DNA from: an uncultured Armatimonadota bacterium
Lineage (GTDB): Bacteria > Armatimonadota > Fimbriimonadia > Fimbriimonadales > Fimbriimonadaceae
Length of the DNA stretch: 64,000 nucleotides
Reading direction: 5' to 3'
Assembly (NCBI GenBank): GCA_903927025.1
Contig: CAIYLG010000052.1
Span: 62,001-126,000, forward strand
Shown: piece by piece, positions 1 to 64,000 of the stretch
Position numbering within the stretch: the stretch's first letter is position 1
How the letters are laid out: every line of letters starts with the position of its first letter
The notes under the pieces: generated by a model
Seen by the model: the letters and a program-made list of their open reading frames with translations, nothing else
The model's database searches: none
What the model was told of the DNA's origin: nothing
Made by a program: the position numbers and the translations under genes

Positions 1-573
1 CTCAACTGGACAGACGAGCTCGGGGACTAGCGCGCCTGTAGGCGAATCCGTCAGGTGGTCAAGCGCACAAGTTCAATCCGGCTCTCGGGCTGAATTAGTT
101 TGAGGTCGATGCGGACGCATGGATCCCTTCGCCTCAGGTCTGCACTCGAAAAGAAACACTCTCATCCAACGCCATTCTGTTTGCAGTTCCAAACTTATTC
201 CCACGTGCATTCGATTGGGTAGTTATGCAAGTGCGGAAGCGATTAATTCTTAGAGGGCGAATAGTATCTGGCTTTCGACCGTGCAATCGTCAAAACGCCC
301 GACTTTGGTTGAGGTCCAAAGTTGCCACTTAGTAGTGTTGGCGATTTCGGCGCGCTGTTCGTGACCTCTGCAGATTCACGAAACTGGATTTGTTAGTCCA
401 GGCGGATGTACAGTCTCTAGTCTGCAGGCAACCGGCCACGGGAATTTATCCGCGCCTCCTCGATGTGGAGGTCACGCGTTAAGTGAGAAATAGGTGCTGA
501 GGTGGCGGCATCCCAAGTGAAAATTGAATGATATTCTTCTGATACCTTACATCTTTTTGAAATTCTGCTCACA
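1..573. other. Left-edge stretch with no supported gene
   Basis: All frames of this stretch are broken by stops or hold only short open frames that look like chance. The first 30 bases read as nine codons and a TAG and could be the very end of a gene lying outside the window, but nothing supports this. The stretch presumably holds the promoter of the operon starting at 574. I could not assign convincing -35 and -10 boxes, and there is no tRNA-like fold. Confidence 0.5.
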
Positions 574-1527
574 ATGTCCCCTATCGTGCTGTCTCGAAAC
601 TCTGTCGGAAGGTTGGCTGTCCTGGTTGGGGCAAGCTTGGCCGCCAAGGTGGGCACCTGCCAAGATCTCCCCAAGCTCTCTGGAGTGGTTGAAACTTATT
701 GGCTTTCAAACTCAAATGCGCGTGGTTCTTACCAGATGAACACGTGGGCGGAGCTCAAAGCCAGAATCAATTCAAATTGGTCTGCTGTTTGGTCAGGATA
801 CGATGCACAGAGCTTTGCCGGATACGATGAGTCGTATGTCCGATATGAAGTTGATGCTGGCTCTGTCCGAGTCGGACGGCTTCGCTCAAGCTTTGGATTT
901 AGTGATTGGAGCGAGTTGCTTTATTCGGGAATCAATCATAGGCCACTGGTGAGGGAGTGCAATCTCGTGGGCAAAATCAAGTTGGACCGCGATGACTCAG
1001 GGGCTGAGGCAAGTGCCAACTTTGGACCCCTTCAGATTCAAGCCGCGATGATTGACACAGGACTGACGCGCGCACAGGTCGGTCCTGACAAATTGGATCA
1101 TGCAACTGTGACTGCCCAGTACGGTTTAGGGCAGGTAATCCTTGGAGGAGAGTTCTTAGGGAAGACTGACCTAACGGAGAAGCTGGTCGGGGCCAATGTT
1201 CGATATACAGTTCCGCACTGGATCTTCAAAGGTGAGTTCTTCGAAGGCATTGGTGCTCAGTCTGGATCGGGTGGGTATCTCGACGCTATCTATCGAATTC
1301 CTTATCGGCTCCGAACCGAGGTCGTTGCGCGCGTAGAGCAGGTTCACCCGTGGAAGGCGGACGATGACACCGTTTTAACCACCTTGGGGATCAGACACAT
1401 CGTGAATCAAAACCTAACTCTGAATCTCAATTACGGATGGGGCAAGGACTTGTTCTATAGCAACTATGCAACCACTCTCGGTGCAACTGGCTGGAGTCTG
1501 AGAGCGATGTTTCAGGTGCAGTTCTAA
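574..1527 (+). CDS. Outer-membrane beta-barrel protein (porin-like)
   Basis: This 317-residue protein starts with a signal-peptide-like stretch (residues 12-29, small and hydrophobic, ending near TCQ-DLP). The rest is alternating polar and hydrophobic strands rich in Gly, Tyr and Trp, and it ends in ...MFQVQF, with the terminal Phe typical of outer-membrane barrel proteins. I recognise no specific family, so a porin-like role is inferred from composition and the C-terminal signature. The ATG lacks a clear ribosome binding site. The stop codon overlaps the next start (TAATG), so it is very likely co-transcribed with the copper protein and sensor genes that follow. Confidence 0.7.
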   Translation: MSPIVLSRNSVGRLAVLVGASLAAKVGTCQDLPKLSGVVETYWLSNSNARGSYQMNTWAELKARINSNWSAVWSGYDAQSFAGYDESYVRYEVDAGSVRVGRLRSSFGFSDWSELLYSGINHRPLVRECNLVGKIKLDRDDSGAEASANFGPLQIQAAMIDTGLTRAQVGPDKLDHATVTAQYGLGQVILGGEFLGKTDLTEKLVGANVRYTVPHWIFKGEFFEGIGAQSGSGGYLDAIYRIPYRLRTEVVARVEQVHPWKADDDTVLTTLGIRHIVNQNLTLNLNYGWGKDLFYSNYATTLGATGWSLRAMFQVQF

Positions 1528-2078
1528 TGGTCCTTTCTTTTGCTCTCTTGGCTGTCGCCCATCTCGACTCATCCGTGTCAGGGAAGGTAACGCTGCCGAA
1601 CGGTAAGCCAGCCGGTCAGGCGATCGTTTGGTTTACAGGTTCGGCGCGGCCGAAGGCACTTCCAAAAGCAGTTGTGGACCAGCGTGACCGGACCTTCATT
1701 CCTCATGTCAGCGTCGTCACGGTCGGAACTCGCGTGGATTTCCCCAACAACGACGTGATCTTTCACAACGTCTTCACCGAGTTCAACAGCACAAAGTTTG
1801 ACCTCGGGAACTATCCCAAGGGCACCAAGCGGACCCAGGTTTTCTCGCAGCCGGGCCTGGCGGTCATCATGTGCAGCATCCATCCCGATATGGGGGCCTA
1901 TATCATGGTGGTTGATACGCCGTTCTATGCCATCGCCGACAAGAGAGGCGAGTATCACATCCCATCGATACCCAGCGGAAAATACAAGGTTGAGGTCTGG
2001 CACGAAAGCGGTGCCAGGGCCTCCTTCGAAGTCAATCCCGGTCAGAAGTCTCAGGTAGACATCCCGCTGCATCGCTGA
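1527..2078 (+). CDS. Secreted type 1 copper (cupredoxin) protein with carboxypeptidase-regulatory-like domain
   Basis: A 183-residue protein with a short hydrophobic start (residues 1-11) that could act as a signal peptide. It carries plastocyanin-like copper ligands: a His in 'DVIFHNVF', then Cys, His and Met in 'MCSIHPDMGAYIMV'. This spacing is typical of the cupredoxins often labelled methylamine-utilisation or plastocyanin-like proteins. The flanking parts (residues about 12-45 and 130-183, with 'GEYHIPSIPSGKYKVEVW') look like the carboxypeptidase regulatory or SpaA-type beta-sandwich. It probably handles electrons or copper in the periplasm; the partner is unknown. The start overlaps the stop of the barrel gene by one base, and the sensor gene begins 3 bases downstream. 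Confidence 0.75.
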   Translation: MVLSFALLAVAHLDSSVSGKVTLPNGKPAGQAIVWFTGSARPKALPKAVVDQRDRTFIPHVSVVTVGTRVDFPNNDVIFHNVFTEFNSTKFDLGNYPKGTKRTQVFSQPGLAVIMCSIHPDMGAYIMVVDTPFYAIADKRGEYHIPSIPSGKYKVEVWHESGARASFEVNPGQKSQVDIPLHR

Positions 2079-2080
2079 CT

Positions 2081-2383
2081 ATGTCGCGCCTCAATCTCTC
2101 CACCAAAATAGCGGTCGTTACGGCGGTCCTGCTGATCGGTTTTGGCACCGTGATGCTGGCCACGTTCAGCGTCCTCTCGGCTCGTCAGATTGACAAAACC
2201 ATTGAAGGAGACGCCGCCACATCCGGCCGGCAGCTCAGCCTTTACCTCACCCAGCGATTCTCCAACCTGAAGCGTGAGACTCACTTTGCAGCGAAAACTT
2301 TGACCAGGGTGCGTACCCTGATCTTTTTGCCCGATGCGAATCGGTCTACGATCAAGGCGGAAATCCCCCATCTAGCTAAGTAG
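2081..2383 (+). CDS. N-terminal fragment of Cache-HAMP-GGDEF-HD-GYP sensor (ends at in-frame TAG)
   Basis: These 100 codons encode a membrane segment (about residues 10-33, 'AVVTAVLLIGFGTVMLATF') and the first helices of an extracytoplasmic Cache-type sensor domain. They end at a TAG at 2381-2383. The reading frame continues without shift into the open frame of the next entry, which supplies the remainder of the Cache domain, the second membrane segment, HAMP, GGDEF and HD-GYP. The two frames are therefore one gene interrupted by a single amber codon. It is either a recent nonsense mutation, a read-through site or a sequencing error. The start lies 2 bases after the copper-protein stop, so it belongs to the same operon. 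Confidence 0.7.
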   Translation: MSRLNLSTKIAVVTAVLLIGFGTVMLATFSVLSARQIDKTIEGDAATSGRQLSLYLTQRFSNLKRETHFAAKTLTRVRTLIFLPDANRSTIKAEIPHLAK

Positions 2384-2389
2384 TTCTCC

Positions 2390-4237
2390 GTGGATGCGGT
2401 GCAAATAACTGACGGCGACGGTGCCGTTCTCGCTGAGTCGCCAGAACTAGTTGCTTTGGCCTCCTCGGTCAAGCGGGAGACCGCGATTGCCTTGAGTTCA
2501 GGGAGTGAGCACAGCGCCATCGTCCACAGCGACACAGATCTGTATTTGATGTCCTGCGTGCCAGTTAGAAGCGACATCTACATCCGCGGTTCGATCAGTC
2601 TCTTTGAAAAGTTGGGTGCCAAGCAGGTAAAGATTCTTGCCGAACAGGCAGGCGTCGAACTTGGCTTGTCGGCTGGGAGCCGGCTGATCGCCTCGTCCCT
2701 CAACGCTACTTTTCCCATTCCGCCGAAGGCGGGTGTTAGGAAGGAAATAACCCTCAATGGGGAGACGTACGCTTACATCCTCGCGTCGATGCAAGGGGTC
2801 AATCAATCCGATCAACTCGGATACGTCATCTTGAGGCCAACTAAAGCGATTGTCGCGCCTTACGTAGAGGCGCGAGGTGCTTTTGTCGCAGTGTTTACTG
2901 TTTCCCTAGTGCTCAGCCTATTTGGCGCGGTTGCGGTTGGACGCAGAATGGCAGAGCCGATTTCATCGTTGGCAGAAGCGGCGAGAATTGTTCAGACGGG
3001 GGAATGGCCAGAAACCTTCCCGGTGAATCGGCAAGATGAGATTGGTGTGTTGCAGGCGAGCTTCAATGGGATGATCGCGGCGACAAAGCTCGCCCAAGAG
3101 CGTTTGCTGGCGATGATTGATTTGGACCCTCTGACTGAGCTTCGAAACCATCGAAGCTTTCGGGAGCGACTTGCCGAAGAAGCCAGACGCTGCGAATCCA
3201 CGCAAAGCCTGATGACGCTTGCTCTTATCGATATTGACGATTTTGACAACGTCAACGAGTCGGTCGGTCGCAACCACGGGGACGAGGTCATCAAGCTGAT
3301 TGCCGAAGTGCTGAGAGCATGCGTTCCAGAGTTCAGCATTCTCGCTCGTTACGCCGGTGACCAGTTTGCGGCTCTGCTCCCCAACACGGAGGCAGACGCT
3401 ATCGAAGTGATCATGAACTTCGTGAGAGTGCGGCTTAAGCAGGCGGGTTGCTTGGCGACGGTGAGTGTAGGATGCGCTGAATTCCCCAAGAACAGTTCTC
3501 GCGAAGATGGACTGATTCTAGGGGCAGAGTTGGCATTAGTGCGGGCGAAGCAACTCGGAAAAAATAGGGTCTGCCTATTTGATGCAGTGCCAGGTGCTGA
3601 TAAAGCGGCGGACCCGTTCCTCCTGTATCAATCGACGGAGAGTGGAAGCTTTGCCACAATCCAAGCTCTTGCGGCGGCAGTCGACGCAAAGGACTCCTAT
3701 ACGAATGGTCATTCGGAGAGAGTTGCAAGGTACGCCCGAGATTTGTCCTCAGCTCTAGGCGATGCCTCAGAAACGGTTGACCGTGTTTTTCGATGCGGCA
3801 CCCTGCATGATGTTGGAAAGATCGGTGTTCCCGACACGATCCTAAAGAAGACAGGGGCGCTTGACCCTGACGAACCGAAGATCATGCAGACCCATTCCGT
3901 TTTGGGTGAATTGATCGCGGGGAAGGTGCCCCAGTTGGCAGACCTGTTGCCCGGCGTTCGGCACCACCACGAGCGATGGGACGGCCGAGGCTATCCTGAT
4001 GGCCTTTCCGGTGAGAGAATCCCCTACATCGCCCGAATCCTTGCGGTTGCCGATACCTACGATGCGATGACGAGTGATAGACCCTACCGTAAGGGCCTTG
4101 CCCACGACATTGCCATTGGGGAAATTGAGAAATCTGCAGGGAGCCAGTTTGATCCGGCCATTGCGGCCGCGTTCGTTAAAATTCACCGCAGCGTTGCCGC
4201 GACGGAAGGCGTGGGGCCCGAAGCGATCGCCCCCTAA
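2390..4237 (+). CDS. Main part of sensor: Cache remainder, HAMP, degenerate GGDEF, HD-GYP phosphodiesterase
   Basis: The 615 residues continue in frame from the fragment upstream. In order they show the rest of the Cache domain (to about residue 155), a membrane segment (about 160-185), HAMP (about 185-240), GGDEF (about 245-400) and HD-GYP (about 420-590). The GGDEF signature reads A-G-D-Q-F, so the usual catalytic Glu is Gln and cyclase activity is doubtful. The HD-GYP domain keeps 'LHDVGKIGVPD', 'HHHERWDGRGYPDG' and the 'ADTYDAM' region and should hydrolyse cyclic di-GMP. The GTG at 2390 has no ribosome binding site and would give a product lacking the first membrane anchor, so it is unlikely to be the natural start. 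Confidence 0.8.
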   Translation: MDAVQITDGDGAVLAESPELVALASSVKRETAIALSSGSEHSAIVHSDTDLYLMSCVPVRSDIYIRGSISLFEKLGAKQVKILAEQAGVELGLSAGSRLIASSLNATFPIPPKAGVRKEITLNGETYAYILASMQGVNQSDQLGYVILRPTKAIVAPYVEARGAFVAVFTVSLVLSLFGAVAVGRRMAEPISSLAEAARIVQTGEWPETFPVNRQDEIGVLQASFNGMIAATKLAQERLLAMIDLDPLTELRNHRSFRERLAEEARRCESTQSLMTLALIDIDDFDNVNESVGRNHGDEVIKLIAEVLRACVPEFSILARYAGDQFAALLPNTEADAIEVIMNFVRVRLKQAGCLATVSVGCAEFPKNSSREDGLILGAELALVRAKQLGKNRVCLFDAVPGADKAADPFLLYQSTESGSFATIQALAAAVDAKDSYTNGHSERVARYARDLSSALGDASETVDRVFRCGTLHDVGKIGVPDTILKKTGALDPDEPKIMQTHSVLGELIAGKVPQLADLLPGVRHHHERWDGRGYPDGLSGERIPYIARILAVADTYDAMTSDRPYRKGLAHDIAIGEIEKSAGSQFDPAIAAAFVKIHRSVAATEGVGPEAIAP

Positions 4238-4255
4238 CTCTTGGGAAGACTCATT

Positions 4256-5428
4256 TCAACTGGAATAGCGGCTGCCCAATTCCAACGCGGTGAGCTTCTT
4301 CGTGATTATTGGCATTCCCTGTGTGCTTCCGCGAGGGATCAGTGCAACCGGCTCCACAATATGTCGGGTCTCAGTGGACGGTTCTCCTGACAGAACATCG
4401 AGGATGGCGTGCATCGCTCGACGCCCAATCTCTTCAACATCAATGTCAACCGATGTCAGAAAAAGTTCCCGATCTGGACCTTCAACGTTGTCTACTCCAA
4501 CTACTGCAATTTGATCTGGGACAGATAGGTCGTGGGCCCTAGCCCATTGGATGGCAGCCCAGGCAATGTAATCGTTGGCGCAGTAGATCGCGGTTGGAGG
4601 ACTGCTCATTTCACTCCATGCCTGCATCGTGGGGCGCACATCCGGGAACTTCCATGGATGAGCGCAGGAGAATAGCGCTGGGTCAAAGGCACTGCGCTCT
4701 TCAAGGAACTGGATGGCCCCATCTCGCCGGCTCTTTGAAACCGGTTCCTCTCGCTCCAAAGTCCGCATTGTCCGGTCGTCTGGACCGTGCTCAAATCGGT
4801 AACAGTCCTCGAAGGGACCCGCTAAGTGGGCAATGCGCCGATGTCCCAAATCCCAAAGATGTTGGAGAGCCATTCTCGATACGGCGTGCTCATTCAAGTG
4901 GACCCACCCCGGAACTCGGTTATCCACCTCGGGGCTCCCAAAGCACACGACGGGCATGCCAGCACCGAGGAGATCTTCAACGATTCCGTGCCAACTGGAT
5001 CCATACAGAAGCACGGCATCGACTCGACCATCAAGCAGGGCACGGTATTGCCTTTCGATGAACACCCGATAGGGATAAGTGAGCACGGAGTACCCGAGTT
5101 CGTTGGCCACCTCGAATATCCCCTGAATCAGCCGCATATTGTAGACGTCGTTCGGCCTATTGCCTCGCTCAAGGTCGTTTCCTGCCAGTAGACCAATGGT
5201 GTGTCTTACTCGGTTATAGGTTGCTCCAGCGAGCGGATTGGGAAAGTAGTTGAGCGCTCCAACCGCCTCGTCGATTCGTCTTGCGGTCGCCTTGGAACAC
5301 ACCTCTTTTTGCCCGCGGAGATAGAGCGAAACCGTGGTCACGGAAACACCGGCTAAATTTGCAACCTGGTTGATGGTCGCTTTCTTTTTTCCGTATGCTT
5401 CCATGAAGCTAAGTGAACCCCAATGCAT
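4256..5428 (-). CDS. LacI-family transcriptional regulator
   Basis: A 390-residue repressor. The LacI helix-turn-helix is at residues about 17-42 ('TINQVANLAGVSVTTVSLYL'), followed by the hinge helix ('NPLAGATYNR') and a periplasmic-binding-protein-like sugar domain. This domain has the typical 'AIYCANDYIAWAAIQWARAHD' and 'AVVGVDN' segments, although the usual Phe-Asp after VVG is Val-Asp. The ligand cannot be told from sequence. An in-frame ATG at 5404 gives a more usual LacI N-terminus than the ATG at 5428; neither has a strong ribosome binding site. It is divergent from a prepilin, lipoprotein and GH36 unit with a palindrome in the shared promoter region, so those genes are its likely targets along with itself. 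Confidence 0.9.
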   Translation of the reverse strand: MHWGSLSFMEAYGKKKATINQVANLAGVSVTTVSLYLRGQKEVCSKATARRIDEAVGALNYFPNPLAGATYNRVRHTIGLLAGNDLERGNRPNDVYNMRLIQGIFEVANELGYSVLTYPYRVFIERQYRALLDGRVDAVLLYGSSWHGIVEDLLGAGMPVVCFGSPEVDNRVPGWVHLNEHAVSRMALQHLWDLGHRRIAHLAGPFEDCYRFEHGPDDRTMRTLEREEPVSKSRRDGAIQFLEERSAFDPALFSCAHPWKFPDVRPTMQAWSEMSSPPTAIYCANDYIAWAAIQWARAHDLSVPDQIAVVGVDNVEGPDRELFLTSVDIDVEEIGRRAMHAILDVLSGEPSTETRHIVEPVALIPRGSTQGMPIITKKLTALELGSRYSS

Positions 5429-5517
5429 GCCAGGTGAGCTACACCAGTAATTTAGCGTGGTTGATTCCTTAGGGTGTACGAATTAACAGGTGGATTTACT
5501 TGCGGATTTCCGATGTT

Positions 5518-5563
5518 AGTAAAGCACTTTACTTCCGAACCATCTCTAAACTTCACTTATAAT
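5518..5563 (+). promoter_or_regulatory. Promoter of the prepilin gene with LacI-like operator
   Basis: AGTAAAGCACTTTACT (5518-5533) is a 7+2+7 inverted repeat, broken only at the two central bases, of the size and A/T-rich style of LacI-family operators. It sits just upstream of a perfect TATAAT (5558-5563), where the -35 region should be; TTCCGA at 5533-5538 is a weak -35. A bound repressor would block this promoter. The prepilin ATG follows at 5638 with GGAG at 5623-5626. Binding by the adjacent LacI protein is inferred from position. Confidence 0.6.
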
Positions 5564-5637
5564 TTCGAGTGTAAGGGCTTCAGATCGGGGCCTGAGAATA
5601 GCGCCAAAATAACGCTGTCAATGGAGACGAAATCATA

Positions 5638-6477
5638 ATGATCAAAACTCGTAAGGGCTTTACGCTCATCGAGCTGCTAGTGGTAATTGCAATCATCGCA
5701 ATTCTAGCCGCAATTCTATTTCCTGTATTCGCACAGGCGAAGGCCGCAGCCAAGAAGACCTCCAGCATCTCCAACCTGAAGCAACAGATTCTAGGGCTCG
5801 TGATGTACGGCGGCGACTTTGACGACACTTTCATCTGCGAGTGGCCATACAACAATTTCAATGGCCAGGTAAATACGCCTCAAGCCTACGACTGGGACCA
5901 CAGCTTCCACCCGTATCTCAACCCTTATATCAAGAACACCCAGGTTTGGCACTCACCCGGTGCTGGATCCGAAGAGTACGTCAGCAAAAAGATTTTCGGA
6001 ACGAGCGACCCAATTGGGTTTGACTCTGCCCTCACCGGTGGCTATCCGATGGGCTACATGATGAATGAGACGGGCTGGTCGGACAACAATTACAACGACC
6101 TCAGCAAACTCCTGAGTGCAGGTTTGCGCCAGTCACTTGTTAGCCACCCGGCTGAGCAGATCATTCTCGTGGAAGATACAGGATTGCCTGAGTGGGGTGT
6201 CAACGGTTACCAGGTCGGATTCACGACGGATGGCGGTTCCTCGTACATCGCTCAGCCTTCAGACCCTAACCAGACGCTCAACTGGAAGCAATTCTACAAT
6301 GTTCCCGGATGCGACTGGGGATTGGCTGGCTTCTCGCAGGTAGTTCCGTTCCGCTATTCGACCAACGGCAATACGACAGCCTTCTTTGACGGCCATGCAA
6401 AGTTTCTAGTCTCTGTAAAGCTCAAGAATATTCAGCCCTACAGCTACGACTTCGACAACATCGCCACAAACTTCTAA
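5638..6477 (+). CDS. DUF1559-type prepilin-like protein with H-X9-DG-like C-terminus
   Basis: A 279-residue protein. It opens with a short basic leader, the prepilin peptidase site K-G|FTLIE, and a hydrophobic helix ('[20 protein letters not shown]'). The body is globular and the C-terminal part has the '[10 protein letters not shown]' motif seen in DUF1559 pseudopilins. Large families of such proteins occur in Planctomycetes, Verrucomicrobia and Armatimonadota. It would be cleaved by prepilin peptidase and held in the inner membrane or built into a pseudopilus, perhaps with the type II secretin encoded at 43.4 kb. It leads a unit with a small lipoprotein and a GH36 enzyme, which suggests export or capture of a carbohydrate. 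Confidence 0.88.
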
Positions 6478-6493
6478 ATCCCCAAAACCAGTC

Positions 6494-6706
6494 ATGAAGC
6501 CTTTCGTTGCTCTCTTTGTCGTTCTTGCCAGCCTGCTTGCAGGCTGCGGCCCTGGGAATCAGTCTCAGGTTTCGGACTCCTACCAAAAGCTTCCTCCCGG
6601 GGAAGGTGAGCGTAGGCTGAAAGATACGCTTAAGAGAAGGGCGGAAGGCAAAGTCATGGCCCATCCCTATGGTGCCGACGTTAGGGTGCCAACCGATTCC
6701 AAATAG
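6494..6706 (+). CDS. Small lipoprotein of the prepilin unit
   Basis: Seventy residues. A signal sequence (residues 1-17) ends in a lipobox 'LLAGC', so Cys18 should be lipid-modified. The mature part is short, basic and mostly polar, with no recognisable domain. Small lipoproteins with a Gly/Pro-rich tail directly after a DUF1559 prepilin gene appear to be a common arrangement in this group (from memory, not checked). It starts 17 bases after the prepilin stop, and the GH36 frame follows at once, so all three are probably one transcript. Confidence 0.7.
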   Translation: MKPFVALFVVLASLLAGCGPGNQSQVSDSYQKLPPGEGERRLKDTLKRRAEGKVMAHPYGADVRVPTDSK

Positions 6707-6735
6707 GTTTGACAATCGGAAGGGAGGAGTACGGA

Positions 6736-8958
6736 TTGATTCAATCCACGATTCTGGGGACGCTGTTGAAGCGTCCCCCATTCATGAGCCTCAAGGGTGT
6801 TGCCCCGATCCTATTCGGGTCGCTGTTGTTTGCGACCTCCGCTTACGGAGCACCAGGCGTGGGTAACGGAATGCATTCCGTTGGCAATTCGGATATTGAG
6901 ATTCGAATTCAGGCTGGAGTTCACAGTCTTAGATTGGCTTCGATTGCTGTCCCCGGCACTGGAGTCAGTTGGAAGTCGTCCCCAAAAAATGAGAGTGGAC
7001 TTGCCTTTCCTAAGTGGGTTCGCGTAGGAGACAAGGTACTTCCTATCCAGTGGAAGAGGAAGGCTGTCGGAAAATCCGGCTCCCATGATCTTGTGTTTAT
7101 CTATGTAAGCGACCTCGCGAGTCTTGAGCTTTCTTCCCATTGGAAAGTGGCGCCAGCTGGTGGTCCCGTGGAGCATGAGATTTTGGTGTCGAATCGAAGT
7201 CAGACGCCTGTCGAGCTACCCATTCAGCGCAGCATCTTGTTCACCGCCGACGTTCCCGGAGAAAAAGGGCTAACTCATACCTGGGTTGAGAAAAGCGCAG
7301 GCGGACCTTCGGACGCTGGCACCCACATCGCCAAGATGGCGCCTGGCTATAGCTCCAAGCTTGAGTCGGGTCCCTATTCGGAAGATAAGCCGCACGACGC
7401 CATTCCGTGGTCTTCTGTCTGTATGGATGGCGACACCGCTGGAATCTACATGGGTGTGGAGTTCTCCGGAAAGGTGGATCTGCTCGTACGGCGCACTGCT
7501 GGCGGTCAACTCACTCTCGATGCGGGACAGTCTTCCCAGGAGGGAGATTCGACTCGATTGATGCCTGGAGAGGCCTACCATGTGCCTATTGTGTTCTTAG
7601 GGGCACACCTAGGCGGAACGGATGCTGGCGGGAACCAGATGCGCAAGTGGCTGCGCGCAAAAGTTTGCCCTCAAATCACGGATCCCAACTATCCGCTTCT
7701 GACCCTCAATTCCTGGGGCAGCGGAATGGCGATTGACGAAGGAATGGCGGCGAGTATGAGCAAGAATGCCGCCAAGCTCGGGTTGGAACTGTTTCACATT
7801 GATGCCGGCTGGTTTCAGACGGTTGGGGACTGGAGACCAAGCACGTCAAAGTTTCCAAACGGACTGCAGAGAGTTTCCCAGGCGGTAAAGGCTCAGGGCC
7901 TGAAGTTTGGGCTTTGGACGGGCTGGACCCAAGGTGGTCTCGGGGATGATCTGCCCGAGCCAGAGATGACGCTCAACGTTTTTTCTCCCCAGCGTCGAAC
8001 CTGGTTCGCGTCTCCGCCAAAGTCAGGCTGGAAACCGGAAGACTTTGTGGGCTCCGATGTGTGTTTGGCAGACACGGATGCCCAAAAGTGGAGCCTCACC
8101 ATGCTGGACAATCTGGTGAAGCACATTGGCATCGATATGCTGGAGCACGATCAGCGCATGGTGGTCAGTCATTGCGACCAGCAGGATCACTCCCACACTG
8201 GTAGCTCTACAGACATTGCCTACCGTGCCGCTCTAGGCTATTACGACGTGTACGACCAGCTCAAGAAGCGTCACCCCAACTTGATGCTGGAAGACTGCGT
8301 GAACGGCGGACGCATGGTCGACTACGGCGTACTCAAGCGAGTCAGCTACATCAGCATCAGTGACTCCTACACTCCTCTGGCCAACCGGCAGGCGTTCTAC
8401 GACAACTCCTTTGCGCTGCCGCCAGCCGTTTGTGAGTGCTATGTCAGTGACAGGGAACTGCCCAAAACCGACGAGGAGTTCCTCACGATGCTTCGCAGCG
8501 GAATGATGGGGTGGTTTACACTGATGCAGGACCCCGCAACGTGGTCGCATCACCGATTTGAACTGGCCAAGTTGGAGTTCCATCGCTTCAAAACCTTGTT
8601 GAGGCCGCTGATTCGTAACGGAGACCTCTATCATTCGCTGCCAAGGCCGAAACTGGGGCAATGGGATGGAGTGCAGTATTGCTCGGCGGATGCCACCAAA
8701 AGCATCGTAATGGCATTTCGGGGCGGGTCGAAAGAGAAGCAGATGACGATTCCACTCCGCGGGCTCAACAAGCGGTGGACTTACCGAGTCATCGATCCAA
8801 AGATGAATGCCGACCTTCAGGATACGGGAGAAGCGCTCATGCGGAACGGCCTGAAGGTGAGCTTGTCGGAGACGAATGGTTCGACGATTGTCGAGTTAGC
8901 GGTTGTAAGGCGAAACCGAGGGGCAACCCCATCAGCTTCTGGGACTAAGCTGCGCTAA
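6736..8958 (+). CDS. Secreted GH36-like alpha-galactosidase
   Basis: A glycoside hydrolase of family 36 type. An N-terminal beta-sandwich precedes a TIM barrel with 'LTLNSWGSG', 'LFHIDAGWF' and 'FGLWTGW'. The expected nucleophile is the Asp in 'DMLEHDQR' (codon at 8149-8151) and the acid/base is the Asp in 'ISISDSYTP' (codon at 8362-8364); 'LEDCVNGGRMVDYG' matches the substrate-binding loop. A signal peptide ends at ATSAYG-AP. The start is uncertain: TTG at 6736 has a strong AGGGAGGAG at 6721-6729, while ATG at 6784 gives a neater signal peptide but follows a hairpin and lacks a ribosome binding site. Galactoside specificity is inferred from the family. It probably belongs to the LacI-controlled prepilin unit. 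Confidence 0.85.
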   Translation: MIQSTILGTLLKRPPFMSLKGVAPILFGSLLFATSAYGAPGVGNGMHSVGNSDIEIRIQAGVHSLRLASIAVPGTGVSWKSSPKNESGLAFPKWVRVGDKVLPIQWKRKAVGKSGSHDLVFIYVSDLASLELSSHWKVAPAGGPVEHEILVSNRSQTPVELPIQRSILFTADVPGEKGLTHTWVEKSAGGPSDAGTHIAKMAPGYSSKLESGPYSEDKPHDAIPWSSVCMDGDTAGIYMGVEFSGKVDLLVRRTAGGQLTLDAGQSSQEGDSTRLMPGEAYHVPIVFLGAHLGGTDAGGNQMRKWLRAKVCPQITDPNYPLLTLNSWGSGMAIDEGMAASMSKNAAKLGLELFHIDAGWFQTVGDWRPSTSKFPNGLQRVSQAVKAQGLKFGLWTGWTQGGLGDDLPEPEMTLNVFSPQRRTWFASPPKSGWKPEDFVGSDVCLADTDAQKWSLTMLDNLVKHIGIDMLEHDQRMVVSHCDQQDHSHTGSSTDIAYRAALGYYDVYDQLKKRHPNLMLEDCVNGGRMVDYGVLKRVSYISISDSYTPLANRQAFYDNSFALPPAVCECYVSDRELPKTDEEFLTMLRSGMMGWFTLMQDPATWSHHRFELAKLEFHRFKTLLRPLIRNGDLYHSLPRPKLGQWDGVQYCSADATKSIVMAFRGGSKEKQMTIPLRGLNKRWTYRVIDPKMNADLQDTGEALMRNGLKVSLSETNGSTIVELAVVRRNRGATPSASGTKLR
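6756..6778 (+). other. Perfect hairpin at the start of the GH36 gene
   Basis: GGGGACGC (6756-6763) and GCGTCCCC (6771-6778) pair perfectly around a 7-base loop. There is no T tract, so it is not an ordinary terminator. It lies five bases before the ATG at 6784 and inside the coding region if the TTG at 6736 is the start. It could limit translation of the enzyme or protect the 3' end of the prepilin-lipoprotein message. Confidence 0.6.
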
Positions 8959-9174
8959 GAGTAGTTGCCACAGTGAGCGTGGAGAAAGCTTGTGGGATGG
9001 TTTCTCGCAGGGCGCCTCCTCTTCAGGAATAAAGATCAATCGAATAAATCCATCCTGAGCGGCGATCGTGGGCTTGGCTCTCTCTTTGAGGACGTAACCC
9101 TTCTGCCGATATTCTCGAACGACCAGCGAGGCGTCGCTTTTGTGGACGTGCACAGATTCTGAGCGGTCTTCCAT
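8932..9174 (-). CDS. Possible small protein, unknown
   Basis: An 80-codon frame convergent with the GH36 gene, overlapping its last 27 bases. The first 53 residues look protein-like (charged, with 'VVREYRQKGYVLKERAKP' and 'GFIRLIFIPEE'), and codon use resembles the neighbours. The last part, over the GH36 end, looks less natural. No family is recognised. A GC-rich inverted repeat (GCCCCC at 9199-9204 with GGGGGC at 9225-9230) lies just upstream of its start. Confidence 0.4.
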   Translation of the reverse strand: MEDRSESVHVHKSDASLVVREYRQKGYVLKERAKPTIAAQDGFIRLIFIPEEEAPCEKPSHKLSPRSLWQLLLAQLSPRS

Positions 9175-9313
9175 GTGTTTAGTATTCGCCGTGAATCAGC
9201 CCCCAAGGGACCCTCACAGGGAATGGGGGCACAAAGGCCCGAACATTCAAAGCCATAGGTCCCAAAGATCAATCAGGTTCAACTGAGCCGCAATATTCGC
9301 CGTCGAACGGGAT

Positions 9314-9496
9314 ATGGCATCGCAAAATCCAAGCTCGACCACCTGGTACGTCGTTGTCGCCGATGCCCTCTTCCTGGGAGGAACGATCTTCCTGCGTGGA
9401 GAGTTCATCCCCGAATCCGAGATACTGCTCAAGCTGCAGCCTATGCTTGGGGGGATCCTTGAGGAGCTATCGGAACTTCAGAAGCAGGCTGCTTAG
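9314..9496 (+). CDS. Possible 60-residue protein, unknown
   Basis: An ATG-started frame with a hydrophobic middle ('TWYVVVADALFLGGTIFLRG') followed by an amphipathic Leu/Glu-rich helix ('LLKLQPMLGGILEELSELQ'). Codon use fits the local genes. It has no recognised family and no clear ribosome binding site. It stands alone between the GH36 gene and the LuxR-type cluster; the 167 bases after it, up to 9663, hold nothing I can identify. Confidence 0.4.
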   Translation: MASQNPSSTTWYVVVADALFLGGTIFLRGEFIPESEILLKLQPMLGGILEELSELQKQAA

Positions 9497-9663
9497 CCGG
9501 CAAGATATCCGAACCCTCCTGAAGCGGCTCGATCCGAGCCGGTGAACCGGTGACCTCTAAAAAGATGACAGGTGATTGTTCTCCGACTTGCCTAATATTC
9601 ACTAGTCACGAATCCTCCGGATCGGCATGAGGGCCAAGGATCGGGCAGTCAGGGAAGAGTCAG

Positions 9664-10206
9664 GTGGTCAACATCGAGTATCTAACAAATAGGGAAAAGC
9701 AACTTCTGGATTTAGCTGGCAACGGGTTCACTGATCGCAAGACGGCGGAAGTTCTGGGAATTTCCGTCAATACCGTTTCGACTTATTGGAAGCGTCTCTA
9801 CAACCGGATGGGAGTTGAAACACGCGCGCAGGCCGTTGCCCAATATATTCGACATGAGCAAAGCTCAGGAGCGATGCCGGTAAGCACTAAGGTCCAGGTG
9901 CCGGTCGCGAATCATTGCGTTAGCCGCCAAGTTCGCGTAGAGATCGTTTCGGCGACCTCTTTGGAACTCCCTGCTACTCGAGCTGAGTGGCGCGAGTGGA
10001 TCAACATGCCCCTGCACCAAATCCTAGAAGTGTCATCCCAGTTGGCTTGTCAAATGGATTCGGCGACTCAGTTTGAAAACATCGAACTTATCGAGCTTTC
10101 GGCTGAGTTGCTGAGGATGAGGCTTTCCACGCTCATTGAGTGCATGCCGCTACCGTCGGAGAGCGCTGAGCATGTTCATCTTCCAGCGCCTGCTGGCTGC
10201 ATTTAG
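9664..10206 (+). CDS. Regulator with N-terminal LuxR-type HTH (first of three)
   Basis: A 180-residue protein with a GTG start. Residues about 5-62 are a LuxR/GerE-type helix-turn-helix ('LTNREKQLLDLAGNGFTDRK', then 'LGISVNTVSTYWKRLYNRMG'). The remaining 115 residues are helical and have no recognised domain. HTH domains of this class usually sit at the C-terminus of a sensor or receiver protein, so this order is inverted. The HTH is clearly related to those of the proteins encoded at 10462 and 10872; all three have Trp-Lys/Arg-Arg-Leu in the last helix. Its function would be DNA binding; the signal and targets are unknown. Confidence 0.75.
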   Translation: MVNIEYLTNREKQLLDLAGNGFTDRKTAEVLGISVNTVSTYWKRLYNRMGVETRAQAVAQYIRHEQSSGAMPVSTKVQVPVANHCVSRQVRVEIVSATSLELPATRAEWREWINMPLHQILEVSSQLACQMDSATQFENIELIELSAELLRMRLSTLIECMPLPSESAEHVHLPAPAGCI

Positions 10207-10461
10207 CTCTAGCTGCTGGAGCCTCCACTCAAGTCACCAGAAGCCGAAGATTCCTGCTGGGGCCAGTTTCGTTGTCGATCTGGGCGGAGCTGCATAGCCT
10301 TTAGGTCTGATCAGCTCAATTTCAGGCGAGGATCACGCCGAAGCGTGACGTCGAAATGAACGGCCGCAAATGGGTGACATCCAAAGAGTCGGATTGTTGG
10401 ACTCTTCATCGAACGGATACCTTGAACACATCAACAGAGCGAATCTGCACAAAGAACGAAA

Positions 10462-10797
10462 ATGTCACGACCACGCTTTTCTATCACCTTTCGCGAACAA
10501 GATCTGCTTCAGCACGCAGCCGCTGGCTTTACCGATTCTGAAATCAGTGAAAGCCTTGGAATAGCCACCAACACGGTGTCCACTCACTGGAAAAGGCTAT
10601 TTGCCAAGATTGGTGTGACCTCACGGGCACATGCAGTCGCAATCTTCGTTCATCACCGAAACAGCGAGGAAATCGATATGTTGAAGACCAAAGTCGCTTG
10701 CCTTGAATCCACGCTCTCCCAGCACATTGTCAAAGGAGGGCGAAGGTCGATGGATCAGCTCCCGGCATCCGTATGTCTTGAAGCCCAATTGGTTTGA
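10462..10797 (+). CDS. Small regulator with LuxR-type HTH (second of three)
   Basis: 111 residues. Residues about 8-65 form the LuxR-type HTH ('FREQDLLQHAAAGFTDSEIS', then 'LGIATNTVSTHWKRLFAKIG'). A short helical tail follows, with no sensor domain. Such single-domain HTH proteins may work as dimers through the tail. It lies 255 bases after the first regulator on the same strand; the gap between them holds nothing I can identify. It converges with the third family member at 10872, 75 bases away. Confidence 0.72.
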   Translation: MSRPRFSITFREQDLLQHAAAGFTDSEISESLGIATNTVSTHWKRLFAKIGVTSRAHAVAIFVHHRNSEEIDMLKTKVACLESTLSQHIVKGGRRSMDQLPASVCLEAQLV

Positions 10798-10871
10798 AAG
10801 CCTACCGCTATGCCAGTTTCAGCGCGGCTGGCTCGGACACTAGATGCACGAAGTGAATCCTCGACCTTTGT

Positions 10872-12131
10872 TCAGCAAATGTTCGAAGCGCTTCGGGCAG
10901 CTGTCACTTGACGGTAGCACCACAGAAATCCTCGAGTGCGATTTGCCTCTTTGACGACTATAAAGTCCCTCTCGAGGATGGCTCCATTTGCCAGCAGAAC
11001 CCGCTCGGAATATTGGCTTTCGTTTCCTCGAACGAGGCGCTCGGTTGATAGTCGGAAGTCGTTTGGATCCTTGAGGAGAGGCTCAGTTGCCGCCATTGCG
11101 ATGCGGCAGTCCAGCCCTTCCAAATTGCCCAGGTCGGCAGTTATCCCAAACATCTTGCCTAACTGCTCGTTTGTGCAGATGATTTTGCGATCAACCGTTT
11201 CGAAGAGGATCCCAAAATTCACTTTGTCAAGAAGCGTCAACCTCAAGTCGTCCGTTTCTCGAAGTCGTCCAGAAAAGGACTCTCCATCTGACTGAAGGGC
11301 ATGAGCGGCAAAAAGGGTCGAGCAAGTATTGATGATCGGCTGGAGGAAGTCGATCAGTTCCAAAGAATATCCACCGGGGCGGTTGCCCAAGCCGATCATT
11401 CCAATCAGCTCTGGCCCTGTATAGATTGGAATTCCTAAAAAGCTTTCAATAGGTGGATGACCCTCTGGCAGGCCGCCGCTTCGCGGATCGGTTGGGGCTG
11501 CGTTGGCGATGACGGCTACGCCGTCGGTCATCACTCGACCGAAGAGAGTCTTGAGGTTTCGAAACTCCAAACCTTGGGCATGATGCTTATCGTACAAGGC
11601 TGAGGTCTCTGCATTCCAAGAGATGTTGGTGAGAGCAAACTCCTTGAGGTAGGGAGCGCCGTTTTCAACCAGCACCTGGCCGATAAATCCGTACTCCGAG
11701 TCGGTCAATTCAAGGATATTCCCCAGGAGCTTTGTGAATATCTGACGGGCGTCATATCTGCTGCTGATGTAGGAAAGTGACGCATCTGAAATGGCCGCCA
11801 GCAGATTTCGCTGCGCAAGTTCCTTAGCCTGAGACGCCGTTCGTTCATTCACTTCGTGGATGAGCCGATTGTTGGAAGATTCCAGTTCAGAGAGGGAACA
11901 GAGCGCCTGCTGCTTGGCGAATTTAGCCACTAACTCGGTTCGACTCGCCGCATCGTATTTTCGAAGCAGACGACGCCAGTAGCTTGCAATCGTCGCACTT
12001 GAAATCCCGAGCTCAGCGCTGATCTGCTTGTCTGTGAGTCCGTTGGCGGAATGCTCCAGAAGCTGTCTTTCTCGGCCAGAAACCTGAGAATTGAGCTCAG
12101 GCTCTGAAGTTTGTTCGATGATTCTAGACAT
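10872..12131 (-). CDS. LuxR-type HTH - GAF - PAS regulator (third of three)
   Basis: 419 residues in an unusual order. The LuxR-type HTH is at about 18-75 ('GRERQLLEHSANGLTDKQIS', 'LGISSATIASYWRRLLRKY'). A coiled-coil helix covers about 80-115. A GAF domain covers about 120-275 ('ESFLGIPIYTGPELIGMIGL' is typical). A PAS-like domain covers about 285-405 ('NFGILFETVDRKIICTNEQL'). The GAF and PAS parts probably sense a small ligand or a redox signal and control the HTH. There is no kinase or receiver. The HTH resembles those of the two neighbouring proteins, so the three genes probably arose by duplication. The 293 bases upstream, to 12424, show nothing clear. Confidence 0.82.
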   Translation of the reverse strand: MSRIIEQTSEPELNSQVSGRERQLLEHSANGLTDKQISAELGISSATIASYWRRLLRKYDAASRTELVAKFAKQQALCSLSELESSNNRLIHEVNERTASQAKELAQRNLLAAISDASLSYISSRYDARQIFTKLLGNILELTDSEYGFIGQVLVENGAPYLKEFALTNISWNAETSALYDKHHAQGLEFRNLKTLFGRVMTDGVAVIANAAPTDPRSGGLPEGHPPIESFLGIPIYTGPELIGMIGLGNRPGGYSLELIDFLQPIINTCSTLFAAHALQSDGESFSGRLRETDDLRLTLLDKVNFGILFETVDRKIICTNEQLGKMFGITADLGNLEGLDCRIAMAATEPLLKDPNDFRLSTERLVRGNESQYSERVLLANGAILERDFIVVKEANRTRGFLWCYRQVTAARSASNIC

Positions 12132-12424
12132 ATGTGGTAGGCAGATCCGTGGGTGGGGTTAGTGAGTATCTTGACGAGATAGTGTCTTGATGTCACGTCC
12201 CCGAAACTGGTTCCGCCTCATTACGGTACCCACTCTGAACTACCACGGATCGACCCGGTTCTCGGCCCTATTGAAGCTATCGGAGAGACGGGGCCGAATG
12301 AAAACGGTGGAGCCCAAAACCTGTCATCGTGACTGAGCAATGTCCCGCAGTAGAACGCTGATAGGCGCCTGGATTTGCATGAATGGCGGATCGGCTCCCT
12401 CAACCTAGGACCTTGACAAGCGGT

Positions 12425-12949
12425 TTACTTCTTGTATTTCTTAAGCACGCTCAAAAATACAGGAAGCTTCGCCATGTAGTCCTTTTGGGTCCGCGAGCTT
12501 AGCGTGAAAATGCAGATGTATTCGCCTTCCGAAAGATAGGCAACTCGCTCCCAATTTCCTTTCTTGGTCGGAGTGAACTCGACGGACTTCACTTTTTGGC
12601 CGTTGGCGATAAGGACCGGGCCAGCATCGGCGCTCTTCTCACTGATCTCTTTCAGCGCCTCGGCCCGATCATCAGCGATGAACTTCGCCAGGGTTTTGCC
12701 GGGGCGGAAGCTGGCTCGTCCATAGATGACCGTCGGTGCATTTGAAAACGTCAAACCCTTAGGCACCAAGATGTTCATCGAGTTTGCGTAGCTGGATTCC
12801 TTGTCTTGAACCCACCCTGGCGCTGTGGAGAGCTTCGGCCACCAGTAGAGGTTCATCCCCTTTTCGCCCATCCGGCTGTTCTTTTCAATCTCGGCTGAAC
12901 TAGCCGCGGAAACGAGGAGAAGGCAGGCGAAGGCAGATTCCCTAATCAT
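12425..12949 (-). CDS. Secreted protein, unknown
   Basis: 174 residues. Residues 1-19 are a signal peptide ('FACLLLVSAASSAEIEK', cleavage near SSA-EIE). The mature part has mixed alpha/beta character ('NILVPKGLTFSNAPTVIYGR', 'ERVAYLSEGEYICIFTLSS') and ends in a Lys/Tyr-rich tail. No family is recognised, and nothing in the neighbourhood (divergent from the arsR operon) points to a role. Confidence 0.7.
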   Translation of the reverse strand: MIRESAFACLLLVSAASSAEIEKNSRMGEKGMNLYWWPKLSTAPGWVQDKESSYANSMNILVPKGLTFSNAPTVIYGRASFRPGKTLAKFIADDRAEALKEISEKSADAGPVLIANGQKVKSVEFTPTKKGNWERVAYLSEGEYICIFTLSSRTQKDYMAKLPVFLSVLKKYKK

Positions 12950-13081
12950 CTTGCCGAAGAGTTTACGGCACTTTTCTGGGAAGATTTCGATTTCTTCGTC
13001 CTACCAAGCTCAGTTGCGATTTGTGCTGCAGTGTTGCGGGACCCTTTTCGGCTCACCAATTTTGAATGTCCCAACATTTCC

Positions 13082-13131
13082 TTGACAAATTCGCATTCAA
13101 ACGATGATACTGAACCAAATGGATCAGTATC
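13082..13131 (+). promoter_or_regulatory. arsR-type promoter with dyad operator over the start codon
   Basis: TTGACA (13082-13087) is followed after 17 bases by TGATAC (13105-13110). GATACTGA (13106-13113) and TCAGTATC (13124-13131) form a perfect 8-base inverted repeat with a 10-base spacer that contains the ATG at 13119. ArsR-type repressors bind such dyads over their own promoters, so this is probably an autoregulatory operator. Transcription should start within a few bases of the ATG, so the message is leaderless or nearly so. Confidence 0.7.
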
Positions 13132-13454
13132 AAGCCGTTTCGCTCAGTGAGGTCTTTCATGCCCTCGGCGATCCCAATCGGTTGGCTATGGTCCACCGTG
13201 CCAGGCAGGGAGAAGTTCCTGCGGGAGAATTGGCGAAGGAACTCTCAATCACCCTGACCGCCACTCTCAAGCACCTCAGCGTGCTGGAAAAGGCCGGGCT
13301 GATGCGCTCAATCAAGGTTGGTCGGGAGCGCAAGTGCTCCTTGGAACTTCAAGCGTTGGGATCCATCGAGGCTTGGATTGAGGAGACGCGGCGCATGTGG
13401 AACCTGCGGATCGACTCCCTCGAAGCCTTCTTGCTTTCGGAGAATGAACAATGA
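13119..13454 (+). CDS. ArsR-family repressor of the SRPBCC-DinB operon
   Basis: 111 residues counted from ATG 13119; an ATG at 13104 is in frame but lies inside the promoter, so I reject it. The winged helix is clear ('VFHALGDPNRLAMVHRARQG', 'ELAKELSITLTATLKHLSVL', then the wing 'VGRERKCSLE'). There are no Cys pairs of metal-sensing ArsR proteins. Members next to SRPBCC (AHSA1-like) genes are common and usually repress their own operon. The stop overlaps the next ATG (ATGA at 13451-13454). Confidence 0.88.
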   Translation: MDQYQAVSLSEVFHALGDPNRLAMVHRARQGEVPAGELAKELSITLTATLKHLSVLEKAGLMRSIKVGRERKCSLELQALGSIEAWIEETRRMWNLRIDSLEAFLLSENEQ

Positions 13455-13903
13455 CTCAAGATGCCAAGGTAGTGATCGAACGGGAGCTAAAGGTGCCCGT
13501 CGACCGTGTATTCAGCGCGTGGACGGACCCCGCAAAGCTTTGCCGGTGGTTTAAGTCGTCTCAAGCCATGAAGATTGAGGCCGCAGACGTTGACCTTCAG
13601 GTTGGCGGAGGCTATCGAATCGTGCTCAAGGATGAAGACGGGGACACCATGGTTGTTTTTGGCCGCTACACGCGCATCGAGCCACCCCAAATCCTCGAGT
13701 TCACCTGGCAGTGGGAAGTGAGTTCCCTAGAGAAGGGGGAAACGCTTGTCCTTGTCGAACTACTTCCCCACACCGTCGGCACGCTGATGCGGCTGACCCA
13801 CACTCGTTTCTCGTCCGAGCGTTCCTACCAGGCCCATGAAATGGGATGGAGCGGCGTTCTCGCGACCCTTACCGCCTTTGTTGAATCCGAGGACCCTTCA
13901 TGA
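13451..13903 (+). CDS. SRPBCC (AHSA1-like) domain protein
   Basis: 150 residues making one START/Bet v 1-like domain of the AHSA1 type. The start 'REL' followed by 'VPVDRVFSAWTDPAKLCRWF' is typical, as are 'GGGYRIVL' and the C-terminal 'HEMGWSGVLATLTAFVE'. These proteins have a hydrophobic cavity for a small ligand; in ArsR-linked operons the ligand is usually unknown. It is translationally coupled to the repressor upstream and the DinB protein downstream through 4-base overlaps on both sides. Confidence 0.87.
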   Translation: MTQDAKVVIERELKVPVDRVFSAWTDPAKLCRWFKSSQAMKIEAADVDLQVGGGYRIVLKDEDGDTMVVFGRYTRIEPPQILEFTWQWEVSSLEKGETLVLVELLPHTVGTLMRLTHTRFSSERSYQAHEMGWSGVLATLTAFVESEDPS

Positions 13904-14367
13904 CACAAACTCAAACATTCACCCCAGAAGCCGCTTCCGCCCTTCGCGGACTCGCCGTATCCAAGCTCCAGGTCGCCCTCAGGCGCGCCAACGCGAGCTT
14001 CGACGCAACTCCTGATGAAAAGCTAGACTATAAGCCGTCGGAAACCGCGAACTCTCCGAGACAGCTCATGCAGCACGTGGTAACTGGCAACGCCTTCGTG
14101 GCAGGCACGCTTGGATTTGACCTTGGCGTCAAAGAGCCAGCCACTGATAGGAGCGAACTAAGCTCCCAGCTGAATCAGACCACACAAGCCATCATCGACT
14201 GCATCGCTAATCTCAGCGACGAGCAGGTCAATGGCAGCGTCGATTTCTTCGGACATCCCATGCCGATGTCTAGCTTTATCCTTGTGGATGAGTGGCATCT
14301 CGCCCGTCACGTCGGCCAGTTGGACTACATCCAAACGATCTATGGGGATATGGAAGATCGGATCTAG
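13900..14367 (+). CDS. DinB-family four-helix protein
   Basis: 155 residues with the DinB/YfiT-like four-helix bundle. The His residues expected to bind metal are visible in 'LMQHVVTGN' and in 'DEWHLARHVGQLDYIQTIYG'. Family members include thiol-dependent S-transferases and proteins induced by DNA damage, but most are uncharacterised. It is the last gene of the arsR operon (ATGA overlap at its start). Its TAG is interlocked with the stop of the convergent methyltransferase gene in the palindrome CTAG at 14364-14367. Confidence 0.82.
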   Translation: MTQTQTFTPEAASALRGLAVSKLQVALRRANASFDATPDEKLDYKPSETANSPRQLMQHVVTGNAFVAGTLGFDLGVKEPATDRSELSSQLNQTTQAIIDCIANLSDEQVNGSVDFFGHPMPMSSFILVDEWHLARHVGQLDYIQTIYGDMEDRI

Positions 14368-15554
14368 CTCAGCAGTGCTTGGACCCACGGCGGAGAAATT
14401 GTTTCGAGATACGGCGTGACGCCAAAGTCCCGCTTGAGAGCCTGATAGTCTGCCACCAGGTCCGAAACATCCTCTCGCTTCACACGGCGCGCTCGAATCA
14501 GTAGGTTTCGCGCCGTGTGTTCAAGCGACGTGAACTCGATAATGTCGACTTTATAGCCCGCGATCCGAAGGATCATTGCCCGGAGTTCATCGGTGATAAG
14601 GTCTCCGAGCCGCTCCCGAATGATGCCGTCCCGCATGAGGGAAGCATGCCCCCCTCTTGGCTTCACTGCTGCCAGCTGCACCTGCAGATGGTGATGACAG
14701 CATGGCGAAGAGAAGATAAACCGAGACTCATGCCGCAGCGCCTGAGCAAGCGCCTCGTCAGTTGCAGTGTCGCAGGCATGAAGTGCTACCACGACGTCTA
14801 GCTGTCTCGGAGGGATAAAGTCCCCAATCGACGCCACTTCAAAGTGAATGGAATCCGACTCGAGTTCAGCCGCCTTCGCGCGATCCCGCTCGACTGAGTC
14901 CGCGTTTCGATCGACTCCGATCAGCTCACACGGGATGTTGAGACGCTCATTGAGATAGTGGTGGAGGCCAAACGTCAGGTACGCATTGCCACATCCGAAG
15001 TCGACGATCAGCATCGGGCCATTGGGCAAGGCAGTGAACTCTGCTGTCTCGCAGGCGACTCGGATGAACTCGTTGATCTGCTGGAACTTCCGCTGTCGGT
15101 CCGCCTTGATCCTGCCATCGGCAGTCATGAGCCCAATCCGCTGCAGGAAGAGGTCAGGAGTGCCCTCCGGGAGCGGTCGCTGGATCGTCCGGTTGTGGTC
15201 TAGTTGGGGCAGAGCGGCTGCCTGTTTTCGCTTGCGAGTGACCAAAGGTTTGCCCTTTTTGCTCACCTGGATGTGGACTTCTTCGTTCAGGGTAGCAACG
15301 AAGACGCTCCGGTAGGGAACCATGAGCAGCTCAGACACGGCGACAACCAAAGGCTCGCCGATGTAGTTCTTCACATCGGTCTTGCGTCCGTCGAATGCCG
15401 AGACTTGAACCATTCGCTGCCCCTTAATCTCGACGGGGCGAAGCGTGATCTTCTCGGTTCCTGTTCCGCGCTTCAGAACCGCAGAGACCAACTCAGGCGA
15501 TTGAATGGCCTCAATCGCCTGTGCAGTGGCGGATTCCACGCTAATTTCTGCCAA
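14364..15554 (-). CDS. SAM-dependent methyltransferase (Methyltransf_32 type)
   Basis: 396 residues. The N-terminal 150 residues are a beta-rich domain of unknown role. A Rossmann methyltransferase follows, with the SAM loop 'LIVDFGCGNAYLTFGLHHYL' and the acidic end of beta-2 in 'ELIGVDRNADSV'. It has the Methyltransf_32 features 'VVALHACDTATDEALAQAL' and 'SSPCCHHHLQ', shared with the METTL25/RRNAD1 group. Related proteins may act on RNA or protein; the substrate here is unknown. The gene is downstream of the M56 gene on the same strand with a 98-base gap, and convergent with the DinB gene. Confidence 0.82.
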   Translation of the reverse strand: MAEISVESATAQAIEAIQSPELVSAVLKRGTGTEKITLRPVEIKGQRMVQVSAFDGRKTDVKNYIGEPLVVAVSELLMVPYRSVFVATLNEEVHIQVSKKGKPLVTRKRKQAAALPQLDHNRTIQRPLPEGTPDLFLQRIGLMTADGRIKADRQRKFQQINEFIRVACETAEFTALPNGPMLIVDFGCGNAYLTFGLHHYLNERLNIPCELIGVDRNADSVERDRAKAAELESDSIHFEVASIGDFIPPRQLDVVVALHACDTATDEALAQALRHESRFIFSSPCCHHHLQVQLAAVKPRGGHASLMRDGIIRERLGDLITDELRAMILRIAGYKVDIIEFTSLEHTARNLLIRARRVKREDVSDLVADYQALKRDFGVTPYLETISPPWVQALLS

Positions 15555-15652
15555 AGTCCCTTCTCGATTCCACTAGAGTTGCTGCCATCGCTTTGCATGG
15601 AGCTTACCAATATGAAGTTCAGGAGTTGGGCACCGGTGTACCTGGCCCAGTC

Positions 15653-17731
15653 TTAGTGGCCGCTGCGGAGCTTGTCTTCCATGGCGGAAACGCGCTTGAG
15701 TTCTTCCTCGGTCCCACGGACAATAAGGAAGTTGTCATCGCCGCCGTAGCTCACGGTGTCGATGGTTCCGTGTGTGATGCTGGTGGCGTTGTTCAGGAAA
15801 GTCTTGAACAGGGAAGCGGGAACCCTATAAAGCTTGTTGTGCTTCTGTACCATCTCTGATTCCTGTAGGTTGGCGGGGATGTCGAGCCTTGTGAACACAT
15901 CGGACACTTTGCGCTGGGTGCCATCTGAGGCACTAACGATAACGGCGTTGGTGCGCTTATCCGTCGAGATAGTGACCTGTTGCCTGAAGGCGGCTGCCAG
16001 GACTGCGGCAATATCTTCTGCGGAAGCATTTCGAAGCTGATAGATTCGAATGCTATCGGTATCCGATGGCTTTCGTTTGTTGTCGAGCGCATCAGGCTCC
16101 TGGCCCATGATATCAAGTTGTGTCATGACTTTTCGGATCTGAGGCAGAAGTGCTTCGTCGCAGCTCACGACCACTGTGTTCGTAAAGTCATCCGAAGACG
16201 CCCTTCCTGCCCGCTCTTTCCCGAGGGCAAGCACTTCATTGAGAAGCTTTGCCACGTGCTCTGACTTAGCAAACCGGAGCGCGAAAAGCGTGATTTGAAG
16301 GCTCGGTTTCTTGGCAGGAGTGCTTTGTGCCTGTACTGAGTGAGGTGGAAACAGGGCACTGAGAGTGTTGAAGGCATCGGCTTTGGCCCTGCTCGCCAGG
16401 AGATTTGGTGAGGGTTCGGAACCTGTAGGCTTCTTAGTCACAACCGGTTTGATTGCCTTCGATCTAAACGGAACTGGACTTGTGCTTTGGACCCTGTCCT
16501 GATTCAGTTGGGAGTTGTCCTCCTTGAACGCGTCCAGAGGATGGATTCCGACTTTCCCTGCAAGTGGATCCGCGGACGCCTCGCCTTGAAAGATCCTATG
16601 ACGTACTTCTATGCTCGTACCGGGAGCAGATGACGATGCCGCGACCACGTAAAGAGGGGCCGCACAAATCAAGCAGGCGATCGCGGCGGCAAATCGAGTG
16701 TTGCGACGGGAACGGAGAGTTGAGGGGACTGTAGGTTGTTCGAGCATGGAAATCCTTCTGCGAAGCAGCTTGAATGTGGAGGAGACTCCGGGGGTGCAGA
16801 GAGGGGCCCGCATACTCGCCGCGCCGCTCAGCTTGAGCAGAAGACGGCCATAGAGTTCCGAGCCGACGTTGAGGGAACGAAGGGCAATTTCATCACACGC
16901 AGATTCTCGAGCGAGGAGATACTCGCGGCCAGCAATCCAGGCGATTGGGCTGAAACAGAGGAGCACTTGGGAAAGCATCGGGACGATGCCAAATAGGGAG
17001 TCTCTGCGATGGACGTGGGCAAACTCATGAGCCAACACGATTCTTAACTCATCGTCCGAGCACGCATCCAGGGTCGTAGCGGAAAGCACCACGGATGGAT
17101 GCACAACCCCGACAGTGAAGTCCGTGCCGTCCTCATCGAGGCGAAGCAGGCGGGGCAGCTTTTGCAGGCCGATTTGACCGCGAATCTCCTCCGCGAGGGT
17201 CAGAAGCCTACTGTCGGCAATCGGCTTCGATCCCCTTAAGAGAATCAGTGCCCTCAGCATTTGGATCACCGAAGCCGTGCCGGTTGCGACAGCCGCGAGC
17301 AGCCAACAAAGCAGTCCTGCTGCTTCTAGACTAAGCGAGACAGAAGGTGATTTGGATGGGTGTGAGACTTGGACCTTGGGAACTAGGCTGCCGATTGCGC
17401 CTAAGTTCCTCTCCCCAGGAATCTGGGAAGAGAGTGCGGCACCGTTGATGGGCAGCGTTATTGGTGGTGAAGCAGCCACGACTTCAGAGGCTGAGACCGG
17501 ACGGGGAAGGATCGGGAGCTGAATGGCGGCAGGTGTGAGTGCGAAAAGCATCCGCAGGCTGACCAGGAGCCAGAGGGTACTTCGGACTCCGCTAGGCATC
17601 CGCTTCCAAATCCGGGTCAATAACCAGACACTTCCTAAGGCAGCCGCGCCCTGCCAAGTCGCCCGCCAAAGCGCGCTCAGTACCGGTCCGGATAAGGAGT
17701 TGAGTGCATGCGCGAGACTGCTCAGGTTCAA
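15653..17731 (-). CDS. M56 (BlaR1-like) membrane metallopeptidase fused to secretin-type repeats
   Basis: 692 residues. The N-terminal half is a BlaR1/MecR1-like M56 peptidase with membrane helices (about 20-40, 52-72, 135-163, 248-268), the zinc motif HEFAH at 235-239 and 'RESACDE' at about 275-281. Known BlaR1 proteins cleave or trigger cleavage of their BlaI repressor. A fourth hydrophobic segment lies near 350-370. The C-terminal part has no penicillin-binding sensor. Instead it has two repeats like the N1/NolW domains of secretins ('LFALRFAKSEHVAKLLNEVL ... TNTVVVS' and 'IRIYQLRNASAEDIAAVLAA ... TNAVIVSA'). The start overlaps the BlaI-like stop by 4 bases, so the two act together. Confidence 0.85.
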   Translation of the reverse strand: MNLSSLAHALNSLSGPVLSALWRATWQGAAALGSVWLLTRIWKRMPSGVRSTLWLLVSLRMLFALTPAAIQLPILPRPVSASEVVAASPPITLPINGAALSSQIPGERNLGAIGSLVPKVQVSHPSKSPSVSLSLEAAGLLCWLLAAVATGTASVIQMLRALILLRGSKPIADSRLLTLAEEIRGQIGLQKLPRLLRLDEDGTDFTVGVVHPSVVLSATTLDACSDDELRIVLAHEFAHVHRRDSLFGIVPMLSQVLLCFSPIAWIAGREYLLARESACDEIALRSLNVGSELYGRLLLKLSGAASMRAPLCTPGVSSTFKLLRRRISMLEQPTVPSTLRSRRNTRFAAAIACLICAAPLYVVAASSSAPGTSIEVRHRIFQGEASADPLAGKVGIHPLDAFKEDNSQLNQDRVQSTSPVPFRSKAIKPVVTKKPTGSEPSPNLLASRAKADAFNTLSALFPPHSVQAQSTPAKKPSLQITLFALRFAKSEHVAKLLNEVLALGKERAGRASSDDFTNTVVVSCDEALLPQIRKVMTQLDIMGQEPDALDNKRKPSDTDSIRIYQLRNASAEDIAAVLAAAFRQQVTISTDKRTNAVIVSASDGTQRKVSDVFTRLDIPANLQESEMVQKHNKLYRVPASLFKTFLNNATSITHGTIDTVSYGGDDNFLIVRGTEEELKRVSAMEDKLRSGH

Positions 17732-18117
17732 TTTTCCTCCCTCCTACCAGCATCAAGCTTGGCAACCAGCCGTTCCAATTCCGCGGCTTCATCTGGCGTG
17801 AGATTGGATCGCTGTACGAAGTGACTGACCAAAGGAACGAGCGACCCGCCGAGGGTGTTTTGAACAAACTGCTCGACGAGGCCTCCGACCACTTCGTGAT
17901 GTTCCATCGCGACTTGATAGCGAATGAGCCCACTGTCCGCAACCTTGAGCAGGAAACCCTTCTTATGAAGTCGGGCGAGGACGGTCTCAATCGTGCTCCG
18001 CGCCAAGCCATTCGGCTCGCCAAAGTGAAGCGAAGCTTCGCCGGTGGTGGTGGGCCCGCGATTCGCGACGAAGCGTAAGAGGGCCAGTTCCTGATCTCCC
18101 AAAGTTGTGCGTTTCAT
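17728..18117 (-). CDS. BlaI/MecI-family repressor
   Basis: 129 residues with a winged helix ('LGDQELALLRFVANRGPTTT', 'ARSTIETVLARLHKKGFLLK') and the C-terminal dimer part ('LVPLVSHFVQRSNLTPDEAA', 'ELERLVAKLD') usual in Penicillinase_R proteins. It should dimerise on TACA-N2-TGTA sites and be inactivated when the M56 partner senses a signal. Two such sites lie over its own promoter. No beta-lactamase gene lies nearby, so the signal may be envelope stress rather than a drug. Confidence 0.9.
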   Translation of the reverse strand: MKRTTLGDQELALLRFVANRGPTTTGEASLHFGEPNGLARSTIETVLARLHKKGFLLKVADSGLIRYQVAMEHHEVVGGLVEQFVQNTLGGSLVPLVSHFVQRSNLTPDEAAELERLVAKLDAGRREEN

Positions 18118-18127
18118 AGCGGTCTCA

Positions 18128-18173
18128 CTACAAGTGTAGGGATACTTTACGAATACGTCCCTACACTTGTCAA
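18128..18173 (-). promoter_or_regulatory. Promoter of the BlaI/M56 operon with two operator dyads
   Basis: On the minus strand, TTGACA (18173-18168) and TAAAGT (18149-18144) are 18 bases apart. CTACAAGTGTAG (18128-18139) and CTACACTTGTCA (18161-18172) each match the BlaI/MecI pattern TACA-N2-TGTA; the second has one mismatch. The two sites are also arms of a larger perfect 13-base inverted repeat (18130-18142 with 18158-18170). One covers the -35 and the other the start of transcription, which is the expected layout for autorepression. Confidence 0.8.
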
Positions 18174-18193
18174 GACGACAGGGATAGAGTTTT

Positions 18194-18874
18194 CTAATTC
18201 CCCAGAGTTGGATGGGGAGTGGGAGTGAGGCCCAGTTCAGCTTCGACCTGTTGCTCTAGCCGATGAATCTCGGTTTCCAATTGAAGGCGGGCCACTTCGA
18301 TCTCTTCTTCCGTGGCGTGGAGCGATACGTAAATCGGCTCGCCAAACACCATGAGGCATTTGGAAAAGGGAAGGGGAACCATGTAGCTGTCCCAAGACTT
18401 TGCGAGCAGCCTTGGCTTGGCCGTGATCCCGACGGGCACGAGACCAGCGCCGCTCTTTTGGGCCATGAGCATCACGCCTCCCTGAACCACCCCGCTGGGC
18501 CCACGAGGACCATCTGGCGTCATCGCCATCGTGCCACCGTCCTTTAGGGCTCGGATCGCTTCCACTGCGGCGCGAACTCCACCCCTGCCTGTGCTGCCAC
18601 GGATGATCTGGTAGCCCAGCTTGGAAAAGATGCGTGTCTGCATTTCGCCGTCGCTGGAGTGGCTGATGATCACGTGCCATCCGCGTTGGCGGAAATAGTC
18701 TGAAAATGTGAAGGATCGTCCGTGCCAGCCGCAAAAGATCAGCTTGCCTTCTGATTCTGGAAATCCGCGCAGCTCAAACCTTAGGGTCGTGCAGATCATC
18801 CGCAGAACCACATAGGCGGTACCGCTTAGGAGCCTGGGACGCGCGATGCGCCAACGATGCTTCAGCTTATCCAT
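18194..18874 (-). CDS. DUF374 lysophospholipid acyltransferase-like protein
   Basis: 226 residues. The DUF374 pattern is clear: 'IFCGWHGR', 'ISHSSDGEMQTRIFSKLGY', 'RGSTGRGGVRA' and 'MAMTPDGPRGPSGVVQGGVM'. The family belongs to the LpxL/PlsC-like acyltransferases, and the His of 'WHGR' is the likely catalytic residue. It should act on a lipid at the inner membrane, possibly a lipid A-like molecule. It is the last gene of the yebC-rhomboid operon and overlaps the rhomboid gene by 13 bases. Confidence 0.85.
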   Translation of the reverse strand: MDKLKHRWRIARPRLLSGTAYVVLRMICTTLRFELRGFPESEGKLIFCGWHGRSFTFSDYFRQRGWHVIISHSSDGEMQTRIFSKLGYQIIRGSTGRGGVRAAVEAIRALKDGGTMAMTPDGPRGPSGVVQGGVMLMAQKSGAGLVPVGITAKPRLLAKSWDSYMVPLPFSKCLMVFGEPIYVSLHATEEEIEVARLQLETEIHRLEQQVEAELGLTPTPHPTLGN

Positions 18875-19953
18875 CCACGCTGCCTTGCCAACTCGGTGGC
18901 GGGGTGGAGGGGATAGTCAGCAACAAGTGTAGCGAGCAGTTCGGTTGCTCTCGCAGGTGAGGAGTCTCTCTCAATACCGGCCAATGCCAGGATGGCATCG
19001 GGGTGTTGGACCTCCGCGGACGGGTCTTCAATCACGCTGTTCAGAATTGTCTTCGCCACGTCTGGTGAATCGCTCCGGAAGCTGTCAGCGGCTTGTAGCC
19101 GCTTAAGCGTCGGAACCTCATTCAGTTTCCCTACCTTACACAGTCTGCGAAGGGCTTCCATACGGTCCCCTTCTGGTCCGGACTCAAAAATCCGCAATAG
19201 CGCCTTGGTTTCTTCGTTAATTTCGCCTTGAACCCCTTGAGCATCGGCAAGTTCCCACATCGCCTTTAGGTCTTTTGGGTGCTTCTGGAGGTGAAGTTCC
19301 GCCGCAAATGCCGCCGCAGCAGGTCCTCGGGTGTTCATTTTGTCCAACACCTCGTGCCCTAGCTTCACCTGCTCCAAGTCTGGAGCTTTAAACGCCAAAC
19401 TCAATATCGCTCCTGCTATAAATCCGCCGATATGAGCCCAGAAGGAGGTCCCGCCCTGTTCGCCAAAGCGGAGAAACGCCCCCAGAAACTGAAGGCCGAT
19501 CCACACTGCGGTGACTGCGGCGACGCTGATCGCAAGCTTTGGGGCAACCGGTACGCGCAGCCGGGTGTACCGAACGCTGTAGTACGCGGCGCAGCTCGCA
19601 ATGCAGCCGCTGGCACCAACGAAGGGGGCAGGCTCAATCGCTCTGCGAGTGACCAGATAGTGCATGAGAACGCCGCACAGACCGCCAATAAGATAGACCG
19701 CGATAAACCGCAGGGACCCTGTTGCCAGTTCAACCGCCGCCCCTACCGCCGCCATGAACACCATGTTGCCCAACAGGTGAATGAGGTTTGCGTGGAGAAA
19801 AAGCGAAGTGAACGCTGAGACGATGCTTGGGTGATTGGATCGAAAGCCAAGCTCCTGCACCAGCTCAGGATCGATAATCAGACTGAACGCGGCGACAAGA
19901 TTCGCCGCGATCAGCAGAAGCGTTACCAGGGGCAGGCGGGCACGGGCGCTCAC
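18862..19953 (-). CDS. Rhomboid-family intramembrane serine protease
   Basis: 363 residues. The first 195 form a six-helix rhomboid core with 'FLHANLIHLLGNMVF' in helix 2, catalytic Ser115 in 'FVGASGC' and His174 in 'FWAHIGGF'. The C-terminal part (about 200-363) is soluble and helical, like TPR repeats. It should cut membrane proteins within or near their transmembrane segment; substrates are unknown. The start overlaps the yebC stop by 4 bases. Confidence 0.9.
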   Translation of the reverse strand: MSARARLPLVTLLLIAANLVAAFSLIIDPELVQELGFRSNHPSIVSAFTSLFLHANLIHLLGNMVFMAAVGAAVELATGSLRFIAVYLIGGLCGVLMHYLVTRRAIEPAPFVGASGCIASCAAYYSVRYTRLRVPVAPKLAISVAAVTAVWIGLQFLGAFLRFGEQGGTSFWAHIGGFIAGAILSLAFKAPDLEQVKLGHEVLDKMNTRGPAAAAFAAELHLQKHPKDLKAMWELADAQGVQGEINEETKALLRIFESGPEGDRMEALRRLCKVGKLNEVPTLKRLQAADSFRSDSPDVAKTILNSVIEDPSAEVQHPDAILALAGIERDSSPARATELLATLVADYPLHPATELARQRGWIS

Positions 19954-20693
19954 GCCTCCTGCAGCATTTCCTCCGTGATATCAACGTTCACGTGCGTCTC
20001 CTGGACGTCGTCCAAATCTTCGAGCGCATCCAACAGGCGCAAAAGCCTTGCCGCATCGTCAGAAGAAAGCTCGGTCTTATTGGTTGCCATGTAGGTCAGG
20101 GTGACTTCCTGAGTCTTGATGCCTGCCGCTTCAAGAGCCCCGTTCACCTTATGAAGGTCGCCGATGCTGGTGTAGACCGTAAAGGTTTCGTCGTCTGAAA
20201 CAACGTCCTCTGCGCCGGCATCAAGTGCCTGCAGAGTGAACTCCTCTTCATCAAGGCTCCCCCGTACAACTTCAATCTGTCCGACGTGCTTGAACTGCCA
20301 CATGACGGAGCCGTTTTCACCGAGGGCACCGCCAGCCTTTGTGAACGCGTGGCGAACTTCCGCAACGGTTCGGTTTCGGTTCTCGGAGTAGCACTCGAGT
20401 ACGATAGCGGACCCACCAGGGCCCTTGCCCTCGTAAATGATCTCTTCGTAATCGACACCTTCGAGTTCACCGGTACCTCGTGCAATCGAGCGCTTGATGT
20501 TGTCAGCGGGGACTGACGCCTCTCGTGCCTTTTCAATTGCAACTCGCAATCGCGGGTTCATAGAAGGGTCTCCCCCTCCCATCTTTGCTGCAACGATGAT
20601 CTCTCGTCCCAGCTTCGTAAACGTTTTGCCGCGAATGGCATCCTGCTTACCCTTTCGGATGCGGATGTTCTTCCATTTGGAATGCCCTGCCAT
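19950..20693 (-). CDS. YebC/TACO1-family protein
   Basis: 247 residues matching the family over its whole length. The N-terminus is 'MAGHSKWKNIRIRKGKQDA', followed by 'RLRVAIEKAREASVPADNIK' and 'YEGKGPGGSAIVLECYSENR'. Family members were long annotated as transcription factors; several act in translation, easing ribosome stalling at proline stretches. It heads an operon with the rhomboid protease and the acyltransferase. Confidence 0.95.
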   Translation of the reverse strand: MAGHSKWKNIRIRKGKQDAIRGKTFTKLGREIIVAAKMGGGDPSMNPRLRVAIEKAREASVPADNIKRSIARGTGELEGVDYEEIIYEGKGPGGSAIVLECYSENRNRTVAEVRHAFTKAGGALGENGSVMWQFKHVGQIEVVRGSLDEEEFTLQALDAGAEDVVSDDETFTVYTSIGDLHKVNGALEAAGIKTQEVTLTYMATNKTELSSDDAARLLRLLDALEDLDDVQETHVNVDITEEMLQEA

Positions 20694-20835
20694 GATTCCG
20701 TTATTGTGGCACGGAGTGGCAATGGCCCTCCGGAATACCTCGGTAGAGGTTACGCAAACAAGCCACGGGTTGGCGCGAAGCGGCTACCCGTGGATCAGAT
20801 TTGGCAATGCCATATGGACGGAAACAGATTTAAAC

Positions 20836-21138
20836 TCACCGATCCAGCTTAAACGTGGAGGCGGCGAATAACATAACGAGTGGCCAACCTACAAACAGGC
20901 ACGCTAGCTTTGGGTTTGTCCATAAGAAGATCGCTCCCGCCATAAACGATGGCCCCGCCGATAGAGGCCAGACGGTCCAAAAATCGAACTGCGAATTTGC
21001 CGAGCGCCCAGCTTCGTTGCCCTCAAACAACCCCTTTGTTGACTTGCGAATCCAGATCCCCCTCAACTCGGTGGCAAACATCATGAGTCCGTAGAGGAAC
21101 AGTGCGGCATCCAACCCTGCTCTCAGCACAAAGACCAC
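20836..21138 (-). CDS. Small membrane protein, unknown
   Basis: 100 residues with two or three hydrophobic segments (about 5-24, 56-72 and 77-94). The motif 'GPSFMAGAIFLWTNPKLA' recurs almost intact in the degraded copy just upstream (21217-21477), so the reading frame is under selection or was until recently. There is no known family. It stands alone on this strand. Confidence 0.6.
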   Translation of the reverse strand: MVFVLRAGLDAALFLYGLMMFATELRGIWIRKSTKGLFEGNEAGRSANSQFDFWTVWPLSAGPSFMAGAIFLWTNPKLACLFVGWPLVMLFAASTFKLDR

Positions 21139-21216
21139 ACTCTCAGGACGAGCTCCGATCTCTGAGAGTTACGAATTCAGTTGAAGGCTTAGTTGCACGA
21201 AGTCTGTTGACGCCCA

Positions 21217-21477
21217 CTACCGAGGATGAAACCGCCTAGGCATTGGGAGAAACCGCGCGACAAGGAAGACGACGACCGGCACAGCCATTAGCGCGACTGC
21301 AACCCACATATCTGTCCACAGGAAAATGGAAGCCGCCATCAATGATGGGCCAGACAAGAAATTGAACAGCATTCAGAAGATCAGGAATGCCTTCGCAGGG
21401 ATCCTCTGGGATTCGTCAAGGGTCATGCCCAGGACCGATTTCCGATTTCGAACCGCCCGCAACCCGATTTCAACACA
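21217..21477 (-). pseudogene. Decayed duplicate of the small membrane protein gene
   Basis: Reading the minus strand from 21477 gives a frame that aligns with the 100-residue protein at 20836-21138. Shared features include 'NRKS' against 'IRKS' and 'GPSLMAASIFLWTD' against 'GPSFMAGAIFLWTN', followed by a similar hydrophobic end. A TGA at 21373-21375 stands exactly where the intact copy has Trp (...FDFW...). The first 20 or so residues are missing, having been replaced by the promoter region of the gene at 21518. It is therefore a truncated paralogue with a Trp-to-stop change; the part after the stop is an open frame of 51 codons starting at ATG 21372. Confidence 0.72.
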
Positions 21478-21517
21478 TCTTGTATTGAATTCAAAGTTTT
21501 GTTAAGATGTAGGTACT

Positions 21518-22183
21518 ATGCGCTTTCAATACCCCCTCACCCTCACTATTTGCTTATCTGTTCTAGCATTAGCACTGTCTTGTGCTGCGAATGCGCAAAC
21601 TACTACCCTTCAAGTGTACGTGAATTCTACTGCAGTAACTGGGGCAGCCTTGATAGCCCCCTCTGGCGTGGGTGCCCAAAATGCAACAACAATCTCAGCG
21701 GTGGTTGATGCTACGCCGCATCCAAGCAATGGGACCGGACAATTGAATGGGAACTGGCAACTCTTAGTATCCTTTTCAGGGTTTTCGCACACTGCTCCTT
21801 CCATTGTTGGAAAAGTGCAGTATGGATTCGGAGAGACTTCCTCTGCTTATGCCGTGAACCATCAGTCTGGGGCGAGTGCAGCCTGTTCCTCGGACACGTT
21901 CGATACATCAAATAGCGCCTCAGAAGGTATCGGAGTCGATGCCCCATTGGACGATGACTTTGACACACCTACTCCTTACAGCTACACCTTCATAACGTCT
22001 GGCGCCGTCATGAGTGGTGTAGGAAGTACTTGGTCATACGTACAGACATTGGCCGCCACAAAGGTTTATGCTACTGGAACCTTGACAGGTACACCTGGGA
22101 CGGATTCTCACGCAACCGCAAGTGCATCTGCTACTGAATCTATAAGTATGCCGTACACTAATATCACCGTCACCACCAAATGA
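21518..22183 (+). CDS. Secreted protein, unknown
   Basis: 221 residues. A signal peptide covers 1-26 ('TICLSVLALALSCAANAQ', cleavage at ANA-Q). The mature part is rich in Ser, Thr, Gly and Ala with few charges, a composition typical of an extracellular beta-sandwich or a surface-exposed protein. No domain is recognised. It is followed after 10 bases by a large unknown gene, so they are probably co-transcribed. Local base composition is a little more A/T-rich than in the housekeeping genes. Confidence 0.72.
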   Translation: MRFQYPLTLTICLSVLALALSCAANAQTTTLQVYVNSTAVTGAALIAPSGVGAQNATTISAVVDATPHPSNGTGQLNGNWQLLVSFSGFSHTAPSIVGKVQYGFGETSSAYAVNHQSGASAACSSDTFDTSNSASEGIGVDAPLDDDFDTPTPYSYTFITSGAVMSGVGSTWSYVQTLAATKVYATGTLTGTPGTDSHATASASATESISMPYTNITVTTK

Positions 22184-22193
22184 TAGCCACATA

Positions 22194-24326
22194 GTGGAAA
22201 CCAAAATGATCGGACTCAGTTGCCTGCTTATCTCAACCGTTGGCTATGCATCCTTGGTGTTGCCAGCCAAAACAATATGCCTAGGCCTCAGCACAGAAAT
22301 TGGACGGCCCGTGATCGTCTCGAAGGACCTGGGCGAACGATTTGTGTTCATGGCGCCGCACGGCAGGAGTCCACATGTCGTTTTGCAGGCGTTGGGGTCC
22401 TGTCTCCATGCATCAGTTGTGGATGACGGTCAACGAGTGCTCATCAGCCGCACAAAATCGGATCTCAAAGAAATTGAATCCCACGTCATCTCAACTCGAA
22501 TAGAGTGGCTTAAAAAGAAAGTTGATGCCGTCGAGGAGCACCGGCGGCAAGTCTCTTTCCAAGGCGTCGGTGCGGTTAATGCACTCGTTCGAGAGTTTGA
22601 ATCGAGAGAACGAGCCAGTTCAAATGGAACAGCAATCAGCGAAGCTCCTCCAATCAGAGAGTTCCTGCCATCGGAGAGCTTGTTGCTTGGGATCGTGAAG
22701 CGTATCGGCATTAGAGACCTTGCAGAATCATCCCTTAACGAGACAACCGTTTTTGAAGATCGCCCGGTGCTGGATAACAAGCCACTACCTGAGCATGCCG
22801 ACCTTGACCAGGCCTACCAAAACGCGATGGACGCATTTTCCCAAGGTGGGCCCCTGAAAATCGGGTTATCAGGAAATAGAGACTGGGCTACCAACGTCAA
22901 CAGATTCGCCCCGGGGTTGGGGATTCGTCCTGCCCCGATTGAAAGGTTGCGCCTTGCCGAAGTTTGCCTTGGAAATGAGGTGACCCTTTTGCTGAGTGGC
23001 TACGATTCAGCGGGCTATCTGGTCGCGAACGCCGAACTGACTGCGGGGCCAACTAATGCGTTAAAATCACCTGCCGAAATAATCGAACGAAGCAAGGTAC
23101 AAGGAAAGAAGCAGAGATTCATCGAGCTTTCCGACGCAGGAGTCAGCGCTGCAGGCTTTGGCCAGATGCCAGAAGCGCAACCCTTTCCGTCCTGGTTTCT
23201 AAATCCTGATAAAGTTGAGCCACTATCCCTGTTCGTGCAGCCTGTGATGCAGACCCTTGCTCAAGAAGATCCTGAATCAAGCGTGGCCATTGAGGTCACA
23301 GACTCCTTCTGGAACTTGGTGAGGCAGTGTATTAGGGAGGGAAAGGTCAGCATCGAAACGCTGCAGGAGTCAATGACCCAGTGGACGCCATTCGAGAAAG
23401 TGAAAAGTCCAGGCGCACTAGTCTACAGGCCCATTGATCCCTATTCGGTAGAACATTGCCAGGCAGACAGAAAGGAACTTTCCAGGTTTGCGAGGCAGGT
23501 TTGGACCGAAAGGAAAGTGGGACTTCGTGTGACAGGGAGGTTGTACAAGTTCGGGAGCTTACGGCCAGGTTTCCTGACCAACACATGGGAATTTAACGCA
23601 CGGGTTGCGCTTGATCAGTGGTCGACCCCAGGGAAAAACCTGCGCGCACATGTCTATCGCCTTATAGGTGCCATCGACGATCACGATTGGGACCTACTTG
23701 TGTCTGGGCGAACTTTGTCAGCAGATCGACTTGGCGCAACGGCCGAGCTAAAGGATGTGCTCTATCAGGAATATGGCGTGATTCCGGAGGGCCAAGGACC
23801 CTTTCCGGACATCTACCAGCATCCCTGCGAAGCATATACGGAATCGCAAATTTCACAATCGCCGATTTCGATCCGGGCTCTAAACACCCAAATCATCCAG
23901 GACTGGCCCCAGGCGAACGAGAAGGCGACGATGTGGGCGCCCCTTTTTGGAGATGATGGTAAGCCTGTATTGTTCAAGCGGATTCAAATGAAGTTTAGAG
24001 GCGCCCACCCCGAGCCCGCAAGTACACGTGACCAGTACGAAGCATCTCTTTCGAAAAGGCTGTTTAGGATCGGTCACGCTGACGATACGACTTTAACCAT
24101 TGCAATGCCTCGCAGGCTTTTCATCCGTGCGCAGTCAAGGGGTTATGGCACCAGCGATTCCGATCCCATGCCCTATGTCGATCTTCCTAAGAATCTTCGA
24201 GACACGCTTTGGGGAGCCGCTTTTGACGATGTGATGAGCGTGATCCAGAAATTCGAATCCAACGCCAAGGCAAACGGGCAGGCTTCTGGTTCGCCGGCAA
24301 TTCCTCCTCCCCCGCCGGCAGATTGA
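22194..24326 (+). CDS. Large exported protein with STN-like N-terminus, unknown
   Basis: 710 residues from a GTG start. A hydrophobic leader (about 5-22) precedes a region (about 25-90) that resembles the secretin/TonB short N-terminal (STN) domain: 'IGRPVIVSKDLGERFVFM ... SPHVVLQALGSCLHASVV ... QRVLISR'. Residues 90-150 are charged and helical; the remainder is unrecognised. It ends in a Pro-rich tail ('PAIPPPPPAD'). It may be part of an envelope assembly, but this is a guess from the STN-like part. It follows the secreted protein at 21518 by 10 bases. Confidence 0.7.
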   Translation: METKMIGLSCLLISTVGYASLVLPAKTICLGLSTEIGRPVIVSKDLGERFVFMAPHGRSPHVVLQALGSCLHASVVDDGQRVLISRTKSDLKEIESHVISTRIEWLKKKVDAVEEHRRQVSFQGVGAVNALVREFESRERASSNGTAISEAPPIREFLPSESLLLGIVKRIGIRDLAESSLNETTVFEDRPVLDNKPLPEHADLDQAYQNAMDAFSQGGPLKIGLSGNRDWATNVNRFAPGLGIRPAPIERLRLAEVCLGNEVTLLLSGYDSAGYLVANAELTAGPTNALKSPAEIIERSKVQGKKQRFIELSDAGVSAAGFGQMPEAQPFPSWFLNPDKVEPLSLFVQPVMQTLAQEDPESSVAIEVTDSFWNLVRQCIREGKVSIETLQESMTQWTPFEKVKSPGALVYRPIDPYSVEHCQADRKELSRFARQVWTERKVGLRVTGRLYKFGSLRPGFLTNTWEFNARVALDQWSTPGKNLRAHVYRLIGAIDDHDWDLLVSGRTLSADRLGATAELKDVLYQEYGVIPEGQGPFPDIYQHPCEAYTESQISQSPISIRALNTQIIQDWPQANEKATMWAPLFGDDGKPVLFKRIQMKFRGAHPEPASTRDQYEASLSKRLFRIGHADDTTLTIAMPRRLFIRAQSRGYGTSDSDPMPYVDLPKNLRDTLWGAAFDDVMSVIQKFESNAKANGQASGSPAIPPPPPAD

Positions 24327-24406
24327 GTGTTTGTTCTGCGACTTGCAATGAGAGTGGAGTCTCCCCACTGATCGGTCGATGGTCAACCCTGACACTCCTG
24401 CGCGTG

Positions 24407-25030
24407 TTAATCCAACGCACCAAGCCAGGTGGCGACGCTGGTCAACTCGGGTCGACCGAGGTTGTGGCCCAATTCCTGCCATTCCAGCGTCACCGCGGCG
24501 CCGCGTTCCGAGAAGAGTTCGGCGAGGTGCTTAGGTTGCTCGACAGGGACAATCGGGTCGAACTTGCCTGACGATAGGAACACCGATTTTCCGGTCAGGT
24601 CCACACGATCCACGGGTTCAAACGGAATCATGCCGCGCAGGAGGATCGCTCCGCCCACTGTTTTGCTGCCAGAAAGGAGCAGGCTGCTGGCGATGTTCGC
24701 TCCGTTTGAGTACCCCAACGCCACTAACTGGTCAGGAGACCATCCGTGCTCAGCCGTCTTTGCGGCAAGAAAGGCCTCAAGCTCTGCGGTCCTAAAGTGA
24801 AGGTCTTCAAGGTCAAAGACCCCCTCTGCAAGCCTGCGAAAGAACCTCGGCGCGCCGTGCTCCAAGACTTTGCCTCGAACGGAGAGATAACCGGCGAGAG
24901 GGTCGATCAGCTCGGCAAAAGGGACCAGGCTGGCTTCATCTCCGCCCGTGCCATGGAGGAGGACGAGAATTCGGGAAGACCCGGGCTTGGGGGGTGCATA
25001 GCGGAAGACAAAATCAGAAGCAGTGCTCAT
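24407..25030 (-). CDS. Alpha/beta hydrolase (carboxylesterase, MhqD-like)
   Basis: 207 residues of the phospholipase/carboxylesterase family. The oxyanion region is 'ILVLLHGTGGDEASLV', the nucleophile Ser is in 'ALGYSNGANIA', the Asp in 'SSGKFDPIVP' and the His in 'ELGHNLG', so the triad is complete. It overlaps the upstream dioxygenase gene by 4 bases (ATGA). The same gene pair in Bacillus (mhqO, mhqD) protects against quinones and other electrophiles, and that role is likely here. Confidence 0.85.
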   Translation of the reverse strand: MSTASDFVFRYAPPKPGSSRILVLLHGTGGDEASLVPFAELIDPLAGYLSVRGKVLEHGAPRFFRRLAEGVFDLEDLHFRTAELEAFLAAKTAEHGWSPDQLVALGYSNGANIASSLLLSGSKTVGGAILLRGMIPFEPVDRVDLTGKSVFLSSGKFDPIVPVEQPKHLAELFSERGAAVTLEWQELGHNLGRPELTSVATWLGALD

Positions 25031-25977
25031 CGATTCACTTTGGGAAGTCGCAACGGCTCCAACGCTCGTTGTATCTGGACTCGGTACTCCTCCAATCGCT
25101 CCGGGAGCATCAGCGACATTCCGAGCCGTTCCACTGGCTCATCTACGGTAAATCCGGGCGTATCTGTAGCAAGCTCCAACAAAACTCCTCCCGGCTCCCT
25201 GAAGTAAACCGACCGGAAGTAGGAGCGATCTAGGATCGTGCTGGCGTGAAGGCCCTGATTGACAACTTGAATCCGATCTTCAATTTGACCTGCTTCATCC
25301 GTGGCGCGGAGCGCGATGTGGTGAACAGCGCCACGGCCCTGCCTTCCAACCGGCCCATCCGGATCGATGCTGAGTGAGAGGGTCTTCCCAGATCCGCCTC
25401 CCTCAACCGCGAAGTCGAGACGATTTTCACTCTCTGAGATAAGCTTGAAGCCAAGAATATTCTCCAGGATGGCGCGCGTCGGGCCTGGCTCCCGCTCGGT
25501 GAGGGTAATGGACTCCATCCCCACAATGGCTTTTGCCCAAGGAATGGGGCCCTCCAATAGCGGAGCCGGAGCGGCAGAGCGAGTGGACGTCACCAGTTCG
25601 AGCTGCAGTCCGTCTGGAGCACGAAACCGAATACTTTCCAGCCCGTCTCTGCTCACGGGGCGATCGAAGTCGACATCTCGACGCTTAAATCGGTCCGCCC
25701 AATAGGCGATCGCGTCGGACGGGACCCCCAGGGAAATGAGAGTCGCCTGGCCCGATCCAGGGCGTCCAGGGTGACCTTCTGGATAGGGGAAGAATGTAAG
25801 AAGCGTGCCAGGTGTGCCCAGGTAGTCGCCGTAATAGAAATGGTAGGCGCTTGGGTCGTCGTAGTTTACGGTGAGTTTGACAAGGCGAAGCCCGAGCACC
25901 CCTGTGTAGAAATCGACATTCTCCTGTGGGGGGCCGCAAATGGCAGAGACGTGATGGATGCCAAGGATGTTGGCCAT
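25027..25977 (-). CDS. Ring-cleaving dioxygenase of the VOC superfamily (MhqO-like)
   Basis: 316 residues made of two vicinal-oxygen-chelate modules. Metal ligands are expected at the His in 'LGIHHVSAICG', the His in 'GAVHHIALRA' and the Glu in 'PGGVLLELATD'. 'GSGQATLISLGVP' and 'YWADRFKRR' are typical of MhqO/MhqA-like hydroquinone dioxygenases. It is co-transcribed with the hydrolase at 24407. No MarR-type regulator, the usual controller of such operons, lies next to it. Confidence 0.88.
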   Translation of the reverse strand: MANILGIHHVSAICGPPQENVDFYTGVLGLRLVKLTVNYDDPSAYHFYYGDYLGTPGTLLTFFPYPEGHPGRPGSGQATLISLGVPSDAIAYWADRFKRRDVDFDRPVSRDGLESIRFRAPDGLQLELVTSTRSAAPAPLLEGPIPWAKAIVGMESITLTEREPGPTRAILENILGFKLISESENRLDFAVEGGGSGKTLSLSIDPDGPVGRQGRGAVHHIALRATDEAGQIEDRIQVVNQGLHASTILDRSYFRSVYFREPGGVLLELATDTPGFTVDEPVERLGMSLMLPERLEEYRVQIQRALEPLRLPKVNR

Positions 25978-26059
25978 AGTGCTTTCAATCGCCTGCAGCA
26001 GTTCGTACGAAACAGCATTGGCTCAGATTGCAGGAATAATTACTTGGAGCAGGCATTAG

Positions 26060-27172
26060 ATGTCAAATGAACTTCAGCATCGAGCCCGAAATCTCCTTCT
26101 CCGGTTTGGATGGAACAGCACCTGCTTTCAAATTCTTAATCCGGGTATCAGCCTTTGGTTTTCCTCCGATGGCCAAGCCGTCATCGGCTACGTCCTGCGA
26201 AAAGGTGTTCGGGTGGTGGCAGGTGCGCCGGTTTGCGCCGAATCTGAGCTTCCAGGCGTGATTCGTGAGTGGGAATTGGACGCTGCTTCAGCGGGCCAGC
26301 GCGTTTGCTACTTTGGTGCCGAAAGCCGTATCCAGCGCCTGCTCGAATCTGCGCCTGGGTACACCACCGTTACCCTTGGAGCTCAGCCGAGTTGGAATCC
26401 ACAGCATTGGCCCGGAATCTTTGATGCGGACAAGAACTTGCGCGCCCAACGCAGTCGTGCCCTTCATAAAGGAGTTGAAGTTGAAGAGTGGGCCTGTGAT
26501 CGAGCGATGAACAATCCTCAACTAAGGACTTGCCTGCACGAGTGGCTGACGACTCGCGGTCTTCCGCCCATGCACTTTTTGGTTGAGCCAGAAACTCTTG
26601 AGTGCTTAGAAGAGAGGAGAATCTTTGTCGCGCTCCAGCGCGGAGAAGTTGTCGGGTTCTTGGTTCTCTCTCCAATCCCCCAGCGTGCGGGGTGGCTCAC
26701 AGAGCAGTTTCCTCGCTCCCTGAAGGCCCCCAATGGAACGGTAGAAATCCTTATGGATACTGCTATCCGAGCCATTGCCGTCACGGGCGCCGAGTACGTC
26801 ACGATGGGGATCATTCCCTTGTCTCGACACGGCCTTCCGACCGGCGACAGCAATCCAAAGTGGCTGAGGCTTACGCTCTCCTGGGTTCGCGCTCATGGGC
26901 GTCGATTCTATAACTTTGATGGACTCGACCGATTCAAGCTTAAATTCCGCCCCGAATACTGGGAGCCCATCTGCGTGATCTCCAAGGAGCCTAGCTTTTC
27001 TCTTCGAAGTCTTTACGCCATCGCCGCCGCGTTCAGCGACGGCACACCGGCAGGGTCAGTTTCTCGGGGACTGATGAAGGCCGCCAGAAGGGAGGCTAAG
27101 TGGCTCTTCGATCGAAGTCGTCCTAAACTTGGTCCGCCCCCTCCGCGGACTGCACCCTCGCCGAAGGCGTAA
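26060..27172 (+). CDS. DUF2156 protein (MprF C-terminal-like acyl/aminoacyl transferase)
   Basis: 370 residues with the two tandem GNAT-like folds of DUF2156. Recognisable parts are 'GQAVIGYVLRKGVRVVAGAP', 'RAQRSRALHKGVEVEEW', 'FLVLSPIP', 'LMDTAIRAIAVTGAEYVTMG' and the end 'FYNFDGLDRFKLKFRP'. In MprF this domain moves lysine from tRNA to phosphatidylglycerol; here no membrane flippase is attached and the substrate is unknown. The C-terminus is basic and Pro-rich. The SCO1 gene starts 8 bases after the stop. Confidence 0.8.
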   Translation: MSNELQHRARNLLLRFGWNSTCFQILNPGISLWFSSDGQAVIGYVLRKGVRVVAGAPVCAESELPGVIREWELDAASAGQRVCYFGAESRIQRLLESAPGYTTVTLGAQPSWNPQHWPGIFDADKNLRAQRSRALHKGVEVEEWACDRAMNNPQLRTCLHEWLTTRGLPPMHFLVEPETLECLEERRIFVALQRGEVVGFLVLSPIPQRAGWLTEQFPRSLKAPNGTVEILMDTAIRAIAVTGAEYVTMGIIPLSRHGLPTGDSNPKWLRLTLSWVRAHGRRFYNFDGLDRFKLKFRPEYWEPICVISKEPSFSLRSLYAIAAAFSDGTPAGSVSRGLMKAARREAKWLFDRSRPKLGPPPPRTAPSPKA

Positions 27173-27180
27173 AATAGGAC

Positions 27181-28062
27181 GTGACGTCAAGCTCTTTGCG
27201 CATTCGTCCGCTCCTCTTCGCCGTTGCGATGTTGTCATCCTTCCTGGCCCGCGGTCAGGCTGGATTCCAGCAGCCGGTTGCGGTGGCACCCCTGAATCTG
27301 GATGTGTCGAGCGTCAAGATCATCCAGCGAATTGGAAACCAGGTCCCTGCTGAGGCACAGTTTAAGGATCAGGGCGGATCAACTGTCACCATCGGCAAGC
27401 TCCTCCACGGAAAACCGGCGCTCATGCTCGCCATCTTTTACCGCTGTACCGGCGTGTGTGGGGTGGAACTGGCCAATCTTGTCGGAACGCTTGAGAAGAT
27501 GACCGCAAAGAAGGTTGGTCGCGACTTTGACGTGATCGTGGTGGGGATAGATCCTGTAGAAACCCCAGATCTCGCCTTGGCCAAGCTCAAGCAGACGATT
27601 GCGACCTCAGATTCCCTCAAGGACACAGAAGCTGGATGGCACTTCCTGACGGGATCGATCGACCAGATTCGGCTTGTCACGAACAAGATTGGCTTCTACT
27701 ACACCTGGGACGCTTCAAAAGACATCATCAACCACCCTGCCGGGCTGATGTTCTTAACCCCAACCGGAATTGTGTCCAGCTATATCCTTGGTGCCCAGTA
27801 CACACCAGAAAAGATTGAGGGCAACCTTGAGATCGCGGCGAAGGGCCAGCTGGGGCTCAAGTCTGCCGACATCTTCTTCGGATGCATTCACGTTGACCCT
27901 CTTACAGGCAAGCGAAGCATCGTGATCCAAAACGTGGTGAGTGTAGCCGCAGCAGTGACGGTGATCGCCCTGCTCATTTCGGTTCTCACCCTGTCCGGAA
28001 GGGCCAAATGGAAGCGCAAAGAGCCGAAGACGGTTGATGAATGGGGAGACCCGATCGACTAG
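27181..28062 (+). CDS. SCO1/SenC copper-chaperone family protein, membrane-anchored at both ends
   Basis: 293 residues from a GTG start. It has an N-terminal signal or anchor (about 8-25), a thioredoxin-like domain with the copper pair Cys-Thr-Gly-Val-Cys ('FYRCTGVCGVE') and the distant His in 'INHPAGLMF', then a C-terminal membrane segment (about 250-272) and a short cytosolic tail. SCO proteins deliver copper to cytochrome oxidase CuA; no oxidase genes are in the window. Its stop is interlocked with the convergent polA stop in CTAG at 28059-28062. Confidence 0.88.
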   Translation: MTSSSLRIRPLLFAVAMLSSFLARGQAGFQQPVAVAPLNLDVSSVKIIQRIGNQVPAEAQFKDQGGSTVTIGKLLHGKPALMLAIFYRCTGVCGVELANLVGTLEKMTAKKVGRDFDVIVVGIDPVETPDLALAKLKQTIATSDSLKDTEAGWHFLTGSIDQIRLVTNKIGFYYTWDASKDIINHPAGLMFLTPTGIVSSYILGAQYTPEKIEGNLEIAAKGQLGLKSADIFFGCIHVDPLTGKRSIVIQNVVSVAAAVTVIALLISVLTLSGRAKWKRKEPKTVDEWGDPID

Positions 28063-30659
28063 GCGATCGGCGTCATCTCATTCCAATCCGGCCCTACCTT
28101 GGCATCCACTTCAACCGGTACGTGAAGAGGGAGGGCAGCCTCCATGTCGTGGCGGATCTTTTCGAGACCCTCCCGGTCGTTGGGCCTCATCTCGAACACG
28201 AGTTCGTCGTGTACGTTCAGCAGCATCCGGGTTGAGGTTCCCTGAATGTGTCGGTCAACGTGGATCATCGCAATCTTGAGCATGTCTGCGGCCGTTCCCT
28301 GAATCGGGGCATTCATCGCTTGGCGCTCGGCATATTTTCGCTCCATGATCTTCGGGGCGTGGATGTCTGGGAAGTAGCGTCGCCTGCCGCACATCGTGGT
28401 AGTGAAGCCTTTGCTCTTAGCTTCGCTGACGATGCTCTTGGTGAAGTCTGAGACGGTTGGGAATCGCTCGTTGTAGAGGCGAATCAGCTCTTTGGCTTCA
28501 GAGATGCTGAATCCGCCGCCTAGCTGTTGAGCGAGTCCATATTCGCTGACGCCGTAAAGCACCGCATAGTTGAGCATCTTTGCCATTCGCCGCTGCTCCT
28601 TGGTCGCCTGCCCCTCGCCGAGTCCAAACATCTGCTGGGCGGTGACGGTGTGCACGTCGACACGACGCTGGAAAGCATCCACAAGGGCTGGCTCCCCGCA
28701 AAGGTGGGCGAGGACTCTCAGTTCAATCTGTGAATAGTCGAGAGAAGCGAATTCGTAACCGTCTGTTGCAACAAACGCCTTGCGAATGCCTCTGCCCAAT
28801 TCGGTGCGGATCGGGATATTTTGAAGGTTCGGGTCGTTTGAGGACAGCCTTCCCGTTGCCGCCACTGCCTGATTGTAGGTCGTATGGATTCGCCCATCAT
28901 CCTGAATCAGCTTCTCCAGTGAGTCTGCGTAAGTCGACTTCAGCTTGGTGAGCTCTCGCCAGTTGAGAACCTCTTGAGCAATTTGATACTCCGGTGCGAT
29001 CAGGCTCAGCACTTCCACACCGGTGGCGTAGCCGGTCTTAGTCTTTTGCGCTCCCGGAATCTGGAGCTTCTCGAACAGGATTTCACCGAGCTGCTTGGGT
29101 GATCCAATCGTGAAGGATTGCCCCGCGAGTTCATAAATGAGCTGAGTGGTCTGCTGGATCGAGACTTCCAGCGTTTTGCTGAACTCACGCAGCTGCGTTC
29201 GGTCCGTTCTCACGCCCAGGTTTTCCATTCCGGCGAGGATTGGAATCAGAGGCAGTTCAATGTCTCGCAGAACACTGATCTGCGACTCCTTTTCCAGCCG
29301 ATCCTTCAACGTGCCTTCCAGCAGGAAGAGAGCCGAAGCCATTTCAGCGGCATTTGCGGGAGGAGCAACGTCCAAATAGCCCTGAACCAGATCCCGGAGA
29401 GCATAAGTCGTGCGCTCTGAGCGCAGCACGTAGGCTGCCAGCAGCGTGTCAAACCCGGGCGTGCCCAACCGCTTTCCGAGCCGGCGATAGACGGGCTTGG
29501 CATCATGCAGAATGGCGGACTCGGGCCGAGACTCGAGCAACCTGAGTGCATGGGCTTCGGGGACCTCAAAGACCCGCGACCCTACGGCAACGTGGGCCTT
29601 GCGATCCGCTTCCTCAAATAAGTCAGTCCGAGTGGCGATTGGTGGCAGAAAGAGAGCATACGGGCCTTCTTGAACGAAGGCTGACAGGGCAGCGTAGTCG
29701 TCCGATTCCTCCAGTTGGATTTCGAGTCGATCCTCGACGACCTCGACAGTTGCCTCTTCTGAGCCCGATTCAGAGCCCTCAAGATACGGACCAAAGACCG
29801 AGACGGCGCGGCGAGCGTGTGACCGGAACTCGAAACTCTCCAGCATGGCAATCGTGGCGTCAAGCTGGGTCTGTGTGAGCACGAACGGCTGGAAGTCGTA
29901 GCTGATCGGCACGTCTCGGACGATGGTCGCGAGATGCTTGCTCTGTAGCATCTGGTCGACGTTGCCTTCAATCTTCTTCCGGTACTTGGGCTCAACTTCG
30001 TCGAATTTCTCAAGAAGGTTTTCGACCGACCCGAATTTGAGAATGAGGTCGGCGGCACCCTTATCGCCGATGCCGGGAACGCCCGGGATGTTGTCGCTGG
30101 TGTCTCCCTTCAGCGCCTTCATGTCGGTGATGTGCTCGGGGCCAAATCCGTAGCGTTCCACAACTTCTTTGGGACCGTAGGTAACGGTCTCAGAGACGCC
30201 CTGCTTCATTGTTAGAACAGAGACGAACTCATCCACCAGTTGGAGTGAGTCTAGGTCTCCGGTGACGATGGTGGTGTAGTAGCCGTTCTGCTCCGCGAGC
30301 TTGCTGATGGTGCCAACCACGTCATCTGCTTCGAAGCCAGTCAATTCGATCGAAGGAATGCCGAGCGCTCGGATAAATTCCCGAGCATCCTTGAGTTGGA
30401 CCTTCAACTCATCCTGAGTCTCTTTCCTGGTCGCTTTGTATCCGGAATATTCGGCGTGTCGAAACGTTTTGCCGGGGGCATCCAGTGCCACGACGATTGC
30501 GTTAGGACGCACCTTTTCCAGCAGCGTGAACAGCATGGAGGTGAACCCAAAGAGCGCGTTCGTGGGCCGGCCGTCTGCTGTGCTCAGGTAGCGCGTCGCA
30601 AAGAACGCTCGGTACAGCAGGGAGAACCCATCAATGACCACCAATCGGCGGTTTTCCAT
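28059..30659 (-). CDS. polA: DNA polymerase I
   Basis: 866 residues. The 5'-3' exonuclease domain (about 1-290) is intact ('FEADDVVGT', 'TGDLDSLQLV', 'GDTSDNIPGVPGIGDKGA'). The middle 3'-5' exonuclease domain (about 310-480) lacks the Asp-x-Glu metal site, so proofreading is probably absent, as in Taq polymerase. The polymerase domain has motif A 'SLDYSQIELRVLAH', motif B 'RRMAKMLNYAVLYG' and motif C 'LNVHDELVFE'. Motif B has Tyr where E. coli has Phe762, a change known to lower discrimination against dideoxynucleotides. Confidence 0.97.
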   Translation of the reverse strand: MENRRLVVIDGFSLLYRAFFATRYLSTADGRPTNALFGFTSMLFTLLEKVRPNAIVVALDAPGKTFRHAEYSGYKATRKETQDELKVQLKDAREFIRALGIPSIELTGFEADDVVGTISKLAEQNGYYTTIVTGDLDSLQLVDEFVSVLTMKQGVSETVTYGPKEVVERYGFGPEHITDMKALKGDTSDNIPGVPGIGDKGAADLILKFGSVENLLEKFDEVEPKYRKKIEGNVDQMLQSKHLATIVRDVPISYDFQPFVLTQTQLDATIAMLESFEFRSHARRAVSVFGPYLEGSESGSEEATVEVVEDRLEIQLEESDDYAALSAFVQEGPYALFLPPIATRTDLFEEADRKAHVAVGSRVFEVPEAHALRLLESRPESAILHDAKPVYRRLGKRLGTPGFDTLLAAYVLRSERTTYALRDLVQGYLDVAPPANAAEMASALFLLEGTLKDRLEKESQISVLRDIELPLIPILAGMENLGVRTDRTQLREFSKTLEVSIQQTTQLIYELAGQSFTIGSPKQLGEILFEKLQIPGAQKTKTGYATGVEVLSLIAPEYQIAQEVLNWRELTKLKSTYADSLEKLIQDDGRIHTTYNQAVAATGRLSSNDPNLQNIPIRTELGRGIRKAFVATDGYEFASLDYSQIELRVLAHLCGEPALVDAFQRRVDVHTVTAQQMFGLGEGQATKEQRRMAKMLNYAVLYGVSEYGLAQQLGGGFSISEAKELIRLYNERFPTVSDFTKSIVSEAKSKGFTTTMCGRRRYFPDIHAPKIMERKYAERQAMNAPIQGTAADMLKIAMIHVDRHIQGTSTRMLLNVHDELVFEMRPNDREGLEKIRHDMEAALPLHVPVEVDAKVGPDWNEMTPIA

Positions 30660-30803
30660 TCGGATAAGTTACCGCCATTGCCATCCATCGCGAATGCGCA
30701 CTTTAAGTGGACCTGTGATGTCTGCAAGGAATCGCAGGGACTTTGTACCGATTTCACGTCAGGGGGAATTAAGAGATCAACAAAACCCGTCAATAGATAT
30801 AAC

Positions 30804-30829
30804 TGTTAAGTAAAAACATTTTCTTAACA
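30804..30829. promoter_or_regulatory. Inverted repeat in the promoter region of the signal peptidase gene
   Basis: TGTTAAG (30804-30810) and CTTAACA (30823-30829) are perfect 7-base arms with a 12-base A/T-rich spacer, ending 14 bases before the ATG at 30844. The ribosome binding site GGGAGACAGGA lies between them and the ATG. The repeat could be a regulator site; TGTTAAG also occurs upstream of the gene at 21518 (21500-21506), but the match is too short to link them. Confidence 0.35.
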
Positions 30830-30843
30830 ATGGGAGACAGGAA

Positions 30844-31356
30844 ATGATCTTTAGACCGACTCTGGCGAACGTCCTCAAACTTGGAGGATTCGGAATTGCT
30901 GCCACAATTCTGTACGTGCAGCCGTATCGGCCTCTCGTGGTCGTTGGAAGATCCATGGAACCCACTTATCAGAGTCATTCCGTGGAGTGGACGGAGCCAG
31001 TTGCAGCGAACGAGCTTCGACGGGGACAGGTTGTTGAGATCAATATGCCAACCGGCCCGATCATCAAGCGCATTGGCTATCTTGGCGGAGACAAAATTCA
31101 GCAGGTGAACATTGGCGGTCAATGGACTGACATGCTGTACGTTCACCCTCTGGCGCACTCTACAACCAAGCAAATGAAGTTCAGAAAGTACGTGGTGCCT
31201 CAAGGGATGGCATACGTTCTTGGAGACAACCAGGTGGTCTCTTACGACTCCAGAGAGTTTGGCTGCATTCCTGTAAGTCGCATCAAGCGAATCCTCGTTG
31301 ACCAGGAACCTCCCCTGGTTGGCAACCACGATGCATCCTTTCGCGGTTGGAACTGA
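30844..31356 (+). CDS. lepB: Signal peptidase I (S26 family)
   Basis: 170 residues. One N-terminal membrane segment (about 12-28) is followed by the catalytic Ser37 in 'GRSMEPT' and the general base Lys75 in 'PIIKRIGYLGGD'; 'YVLGDNQVVSYDSREFGCI' is the box E signature. It removes signal peptides from exported proteins on the outer face of the inner membrane. A good ribosome binding site precedes the ATG. It stands alone, divergent from polA. Confidence 0.92.
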   Translation: MIFRPTLANVLKLGGFGIAATILYVQPYRPLVVVGRSMEPTYQSHSVEWTEPVAANELRRGQVVEINMPTGPIIKRIGYLGGDKIQQVNIGGQWTDMLYVHPLAHSTTKQMKFRKYVVPQGMAYVLGDNQVVSYDSREFGCIPVSRIKRILVDQEPPLVGNHDASFRGWN

Positions 31357-31464
31357 ACCAGGTTCCCAAAAAACCTGCGAAGTGGTAGAATCTGTATAGG
31401 CGGGCAACATTCGACGTGGCCTAGCCGGAGCTGCAGATTTCTCGAGGAGTGGCACAGGAATCAC

Positions 31465-31803
31465 ATGGTCTATCGTCCACTTCGCTATGAGCAGATGATG
31501 CGAGCTGCAGAAGCCTATGACGTCCGCGCACGCAGGATGTTCGGAGGCATGGGTGTCTATACGGGCGAGAAGATGTTCGCCTTCCTGGTCGGCGAGGATA
31601 TTGGATTAAAACTCTGTCCAGAAGATCTCGAAGAGGCAATGAACCTTCCCGGTGCAGGACCCATGCGACCAGACAAAGACGCTGAGCCGATGCGCGAGTA
31701 TGTTCGGATGCCTAGAGAGGTGCTGGACAACCTCGAAGCGTTCATGTTCTGGGTTGAGCGAAGCGCCAACTACGCACGCAGAAAGCTTTCCAACACCGCT
31801 TAG
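31465..31803 (+). CDS. TfoX N-terminal domain protein
   Basis: 112 residues forming a single TfoX_N domain. The start 'ARRMFGGMGVYTGEKMFAFL' and 'DIGLKLCPEDLEEAM' are typical, as is the end 'FMFWVERSANYARRK'. In gamma-proteobacteria the full TfoX/Sxy protein controls competence; the stand-alone N-domain is widespread and its role is unknown. It lies between lepB and a membrane-anchored unknown protein on the same strand. Confidence 0.82.
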   Translation: MVYRPLRYEQMMRAAEAYDVRARRMFGGMGVYTGEKMFAFLVGEDIGLKLCPEDLEEAMNLPGAGPMRPDKDAEPMREYVRMPREVLDNLEAFMFWVERSANYARRKLSNTA

Positions 31804-31841
31804 AGAACCTTCTATCGTCTTAGAGGTGTCAGGGCATCAGC

Positions 31842-33212
31842 ATGACGGTTGTGATTAATCGCAGGAAAAGGGTTCTGCGCTGGCTGATTGCCATCGTCGC
31901 CGCGTTGGGATTGGTCCTCTTTGTATTCTGGAAGAGTTCTTTGCTCTCCATGGCGCCGGATTTGCTCGCTCAAGAGCTCGTTCTCGCCGAACGTGACGGC
32001 ATCCCTACAACACCCGAGGATCTTAAAGTGCACATCGGCGTGCCACCGGCCGCGAATGCCGGTCCCTTGCTCAAGCAGGCTTTCTCCGCGATTAAGAAGT
32101 GGAAGGCCACAGATGAAGGCAAAGCCGTCCTGAAAGTGACCGGAAGCTTTCAGCAAGTCGGATCCCTAAAGCCTGCAGACATCGAGAGGGTAGGCCCTGC
32201 AGTCTCAGAACAGCGAGAAATCTTTAGTCTTCTCTCCGCTGCGGTTGAAAGACCTCGAGTGGACTTTGAGCTCAACTATCATCGAGGAGCAGCAACAGAA
32301 TTTCCCGAACTCGAGCAGGAGCGAGCCGGCGTGGCTCTGCTGGTCATTCGGTCCCGGTATGAGCTTCAGGAGGGCAAGCAACAACAGGCAATCGCAACCC
32401 TCGACCTCGCCGCCAAGGTATCCAGGCTGGTGACCCAAGACCCTTCGGTGATCGGCCTCCTGATTGGGTCCTCGACCCGCAACCTGGTTTGCGACACGGT
32501 GACGACATTTATTCTGGCCAATCCAACACGGCAAGATGTCCTCGGTTCCGCACGCCATGTTCTGGAGGACCTTGGAGGTATTCCGGACTTGGCGCCTGCC
32601 CTGCAGTCTGAGTTCGTGATGTCCCTCATCACGATCGATCAGGTGAGAAGTTCGAAACTGCCGGGAGATGCTTTCGGAACAGAGCGAAAGGGGCGAATGG
32701 TGTCGCTCGCCCAGTTCGGACCCATCGGCGCGGTGTTTGAGCTGAGGTACGTCCAAACGTTTCGGAATATGTATGAGCAGGTCGTTCACAGTCGCCGCTC
32801 TGTTCTACAGATGCACAAGGCCCTCATAAAGGTTCAGATCGACTTGGATCGAAACAGCAGAGCCGATTGGACCTACACTCTCACCGAATTACTGGCACCG
32901 GTTTTCGAGGGCATCCCGATGAGCTTAGGGGAAAGTGAGGCCAAGCGTCACGTCCTTCTCGCCGCAATCGACTTACTGGACCTAAGAAACCAGAAGGGTA
33001 AGGCGGTTGCGTTAACCCCAGGCAGCCAGTCCTACTGGATAGATCCCTTTACTGAAAAGCCGCTCAAGATTCGCGCTCAGAAGGATGGCTTCATTGTTTA
33101 CAGCGTTGGACGAGATGAGAAAGACAATGGCGGAAAACCCCGTCCGAAGAATTCCTTCTATGAGGGCTACGACATTACGTTCTCCTTTCCGAAGCCAACG
33201 TCTCAAAATTAG
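31842..33212 (+). CDS. Membrane-anchored protein, unknown
   Basis: 456 residues. A basic N-terminus and one membrane helix (about 13-31, 'WLIAIVAALGLVLFVFW') anchor a long, mostly helical extracytoplasmic part. Similar large helical proteins with a 'GLPPTTPEDL'-like start (here 'DGIPTTPEDLKVHIG') are common in Planctomycetes and Armatimonadota, as far as I recall, but without known function. The C-terminal region ('LKIRAQKDGFIVYSVGRDEK', 'YDITFSFP') is typical of that group. Confidence 0.72.
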   Translation: MTVVINRRKRVLRWLIAIVAALGLVLFVFWKSSLLSMAPDLLAQELVLAERDGIPTTPEDLKVHIGVPPAANAGPLLKQAFSAIKKWKATDEGKAVLKVTGSFQQVGSLKPADIERVGPAVSEQREIFSLLSAAVERPRVDFELNYHRGAATEFPELEQERAGVALLVIRSRYELQEGKQQQAIATLDLAAKVSRLVTQDPSVIGLLIGSSTRNLVCDTVTTFILANPTRQDVLGSARHVLEDLGGIPDLAPALQSEFVMSLITIDQVRSSKLPGDAFGTERKGRMVSLAQFGPIGAVFELRYVQTFRNMYEQVVHSRRSVLQMHKALIKVQIDLDRNSRADWTYTLTELLAPVFEGIPMSLGESEAKRHVLLAAIDLLDLRNQKGKAVALTPGSQSYWIDPFTEKPLKIRAQKDGFIVYSVGRDEKDNGGKPRPKNSFYEGYDITFSFPKPTSQN

Positions 33213-33328
33213 GCAATCAGGCTAAAACGTGGAAATTGACACTCCCGTTCGGCCTTGAATCGCCCAAAACCAAGGGATGACATTCGGGTTCTTGCACCTC
33301 CAATCGTCGCTCCCATTGGGAGGTCGCT

Positions 33329-33841
33329 ATGATTTGTAGCCTTCTCGTAGCTTCCACGCTCCTTGAACGGGCTCCACTCGATATTGAGAGCCTCATGATC
33401 GGCAGTTGGGTCGGAACCCTGGAGTATCGGGACTTCTCGGACAACTCTCGGGAAAGGCTCGGGACCCTCTTGAGGATATTCCGCGATAAATCCTCCGGAC
33501 GGCTGGTGCTGCGGTACGTCTACGACGATGGACCCACGAAAGTGGTCCAGGACCGAGACGAAGTCACGGTTGACGCTGCTTCCGGGAAGTACACCGTGTT
33601 CGATTCGACCGGCAAGCCGAACGACATGTACTCCTTTAGCCCTCCCGTTGCTTGGAATTCGAAAGGAAAGAACTCGATCGTCCTTTCAGGGAGGGGCACT
33701 GAAAATGGATCTGCGGTTGAGATCCGTCAGACGCTAAAGATTGAGCCTGACAAGCTGGAGATCCTGAGGGAAAGCAGACTGGCCGGTCAACCCTTTGCCT
33801 TCCGTCATGAGTATCGGTTCAATCGAGTTTCCCGTCCTTAA
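33329..33841 (+). CDS. Probable secreted protein, unknown
   Basis: 170 residues. A short hydrophobic start ('MICSLLVASTLLERAP') may be a signal peptide. The body is beta-rich ('IGSWVGTLEYRDFSDNSRER', 'GRLVLRYVYDDG', 'FAFRHEYRFNRV') and looks like a small beta-barrel or lipocalin-type fold. No family is recognised. Its TAA is interlocked with the stop of the convergent AraC-type gene in TTAA at 33838-33841. Confidence 0.65.
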   Translation: MICSLLVASTLLERAPLDIESLMIGSWVGTLEYRDFSDNSRERLGTLLRIFRDKSSGRLVLRYVYDDGPTKVVQDRDEVTVDAASGKYTVFDSTGKPNDMYSFSPPVAWNSKGKNSIVLSGRGTENGSAVEIRQTLKIEPDKLEILRESRLAGQPFAFRHEYRFNRVSRP

Positions 33842-34977
33842 GACGCGCTCTCCTGGTTGCCGGGGAGCGGTATGTCGGCGTTATTGGCTGCACCTATTCG
33901 GGCACTATCTCGATACTGGGTCGGCGTGCTCCCGATGACAATGCGAAACCATCGATTAAAGCTTGCCTTAGAGTTAAATCCACACTCAAGGGCAAGCTCT
34001 TGAATAGATAGATCTTCGGCTGGGTCGCTAAGTCGCCTTGCAACTTCAGTGATACGGTGGCGGTTGATCCATTCGGCAAAGGTGATTTCGTATCCCTGAT
34101 TGATCGCCTTTGAGAGACGTGTTTCCGAAGTATTAAGCGCCTTCGCCGCCAACGAAATGGAGAGCTGAGGGTCACGCCAAAAGCTCAACTCTGCCAATTC
34201 TCTGCCGTATTCGTCAGCTGCGGCTCGCCAATCGATCTCTTTTGTCGGCAGTGGGTCTAGCACCACGGGAAAGTGAATCTCGGCGAATTGAAAGGCTGTG
34301 AACCCAAATGCGTAAACCGTCAGCGTGAGCATCACGTAAAACGGAAACATCTGAAAGTAATTGAGCTCACGGAAGCAAAGGCCCCAAACCTTTGCCCCGA
34401 CAAAAGCCAGCAGGGTGGCAGAGAGCGGTACAAGGACGGTGCGCAGGTACCTGAGCCGGTGTGCATCAGGGTCGCCAAATTGATTCTTCAGCCAGACCTC
34501 GTATTGCAGATACCTGCGCCATGTCAAATATGTGTAGGTTGAAAGCGAAAGGACGACCAACACTGTTTCGCAGGTATTGAACGCCGTGCCGATGTGCGTC
34601 TCAAACCACTGTTTGAACTTAAGCGGTTGGGCGAACAGGACACAATAGATCGCGAATTGAGCGATTGGGGGCACCAGATGCAGCTTCCATCTCGGAGCTG
34701 CGTCCGGAAGAGTGATGCTGCAGATATAAAGATACAGCAACGGCCCTGTGGCGAGCCCCATATCGAAAGGGGCCAAATCCAACCAGGGGTACGCGTTATA
34801 GAAGCCTGCGTAGCCAATAATGTAAGGCACGAGTTTAAGCGCCAATACAAGCACGAGAGCGGCCAGAAGTCTGTTTGGTCTTCGGTTGACGTTCTTGCGC
34901 AGAAGACCTGCCGCAACAACGCCTCCTTGAATGGCGCCGAGCATCAGCACGAAGCTCATCGAACCGAATCGGATCAT
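33838..34977 (-). CDS. Membrane-bound AraC-family regulator
   Basis: 379 residues. About seven hydrophobic segments in the first 240 residues are followed by an AraC-type double HTH at about 265-365 ('LSISLAAKALNTSETRLSKA', 'SIQELALECGFNSKASFNRW', 'FRIVIGSTPTQYRD'). This layout is known from regulators that sense a signal in the membrane and bind DNA directly. The signal and targets are unknown, and no obvious target gene is adjacent. Confidence 0.87.
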   Translation of the reverse strand: MIRFGSMSFVLMLGAIQGGVVAAGLLRKNVNRRPNRLLAALVLVLALKLVPYIIGYAGFYNAYPWLDLAPFDMGLATGPLLYLYICSITLPDAAPRWKLHLVPPIAQFAIYCVLFAQPLKFKQWFETHIGTAFNTCETVLVVLSLSTYTYLTWRRYLQYEVWLKNQFGDPDAHRLRYLRTVLVPLSATLLAFVGAKVWGLCFRELNYFQMFPFYVMLTLTVYAFGFTAFQFAEIHFPVVLDPLPTKEIDWRAAADEYGRELAELSFWRDPQLSISLAAKALNTSETRLSKAINQGYEITFAEWINRHRITEVARRLSDPAEDLSIQELALECGFNSKASFNRWFRIVIGSTPTQYRDSARIGAANNADIPLPGNQESAS

Positions 34978-35036
34978 TGACTTCTATTGTCCGTACGGAT
35001 GCCCGGATTTGGATGCTTGAAGTTTGAAACTCGCGA

Positions 35037-35948
35037 CTACCAGCCGCGAGTTGCCATGAGTTCCTTCTGGCTAAGTGCGCCTACATTGATGCCGACCATC
35101 GGTTCGCCGAGGCCAGCGCTTATCTCTGCAAGCTTCTTCGCATCCTTGTAGAACAGCACCGATTCGACGATAGCTTTGGCTCGTCGCTCCGGTTCGCTTG
35201 ACTTGAAGATTCCAGAGCCAACGAAGACAGTTTCAGCACCTAGCTTCATCATCATCGCAGCATCTGCAGGAGTTGCGATGCCGCCGGCAGAAAAATTGGG
35301 GACGGGGAGCTTTCCTCGCTCCTTGACTTCCCGAATCAGTTCGATGCTTGCCTGATGCTCCTTCGCCAGCACGTACAGCTCATCTTCGCGGGCATTTTGA
35401 ACTTGGCGAATCTCACGCATGATCGTTCGCATATGGCGAACAGCCTCGACGACGTCTCCTGTTCCCGCTTCGCCCTTTGTTCGAATCATTGCCGCACCTT
35501 CTGCGCAGCGGCGCAATGCCTCTCCGAGGTTGCGGGCTCCGCAGACGAACGGAATGGTGAACGGATGCTTGTCCACATGATTCTCTTCGTCAGCAGGTGT
35601 CAGCACCTCGCTCTCGTCGATGAAGTCGACTTCGAGCGCCTGAAGAATCGCTGCTTCGACGAAGTGTCCGATTCGGCACTTTGCCATGACTGGAATCGAG
35701 ACGACGCTCTTAATTGCGAGGATCATTTCCGGATCGCTCATCCGCGAAACGCCGCCGTCTCGGCGAATATCGGCTGGGACTCTTTCGAGTGCCATCACTG
35801 CAACAGCGCCGGCGTCCTCGGCAATCTTTGCCTGGTCGGTATTGACGACATCCATGATGACGCCGCCCTTCAGCATCTCAGCAAGACCGACCTTTTCTCT
35901 CCAGGTCTTCAGCGCGGCGCCGCTATTTGAATTCAAAACTGTGCTCAT
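35037..35948 (-). CDS. pdxS: Pyridoxal 5'-phosphate synthase lyase subunit PdxS
   Basis: 303 residues from ATG 35948, which has GGAG a few bases upstream; a TTG at 35969 is in frame but overlaps the likely -10 box (TATAAT on the minus strand, 35974-35969). The protein has the active Lys regions '[20 protein letters not shown]' and '[12 protein letters not shown]' and the phosphate loop '[20 protein letters not shown]'. It makes PLP from ribose 5-phosphate, glyceraldehyde 3-phosphate and ammonia. The glutaminase partner gene pdxT is not next to it. Confidence 0.97.
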
Positions 35949-36143
35949 TCGTTGCTCCGGGAAGCTCAATTATACCGTTGGCACCCCTAACGGCCCGGTT
36001 TTGGGTCAGTTCAGTGCTGCCCTAGAAAAAGGAGAACAGTGCAGTTATGTCCGCGTAACCAATGACAATTTACCGGGAAAGGCGCCGAAATCCTTGGCCT
36101 ATACTGGGGAGGTCTAATACCGCTCAGGGAAGGAGATGTCGCT

Positions 36144-37268
36144 GTGCTCGTCGGATTGTTGCGCGAAGAAGCGTTAGGTGAGCGGCGGGTGGCCCTAGTG
36201 CCCGCCGGAGTCGCCGCCTTTAAAAAGGCAAAAGTTGAAATCGTCATTGAACAGGGTGCCGGAGTTGAATCCGGGTATTCGGATAGTGCCTATCAGGATG
36301 CAGGAGCAGAAATTGCTTCGGCAGCTGACATCGTTAAGAGGGCGGATGTCCTCGTTGGCGTTAGGCCCCCCAAAGTAAGCCTTCGATCAGGTCAGGTCTC
36401 GGTCGCAATTTACGACCCACTGTCCGCCCCAGCAGAAGTTCCCGCCGCGTCCGGCGCCACTATCTTTTCGCTGGATTTGATTCCCAGGACCACTCGCGCT
36501 CAAGCGATGGACGTCCTATCCTCGCAGTCCAATCTTGCGGGCTACCTCGGCGTCCTGCTGGGTGCGACGGAACTCACAAAAATTCTGCCGATGATGACTA
36601 CGGCCGCAGGCACGCTGCCTCCCGCCAAGATCCTCATTCTCGGCGCAGGCGTTGCCGGTCTACAGGCTATCGCCACTGCAAGACGTCTGGGTGCGGTGGT
36701 AAGCGCTTACGACGTCCGTTCTGCTGTTAAAGAGCAGATTGAAAGTCTTGGAGCTCGATTTGTGGAGCTTCCAATCGACGCAGGTGACTCTCAGACGTCA
36801 GGCGGATACGCCAAGGCGATGGGCGAAGAGTTTTACGCCAGACAGAGACAGCTCCTTGGAGACGTTCTGTCTGAAATGGACATGGTCGTAACAACCGCCC
36901 TTGTTCCCGGCATGAAGGCTCCCATCCTGGTCACACAGGCAATGGCAGAGAGGATGCATCCTGGTTCGGTCATCGTGGACTTGGCGGCGGAACGCGGTGG
37001 AAACTGCGAACTGACTCAGCCAGGCGAAACGATCATCCACAACGGAGTCAAGATCCTCGGGCCACTCAACCTCTCCTCGAAACTGGCAACTCACGCCAGC
37101 CTGCTGTTCAGCAAGAACGTGGTGACGTTTGTGCTGAACATGGTGAAGGACGGAGCGATTGAAATGAACATGGAAGACCCAATTGTCACAGGGTCGATGG
37201 TCGCGAAGGGCGGAGAGATTGTCCACCCAGCGGTTCGAGAGAAGCTCGGACTGGGGAGCGCAAGCTAA
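36144..37268 (+). CDS. pntAA: NAD(P) transhydrogenase, alpha-1 (NAD-binding) subunit
   Basis: 374 residues from a GTG with AAGGAG at 36130-36135. It is the soluble dI component: 'EERVALVPAGV'-like start ('GERRVALVPAGVAAFKKA'), the NAD fold 'ILILGAGVAGLQAIATARRL' with acidic 'SAYDVRSAV', and the mobile loop. It binds NADH and passes hydride to NADP bound by the beta part. A likely -10 box TATACT is at 36100-36105. The next gene starts at its last base, so they are coupled. Confidence 0.95.
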   Translation: MLVGLLREEALGERRVALVPAGVAAFKKAKVEIVIEQGAGVESGYSDSAYQDAGAEIASAADIVKRADVLVGVRPPKVSLRSGQVSVAIYDPLSAPAEVPAASGATIFSLDLIPRTTRAQAMDVLSSQSNLAGYLGVLLGATELTKILPMMTTAAGTLPPAKILILGAGVAGLQAIATARRLGAVVSAYDVRSAVKEQIESLGARFVELPIDAGDSQTSGGYAKAMGEEFYARQRQLLGDVLSEMDMVVTTALVPGMKAPILVTQAMAERMHPGSVIVDLAAERGGNCELTQPGETIIHNGVKILGPLNLSSKLATHASLLFSKNVVTFVLNMVKDGAIEMNMEDPIVTGSMVAKGGEIVHPAVREKLGLGSAS

Positions 37269-39022
37269 TGGGCAACCTTATTTCCAACCTGTTCATCTTC
37301 CTCTTGGCAACGTTCCTGGGCCTTGAGGTAATCCGCCGCGTTTCACCGCTTCTCCACACGCCGCTGATGTCGCTGACCAATGCGATCTCAGCGATTTCGC
37401 TCGTGGGTTCGCTCACGATTCTGGGGCGAGCTGAGACGAGTCTGAGTATCACGCTTGGAGCGATTGCAGTTGTTGCATCCACAACCAACGTGGTTTCTGG
37501 CTTCCTCATCACGGACCGAATGCTGAAGATGTTCAAGACGCGCAAGCCTGGCGCGGCGAACGGCTACTTCCTTCCAGTATTCCTCGTGGCGGCAGTAAGC
37601 ACCGGAGGCGTTGACCTTGGAAATCACGCCTTAACCGACTTCGGCTATCTCATCGCTTCTGGACTGTTCGTCATGTCCCTGAAGTGGATGAACCACCCCA
37701 AGACCGCCCGAATGGGCGTTTGGGCTGGAGAAGTCGGAATGGGTCTGGCCATTCTCGGCACAATTATGGCGCTGGCAACTGATCCTTCACTTGAGGGTCG
37801 CCAACCCGCATACGGCTACATCATCGGCGCGCTTGCCCTGGGAACCATCATCGGCTACCCAATCTCTCGCGTTGCCATGACGGCGGTTCCTCAAAGAACG
37901 GCTCTCTCCCATGCCTTTGGTGGTCTCGCGGCCGGCCTTGTGGGAACCTCTGAATACTTCCTGGCGCTGCCTAAGGGCGGACCGGGAGGCCTCACCGTCG
38001 CGATCATCGCGTTTGAAGTTCTTCTTGGCTTCATCACCTTCACCGGATCGCTCATCGCCTTTGGCAAACTTGCCGAGAAGATCTCTGGCAAGCCGATTAC
38101 CTACTCGGGCCAGAACGCAATCAACGGCGTCCTGTTCCTGATTGCAGTGGGATGCGCCGTCGGCGTGGTCATCAACCCGCAGCTCTCGTTCCTTTATCTG
38201 ATCTTTGGCGGTCTTTCCCTCCTCTTCGGTGTCCTTCTGGTCATCCCAATTGGCGGAGCGGACATGCCTACGGTCATTTCGCTCCTGAACTCTTACGCCG
38301 GCCTCAGCGCCTGCGCAATGGGATTCGTGCTCAACAGCCCGATGCTGATCATTGCTGGCGCCCTAGACGGGTCCAGCGGTCTCATCCTCAGCATCATCAT
38401 GTGCAAGGCGATGAATCGCAGCTTCACCAACGTGCTCTTTGGAGCGTTCGGTGCACCCACGGCCGCAAAGGCTGCGGGCGAAGTGAAGCCAATTCGATCT
38501 GCCAGCGCTGAAGAAGCGGCATCCATTCTTGGTTCCGCCTCTTCGGTGGTCATCGTTCCTGGTTACGGAATGGCAGTCGCCCAGGCTCAGCACAAAGTGC
38601 GAGAGCTGTACGATGCGCTTACAAAGAAGGGCATCAACGTTCAGTTCGCCATCCACCCGGTTGCGGGTCGAATGCCGGGCCACATGAACGTTCTGCTCGC
38701 CGAAGCCGACATTCCTTACGACAAGCTCATTGAAATGGATGGCATCAATGGCGATTTCCCGCAGACAGACGTTGCCCTCGTCATTGGCGCCAACGACGTC
38801 ACTAACCCTGCGGCAAAGAATGACCCAACGAGCCCCATCTACGGTATGCCGATCCTCGACGTCTATCGAGCGAGAACGGTCATGGTCATCAAGCGATCCA
38901 TGTCCAGCGGCTTCGCCGGAATCGACAACGAGCTGTACACCATGGACAACACTCTGATGCTGTTCGGTGATGCGAAGCACTTCGTTGGAGAACTCGTCAA
39001 GGAACTGGGCGCTTCTCACTAG
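37268..39022 (+). CDS. pntB: Fused transhydrogenase alpha-2 membrane domain and beta subunit
   Basis: 584 residues. Residues about 1-95 match the membrane subunit PntAB ('NLFIFLLATFLGLEVIRRVS', 'PLMSLTNAISAISLVGSL'). After a short linker ('KPGAANGYFLPVF') residues about 115-584 are PntB, with membrane helices and the NADP domain ('VVIVPGYGMAVAQAQHKVRE', 'HPVAGRMPGHMNVLLAEADI', 'VIGANDVTNPAAK'). The enzyme uses the proton gradient to make NADPH. In most bacteria the alpha-2 part is separate or fused to alpha-1; here it is fused to beta. A terminator follows. Confidence 0.93.
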   Translation: MGNLISNLFIFLLATFLGLEVIRRVSPLLHTPLMSLTNAISAISLVGSLTILGRAETSLSITLGAIAVVASTTNVVSGFLITDRMLKMFKTRKPGAANGYFLPVFLVAAVSTGGVDLGNHALTDFGYLIASGLFVMSLKWMNHPKTARMGVWAGEVGMGLAILGTIMALATDPSLEGRQPAYGYIIGALALGTIIGYPISRVAMTAVPQRTALSHAFGGLAAGLVGTSEYFLALPKGGPGGLTVAIIAFEVLLGFITFTGSLIAFGKLAEKISGKPITYSGQNAINGVLFLIAVGCAVGVVINPQLSFLYLIFGGLSLLFGVLLVIPIGGADMPTVISLLNSYAGLSACAMGFVLNSPMLIIAGALDGSSGLILSIIMCKAMNRSFTNVLFGAFGAPTAAKAAGEVKPIRSASAEEAASILGSASSVVIVPGYGMAVAQAQHKVRELYDALTKKGINVQFAIHPVAGRMPGHMNVLLAEADIPYDKLIEMDGINGDFPQTDVALVIGANDVTNPAAKNDPTSPIYGMPILDVYRARTVMVIKRSMSSGFAGIDNELYTMDNTLMLFGDAKHFVGELVKELGASH

Positions 39023-39042
39023 GAAGCAATCAGCCAGGAGCG

Positions 39043-39083
39043 CGGGAGCCCAGCCATAAGGCTGAGGCTCCCGTTTCTCATTT
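39043..39083 (+). terminator. Terminator after the transhydrogenase genes
   Basis: CGGGAGCC and GGCTCCCG (39043-39050, 39066-39073) form an outer stem with an inner stem CAGCC-ATAA-GGCTG (39051-39064) and one unpaired A. TTTCTCATTT follows. The hairpin is strong; the T tract is interrupted. Confidence 0.8.
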
Positions 39084-39100
39084 AGGGATACTCTGGTGGA

Positions 39101-40219
39101 GTGGATGAACTGAGACTGAAAGCGCTGGACCTAGCGAAAGGGAAGCCCGCCACTCCCAAAGAGTTGGCAAAGGTGGCTGGCGCTACGACTCAAGAAGCTG
39201 CAGCCTGGGCATTTGGACAGTGGGAGCTTCGGCTGCGTGCGAAGGTGAAGTTCAGCCAAGCGGACTCCATGCTCTTTGGCAGAGAAGCGCTCGAACAGTC
39301 CACCCACGAAGCGGTCGCCTCCTACCACGCAAGACTTTTTCCTGTAGATCAGCTTGTTGTCGACTGCACCGCTGGAATTGGCGCGGATCTACTCGCTTTA
39401 GCGCGTCGGGGCCCAGCGGTTGGGTTCGAGCTGGATGCGGAACGCGCGGAAATGGCTCGGTTTAATCTCAATTCCCAGAACTTGGAGGCTGAAGTAAAGG
39501 TTCAGGATTGCCTTGAGAAACCTTGGGGTACCGAATTTGCTTTTGCCGATCCCGCTCGCCGTGTGGAGTCTCGCCGGACCCTGAACCCGGAGGAGTTCAG
39601 TCCGAACCCGACGACCCTAGCGGCAAACATGAGGGACCTCAAACTGGGCGTGATCAAGCTAAGTCCGTTGCTGAGCGACAGTTTCCTTGAGGACCTGGCC
39701 CCAAGATTGGAGTTCATTTCATATGATCGCGAGTGTCGCGAGGTTTTGGCCATCATGGGGATGGAAGCAAAACCGGGACGGTTTGCCATTCATGTGGAGT
39801 CCGGGGAAGCGATTCCTGACGCGTTCCCGCCCGTAGAGGTGCATACACCAGGCCAATACCTTTTTGACGTGGATCCTGCAGCGGTCAGAGCGCATGCTAT
39901 TGGAACCCTCTGTGCCAGGTTCGACCTATCACCGCTTGGCACCGCATCGGGATATCTCACCGGTGAAGTCGCTATATTTTCTCCATGGCTCCGTACCTAC
40001 AGGGTGCTCTATTCTGGAAAAGCTGATCTGAAGACAACCCGGCGCGCTCTTTCGGAACTTGATGTGCGCGTTGCTGAGGTGAAGCAGCGTGGTGCCAAGG
40101 CTGACGTCGATAAGCTGCGAAAGGAGCTTTCGACCTCAGGGAAAAGTGCCGCGTCACTGGTCCTGTGGATGGATGGGGCGAGCGTGAGACACACGCTCGC
40201 CGTTTTAGAGTCCCAATAG
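39101..40219 (+). CDS. Class I methyltransferase with C-terminal THUMP-like domain
   Basis: 372 residues from GTG 39101. An N-terminal helical part (1-75) precedes the Rossmann fold with 'VVDCTAGIGADLLALARRG' and 'VGFELDAERAEMARFNL', and 'FADPARR' at the catalytic position. The C-terminal third (about 290-372, ending 'LVLWMDGASVRHTLAVL') matches the THUMP_like domain found in these proteins. RNA is the probable substrate, inferred from the domain. It lies just after the terminator of the transhydrogenase genes. Confidence 0.82.
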   Translation: MDELRLKALDLAKGKPATPKELAKVAGATTQEAAAWAFGQWELRLRAKVKFSQADSMLFGREALEQSTHEAVASYHARLFPVDQLVVDCTAGIGADLLALARRGPAVGFELDAERAEMARFNLNSQNLEAEVKVQDCLEKPWGTEFAFADPARRVESRRTLNPEEFSPNPTTLAANMRDLKLGVIKLSPLLSDSFLEDLAPRLEFISYDRECREVLAIMGMEAKPGRFAIHVESGEAIPDAFPPVEVHTPGQYLFDVDPAAVRAHAIGTLCARFDLSPLGTASGYLTGEVAIFSPWLRTYRVLYSGKADLKTTRRALSELDVRVAEVKQRGAKADVDKLRKELSTSGKSAASLVLWMDGASVRHTLAVLESQ

Positions 40220-40223
40220 GGAT

Positions 40224-40394
40224 CTATTCGTTTTCTTTGGCTTCTTTCTGAAGCTTTGCGTACTCTTCTGGGCTGAGCGGCTTCAAGGCATCCTCTGCGG
40301 TTCCTGGATCTGGGCTACCGACTTCTGTGCTGGATCCTTCCGAAGTCACGTCTGAAAATCCGTCTACTTCGCCATCGGTAAGAAATACGTTCAT
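40224..40394 (-). CDS. Small acidic protein, unknown (56 residues)
   Basis: I chose ATG 40394 because GGGAG lies 9 bases upstream; longer starts run into the hisC promoter. The protein is acidic with a disordered middle rich in Gly, Ser, Thr, Asp and Glu, and ends in a helix ('LSPEEYAKLQKEAKENE'). No family is recognised. It is convergent with the methyltransferase gene upstream (gap of 4 bases) and divergent from hisC. Confidence 0.55.
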   Translation of the reverse strand: MNVFLTDGEVDGFSDVTSEGSSTEVGSPDPGTAEDALKPLSPEEYAKLQKEAKENE

Positions 40395-40539
40395 GTTTTT
40401 TGCTCCCAGGCGCACCGCGCCTAACATTGTTCTACGGATCGTTTTGGCTGTGCGATCCGTGGGAATGTTCCCGAGTGAATGGAGCCAACAAGAACTTAAC
40501 ATTTCATGAGATGGGGGGTTGGCGATACACTCGCTACAC

Positions 40540-41640
40540 ATGGGAATCCGCCACACCAGGGTCGTAGATGGATTGACCGCCGCCACACCCTTTGTGGGCC
40601 CCGAAGCTCTTGAGCGACGCTCAGGGAGCAAAATCGAACTCCGGCTGGGAGCAAACGAGAGTCCGTTTGGCCCGTCGCCGCAAGCCGTTGCTGCGATGCA
40701 GGCTAAAACAGAAATAGCCCAGTTCTACGGTGACCCCGAAGGAGTCCTGTTGAGAAGACGGCTTTCCGAGCTGCTTTCCGTGCCAGCCGAAAATATTGTC
40801 CTGGGTGCCGGAATTGACGAGCTCCTTGGCCAAGCTTGCCGTTTGGTTGTGGAGCCGGATGATGTGGTGGTGACCACTCTTGGCTCCTACCCCACTTTCG
40901 ACTATGGGGCGATCGGGTGCGGAGCGCGCATCCTTCGGGTTCCTTATCTCCATGAATCCGTCGATGTTTCCGGCCTTCTCAACGCTGCCGCTGAATCCAA
41001 GGCAAAGTTAATCTATGTCGCCAATCCTGACAACCCATCCGGCAGCTGGCTGGAACCAAGGGTCATTCAACAACTGATTGAAAACCTGCCAAGTGGCTGC
41101 CTGTTGCTGCTAGACGAAGCCTACGTCGAATTTGCGCCTTCGGCGCTTCCACTCGATGTTGAGAGCCCGTCGGTTATTCGAGTCCGCACGTTTTCCAAAG
41201 CTCATGGGATGGCTGGGCTCCGCATCGCCTACGCTGTCTCGCACTCATATCACTGCATGGGACTCAATAAAATTCGCTTCCACTTCGCGGTGAATTCGGT
41301 AGCTCTTGCGGGTGCGCTTGCATCGCTGAATGCTCCCGAACACGTTGAACACGTCGTGCATGAAACGAAGCTGGGAAGGCAGCGAATGGCAGTTCGATTC
41401 GCTGCGTTGGGGTTTCGCTCGCTGCCATCGCATACCAATTTCCTAACCGTCGATATAGGCTCGAGAACGAGGGCGGAGGCAATTCTGGAGCGTTTGCTTT
41501 CTCTGGGAGTCTTCATTCGCAAGCCGGGACTCCCTCCGCTCGATACGTGTATCCGCGTTACCGTCGGACGCGTGGAAGAGCAGGACGCGTTCTTTCGGGC
41601 GTTCGAACAGGTTCTGCGAGAAACCGAACATGCCCGGTAG
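40540..41640 (+). CDS. hisC: Histidinol-phosphate aminotransferase-like PLP enzyme
   Basis: 366 residues from ATG 40540; the in-frame TTG at 40519 overlaps the probable -10 (TACACT-like), so the message may have almost no leader. The aminotransferase class I/II fold is clear: 'LRLGANESPFGPSPQAV', 'YGDPEGVLLRRRLSEL', 'VANPDNPSGSW', 'LLLDEAYVEFA' and the PLP Lys in 'TFSKAHGMAGLRIAYA'. HisC is the best guess, but related enzymes for phenylalanine or threonine phosphate cannot be excluded, since no other his genes are nearby. The methyltransferase gene follows after 9 bases. Confidence 0.82.
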   Translation: MGIRHTRVVDGLTAATPFVGPEALERRSGSKIELRLGANESPFGPSPQAVAAMQAKTEIAQFYGDPEGVLLRRRLSELLSVPAENIVLGAGIDELLGQACRLVVEPDDVVVTTLGSYPTFDYGAIGCGARILRVPYLHESVDVSGLLNAAAESKAKLIYVANPDNPSGSWLEPRVIQQLIENLPSGCLLLLDEAYVEFAPSALPLDVESPSVIRVRTFSKAHGMAGLRIAYAVSHSYHCMGLNKIRFHFAVNSVALAGALASLNAPEHVEHVVHETKLGRQRMAVRFAALGFRSLPSHTNFLTVDIGSRTRAEAILERLLSLGVFIRKPGLPPLDTCIRVTVGRVEEQDAFFRAFEQVLRETEHAR

Positions 41641-41649
41641 CCTGGAAGG

Positions 41650-42441
41650 ATGGTAGACCCCAAGCAAATTCACGAACAGGTCGCAGCAAAATTTGGACCT
41701 GTTGCCGAAAAGTACGCCACGAGCCCCGGGCATGCCAATCAATCTGCACTTTCCAGCCTTGTCAGCCTTGTGGCTCCGAGCGCCGCGGCTGAGGTCCTCG
41801 ATATTGCGACGGGTGCGGGAAATGTTGCACTCGCCTTTGCCCCCGATGTTGCAAGGGTTGTTGCCTTCGACCTCACGCCCTCGATGCTGGCGCAAACGCT
41901 TAAGACAGCAGCACAGCGCGGCCTCTCAAACGTTGAGGCCGTTCAAGGGTTGGCGGAAGACCTGCCGTTTGAGGATGAGTCTTTTGATGTTGTTGCGGTT
42001 CGTCTCGCGCCTCACCACTACGCCGACATCCAGAAGGCTATCGATGAAATGGCCAGAGTCGCCCGACGCGGGGGGAAGGTCGTCATTGTGGACACGACTG
42101 TCCCTGAAGACGATGAACTGGACCGGGAAATCAACGAAATCGAGAAGCTCCGGGACAGCTCGCACGTTCGCAACTACCGCCCGAGTGAGTGGAGGGCCAT
42201 GGTTGAGAAGGCCGGTCTCCTGGTGGAGCATCTTGCTGTGGGCAGATACACGGACGAATTCAAAATGGAGTTTATGGATTGGGTCGAGCGAATCCGCACT
42301 CCTCAGGCTGAAATCGATGAAATCCGCAAGCGGTTCCTGGCGGCATCTCCGGCGCTGAAAGAATCGATTCTTCTTGAAGTTCAGAGCGATAAGATCGAAT
42401 TTGTCTGGGAACAGGTCACCCTAGTTGCCTTAAAGCACTAA
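41650..42441 (+). CDS. Class I SAM-dependent methyltransferase (UbiE/type 11-like)
   Basis: 263 residues. The SAM loop is 'EVLDIATGAGNVALAFAPDV', followed by 'VVAFDLTPSML', the acidic 'GLAEDLPFEDESFDVVAVRL' and 'GGKVVIVDTTVPEDDELDRE'. The order and spacing fit the small-molecule methyltransferases related to UbiE and YcgJ. The substrate is unknown. It follows the aminotransferase gene closely and is probably co-transcribed. Its TAA is interlocked with the convergent stop in CTAA at 42438-42441. Confidence 0.85.
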   Translation: MVDPKQIHEQVAAKFGPVAEKYATSPGHANQSALSSLVSLVAPSAAAEVLDIATGAGNVALAFAPDVARVVAFDLTPSMLAQTLKTAAQRGLSNVEAVQGLAEDLPFEDESFDVVAVRLAPHHYADIQKAIDEMARVARRGGKVVIVDTTVPEDDELDREINEIEKLRDSSHVRNYRPSEWRAMVEKAGLLVEHLAVGRYTDEFKMEFMDWVERIRTPQAEIDEIRKRFLAASPALKESILLEVQSDKIEFVWEQVTLVALKH

Positions 42442-43286
42442 TCGACGCAGGGCGGCTCATTTCCCACAAAGAGCCGCTCGGTAAAGCCGGCTGAGGGTTG
42501 GTTGATTATCTCCACCTTGACGGAAATCATGTCACGAGGCAGCGAGTCAAATGGAGCCGTCCCGATCAGCGTCACGCCAGCCCCGGCATTGTCTTGAGCT
42601 CGAAAGTTGATTGCAGACTCCGGAAGTGCCGACTCAACTCCGTTGCGGATCCTTCGCGAACTCACTATCACATCCCGTGGCGAAATCGAGTGAGCCAGAT
42701 CTGGGCCCACAGTCCACTCAAAGGGTCGGCCACGGTAGATGACAAACGAGGAAGCGGCTCGCAGAGCAGTGGACCCCTCGGTTCCAGCCTGGGTCCAAGT
42801 GATCTCCATTGGATCAATCTGAGCAGGAAGTGGGTCTTCAAACGGACCCGCGATAAGCTTGACCCCGTAAACGGTGTGCCTCCCAGGTTCTGGAGCAGTA
42901 ATTCGCTTTCCACAGGCGACCTGTGCCGTGGAGTTGGGTCGGATGAGGGCGCGTGTAGCCGCGAGGAGCACCGGACCGATCCGAATAGGATCTTTGAATT
43001 CCCAAAACTGGAGCTCGATCTCTTGTGCGTTCAGGCGATCTCCATTGACGACTTCGCATGCCAGCGAATACTTCCCTCTGGGAACTAACATTGCGATTCC
43101 GGATGGAGAGGAGTCGGTGGTGACTTCGCGCCCAAACCGGTCCTGAATACGGATGCTTTGGCTCTGAAACCCGCCTATAACCCTAACACTGGACGCACAT
43201 TCGACTCCAATAGGAAACGCTGTCCAATCGGGTGTTTCTTTCGAAAGTGTCTGGGAGGGGTTCGGACGGTCTTGCACAAGGCTCAC
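42438..43286 (-). CDS. Protein of unknown function, beta-rich
   Basis: 282 residues. There is no clear signal peptide from the ATG at 43286. The sequence is beta-rich, with two or three repeats of Ig-like character ('GKYSLACEVVNGD', 'GRHTVYGVKLIAG', 'RPFEWTVGPDLA'). It has two Cys in 'QVACGKR' and 'EPPCVD'. No family is recognised. It is divergent from the gspD gene. Confidence 0.6.
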   Translation of the reverse strand: MSLVQDRPNPSQTLSKETPDWTAFPIGVECASSVRVIGGFQSQSIRIQDRFGREVTTDSSPSGIAMLVPRGKYSLACEVVNGDRLNAQEIELQFWEFKDPIRIGPVLLAATRALIRPNSTAQVACGKRITAPEPGRHTVYGVKLIAGPFEDPLPAQIDPMEITWTQAGTEGSTALRAASSFVIYRGRPFEWTVGPDLAHSISPRDVIVSSRRIRNGVESALPESAINFRAQDNAGAGVTLIGTAPFDSLPRDMISVKVEIINQPSAGFTERLFVGNEPPCVD

Positions 43287-43442
43287 GCAAACTCTACCGG
43301 GTAACTCGACAGATTTCTATCATTAGTTTTCGGTCTGGTTAATAGTTCCTTTCCTGATCTTCATAACGACTTCATGAGTCGCCTGCACCATGGACCTGTA
43401 GGATTTGCCGTTAGACGGACGCAATCCTCAGTTGAGTTCGAG

Positions 43443-45917
43443 ATGCAAAAGACCCGATCAAACCTAAAGCGCCTTGCCTGTGCGGCAATCTTCCTTCCCA
43501 TCATGGCGTTTGCGCAATCAGACAGCGTATTCGATAGCGGAAGTCTGAGCGATCCTTGGGAGGAGCTAACCCTCAACCCCAAAACTAGGATCAAGCTGAG
43601 TTTTCGAAATGCGAACGTCGATAACGTGATCGCGATGATCGAGCAGGCGGCCGGAGTCACCTTGGTAAAGGACCCAACCTTGACGGGACCCATCACCGTC
43701 ACAACTTCCAAACCCGTCAGTCTTACTCAAGCGTTTTATGTCCTTGACTCGGTGTTGCGGCTACACGGGTTTCAGATCAGTCGGCAACGACAAATTTTGG
43801 TCATCAAGGCGATCCCGAAGGCAACCGGGCGTCAAAACGGACCTCCAGGCGGTGGTGGTCCGGGTGCAGGCGCAAATGGGCCCGGCGGAGGTTCTCAAGT
43901 GAAGTTCTATCCGCTTCAATACGCTAGCGCAAGTCAAGTTTCGCGTGCCATCAACGAGGTGTTTCAGTCGGGAACCGCCAACGGCGGCGGACGTGGAAAT
44001 GGCAATGGATTCGGATTTCCAGGAGGTAACGCAGGAGGCCCCGGAGGCAATATCCCTGGCGGACCTGGTGGAGGGCCTGGAGGCGGGCCCGGCGCAGGAT
44101 TTCCCGGATTCGGCAATGGACAGGGGGGCGCTCCAACCATCCAGATTAACGTCGGCGCGGGAACGGTGAGAGCCTCCTATGAGGAGTTCAGCAATTCAGT
44201 CATCGTAAACGCTCCTGCCGCCCAACAGTCTCAAGTGGCTGATTTGATCAAACAGATTGATAAGCCGCAGACGCAGGCAGTTCACTCGAAGACCTACGCG
44301 CTAATGTATTCGAGCGCGACGGATTTGGCGACGGTCATGCAGAACGTCCTCACCGCCAATTCCAGTAAGGGGCGTGGCACGACCGGATCGACAACCACTC
44401 AGCAGGGCGGCGGTTTTGGTCCTTTTGGCGGGCAGGGCGGAGGCACATCTCAGTCCACAACCGTGGCCGTTGCAGACACGCGCACCAACTCCCTGATTGT
44501 TACTGGCAACGATGACCAACTCAAATTGGCGGATAAGGTTGTTGCAGACCTGGACCGTAAGGTGCCATTTACAACAACGACTTTTGTGTTCCAGCTTCAG
44601 AATGCTCGGGCAGACACTGTCGCTAACTTGCTGACGGCGGCATACGGGCAGCGTCAAGGTGCTTCTTCGAGCCGAACCACGACGATCACGCCCACCAATA
44701 ACACTTTCTCGAGCTCCTCCTCGACGAAGTCCACCTCTGGGGCACCAGCTGCAAATTCGCCGACTGACCAGGGCATGGCGATCAAATTGCAGGACCCAAA
44801 TGCTCAGAGTGGAGACTTGCTCACATCGGTGGGAGTCACCCAGGGTTTTGGGGGCGGTATGCAGCAGAGTAGCCAGGCACGGTCTGGCTCTTCCTCCAGT
44901 TCGTCAACCACCGCGAACGGTCAATCGATGGGTTACGATGCCAGCGGAAAGATCACTGGAGTTCACGACCTCACCGGGCAGGTGACCGCAATCGCGGATC
45001 CAAACACAAATTCTGTGATCATCGTGACTTCTCCAGACAACGCGGACCTTGTTAAGAGCGTCATGGATCAGTTAGATCGGATTCCAGAACAGGTGATGAT
45101 CCAGACCGTCATTGTCGAAGCAACGTTGGACAAGAGCAGCCAGTTTGGTTTAGAGTGGTCGTTTGCACAGAGCAAGCTTCTCGGCAACAAAGGCGTCTCT
45201 GGAACCGGCACCCAGGGCTTTGGTCTCCAGAATGCAAGCCCTGCGCTTACCGGCTTTAGCTATGTTCTCAGCGGAGGCGACCTGTCTGCCTTCTTTAACA
45301 TGCTCCAGACCAACACGAAGTATCAGGTGCTGTCTACCCCTCGGATCTTTACTTCGAACAATATGCAGGCTCAGATCAACATCAGCCAGAGTATTCCGTA
45401 CATCGTCAGCACCATTCAAAACACCAACGGAACCACTAGCTACAACTATGCCTTCCAGGATGTGGGAATCGTACTTACTGTGACGCCGCACATCACCAGC
45501 AACGGATACGTGACGATGGATGTAACGCAGACAGCGAATGACCTTCAGGGCTACACCTCTTTCAACGCGCCGATCGTGAACCAGCGCGAAGCGACGACCA
45601 CCATTTCGGCAAAGGATGGTGAGACGATTGTTTTGGGAGGCATGATCCGAAATCAGGTGACAGCGTCGGTAAACAAAGTTCCGCTGCTGGGAGATTTGCC
45701 CCTGCTTGGAAGCCTGTTCCAGTCGAAAACGAACTCCAATCAAAAGACAGAACTGCTGGTCTTCCTCAATCCAAAGGTGGTCCGAGATCCTGCCGAGGCT
45801 AAGAAGATTAAGGACGATACGCAGGCGCAGGTGAGCCCAGAGATCCTTCAGATGCTAAAGGACCAGACAAAGCCTGCCGACAAAATCGTTAAGAAGACCC
45901 CATCCGGCGGAAAGTGA
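43443..45917 (+). CDS. gspD: Type II secretion secretin GspD
   Basis: 824 residues counted from ATG 43443, which gives a clean signal peptide ('RLACAAIFLPIMAFAQ'); an upstream frame to 43374 is not needed. Domains in order: N0 ('VDNVIAMIEQAAGVTLVKDP'), N1, N2, N3 (each with the 'V.....A..V...L' pattern), then the secretin pore domain ('EQVMIQTVIVEATLDKSSQF', 'VLSTPRIFTSNNMQAQINIS', 'GETIVLGGMIRNQVTASVNK'). Long Gly/Ser/Thr-rich insertions sit inside N1, N2 and N3 (about 43846-43905, 43978-44145, 44360-44460 and 44660-44960). It forms the outer-membrane gate for type II secretion or pilus assembly. No other gsp genes are beside it; a lipoprotein gene overlaps its stop (GTGA). Confidence 0.93.
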   Translation: MQKTRSNLKRLACAAIFLPIMAFAQSDSVFDSGSLSDPWEELTLNPKTRIKLSFRNANVDNVIAMIEQAAGVTLVKDPTLTGPITVTTSKPVSLTQAFYVLDSVLRLHGFQISRQRQILVIKAIPKATGRQNGPPGGGGPGAGANGPGGGSQVKFYPLQYASASQVSRAINEVFQSGTANGGGRGNGNGFGFPGGNAGGPGGNIPGGPGGGPGGGPGAGFPGFGNGQGGAPTIQINVGAGTVRASYEEFSNSVIVNAPAAQQSQVADLIKQIDKPQTQAVHSKTYALMYSSATDLATVMQNVLTANSSKGRGTTGSTTTQQGGGFGPFGGQGGGTSQSTTVAVADTRTNSLIVTGNDDQLKLADKVVADLDRKVPFTTTTFVFQLQNARADTVANLLTAAYGQRQGASSSRTTTITPTNNTFSSSSSTKSTSGAPAANSPTDQGMAIKLQDPNAQSGDLLTSVGVTQGFGGGMQQSSQARSGSSSSSSTTANGQSMGYDASGKITGVHDLTGQVTAIADPNTNSVIIVTSPDNADLVKSVMDQLDRIPEQVMIQTVIVEATLDKSSQFGLEWSFAQSKLLGNKGVSGTGTQGFGLQNASPALTGFSYVLSGGDLSAFFNMLQTNTKYQVLSTPRIFTSNNMQAQINISQSIPYIVSTIQNTNGTTSYNYAFQDVGIVLTVTPHITSNGYVTMDVTQTANDLQGYTSFNAPIVNQREATTTISAKDGETIVLGGMIRNQVTASVNKVPLLGDLPLLGSLFQSKTNSNQKTELLVFLNPKVVRDPAEAKKIKDDTQAQVSPEILQMLKDQTKPADKIVKKTPSGGK

Positions 45918-46594
45918 ACATGGCCCAGGGCAAGCGGCAGCTTGCCCCGGACGGTTACACTTTTCTAGTGGGCAGGGCACATATCTTTTCATTTGGAACC
46001 TTCGCGCTTATTGTTGCGGCCGGATGCTCCAACAAAGAAGAGCCCAAAGCGATGCCTGGGTGGTCGTTAACTTCGGCATCGGGAATTACGATTCAGTTTC
46101 CATCTGAACTCAAAGTTTCAGACCTTTCTTCAGGAGACGTTGACGAGATCCGAAAGCGCACGAAGGACCAGTTCTCGAAATCTCCTGAGATGCAAAAGCT
46201 GATTGAGGGGCTGGTCGCCAATGGTTCGATGAAGCTGGTGGGGATGATGCCCAACTCTGCATCCCAGCCGATGCCCAATAGCTTTAATCTGGTGGTGCAG
46301 CCAGCAGCCAGTTCGGTGACCGCGGTCCAGCTCATTGAGCCGAACCGCGCGAAAATGAAGGCTGCCGCAATTTCCGGCACCCTGACAGTGGAACTCCGCG
46401 ACTACAAGGCCGGCCAGTGTGCTTACTTTGAATTTGATACCGCGTCGGGTCTCGCCGCCCACTCCCAAATCTCCTATATGTTTGTGAAGGGCGGCAGCCA
46501 GTATGTCTTCACTTTCTCGTGCCCAGTGTCAGAGAAACCCAAATGGTCATCCGTTGCCGAAACGGCGATTAAAACCATGCAGATCGGGTCCTAG
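45914..46594 (+). CDS. Lipoprotein following gspD
   Basis: 226 residues. The GTG start overlaps the gspD stop (GTGA at 45914-45917). A long signal sequence ends in a lipobox 'IVAAGC', so Cys38 should be acylated. The mature domain ('GWSLTSASGITIQFPSELKV', 'YVFTFSCPVSEKPKWSSVAE') resembles small PsbP/DUF1795-like folds, but weakly. The tight link to gspD suggests a pilotin or accessory role; that is inferred only from position. Confidence 0.7.
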   Translation: MNMAQGKRQLAPDGYTFLVGRAHIFSFGTFALIVAAGCSNKEEPKAMPGWSLTSASGITIQFPSELKVSDLSSGDVDEIRKRTKDQFSKSPEMQKLIEGLVANGSMKLVGMMPNSASQPMPNSFNLVVQPAASSVTAVQLIEPNRAKMKAAAISGTLTVELRDYKAGQCAYFEFDTASGLAAHSQISYMFVKGGSQYVFTFSCPVSEKPKWSSVAETAIKTMQIGS

Positions 46595-46614
46595 CAACCT
46601 GCCAGAATTCCTGA

Positions 46615-48036
46615 ATGGCAAAGTTGCTCGGCATCGACGTAGGTACGTCTGGCTGTAAGGTCCTGTTGATTGACGAATTCGGCACGGTCCTTAAGCAGGC
46701 GTCGGCAGAATATCCGCTTAGTGTGCCGCAGCCGCTGTGGTCGGAACAGAATCCGGAAGATTGGTGGGCGGGCGTTCAAAAGTGTCTTGCCGAGATTAAT
46801 GAACCTGACATCGACGCAATCGGCGTCGCCGGGCAAATGCATGGATCGGTATTCCTGGATGATAAAGATGAGGTCATTCGCCCCGCCATCCTGTGGAACG
46901 ATCAGCGCACCTCTGAGGAGTGCCGAGAAATTGATGAAACGATCGGAGCCGAGAGGGTTAGGCAGATCACCTGCAACCCGCCGCTCACCGGCTTTCAATT
47001 GCCCAAGCTTCTGTGGCTCCGAAACAATGAACTGAGCAACTACCAAAGGCTTAGGACGATTTTGTTGCCGAAGGACTACATTCGGTTCAAGCTTACGGGC
47101 ATCAAGGCCACTGAAGTGAGCGATGCAAGCGGGACCGGCATCTTTGATGTGCCAAACCGCAGATGGTCCACGGAAATGATGGCGGCGCTGGAGATTGATC
47201 CCTCCATCTTCCCACCATGCTTTGAGAGCCACGAAGCTTCGAGCAAGACAGCCTCTGGAATCCCGGTGGTTGGCGGCGGTGGAGACCAGGCAGCGGCGGC
47301 GGTTGGAACCGGAGCAGTGAAAAACGGAGTGATCAGCGTCAGCCTCGGCACAAGCGGTGTGGTCTTTACCGCGATCGATGGCCCCCAATATGATATTGCC
47401 GGTGCGGCTCATACCTTCTGCCATGCGAACGGTGGCTGGCACGCCATGGGCGTGATGCTTTCCTGCGGCGGGGCGCTCAGGTGGTACCGGGACACCCTTT
47501 GTGCCGGCATGACCTATGATGAGATTGCTGCCGAGGCCGAATTCATCGAACCTGGCGCAGGCGGGCTAACTTTCTTGCCCTACCTGACCGGAGAGCGATG
47601 CCCTCACAATGACCCTTTTGCCCGGGCGGCTTTTGGTGGACTGACTTTAGGGCATACCCATGCGCACTTAAGCCGAGCCGTATTTGAAGGGGTCAGCTTC
47701 GGGCTCTTGGATGGGATGAACCTGCTTCGGGGTCTTGGAGCAAAGGCCGATGAGATCAGAATCACGAGTGGCGGAGCGAAGAGCCGATTTTGGGTCCAAC
47801 TCCTTGCCGATCTCTTTCAAACGCCGTGCGTCACCCTAGCCTGCGATGAGGGGCCCGCATATGGTGCCGCAATTTTGGCTGGAGTTGGAATAGGGCTCTG
47901 GGGCTCAGTTAGCGAGGCATGTGAACAAACGGTTAAGATTCGGGCGCGATTTGAGCCGTCTGGAACCGATTACAGCTCGAAGTACGAGCGATATACAAAA
48001 CTTTATTCCCAAACTAGTGGTTGGAATGCCCGATGA
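46615..48036 (+). CDS. xylB: Xylulokinase (FGGY family)
   Basis: 473 residues. FGGY motifs: phosphate loop 'GIDVGTSGCKVLLID', 'GVAGQMHGSVFLDD', 'PAILWNDQRTSEEC', the catalytic Asp in 'VVGGGGDQAAAAVG', and 'LTFLPYLTGERCPHNDPFAR'. It phosphorylates D-xylulose to the 5-phosphate. The segment before the catalytic Asp is about nine residues shorter than in E. coli XylB. No xylA or transporter is adjacent; it follows the gspD-lipoprotein pair by 20 bases. Confidence 0.88.
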   Translation: MAKLLGIDVGTSGCKVLLIDEFGTVLKQASAEYPLSVPQPLWSEQNPEDWWAGVQKCLAEINEPDIDAIGVAGQMHGSVFLDDKDEVIRPAILWNDQRTSEECREIDETIGAERVRQITCNPPLTGFQLPKLLWLRNNELSNYQRLRTILLPKDYIRFKLTGIKATEVSDASGTGIFDVPNRRWSTEMMAALEIDPSIFPPCFESHEASSKTASGIPVVGGGGDQAAAAVGTGAVKNGVISVSLGTSGVVFTAIDGPQYDIAGAAHTFCHANGGWHAMGVMLSCGGALRWYRDTLCAGMTYDEIAAEAEFIEPGAGGLTFLPYLTGERCPHNDPFARAAFGGLTLGHTHAHLSRAVFEGVSFGLLDGMNLLRGLGAKADEIRITSGGAKSRFWVQLLADLFQTPCVTLACDEGPAYGAAILAGVGIGLWGSVSEACEQTVKIRARFEPSGTDYSSKYERYTKLYSQTSGWNAR

Positions 48037-48139
48037 CGTGGGATAATGGACAGCTTTCTGCCTGATAATGCGTTCTTTGAAGCGTGTGCAAATCAGGTAG
48101 CATTAGGCTCAATTCCTTGGAGAACTGACCACTACACAC

Positions 48140-49861
48140 ATGACGATCGACCAGAACCAGACGCCCGTGGGTGAGGAAGAAGCCCAGCAGTCTGCAACCG
48201 CGGCTGCCCAGGCGTCCGACCCAACTCCGGTGACCGATACGGCCACCGACCTCCCTACTGCTGAAGGCGTTGAGCCTGCAGCGGCTGTAGTTGCTGAACA
48301 GCAAGTGCAGGTAACCACCGACCCAGAACCGGCAACCGTTGAAGCCGTTGCTGTTGAGCCAGAAGGCCAGCAGGTTCAGGTCACGACCGAACCCGAACCA
48401 GTGGTTGAGGCTCCAGCGGAGCCAACTCCTGCTCCGGTTGAGGCCGCCGCCCCAGCGCCCGCTGCCCGCGATGAAAAAGCGGATGCTGAGCTGTTTGAAG
48501 CAGCAATGCGCGGTGACTTCGGCGAGGACATGAATCCGAGCGAAGGTGGTTTCAAGCGACTACAGAAAGGCGAGCGAATTGAAGCGACCGTCATTCAAGT
48601 GGACAAAGACAAGGTCTTTGTTGACCTTGGCACCAAAGCTGAAGGAATTATTCCTCTTGGCGAGCTGAGCGAGGAGAACCTCGAAACAGCAAAGGGCCAC
48701 TTCAACATCGGCGATAAGATCAGCGTCATCGTAATCCGACCGGAAGGTGCCGAAGGCAATCCGATCGTTTCGAAGCGACGAGCCGAGTTTGAAGAAGCTT
48801 GGGACAAGATCGAAGAAGCTTTCAAGACTCAAGAAATGATCACAGCCCAGGTTGTTGATCGTGTTAAGGGTGGCCTCGTTGTGGACGTAGGAGTTCGAGG
48901 ATTCGTTCCTGCAACCCACGTCGGCTCCGGCAAGCTTCGAAATATCGAGAAGTACGTTGGCCAGCCGCTTCAGCTGAAAGTGATCGAGATCGATCGAGAG
49001 CGAAAGAAAGTCGTTCTCTCGAACCGACAGGCTGAGGAAGAGCGAAGAGCTGCGGCTAAAGAGAACATCTTCACGGCGGTTAAGCCTGGCGATGCGCTCG
49101 ATGGCACTGTTCGTCGACTAACGGATTACGGCGCATTCGTTGACTTGGGCGGAGTCGATGGTCTGCTGCACATCTCAGAAATGAGCTGGGCACGCATCAA
49201 CCACCCCAAGGAGATGTTCAAAGAAGGCCAGAAGATTAAAGTCATGGTCCTTCGACTTGATGCCGGTGCGGGCAAAATCTCGCTCGGACACCGTCAGGTA
49301 CTGCCTGATCCGTGGAACCTCATCAAGCAGAACTACACCGTTGGACAGAAACTGACGATTACGATTGGTCGAATTGTCCAGAGCGGTGCGTTCATCAAGC
49401 TTCCGGAAGGGGCTGAGGCGTTCATGCCGGTCAGCGAGATGTCGTTCCGACGCATCAAGAGGCCTCAGGACGTCGTTGAGGAGAATCAGGAAGTCGAAGC
49501 TCAGATCATCGATCTGCGGCCCGATGAGAGACGAATGGTCCTCAGCATGAGGGCGATTGGCGGCGGCGGAGAACTCCGACCTGGCGCAGATCGAAGCCTC
49601 GGTGCGGCTCCAGGTTCCAGCTACGACGATGAGATGCGACGTGGCGGTACCGACCGAAACGGTAAGAAGAAGGGCAAGAAGGGCGGTCGTGGTCGAGATG
49701 ACTACGAGGACTTCGATGATGTGGGCGGCCGACGCGGATTCGCGACGGGTGGTGCCACCATCGGAGAGCGCCTTGGTCTGCTCAAGGGCTTCCTTGGACG
49801 AGACGAAGAGGAAGAAGAGACAGAAGAGAAGACAGAAACCGCAGAGACTACAGAAGAGTAG
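48140..49861 (+). CDS. rpsA: 30S ribosomal protein S1
   Basis: 573 residues. An N-terminal extension of about 110 residues is rich in Pro, Glu, Ala, Thr and Val and has an imperfect repeat ('VQVTTDPEP' and 'VQVTTEPEP'). Four S1/OB domains follow, at about 145-215, 230-300, 315-390 and 405-475 ('YGAFVDLGGVDGLLHISEMS' is in the third). The C-terminus is basic then acidic and unstructured. S1 helps mRNA bind the 30S subunit. Arginine is written mostly as CGA (23 of 39 by hand count). A strong terminator follows the stop. Confidence 0.93.
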   Translation: MTIDQNQTPVGEEEAQQSATAAAQASDPTPVTDTATDLPTAEGVEPAAAVVAEQQVQVTTDPEPATVEAVAVEPEGQQVQVTTEPEPVVEAPAEPTPAPVEAAAPAPAARDEKADAELFEAAMRGDFGEDMNPSEGGFKRLQKGERIEATVIQVDKDKVFVDLGTKAEGIIPLGELSEENLETAKGHFNIGDKISVIVIRPEGAEGNPIVSKRRAEFEEAWDKIEEAFKTQEMITAQVVDRVKGGLVVDVGVRGFVPATHVGSGKLRNIEKYVGQPLQLKVIEIDRERKKVVLSNRQAEEERRAAAKENIFTAVKPGDALDGTVRRLTDYGAFVDLGGVDGLLHISEMSWARINHPKEMFKEGQKIKVMVLRLDAGAGKISLGHRQVLPDPWNLIKQNYTVGQKLTITIGRIVQSGAFIKLPEGAEAFMPVSEMSFRRIKRPQDVVEENQEVEAQIIDLRPDERRMVLSMRAIGGGGELRPGADRSLGAAPGSSYDDEMRRGGTDRNGKKKGKKGGRGRDDYEDFDDVGGRRGFATGGATIGERLGLLKGFLGRDEEEEETEEKTETAETTEE

Positions 49862-49878
49862 TCACGGAATCGGTTCAG

Positions 49879-49909
49879 GGGCCAGATCTTTCGATCTGGC
49901 CCTTTTTTT
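49879..49909 (+). terminator. Rho-independent terminator after rpsA
   Basis: GGGCCAGATC (49879-49888) and GATCTGGCCC (49893-49902) pair perfectly around a 4-base TTTC loop and are followed by seven T residues (49903-49909). Confidence 0.95.
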
Positions 49910-49948
49910 ATTTTAGGCTCTCCCGGCAGTTTCTGGTACTGTGGCGAA

Positions 49949-50491
49949 ATGCGAGTGGCGCTTACCGGTGGAGTGGCGGAAGGGAAGTCCACTGTCCTCC
50001 GGATACTTCAGGAAATGGGCCGTTCAACCTATTCGGCTGATGTCGCCGCCCGCCAGGTTTTCTCGGATGAGTTGGTAAATCGACGCCTCTCCTATATTGC
50101 CGGGGTTTCAGGAGGCCTTGAACCAAAGGATCTGCGTGACCGCATGTTTGCCGATCCTTCGCTCCGTCGAAAGGTCAACGCCGTCACTCATCCCCTGGTG
50201 ATGAAGCTGGTTTTGGCAAGTGAGGCGGAGTTCGTTGAAGTGCCGCTCCTTTACGAAGTCTGTGCTCAAAACTGCTTCGATCAGGTTTGGGTCGTCACGT
50301 GTGGATCAGAAATTCAACTGGAGAGACTGGTGGCGCGAGTAGGTTCGGTGGAGCTCGCGAAGTCAATTATTCGCACTCAGCTGCCAACTGAAGTCAAATT
50401 GTCATTTGCCTGCCGGGTGATCCGAACGAATTGCGACCCCGAAACCGTCAGGCGTGGTATATCCGAAGCTCTCCGCGCAGATTCGAGATAG
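49949..50491 (+). CDS. coaE: Dephospho-CoA kinase
   Basis: 180 residues. The P-loop is 'ALTGGVAEGKSTVLRILQEM', then 'YSADVAARQVF' (Asp of the active site) and 'KVNAVTHPLVMK'; 'FVEVPLLYE' is also typical. It adds the last phosphate of coenzyme A. The protein is a little shorter than usual (about 200 residues) and the lid region is compact. It starts 40 bases after the rpsA terminator. Confidence 0.9.
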   Translation: MRVALTGGVAEGKSTVLRILQEMGRSTYSADVAARQVFSDELVNRRLSYIAGVSGGLEPKDLRDRMFADPSLRRKVNAVTHPLVMKLVLASEAEFVEVPLLYEVCAQNCFDQVWVVTCGSEIQLERLVARVGSVELAKSIIRTQLPTEVKLSFACRVIRTNCDPETVRRGISEALRADSR

Positions 50492-50496
50492 GTTGT

Positions 50497-50525
50497 TTGC
50501 AACGATTCGTTGATCGTGCTATACT
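50497..50525 (+). promoter_or_regulatory. Promoter of the envelope operon
   Basis: TTGCAA (50497-50502), 17 bases, then TATACT (50520-50525) with an extended TGC in front (50517-50519). The first gene starts at 50744 with AAGGAGG at 50727-50733, so the leader is about 210 bases long. The leader contains no open frame that stands out and no riboswitch that I recognise. Confidence 0.65.
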
Positions 50526-50743
50526 CCACCCGATCTGCCTGTCCGAAGGTCTGCCGCACGCGGCTGACTTCCGGTGGGGCCAAGGATTGGATGGTTGTTC
50601 GATCGGAGTGAAATGGCCTGTAGAGGTTTTATGTCTGACATATCAGATAAGAGGCCCGTTCAGGGGTGGTCATCAGAAGCGCGTACGAACGCCAGAGGGG
50701 CAGAGCGCCCAATGCGAATGAGGATTAAGGAGGACGCGTCATA

Positions 50744-52816
50744 GTGAGGCGGTTCATCACATCGTTACCCGGGAAGGTTATTGGTCAGGTAGTTATCGCT
50801 GCCCTGGTCTTGCCTTCCGTTACACTGGCTCTATTCACCAGAGCAAGCGCGCAAATTGCGACGCTGCCGAGTTGGGCCGTGACAGAGTTTGTCAACAAGA
50901 AGTCCAGTGGCACGACGTATGGTGTTGTTGCGGCTAAAGCTCTCGCGAGTGAGCTAGCCAAAACGGGCCATGTCGATGTCGTCCCAGACGACACGATGAG
51001 CGGAGCCATCGGCCGATTGGCGATTTCATCGCCTCCAGACGGTCTTGTCAACCTGCTTCGGTTGGGTCAGGAAGTCGGCGCCACCTCGGTAACTCGAGGC
51101 GAGATCGTCGATTACCGCGTCCAAGCCGCTGGTGGGGGTCGACAGGCCTCGGTCATCATCCGAGTGGTCATCTATGATGTCGCTTCGGGACTTCCCGTCA
51201 ATGGCGCTGCGCTTCGCGGCGTATCATCGGTTCGATCTGGAACCGTATCAGACGAGACGCTGGTCGGAGATGCCTTTACTCAGGCATGTTCCTCTGCCGT
51301 CAAGGAAATTGAATCACATCGCCTCCCGGTTGGAACTGTTCTCAACACACAAGAGAATAAGGCTCTGATCAATAAGGGTTCACGATCTGGTTTCGTTTCG
51401 GGCCAGGAAGTCATCATCCTTCGAAATCACGAGCAGGTAGCTACCGGCCACGTGACCGAAGTTGAGCCAGACAGTTCCTACATCGTTGGCAACAACGTGG
51501 TTCGAGGCATTCAGCCTGGAGATCGCGTCCGAGTTGTCTTCAAAGTCGCCGATATTGATGTTGACCCTTCCGGCGGACCTCACGTCCGACCAGTTAAGAA
51601 CACTTCGTTCCCATCGGGTCTTCTTTCCCTCGGTCTGGTTATCGGACTAGTCGCAGCTCTCGTGGGCGGCGGTAACGGCGGTAGCGCGGGCACTGTTCAG
51701 GATGTCACGGCTAGCCCGTTCATCTACCTCAACAATGCACCTGCTATTCAGATCAACTGGAGCAACACCGCCTTCGCAGGTGGCACCTACCAGAAGGCTG
51801 CCTATCAGATCTGGAGATCAGACGTTCTGACGAACCCTGTGGGCGTTTCCCTTGGCAACGTCACGGACTTCGTGGATCCAGTTGGTTCTGGCACCTTGGC
51901 TGGCGGACTAACCTACTCCAGCTTCCCGCTTCAGACAGTTGGCAACAACACGGTCTGCACCTACAACAGCTCCGGGAACGCGTCCAATGCGGCTGCGATC
52001 CCAAGCATCACCCCGGGTACTTCTTACTACTATCAGGTAGAAGAAGTCTTCGACCTCCTTGCAATCGATCTTCCTAACGGTGGAACGAGTGTCACGGCAG
52101 GATCGACGAGCGGCGGAACAGGCTCAACCTCAACGGGTACAACCTCGACAGGTTCGACCTCCACCGGTTCAACTGGCGGCGGTACTGGAGGCTTAACTGG
52201 TTCCACCGGTGGTGGTACAGGCTCCACAGGCGGCGGTACTGGCTCCACGGGAACGACCTCAACGGGTTCGACTTCCACGGGATCCACAGGCACGACGTCT
52301 GGATCAACCTCAGGAAATCTGTGCTACTTCCTCTCCGCTCGTGTCACCGCGATTGGACAGGCAACGGCAATCAATCGGCCGGTTCTTAACCAGCCATCAG
52401 AGGGAACAACGGTTCAGGCTAACGCCGCAACTCAGTTCTCGGTCAATTCGGTAGTCGGATCACAGCCATTCGAAGCACAGTACGTCCTGGAGTTCTCCTC
52501 CACGCCGAACTTTGCCGCGGGTACGTTCTTCCGAATGCCAGGCTTCTACAGCTACGACACCGGAACAAACCTCAGCGCAGCTCAGAGCACTGTGAATCCG
52601 GCGTCCTACTTCCCGAATGCAACTCCGACCACCAATCTCTATTGGAGATTCGGAGCTCGCAATGCAGCCGACGTTCCAGGGCCATCGCCGGACGCACTCA
52701 CGAAGGAGAGATTCATCTTCTCGACTCCGCGACTGTTCCACGTACCTGCATCGTCTCCTCCTCCTCCAAAGAAGGTGGGCACCCACCGACACGTTGGAAC
52801 GGGCAAGGGTGGATAA
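50744..52816 (+). CDS. CsgG/FlgT-like surface protein with Fn3-like domain and Ser/Thr/Gly repeat
   Basis: 690 residues from a GTG with a good ribosome binding site. A signal peptide (about 1-37, 'VVIAALVLPSVTLALFTRAS') precedes a region (about 40-185, 'WAVTEFVNKKSSGTTYGVVA') that resembles CsgG and TolB-N-like folds. Residues about 190-270 resemble the FlgT C-terminal domain ('NKALINKGSRSGFVSGQEVI'). A hydrophobic segment lies at about 290-308 and an Fn3-like domain at about 325-440. Next is a low-complexity Ser/Thr/Gly stretch, then another beta domain and a basic Pro-rich end. It is the first of four envelope genes; the assignment rests on weak similarity. Confidence 0.65.
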   Translation: MRRFITSLPGKVIGQVVIAALVLPSVTLALFTRASAQIATLPSWAVTEFVNKKSSGTTYGVVAAKALASELAKTGHVDVVPDDTMSGAIGRLAISSPPDGLVNLLRLGQEVGATSVTRGEIVDYRVQAAGGGRQASVIIRVVIYDVASGLPVNGAALRGVSSVRSGTVSDETLVGDAFTQACSSAVKEIESHRLPVGTVLNTQENKALINKGSRSGFVSGQEVIILRNHEQVATGHVTEVEPDSSYIVGNNVVRGIQPGDRVRVVFKVADIDVDPSGGPHVRPVKNTSFPSGLLSLGLVIGLVAALVGGGNGGSAGTVQDVTASPFIYLNNAPAIQINWSNTAFAGGTYQKAAYQIWRSDVLTNPVGVSLGNVTDFVDPVGSGTLAGGLTYSSFPLQTVGNNTVCTYNSSGNASNAAAIPSITPGTSYYYQVEEVFDLLAIDLPNGGTSVTAGSTSGGTGSTSTGTTSTGSTSTGSTGGGTGGLTGSTGGGTGSTGGGTGSTGTTSTGSTSTGSTGTTSGSTSGNLCYFLSARVTAIGQATAINRPVLNQPSEGTTVQANAATQFSVNSVVGSQPFEAQYVLEFSSTPNFAAGTFFRMPGFYSYDTGTNLSAAQSTVNPASYFPNATPTTNLYWRFGARNAADVPGPSPDALTKERFIFSTPRLFHVPASSPPPPKKVGTHRHVGTGKGG
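52079..52316 (+). repeat. Ser/Thr/Gly coding repeat
   Basis: About 80 codons built from short degenerate units such as Gly-Ser-Thr-Ser-Thr and Gly-Ser-Thr-Gly-Gly-Gly-Thr, forming a flexible linker in the protein. The DNA repeats are imperfect, but unit number could change by slippage. Confidence 0.85.
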
Positions 52817-52885
52817 GCACTTTTAACGAAGTGCGACCTAAATGGCAACCTGCCCCCGTCTTACTAAAGGACGTGGGCAGGTTGC
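52817..52885 (+). other. Two hairpins between the first and second envelope genes
   Basis: GCACTT-TTAACG-AAGTGC (52817-52834) begins at the stop codon's edge. A second, longer hairpin has 11-base arms, GCAACCTGCCC (52845-52855) and GGGCAGGTTGC (52875-52885), with an inner CGTC/GACG pair. Neither is followed by T residues. They may slow polymerase, protect the upstream message or lower expression of the second gene. Confidence 0.6.
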
Positions 52886-52908
52886 TCCGCATTATTGAAG
52901 GAATCACG

Positions 52909-55824
52909 ATGAATCGCAATTATCGCAAGGCGCTCGTCTTACTGGGCATAACGGGGTGTTTGGCCGCCAGTGCAGTAGGGCAGGTCAATCCTCTTCCATA
53001 CCCCCCTATCATCATTGGACAGGTTCCATATGCTTCGGACTGGGTTATCAACTGTATCGACCCAACTTCGAAGACGAGCCCATATTCAACGGACTGGGCG
53101 ATCGAATACCAATACGACGCCCTGTTTGGCGCGGTAATGGGCGTTGCTGGAACTGTCAACTATTCCAAGTACTGTTTCCCGACCAGTGGCGTCACGCTCA
53201 ACATGGCGGGTCGTCTTGGTTTCTACGTTGGAACCGACCCATATCAGTATCAGACGAACGGTCTGCCTGATCCCAACTACGGAACGGGTGGTTCTTACCA
53301 GGACAACGACACCGGAAGCATTTTCGACGACGGTCTGGGACTCACCTTTGGCACCTATACCGGTGTTGCAGGCAACTTCTCGATCGCAAAGATTTTTCAG
53401 GGAGCTGCGACCGGAACCACCACTACAGGTTCTTACTTCGGTTCGACGGCTCTCTACCTCGCATACTGGGGCGCCAGTGACCGCTATTTTATCGGCGAAG
53501 CAGTCAACTCAAATATTGATGTTCGCCTGAGAGTCGACGTTCTTGGAGACGCCGCTCGATGTGAGTGGAGACTTACCAATACGGCCACATCGGCCGAAAT
53601 CGTAGGTATGTGGTTTGGTCAGTGGGTCATGTTCAATGGTGTTCAAGGAGCCCACACCGCAGACTACGTCACGGTGCCTGGCTTGCCGCCTCTCACGACT
53701 GACTGCAGCTTCGCAACGAATCCTGGAACAGTTTCGAACGGCATCATCCAGAAGCAGCTGCCGCCGTACCTTAACTACGGCGCTGACCAGTCACTCGCTT
53801 ATGGTCTTCAAATCGTCCTTCAGCCATCGGCTCAGATTCCAGACCAGACCCCAGCGGACAGCATTGACGTTGGTAAGAATGGTTGGCTCTTGGGCTCTAT
53901 GACTGCTGGTGATGGAGCGATGCCGGACGTTATGATTCCGGATACACCCATGATCAACGGGGACGATGCCTACATTGAGAAGTGGAATCCAACCCAGGTT
54001 GGCGCTGCCGGTAGCGGAAACGAAGTTCGCACCATCGTTGCTTACTACCGAAGCACTTGGAGCACATCCGACTACGCAAAGCCGTATTCGGTGGTTCTCG
54101 ATGCTCCTCCAGTCATCGCAACCGCTTCGGGCAATCCCAACACTTTCTCCAACGCAACGCCTTACTTCAATCTGATCGTCAACATTGACGATACGAGAGG
54201 CTTTTCAACCAACGATCAGTCGATTCCTCTACAGGGTGTTGAAATTGATGTCGACCTTCCTCCTGGAATGAGCGACTACAACAATGCAAACAGCAGCCAC
54301 TTGGTGCAGTACCTGTCCACGGTTCCTCCTCAGACGGTTGAGCATGTGACCTTCAAAGTTGCAGTTGATCCAACGATCTTCGGCAACCAGCAGTACACCG
54401 TGACTGTGAAGCCAAATCCTGGTCCCACTAAGGTTCTTACTGGAACGATTGTGGTTGCATCACAGCCATATCTGAAGCTCAGCGGCACGGCAAACCTTGT
54501 TGCTGCACCTTGGCAGTTCCAGTCTGGTGACTGGGCGACTATTCTTGGAGCCAACAGCGGTCTCGTGCTGGACCAAGACTTCCAAGTCTTCGGTTGGGAC
54601 CCAATCGCGCAGGACTACTACCTGCAGACAAACCCAGGTCGAGGATTCGGTGCCTTCGTTATCGCTGCTCAGGGAGTAGGTAACGTTGCTCTTGGCGGCA
54701 GCCCGACCCAAGTTCAGGACCTTTCGACAGACGCTCCGCAGATCTATCTCCAGCCAGGCTGGAATCTGATCGCGAATCCATACAACTATGCGATTCCGAT
54801 TGGACAGATGGTCGGTGTTCCGACTGCTGACAACAAGAACACGTACACCTTTGCTGGTCTTGCCAACTCAGGCTACATCAGCGGATACCTCGCTTACTGG
54901 GATCCTCAGATTCAGGGCTACAACGAGTTGAACAACACCACTGACATGATGTTGCCCAACACGGGATACTGGATCTTTGTTCTCAGCTCTCAGCCAGTTC
55001 TGTTGGACTTCAAGGCTGTAACTCAGGCATTCCTTCCTGGAATCCCAGACAACTACAACAACCACCCGCCGAAGAAGGTTCAGACTGCTTCGCTGGACGT
55101 GGCTCCGCTCTGGTCCCTGCAGCTTGCGGCTCGCTCCAACGGCATGGTCGATGGAAAGACATCGATCGGTCAGGCGGCGAGTGCACAGGTTGCCAAGGTT
55201 CTCAGCAAGCCGAAGCCGCCAATCGCACCAGTCAAGAACGCTATCTCAAGTGCAATCGTCATTCCAAACGGAGTGCGAACCATGCGACTCGGATCGGCTC
55301 TCACGGCTCAGAGCGTTACCAACCAGACTTGGGAGTGGGATGTTTCCACTCAGAACTCTGGCGCAGTTACCCTCACATGGCCCAACCTGAGCTCGCTTCC
55401 CAGCAACGTTTCCCTTACCCTCACGGATACGGCAAGCGGCGCGGTGAAGAATCTGCGAACGAACACCAGCTACACCTACCAGAGCGGTTCTCTCTCGACC
55501 CACAAGTTCAAAGTTGCGGTTCGAGTAGGTGTGCCTCTACCTGTCATCCAGTCCGTAACTGCTAACGCAGTTCAACCAGCGGCCAAGGTCTCCTATGACC
55601 TCTCGGTCAATGCGACGACGACCGTTACCGTGAAGAGCGGTTCGACAATCATCGCTACCCTGGTTCGAAATCGGGCAGATGCATCGGGATCCAACACCAC
55701 GACGTGGAACTACCTTGACACCGCCAATCGGCCAGCCAAGAAGGGAACCTACATCGTGACGGTCAGCTCAACCCCATCCGGTGGAGCGACCACAACAAAG
55801 ACAACCACTGTTACTGTTCGCTAA
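52909..55824 (+). CDS. Large secreted surface protein with tandem 'WNLIANPY' domains and FlgD-like end
   Basis: 971 residues from ATG 52909, which follows GAAGGA and gives a signal peptide ('ALVLLGITGCLAASAVGQ'); the frame open upstream to 52642 overlaps the previous gene and is ignored. The first 550 residues are beta-rich with many Tyr, Asn and Thr and no known family. Then come two related modules ('FQVFGWDPIAQDYYLQT' and 'GWNLIANPYNYAIPIGQM ... AYWDPQIQGYNELNNTT ... GYWIFVL'). The last 85 residues look like the FlgD Ig-like domain ('TTTWNYLDTANRPAKKGTYI'). It is probably exported to the cell surface. Confidence 0.7.
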   Translation: MNRNYRKALVLLGITGCLAASAVGQVNPLPYPPIIIGQVPYASDWVINCIDPTSKTSPYSTDWAIEYQYDALFGAVMGVAGTVNYSKYCFPTSGVTLNMAGRLGFYVGTDPYQYQTNGLPDPNYGTGGSYQDNDTGSIFDDGLGLTFGTYTGVAGNFSIAKIFQGAATGTTTTGSYFGSTALYLAYWGASDRYFIGEAVNSNIDVRLRVDVLGDAARCEWRLTNTATSAEIVGMWFGQWVMFNGVQGAHTADYVTVPGLPPLTTDCSFATNPGTVSNGIIQKQLPPYLNYGADQSLAYGLQIVLQPSAQIPDQTPADSIDVGKNGWLLGSMTAGDGAMPDVMIPDTPMINGDDAYIEKWNPTQVGAAGSGNEVRTIVAYYRSTWSTSDYAKPYSVVLDAPPVIATASGNPNTFSNATPYFNLIVNIDDTRGFSTNDQSIPLQGVEIDVDLPPGMSDYNNANSSHLVQYLSTVPPQTVEHVTFKVAVDPTIFGNQQYTVTVKPNPGPTKVLTGTIVVASQPYLKLSGTANLVAAPWQFQSGDWATILGANSGLVLDQDFQVFGWDPIAQDYYLQTNPGRGFGAFVIAAQGVGNVALGGSPTQVQDLSTDAPQIYLQPGWNLIANPYNYAIPIGQMVGVPTADNKNTYTFAGLANSGYISGYLAYWDPQIQGYNELNNTTDMMLPNTGYWIFVLSSQPVLLDFKAVTQAFLPGIPDNYNNHPPKKVQTASLDVAPLWSLQLAARSNGMVDGKTSIGQAASAQVAKVLSKPKPPIAPVKNAISSAIVIPNGVRTMRLGSALTAQSVTNQTWEWDVSTQNSGAVTLTWPNLSSLPSNVSLTLTDTASGAVKNLRTNTSYTYQSGSLSTHKFKVAVRVGVPLPVIQSVTANAVQPAAKVSYDLSVNATTTVTVKSGSTIIATLVRNRADASGSNTTTWNYLDTANRPAKKGTYIVTVSSTPSGGATTTKTTTVTVR

Positions 55825-55834
55825 CAGCCTGTCG

Positions 55835-55867
55835 AACTCGAGGACGCTCTCAAGGCGTCCTCGAGTT
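55835..55867 (+). other. Perfect 13-base hairpin after the large surface protein gene
   Basis: AACTCGAGGACGC (55835-55847) and GCGTCCTCGAGTT (55855-55867) enclose a 7-base loop. No T tract follows, and the next gene starts 38 bases later. The core GGACGC-N7-GCGTCC is the same as in the hairpin at 6756-6778. Confidence 0.75.
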
Positions 55868-55905
55868 ACATCTTTAAGATCCTCCTCCCATTCTTGGGAT
55901 TGAAA

Positions 55906-57930
55906 ATGCGAACCGCACGCACGCTTACAGCCCTTTCCTTCCTTATGCTGTGTTGCGTCGCGTATTGCGATTCGACGATTCGCTTAACGTCTTTCCCCAG
56001 CCTCGGAATTGTTGCAGACGGTCACAGCACTGTGACCATCACCGCTGAGATTAGGGACCAGAGTGGCCGCTCAGTTGCAGACGGAACCCGAGTTGTTTGG
56101 ACTTGTGACAAAGGGCAATTCCGAGAGAGCGTCACAACAACCGTCAACGGTTACACCAAAGGCATTCTTGTAGCCGGAACGGAACCCGGCGAGGCGACGA
56201 TCACCTCGACTGCACTTGGTGGCGATGCGAGTCCTAGCACGTTAAAATATAATTTCGCCTCGGACCGAAACGAGCTGTCTTCCGCAAAGGAATATGTTGA
56301 AGTAGTTACGAACGGCTACATGCAGTACACGGCCGACCAGCATATTCTTGGAGCTGCAGGTCCCAAGGGTGGAGTCTCCGTTAGGTATCGCGACCTAACC
56401 ATCACGGCAGACGACATTCAATATGATCTCAATAATTACGAGATTCGTGCTCGTCACGCTATCCTCACGATGGGCAAGGGTCCGAAGCGGAACTTCGACG
56501 AACTATTCATTCGCTTGAAGTCGCGAACTGGGTTTGGAACCACAGAGTACATGGGCCAAAGGTGGAGTTCTGTGGCATCTGCGGGTCTGGGAATTGCATT
56601 TGTTAACCAGAATCCAAAGGGAACTGCTTCGCTACCACCGGAGGAGAAGCACTATGGTCTGGTCCGAGTGACAAGAACCGATGTCTATCCTGTTGCGCTC
56701 AATGCCACAGCCTTTTTTCGATTTGAAGACCAGAGCCACTCTCCTTCATCTATTTCGGCGAAAAAGGCCATCGTCTTTCCCAAGCGGATGATTCAGTTCC
56801 AGCGGGCTGAGATCTATGTAGCTGGATCTAAGGTGATGAAGATGCCGCTCTACGAGTACAACATCAACCAGGCCAGTCCGCTAGTTACGGAGAGCATGGT
56901 TGGGGTTGTTAACAGCCAGGTGCAGGTCAACTATCCGTACATCGTCTCAATGAAGCCCGGGCAAACCGCGCTTTTCCGGTTCAGAACAGGCGACGAGTAT
57001 GGCCGTGGCGCAACGACTGATCACGGTGCGTTCCTTGACTATGAACTGAACTGGGATCGTGGCGACGATATGCAGGGAGGCTTGGTCTTCTCTGGCATCG
57101 GTCGAAACGACTGGGCGATTGGGGCGAGTCAGTACATGCGAATTGACGATCGATCTTCATTCTCAACCCAGGTTCTCTCACCGACTGGAAGATCGTATTT
57201 GGGAAGCGGCACCGTCAATCGCCAGTTCGACGGCTTTTCGGCGTCGATCAACGGAGATGTAACCCGTACGGTTCAGGGGATCCAATACACATCCTCCCAA
57301 TATGGAGCCTCGATTGATAAAGACCCCATCAAAATGGGAGCCCTTCCGTTGCGCCTTAACTTAGAGCTCACCGCAACTGGAGCCTTCAACCAGTTGATCA
57401 ACGAGTCCCAAACTGGTGTAGGAGGACGAGCCCGGCTTCAGTCGCTGCCGATAGGCATTGACCCCAACACCAGCCTGCTAAGCAGTTTTACAACGAGCTA
57501 CCTAACTGGCCAGAACGAACTGCATGGTCTCCAGTATCTTGCATCGGTCTCCTTGAGCCACCGATTCAACTCATCAACATCCTCGGTGTTCACTTACAAC
57601 TTTACGGATGACGGATTCAATGACAATGTCATTGGAAAGCATGAAATCGCCATGAACGGGTTCTACACCCGCGGGCCCGTAAACATGTCCGTAATCGCCA
57701 GTAAGAGCCTGGATATTGAGCGAGCAACTGTTTTCGGTGACCTCTCCTACCGGGTTAGCAAGCTTTGGAGACTCAAGACCGGATACACCTATGATCGGTA
57801 TCTGGGCACGACGTATCTCGACTATAACTTCGGATTCGGCTACCGCATGGGCTGGAAGGAAGTCGGTTTGATTTGGACGGAGCAGACGCAGCGCGTTGGG
57901 TTACAGCTACTTGGCACGACGATTTATTAG
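55906..57930 (+). CDS. Big-1 domain, OstA-like domain and outer-membrane beta-barrel
   Basis: 674 residues from ATG 55906; the TTG at 55894 is in frame but less likely. After a signal peptide (about 1-22, 'ALSFLMLCCVAYC'), residues about 25-115 resemble an invasin-type Big-1 domain ('ADGHSTVTITAEIRDQSGRS', 'GTEPGEATITSTALG'). Residues about 130-215 look like the OstA/LptA-type beta-jellyroll ('VRYRDLTITADDIQYDLNNY'). The last 400 residues are a long barrel that ends in ...LLGTTIY. The order recalls LptD, but no LptD-specific motif is clear. It may assemble or export a glycolipid or surface polymer. Confidence 0.6.
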   Translation: MRTARTLTALSFLMLCCVAYCDSTIRLTSFPSLGIVADGHSTVTITAEIRDQSGRSVADGTRVVWTCDKGQFRESVTTTVNGYTKGILVAGTEPGEATITSTALGGDASPSTLKYNFASDRNELSSAKEYVEVVTNGYMQYTADQHILGAAGPKGGVSVRYRDLTITADDIQYDLNNYEIRARHAILTMGKGPKRNFDELFIRLKSRTGFGTTEYMGQRWSSVASAGLGIAFVNQNPKGTASLPPEEKHYGLVRVTRTDVYPVALNATAFFRFEDQSHSPSSISAKKAIVFPKRMIQFQRAEIYVAGSKVMKMPLYEYNINQASPLVTESMVGVVNSQVQVNYPYIVSMKPGQTALFRFRTGDEYGRGATTDHGAFLDYELNWDRGDDMQGGLVFSGIGRNDWAIGASQYMRIDDRSSFSTQVLSPTGRSYLGSGTVNRQFDGFSASINGDVTRTVQGIQYTSSQYGASIDKDPIKMGALPLRLNLELTATGAFNQLINESQTGVGGRARLQSLPIGIDPNTSLLSSFTTSYLTGQNELHGLQYLASVSLSHRFNSSTSSVFTYNFTDDGFNDNVIGKHEIAMNGFYTRGPVNMSVIASKSLDIERATVFGDLSYRVSKLWRLKTGYTYDRYLGTTYLDYNFGFGYRMGWKEVGLIWTEQTQRVGLQLLGTTIY

Positions 57931-59728
57931 TGCCATCTCCATCGCAGCCGCTGTCTCCGCCGCATCCTTTGGTTACGGTCAGGCATTTGGTCGCTTCGGA
58001 TATACCCAGTCCGCAGACATGCCGGGCCTTCGCGTTAACAAGGAAGGCTTCATCGCCAAAGATGTTGCTTCGGACAAGATCTATTTTAAGGAGCCATCCA
58101 AGCTTTGGAAAGCGGTTGCAACCACAGACATAGAGCAAATAGTGCAGCTCTCCGGCTTCAAGGGATCGCCGTCCAAAGCGAGCTTTAACCTTCTCGCTCC
58201 AGGTTTCTCTCTCTATTTTCAATCTGGACTGCAGCTGAGACTTCACTGTCAAAGTGCCCCGTTCCTGACTTGGCCCGATGGCAGTGTCGCCCAAGGGGTT
58301 GCCACGCCAAATGTCAAATGGCTGATCCTCTCTTTTCGAGACAATCAGCCACCCCTCGCGATCGGGTTTCCAGGTTCTCCTTCCAGTCTGACGATTTCCG
58401 GAAAGTCAGGAGATTGGACGCTAGAAGGTCCGACTGACTTCAAAGGCTGGGTGAGAATTGGGCTTCCTGTTGGCCTCGAGCAGAAGCCCGCCACAACCGC
58501 CTCCAGCCTCGGACGGCTGGCTAAGGAGGCGGGTCCAGGAATGATCAACTGGTCACAAATGCCGCCTCATCTCCTCAAGGTCAGCTACGATCAGGACCTG
58601 TACTCTGTGACAGCCACTTGGCAGTTTGATCATCCGGGCGCCGTTGTTCCGGCTGCGGCTCAGTTGGCGTACCTCGGTGGCTACCCTCTAACTGTAAAGT
58701 CGGAAACCACTCGATTTCCGGGGTGGACCGAAGCGGGTCCAATTGATGTTCTCAAAGGGACATCACTTTCCATTCGCTTTCCGGTGAGAAGGATCCCCAC
58801 AGGTCGCGCGCTTGCTATTGGGCAATCGCCATCAGCCGCGAAGAAGCCTGTGCATTCTGCCAATATCGCGGGTATCGCCGAGTTGGCCGAAGCCGCGCTG
58901 ACGGCTGACCGTGACGCCGACACGCGAAAGGCAGCTGAAGATTCCATTCAGGAATTTGTCAGCCAGGCCCCTTATTTTGCGGAGCCTTGGACGCGCCAGC
59001 AGCTGCCCTTTTCGGAGTCGGGAGAAGGCATTGACAGTACCGCGGCGGAAGCTATGTTGATGCAGGCCGTCACAAGCACATCCAGGGCAACCTCAGAATC
59101 CAACTCTCTGCTCACATCCGTAGGATGGAGATTGGATTGGCTTACCTGGCAGGTCTGGGTTGCCGACAAGGATGTTTCCGAACGCTCAGCTGCGCTTGCG
59201 GCCGTAGCGGCGGCTCTCTGTCCTGAAACTGAGCGTAGGTTGACTGCCGGCATGTTGCAGGCGGGGTTGAGTGCCATTCGAGGTCTGGAGCGGTGGAAGC
59301 GCCGTGAGGGGCTCGTGACGACCCCTTCGACCCACTTGGAATCTATGTTTGGTATCCGTAAGGCTTTATTTGGGCTCGTGGGACAACCCGAACCAGGCGA
59401 AGGTTACGTTCAAGTACTGACCAGCCCTCTTCGAGTCTTTAGCGATTCCGGTGTGGGATTGCTTCAAGTGGGTCAGGATTTTGTATTGAAGACTTCACTT
59501 CCTAAAGGGAAGAACTCGGTGCTGATGCTTGCAACGGCCTACCCGATTGAAGTCAGCGAGCGGAAGAACGTTACGATCCGCAAAGTGGAGTCAGCACTGG
59601 GCTTCACCGAAATTCATTGCATTTCCTCCGGTGGAGGCGAGTGCGAATTCAAGGTTGTCTTGCCAGCATTTGGGAAATTCCCACCGAAGTCCGTCCCAGC
59701 ACCAAGCTATACCGAGCAACGCCGCTAA
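57896..59728 (+). CDS. Secreted protein, unknown (last gene of the envelope operon)
   Basis: 610 residues from a TTG that overlaps the end of the barrel gene by 35 bases; no alternative start gives the signal peptide ('FISAISIAAAVSAASFGYGQ'). The first half is beta-rich ('TWPDGSVAQGVATPNVKWLI', 'TWQFDHPGAVV'). The second half is helical and Ala-rich, with paired Trp ('RLDWLTWQVWVADKD'). No family is recognised. Its stop is interlocked with that of the convergent nadB gene in CTAA at 59725-59728. Confidence 0.65.
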   Translation: MGYSYLARRFISAISIAAAVSAASFGYGQAFGRFGYTQSADMPGLRVNKEGFIAKDVASDKIYFKEPSKLWKAVATTDIEQIVQLSGFKGSPSKASFNLLAPGFSLYFQSGLQLRLHCQSAPFLTWPDGSVAQGVATPNVKWLILSFRDNQPPLAIGFPGSPSSLTISGKSGDWTLEGPTDFKGWVRIGLPVGLEQKPATTASSLGRLAKEAGPGMINWSQMPPHLLKVSYDQDLYSVTATWQFDHPGAVVPAAAQLAYLGGYPLTVKSETTRFPGWTEAGPIDVLKGTSLSIRFPVRRIPTGRALAIGQSPSAAKKPVHSANIAGIAELAEAALTADRDADTRKAAEDSIQEFVSQAPYFAEPWTRQQLPFSESGEGIDSTAAEAMLMQAVTSTSRATSESNSLLTSVGWRLDWLTWQVWVADKDVSERSAALAAVAAALCPETERRLTAGMLQAGLSAIRGLERWKRREGLVTTPSTHLESMFGIRKALFGLVGQPEPGEGYVQVLTSPLRVFSDSGVGLLQVGQDFVLKTSLPKGKNSVLMLATAYPIEVSERKNVTIRKVESALGFTEIHCISSGGGECEFKVVLPAFGKFPPKSVPAPSYTEQRR

Positions 59729-61224
59729 TCTGCGGGGAGGTCTTCGTTGAAGTGGAGTCCGACGTTCACTGTTCGCTCGATGGCCCCTGAAACCACTTCT
59801 CGTGCCGCTATCAGCAGGTTGTGAGTTTCTAACGGGTGTGCAGAAATGGGCGATGCTGAAACCGAATCGTAGTCGCGGATTAGGTCCTCTATTGAACGCC
59901 GCGCAAGATTGAGCCCCTCGTTGTTGCGAACAATTCCGACGTAAGATGTCATTGCTCTTTGAAGCGATCTCCTGATGCGTACCGACTCCGCCTCCGGAAT
60001 GCTCTTCACGGTAGTGGCGACTCCATCCGCCCCACTAGGCGATTCGTCGTCCTTAGAATGCTCCGCGGCTGCCACCGCAAATACCAGCGCCTCCAACAGG
60101 CTGTTGCTCGCCAGCCGATTGGCTCCATGGACGCCGGTTCTGGCCACCTCGCCTGCCGCATAGAGCCCAGGGATGCTGGTTCTGCCATGCAGGTCTGTCA
60201 CGATTCCGCCGCAGGAATAGTGCTGAGCCGGGACGACAGGAGTCCAATCCTTCTCGATCTCCAATCCAATTTCTCTTAGCCGATCATAGATGGTAGGGAA
60301 TTCGTGCCGCAGCGTCTCCGGTTGGAGGTGCGTCGTGTCGAGATAGACGCACCACGTACCGTGCTTTTTCATTTCCGCCTCAATTGCCCGAGCAACAATA
60401 TCCCTCGGTGCGAGCTCAAGTCGAGGATCGTAATCGTACATAAACCGGCGGCCGAGGTGGTTTCGGAGCGTTCCGCCTGCTCCTCGAACGGCTTCAGAGA
60501 TAAGAAAACTACGCATCTGAGGGTGAAACAGCGTGGTTGGATGGAATTGCATGAACTCCATCTGGTCCACCTTGGCGCCCAGCCTAAGGCCCAATGCGAT
60601 GCCATCCGCAGTTGCGACGCGCGGATTAGTGGTGTGCTGATACATACGGCCGCAGCCGCCGGTGGCCAAAAGGGTTGACCTTGCCGTAAATCGCTTCTCA
60701 CCCAGGCCATCAATTTCTGCAACCGCACCGATGCAGCGGCCATCCTGCTCCAGCAGGCTAGTGACAAATGCGTGCTGGAACACGTGTATATTGCTCTCTG
60801 CTCGAACCGCGGCAACCATCGCTCGCTCAACTTCCCAACCGGTTTTATCCGCATGGTGGACGATTCGGTTTCGGCTGTGTCCGCCTTCTCTGCCAAGCGA
60901 TAAGGTGCTGCCCGCGATGTCAAATCTAGCTCCCACCTGCATCAGCCACTGAATGGCATCCGGAGCGCGTTGGACAAGGAACCGCACAGCGGCTTCATCG
61001 CAAAGTCCTGCACCGGCAATAAGGGTGTCGCGCTCGTGCAGTTCCCAAGAGTCGGCTTCACCGACAGCGGCCGCAATTCCGCCCTGCGCCCAAGAAGTGT
61101 TGGAGTCAGAGACTTCACCTTTCGTTAGGACACAGACTTTGCCCCAGGCCGATGCCTTAAGCGCGAAAGTCAAGCCGGCCAGACCGCTGCCGATGACAAT
61201 GAAATCGTATTGATCTGGCTTCAT
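59725..61224 (-). CDS. nadB: L-aspartate oxidase
   Basis: 499 residues. FAD motif 'DFIVIGSGLAGLTFALKASA', 'NTSWAQGGIAAAVGEADSWE', 'GREGGHSRNRIVHHADKTGW', 'EFMQFHPTTLF', and 'HYSCGGIVTDLHGRTSIPGL'. It oxidises aspartate to iminoaspartate in NAD synthesis; the quinolinate synthase gene nadA is not adjacent. The start codon overlaps the stop of the GH5-like gene upstream by 4 bases. Confidence 0.95.
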   Translation of the reverse strand: MKPDQYDFIVIGSGLAGLTFALKASAWGKVCVLTKGEVSDSNTSWAQGGIAAAVGEADSWELHERDTLIAGAGLCDEAAVRFLVQRAPDAIQWLMQVGARFDIAGSTLSLGREGGHSRNRIVHHADKTGWEVERAMVAAVRAESNIHVFQHAFVTSLLEQDGRCIGAVAEIDGLGEKRFTARSTLLATGGCGRMYQHTTNPRVATADGIALGLRLGAKVDQMEFMQFHPTTLFHPQMRSFLISEAVRGAGGTLRNHLGRRFMYDYDPRLELAPRDIVARAIEAEMKKHGTWCVYLDTTHLQPETLRHEFPTIYDRLREIGLEIEKDWTPVVPAQHYSCGGIVTDLHGRTSIPGLYAAGEVARTGVHGANRLASNSLLEALVFAVAAAEHSKDDESPSGADGVATTVKSIPEAESVRIRRSLQRAMTSYVGIVRNNEGLNLARRSIEDLIRDYDSVSASPISAHPLETHNLLIAAREVVSGAIERTVNVGLHFNEDLPAD

Positions 61225-63380
61225 TTGGTGTCGTGTCGCGTCAGCTTAATGGCGATATCCTTTGCAAACGTAGGGACCGGAACTTTGACTCGACCGCCAA
61301 AGGAGGCTTGAACTTCAAATTCACTGATGATGGAACCCTTCCAAGTGTCCCAGAGTTCACCGTGCCATTTGCCAGGCGCAACCCCGTCAAACTCAAGAAG
61401 GCTAGGCACGACCGGTGAATAAACTTGCTTATCGACAATCACTCGCCGCCACGTTCGACCTTCCGGTCTCGCCCAGATAAGCACCTTACTTTTGCCTTCT
61501 ATCCCCCAAGCCTGAATGGGTGGGCCCGATCTCTTGAGCAGCTTCGGGAACCGGTAGCTCACCATAAACCAGTCATTTCCAATATTTTCTACGGTGATCG
61601 TATGCTCACCCGTTGGAACATCGATTCCGTAAACACCTGAGAACTTTGAAACGGATTGGCCTTGGGCGGCATTTTCTCCAGCCGCGAAGTCGCGAGTCAT
61701 CACTGGATCCCCATCAAGCGATACCTGAAGAGTTGCACCACCGTAACCAGAAACCTCGCCCACCAGCACTTCAAATCGATTTGGCTGTTGGAGATTCACT
61801 TTGAACCTAACAGGGTTGTGCCAGTCGCGGTGGTTTCGGACGCCGTGGAGAATCCCGGGCAGGGGGATGTCGCCATCCGTTCTTCCTTTGATCACGCTGA
61901 CTGTCTTTGGACGATTGGCCTCTCCATCCTTCCACTGAATGGGCCCGCCTTCAAAAACGAGGTCCTTGCGTTCGGCAATCTTGGGCGGTGTCTGATACGA
62001 TATCGAGAAGTTCACCCTGCGAAAGTCTTCGCCGGGCCAGTCCACATCTTTCACAAAGGCTGCCGCACTCCCAAAAAGCGGATACAGCTTTTTCGGGGCG
62101 ATCAGGCTGTCCCACCACCAAGGCATCGCGGATCCCGAACTTCCGGTTGCAATGCTCATCCAAAGTGGGTCGTGAATTTGAAGCCCCGTTGGATCTTCCT
62201 CGGTTCTGGGACCGCCGGCATCCGCGCCGATTTCTCCCACAAAGTGCGGCTTCCCCCACTCTGATTTGCGAGACTGCTGGTAGAGGACTCCACCCGCCAC
62301 ATCGGGATTGTTATAGGAGTGGGTTTGAAAGAAGTCGAGCTGGGGGAGGAGGTCCAGGCTGCGATTTCCCATACTGTCGCCTTGGCTCGTTGTCACCAGG
62401 TGGTGATACGGATCAGACGCCCTCAGAAAGTCGCCCATCCGTTGGTGCCAGTTCTGAACAACGTCGAGGGAGTAGTCTTCGGTCAAGTCGACCTCGTTCC
62501 AGAATTCCCACGCCATTACGTTTGAATAGGCAGAGTATCTGGCGACGAGATAGCGAATCTTTGCCTTATAGAAACGCTCAATTTGGCTGTTAGTCCAGAA
62601 ATCCGTCCATATCCGAATTGGACCACCGTTGTCTTTGTTTTGGGGCGCCTTGTCCCACGCTGGGTACCCGGTGTGAGCGCGAAGTGTGTTGTACGAGTCA
62701 ATCGTCAACATAGCATTCATCCCGTTTGAGGCCGCAAGTTCCAGGATGTGATCGAGCTTCCATGCATTGCCCAGATCAAGTTGACCCATTCCTTTCCCAT
62801 CTTCTGATTTGCCCGTCTGCTCGAGGCCGCAGGTAACCCAAGCCGGTCCAAGCCAGATCCGCAGATAGTTGGCGTTTACCTTTCCGTAGTCGGGAATCCA
62901 TGAGTCATAGCTGAAGGTTCCGGGGTCATTGCCCCACGCCATGTTCACACCGAGTGGGAAGTAGGATGTGCCGTCTGTCCACTCAAAATACTGGTGACTC
63001 CTTGGACTTACTCTGACAAATCCATGGTGGGCGGATTCAGTCACGGTGAACGAAACAGGCTTTGACGAAATGGTGCCAGATCGATCGCGAACGGTAACGA
63101 TGACGCTATTTTCTCCCAGGGTGGAGGCGTTGACTCGAATTCGCCACTCAGGATCGCCTGATTTTGAGACAGCTTCCTTTCCGTCCTTGAGCGCGCGATC
63201 AAAGGCGCGATAGAAGAATCCCGGAACAGACACATGGGAGCCATCGGGCGCGGTGACTTCCGCATCGACCGCGACATCGGTGGGGTCGAACGGATTGTCG
63301 TAGGTCGCCGTGAGGTCGACTTTTAGTTCTTCAACATCATATCGACCAACCTTCGGTTTTACGACGACCACTTTCTGCAC
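61221..63380 (-). CDS. Secreted GH5-like glycoside hydrolase with DUF5060 domain
   Basis: 719 residues from the GTG at 63380. An N-terminal Ig-like DUF5060 domain (about 10-115) precedes a TIM barrel of the GH5/cellulase clan ('YFPLGVNMAWGNDPGTFSYD'), with the acid/base Glu in 'AWEFWNEVDL' and the nucleophile Glu in 'HFVGEIGADAGG'. The last 250 residues are carbohydrate-binding-like beta-sandwiches. The coding frame stays open upstream of 63380 for 44 codons and encodes a signal-peptide-like 'STAIVSLLIIALAAQGLGEP', but this lacks any ATG, GTG or TTG. A good ribosome binding site and ATG at 63516 are in another frame. The gene is probably damaged by a frameshift near its start, or the sequence has an error. 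Confidence 0.82.
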   Translation of the reverse strand: MQKVVVVKPKVGRYDVEELKVDLTATYDNPFDPTDVAVDAEVTAPDGSHVSVPGFFYRAFDRALKDGKEAVSKSGDPEWRIRVNASTLGENSVIVTVRDRSGTISSKPVSFTVTESAHHGFVRVSPRSHQYFEWTDGTSYFPLGVNMAWGNDPGTFSYDSWIPDYGKVNANYLRIWLGPAWVTCGLEQTGKSEDGKGMGQLDLGNAWKLDHILELAASNGMNAMLTIDSYNTLRAHTGYPAWDKAPQNKDNGGPIRIWTDFWTNSQIERFYKAKIRYLVARYSAYSNVMAWEFWNEVDLTEDYSLDVVQNWHQRMGDFLRASDPYHHLVTTSQGDSMGNRSLDLLPQLDFFQTHSYNNPDVAGGVLYQQSRKSEWGKPHFVGEIGADAGGPRTEEDPTGLQIHDPLWMSIATGSSGSAMPWWWDSLIAPKKLYPLFGSAAAFVKDVDWPGEDFRRVNFSISYQTPPKIAERKDLVFEGGPIQWKDGEANRPKTVSVIKGRTDGDIPLPGILHGVRNHRDWHNPVRFKVNLQQPNRFEVLVGEVSGYGGATLQVSLDGDPVMTRDFAAGENAAQGQSVSKFSGVYGIDVPTGEHTITVENIGNDWFMVSYRFPKLLKRSGPPIQAWGIEGKSKVLIWARPEGRTWRRVIVDKQVYSPVVPSLLEFDGVAPGKWHGELWDTWKGSIISEFEVQASFGGRVKVPVPTFAKDIAIKLTRHDTK

Positions 63381-63516
63381 AGCGAGCGGGTCTCGCTTAA
63401 AGTACGGTGTGATTATTGGCTCGCCGAGCCCCTGCGCGGCGAGGGCGATGATGAGAAGACTAACGATAGCAGTGCTCCGACAGTTTGATCACAAACAATT
63501 GAGGGGCCGATGACAT
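63381..63516 (-). other. Out-of-frame start and signal-peptide region of the GH5-like gene
   Basis: ATG 63516 has TTGGAG seven bases upstream and reads 18 codons to a TAG at 63462-63460. The hydrolase frame is displaced by one base: 136 bases separate the two starts, which is 45 codons plus one. The hydrolase frame encodes a hydrophobic signal-like segment after a TGA. One extra base in the shared part would explain both observations. An 18-codon leader peptide is an alternative. Confidence 0.6.
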
Positions 63517-63576
63517 GGATTCACTCCAAACATCATCATAGCCCCTCATGAACCGGAACCGTTTTGAACCTGCAGC

Positions 63577-63999
63577 CTAGTAAAGGAACATTGGCTTGCC
63601 AAGCATGCCAGAAACCTTCGGTCGGTACTGCTCGCTGTCATAAAGTTGGTCCACAGCTACACGGCGCACGCCGCCAAGGATATCCGCAATCGGTACCACG
63701 CCGTAGCGACCATCGTGGAGAGCGGTCATGTAGCCGGAGTCTCCCTTGAGGATCATTTCGGTGGCCAAGTTTGCAAAGCTCATCGCGACCATTCGGTCTA
63801 GAGCATCAGGTTCGCCGCTTCGCATGAGGTAGCCGACCTGCTGGTAGATGATGTTCTGGCCCGTGTACTGCTTGACGAGCTCACCGGTAATCGAACCAAT
63901 GCCGCCCAATTTCTTGTGTCCGTAGGCATCCGCCTGGCCGGTCTCGATGATTTCTCCGCCAACCATGAGGGCACCCTCTGAAATGGTCATGATCGAGTA
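63577..63999 (-). CDS. 6-phosphofructokinase, C-terminal part (gene runs off the window)
   Basis: At least 140 residues, open to the right edge. The sequence matches the last third of bacterial phosphofructokinases, with '[20 protein letters not shown]', '[20 protein letters not shown]', '[19 protein letters not shown]' and '[20 protein letters not shown]'. Whether it uses ATP or pyrophosphate cannot be told, because the discriminating residues lie outside the window. It is upstream of the GH5-like hydrolase on the same strand, with about 60 bases between its stop and the ATG at 63516. Confidence 0.85.
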
Positions 64000-64000
64000 G

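Follow-up and report, generated by a model that had tools for sequence, protein, structure and literature searches.

Fimbriimonas encodes a BlaR1-type membrane protease that ends in an array of secretin N1-type domains, and this fusion of an M56 peptidase with Secretin_N is real and rare among the M56 tails sampled. The gene (15653..17731, minus strand; 692 aa, TTG start) lies in the window, i.e., the whole 64-kb stretch of DNA that was analysed, from the 5.25-Mb genome of a soil bacterium of this genus. Receptors of the BlaR1 type are best known for detecting beta-lactams. We consider it slightly better than an even bet, with a probability of roughly 55%, that the protease and its BlaI partner form a self-regulating module of the BlaR1/BlaI type in which the drug sensor has been replaced by a periplasmic secretin-N1 contact sensor on a flexible tether.

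The protease and its repressor

The Peptidase_M56 domain occupied residues 20-330 (16742..17674, minus strand) and included the zinc-binding and catalytic motif HEFAH (residues 235-239; 17015..17029, minus strand), which fell in invariant columns of the alignment. Residues H235, E236, H239, E276, D280 and R326 were kept in 7 aligned relatives, with a spacing identical throughout to that of H201/E202/H205/E242/D246/R294 in S. aureus BlaR1 (PMC9834060). A profile of the M56 part retrieved S. aureus BlaR1 (8exp, E 5.9e-18) in a PDB sequence search, and the AlphaFold2 model aligned on BlaR1 8exs with a VIA Z of 20.0 over 252 residues (3.4 A). Hydropathy and the model helices predicted a scaffold of four transmembrane helices, the last of which (TM4) spanned residues ~339-365 (16637..16717, minus strand). 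By analogy with BlaR1, we infer an inner-membrane protein whose zinc site faces the cytoplasm; since the secretin-type tail comes after the last transmembrane helix, it should lie in the periplasm.

The adjacent gene (17728..18117, minus strand) encodes a BlaI/MecI-type repressor of 129 aa, which matched MecI 1okr (E 1e-7), the alignment being gap-free from residue 40 onwards. Its stop codon overlaps the TTG start of the protease gene, placing both genes in one operon. At the BlaI cleavage site described in the literature (PMC9834060), the P1' residue is Phe102, and its aligned counterpart in this BlaI is F100. An earlier note on this DNA, made from the letters alone, had described a BlaR1-like protease with a BlaI partner, and that description was borne out by the Pfam matches of both proteins (M56, E 5.1e-31; Penicillinase_R, PF03965, E 3.1e-22) and by the overlap of their genes. 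Given the catalytic spacing, the sequence and fold match to BlaR1, and the retained P1' Phe of BlaI, the chemistry of the BlaR1/BlaI pathway looks intact in the Fimbriimonas pair.

A tail of secretin N1-type repeats

Behind TM4 followed a linker of ~110 residues (residues ~366-476; 16304..16636, minus strand) that was predicted to be disordered, with AlphaFold2 pLDDT <50 for residues 358-476. Beyond it, Pfam assigned Secretin_N (PF03958) to two stretches of the tail with E 1.2e-22 and 80.3 bits, against a curated cut-off of 28.2. Repeat 1 (residues 478-541; 16109..16300, minus strand) was supported by Pfam, the AlphaFold2 model, fold match and HMM, and repeat 2 (residues 560-617; 15881..16054, minus strand), which contains the motif DKRTNAVIV, coincided with the best Pfam stretch (562-620). 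A third, degenerate N1-type repeat (residues 633-690; 15662..15835, minus strand) was recognised by alignment with the orthologue described below and with GspD N3; its HMM match was weak (E 0.006) and its fold was predicted at low confidence. The earlier note had counted two N1/NolW-like repeats; their secretin type was upheld by both sequence and fold, but the units number three.

In a PDB sequence search, a profile of the tail matched secretins only, the best being E. coli GspD 5wq7 (E 5.4e-16). AlphaFold2 folded the tail units as beta-alpha-beta-beta-alpha, and Foldseek/VIA matched the models to the N-domains of GspD, ExeD, XcpQ and PilQ (e.g., ExeD, 57 residues at 0.8 A), with Z scores of 10-11 for the predicted structures against GspD N1/N2. 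All of the top 33 VIA rows were N-domains of the secretin family, so that structure prediction, which might have returned an unrelated fold, came out on the side of the earlier note. When the tail alone was aligned, its units matched in order N1-N2-N3 of the GspD encoded in the window. The secretin pore domain (PF00263) was absent from the protein according to Pfam, and the tail had no match among plasmids.

No penicillin-binding domain was detected in the protein by Pfam, NCBIfam or the fold search of the tail. Besides weak overlapping matches to other metalloprotease families, Pfam reported M56 and Secretin_N only, and the NCBIfam model blaR1_generic scored 68 bits against a cut-off of 400; the claim that the sensor is not of the penicillin-binding kind was thus sustained by the domain content as well as by the secretin folds of the tail.

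Conservation and rarity of the fusion

The same fusion, which the earlier note had suggested seeking in other genomes, was found in a second Fimbriimonas species. This orthologue (L043; JARLGV010000015.1, Fimbriimonas MAG_BO249, genome G012) has the same architecture and the same overlapping blaI at 35-37% overall identity, and Pfam placed Secretin_N in three stretches of it. The tail has diverged faster than the protease between the two species (31% vs 43% identity), and the neighbours of the receptor gene differ. Scanning genome contigs with the single protein returned nothing, and a two-species profile returned the orthologue along with distant M56 proteins bearing unrelated tails. With a threshold of E 1e-12, the tail profile matched in just 2 of 255 Armatimonadota genomes, this one and G012. 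We also surveyed this set of 255 genomes for M56 proteins, scoring the best five candidates per genome in addition to the earlier loci. The 82 tails classified, mostly from Armatimonadota, comprised two with Secretin_N and 11 with STN/N0-type domains, the commonest other tail being a carboxypeptidase-regulatory-like domain. The literature searched yielded no M56-secretin fusion.

Such rarity would fit a chimeric assembly or a decaying gene, in which an M56 gene and a piece of a secretin gene had come together by accident. We regard this explanation as very improbable, as the architecture and the overlapping blaI recur in another species at 37% identity, which argues against an assembly artefact, and as the frame is open and the catalytic residues are conserved.

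Sister receptors with N0/STN tails

The 11 M56 proteases with one to three N0/STN domains (G000:C22:65227-67463 [L041], L018, L019, L021, L024, L025, L027, L029, L101, L120 and L133) all came from Fimbriimonas or its sister genus. Among the neighbourhoods read, those of L041 and L042 had a blaI overlapping or adjacent to the protease gene. In the protease tree the N1-tailed pair stood beside a relative with a double STN tail (support 100/98), and five changes of secretin-type tail were needed overall, indicating that secretin modules came and went several times in this lineage. As the 11 relatives also show, secretin modules were added to BlaR1 proteases here more than once. These sister receptors share with the N1-tailed protein a related protease, a secretin-derived tail and, in the neighbourhoods read, an overlapping or adjacent blaI, but their tails consist of STN/N0 copies rather than N1 and the operator of their main clade is different. 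The STN-type M56 match at L018 (G019:C74) is interrupted by a single in-frame TAG, at which the gene may be disrupted or misassembled.

The operator of the main STN clade was GACTAYN4RTAGTC, unlike CTACANNTGTAG, and in the 4 genomes where it was seen it occurred as a tandem pair only before the clade's own blaI. The tandem operators GACTAYNNNNRTAGTC lay upstream of the STN-type blaI genes (L171, L173, L174 and L175) and nowhere else in those four genomes, indicating that the STN-type BlaI has a private operator specificity.

Operators of the BlaI circuits

Upstream of blaI in the window we found a sigma-70-like promoter, TTGACA-18-TAAAGT (18144..18173, minus strand). An imperfect operator, ACAAGTGTAG (18161..18170, minus strand), overlaps its -35 box, and the predicted BlaI operator CTACACTTGTAG, a perfect palindrome (18128..18139, no strand assigned), then follows. 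Within the 64-kb window TACANNTGTA occurred once only, at blaI, and the orthologous blaI has the palindrome CTACAGCTGTAG at the same place before the gene. Three exact CTACANNTGTAG operators were present in the 5.25-Mb genome: at this blaI, at another blaI-M56 pair and within one reading frame. The last of these, on contig C48, was rejected as a regulatory site, being inside a coding frame and probably a chance match. In G012 the exact palindrome preceded two genes only, the orthologous blaI and the equivalent of the other blaI. Sites with a single mismatch, where examined, were mostly in coding frames.

The other pair (G000:C2:241430-241466, L054) carries CTACANNTGTAG and a near copy 25 bp away. 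Cross-talk between its operator and the BlaI of the window is possible. The protease of that pair has a tail without a secretin-type domain.

Since exact operators were located at blaI genes, the N1-type and STN-type BlaI circuits appear to be separate from each other and self-regulating, and no regulon was visible for either; an exact search could overlook weaker sites. The suggestion that BlaI adjusts the expression of envelope genes was therefore not supported, as exact operators stood only before blaI genes, apart from the one coding site.

Relationship to secretins

The gspD of the window (43374-45917) is a real, full GspD-type secretin gene according to Pfam, and Fimbriimonas has been reported to possess LPS genes, a diderm envelope and a T2SS (PMC4072686). 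The neighbours of gspD encode a methyltransferase, an aminotransferase, a transhydrogenase and a sugar kinase, and no other gsp gene was among the neighbours examined. No exact BlaI operator was located near gspD in the window, and no exact operator was located at any secretin gene in the whole genome. The genome's two other long secretins scored at least as well against the tail as did the GspD of the window; derivation of the tail from the nearby gspD was not supported, the other two being about as similar. The link that had been drawn to gspD at 43 kb found no backing in operator position or gene neighbourhood, and no specific backing in sequence similarity. Long secretins numbered 3 and 4 in the two N1-tailed species. 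Genomes with secretin-tailed receptors had a mean of 6.4 secretins vs 3.6 in those without, but they were also larger, and once genome size was controlled the co-occurrence of receptor and more secretins was not significant (partial correlation 0.33, p 0.16). Elsewhere in this genome (G000:C8:100793-103069; L074, L077), a gene for a 562-aa secretin is closely preceded by a short ORF whose product is secreted and has two STN-like stretches.

Proposed mechanism and alternatives

Computation showed the two domains with their folds, a complete set of catalytic residues, an operon with blaI, a conserved operator and the rarity of the fusion; the mechanism that we propose is as follows. BlaI would bind sites of the CTACANNTGTAG type at the promoter of the blaI-protease operon and repress it, and the zinc site of the protease, an inner-membrane protein, would face the cytoplasm. 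When the periplasmic N1 array gained or lost a protein-protein contact, the state of the protease would change, and BlaI would then be cleaved near H99/F100, derepressing the operon. Proteolysis of BlaI, topology and derepression would follow the BlaR1 pattern; contact sensing by the N1 tail, and the partner contacted, we infer only. As the outside sensor is built of domains otherwise known from a secretin export pore, what it perceives is probably not a drug but a second envelope protein touching it. The most natural candidates for a partner would be proteins that carry or bind secretin N-domains, i.e., secretin subunits or their inner-membrane partners, by analogy with the STN-tailed FecR/PupR regulators; a secretin would be plausible. 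C-terminal STN domains of anti-sigma factors are known to take up a signal from a protein of the outer membrane (PMC7186176, PMC11637429). The anti-sigma factor PupR binds its outer-membrane transducer through a C-terminal STN domain that acts together with its neighbour, both being required (PMC7186176), and STN domains have been described as binding one another and inner-membrane partners (PMC11637429). Against the contact-sensor reading, the exact operators showed no downstream regulon genome-wide, repeat 3 is degenerate and the tail is diverging faster than the protease. Because M56 tails are very diverse in the phylum, the tail may also be one of many interchangeable binding modules with no secretin link.

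The reading closest to the earlier note is a checkpoint on secretin assembly, in which the N1 array would dock on secretin subunits that are free or wrongly assembled, and BlaI would tune the expression of genes for secretins or the envelope. The secretin type of the tail would fit it, as would a diderm host with several GspD-type secretins, among them the long ones of the N1-tailed species. We nevertheless find it doubtful, given that no secretin gene has an exact operator, gspD is unlinked and isolated, secretin number tracks genome size without a significant partial correlation, and the tail is not specially close to any of the genome's own secretins. Of the envelope-watching role formerly suggested, what survives is that the tail type and the STN precedent favour protein-contact sensing; nothing ties the receptor to secretin assembly. 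The wider version, in which Fimbriimonas N0/N1-tailed proteases would dock into the secretin subunits' N-domains, or keep a count of them, as a proteolytic checkpoint on assembly, seems to us equally speculative. Alternatively, the N1 repeats might dimerise or cluster the receptor, the true signal being something else, such as membrane stress or another ligand. N1-N3 are the ring-building motifs of the secretin cylinder and pack side by side in secretin rings (PMC9239104), and BlaR1 acts as a dimer (PMC9834060), but relatives of the same subfamily carry N0/STN domains instead and a 110-residue tether is ill suited to rigid dimer coupling, which leaves self-association rather unlikely.

The absence of a visible regulon also bears on what the circuit is for. 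If BlaI controls its own operon only, the circuit would set the amount of protease, for other substrates, or of the tail as an assembly factor. Exact operators lying only at blaI genes and one coding site, in this species and its sister species, and the same pattern in STN-type circuits, would agree with this, but looser operators elsewhere would escape detection and single-mismatch sites were inspected only in part; we hold the idea as tentative, with the odds against it.

Comparison with known systems

The proposed contact-sensing module shares with BlaR1/MecR1 and BlaI/MecI the protease fold, the HExxH...E...D and Arg spacing, the BlaI partner, a tail behind TM4 that is expected to be extracytoplasmic, and a repressor operator over its own promoter. 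Unlike BlaR1/MecR1, the Fimbriimonas protein has an N1 array on a disordered tether in place of a penicillin-binding sensor, and no beta-lactamase or PBP gene is attached. The tail resembles N1-N3 of GspD, PulD and XcpQ in repeat sequence, fold and tandem order, but it lacks N0 and the pore domain and is joined to the C-end of an inner-membrane protease. FecR and PupR are likewise inner-membrane regulators with a periplasmic C-terminal secretin-related domain that signal by regulated proteolysis; they are, however, anti-sigma factors with STN whose partner is a TonB-dependent transducer. Their combination of an N-terminal anti-sigma domain with a C-terminal STN was not found in the M56 protein, which has M56 and N1 instead, and the receptor would at most work like FecR/PupR without being a member.

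As the secretin N0/N1-tailed set shows, sensors taken from machines of the envelope can be mounted on the protease-repressor chassis. These receptors are also concrete, testable candidates for the way in which a bacterium might monitor a secretin or other ring by protein contact. If the secretin-checkpoint reading were true, they would represent a signalling class whose receptor bears a copy of the machine's ring-building domain.

Elsewhere in the window (13104-14367), an ArsR-type regulator, an AHSA1-domain protein and a third short ORF come one after another in overlapping order; the group looks like an ordinary operon.
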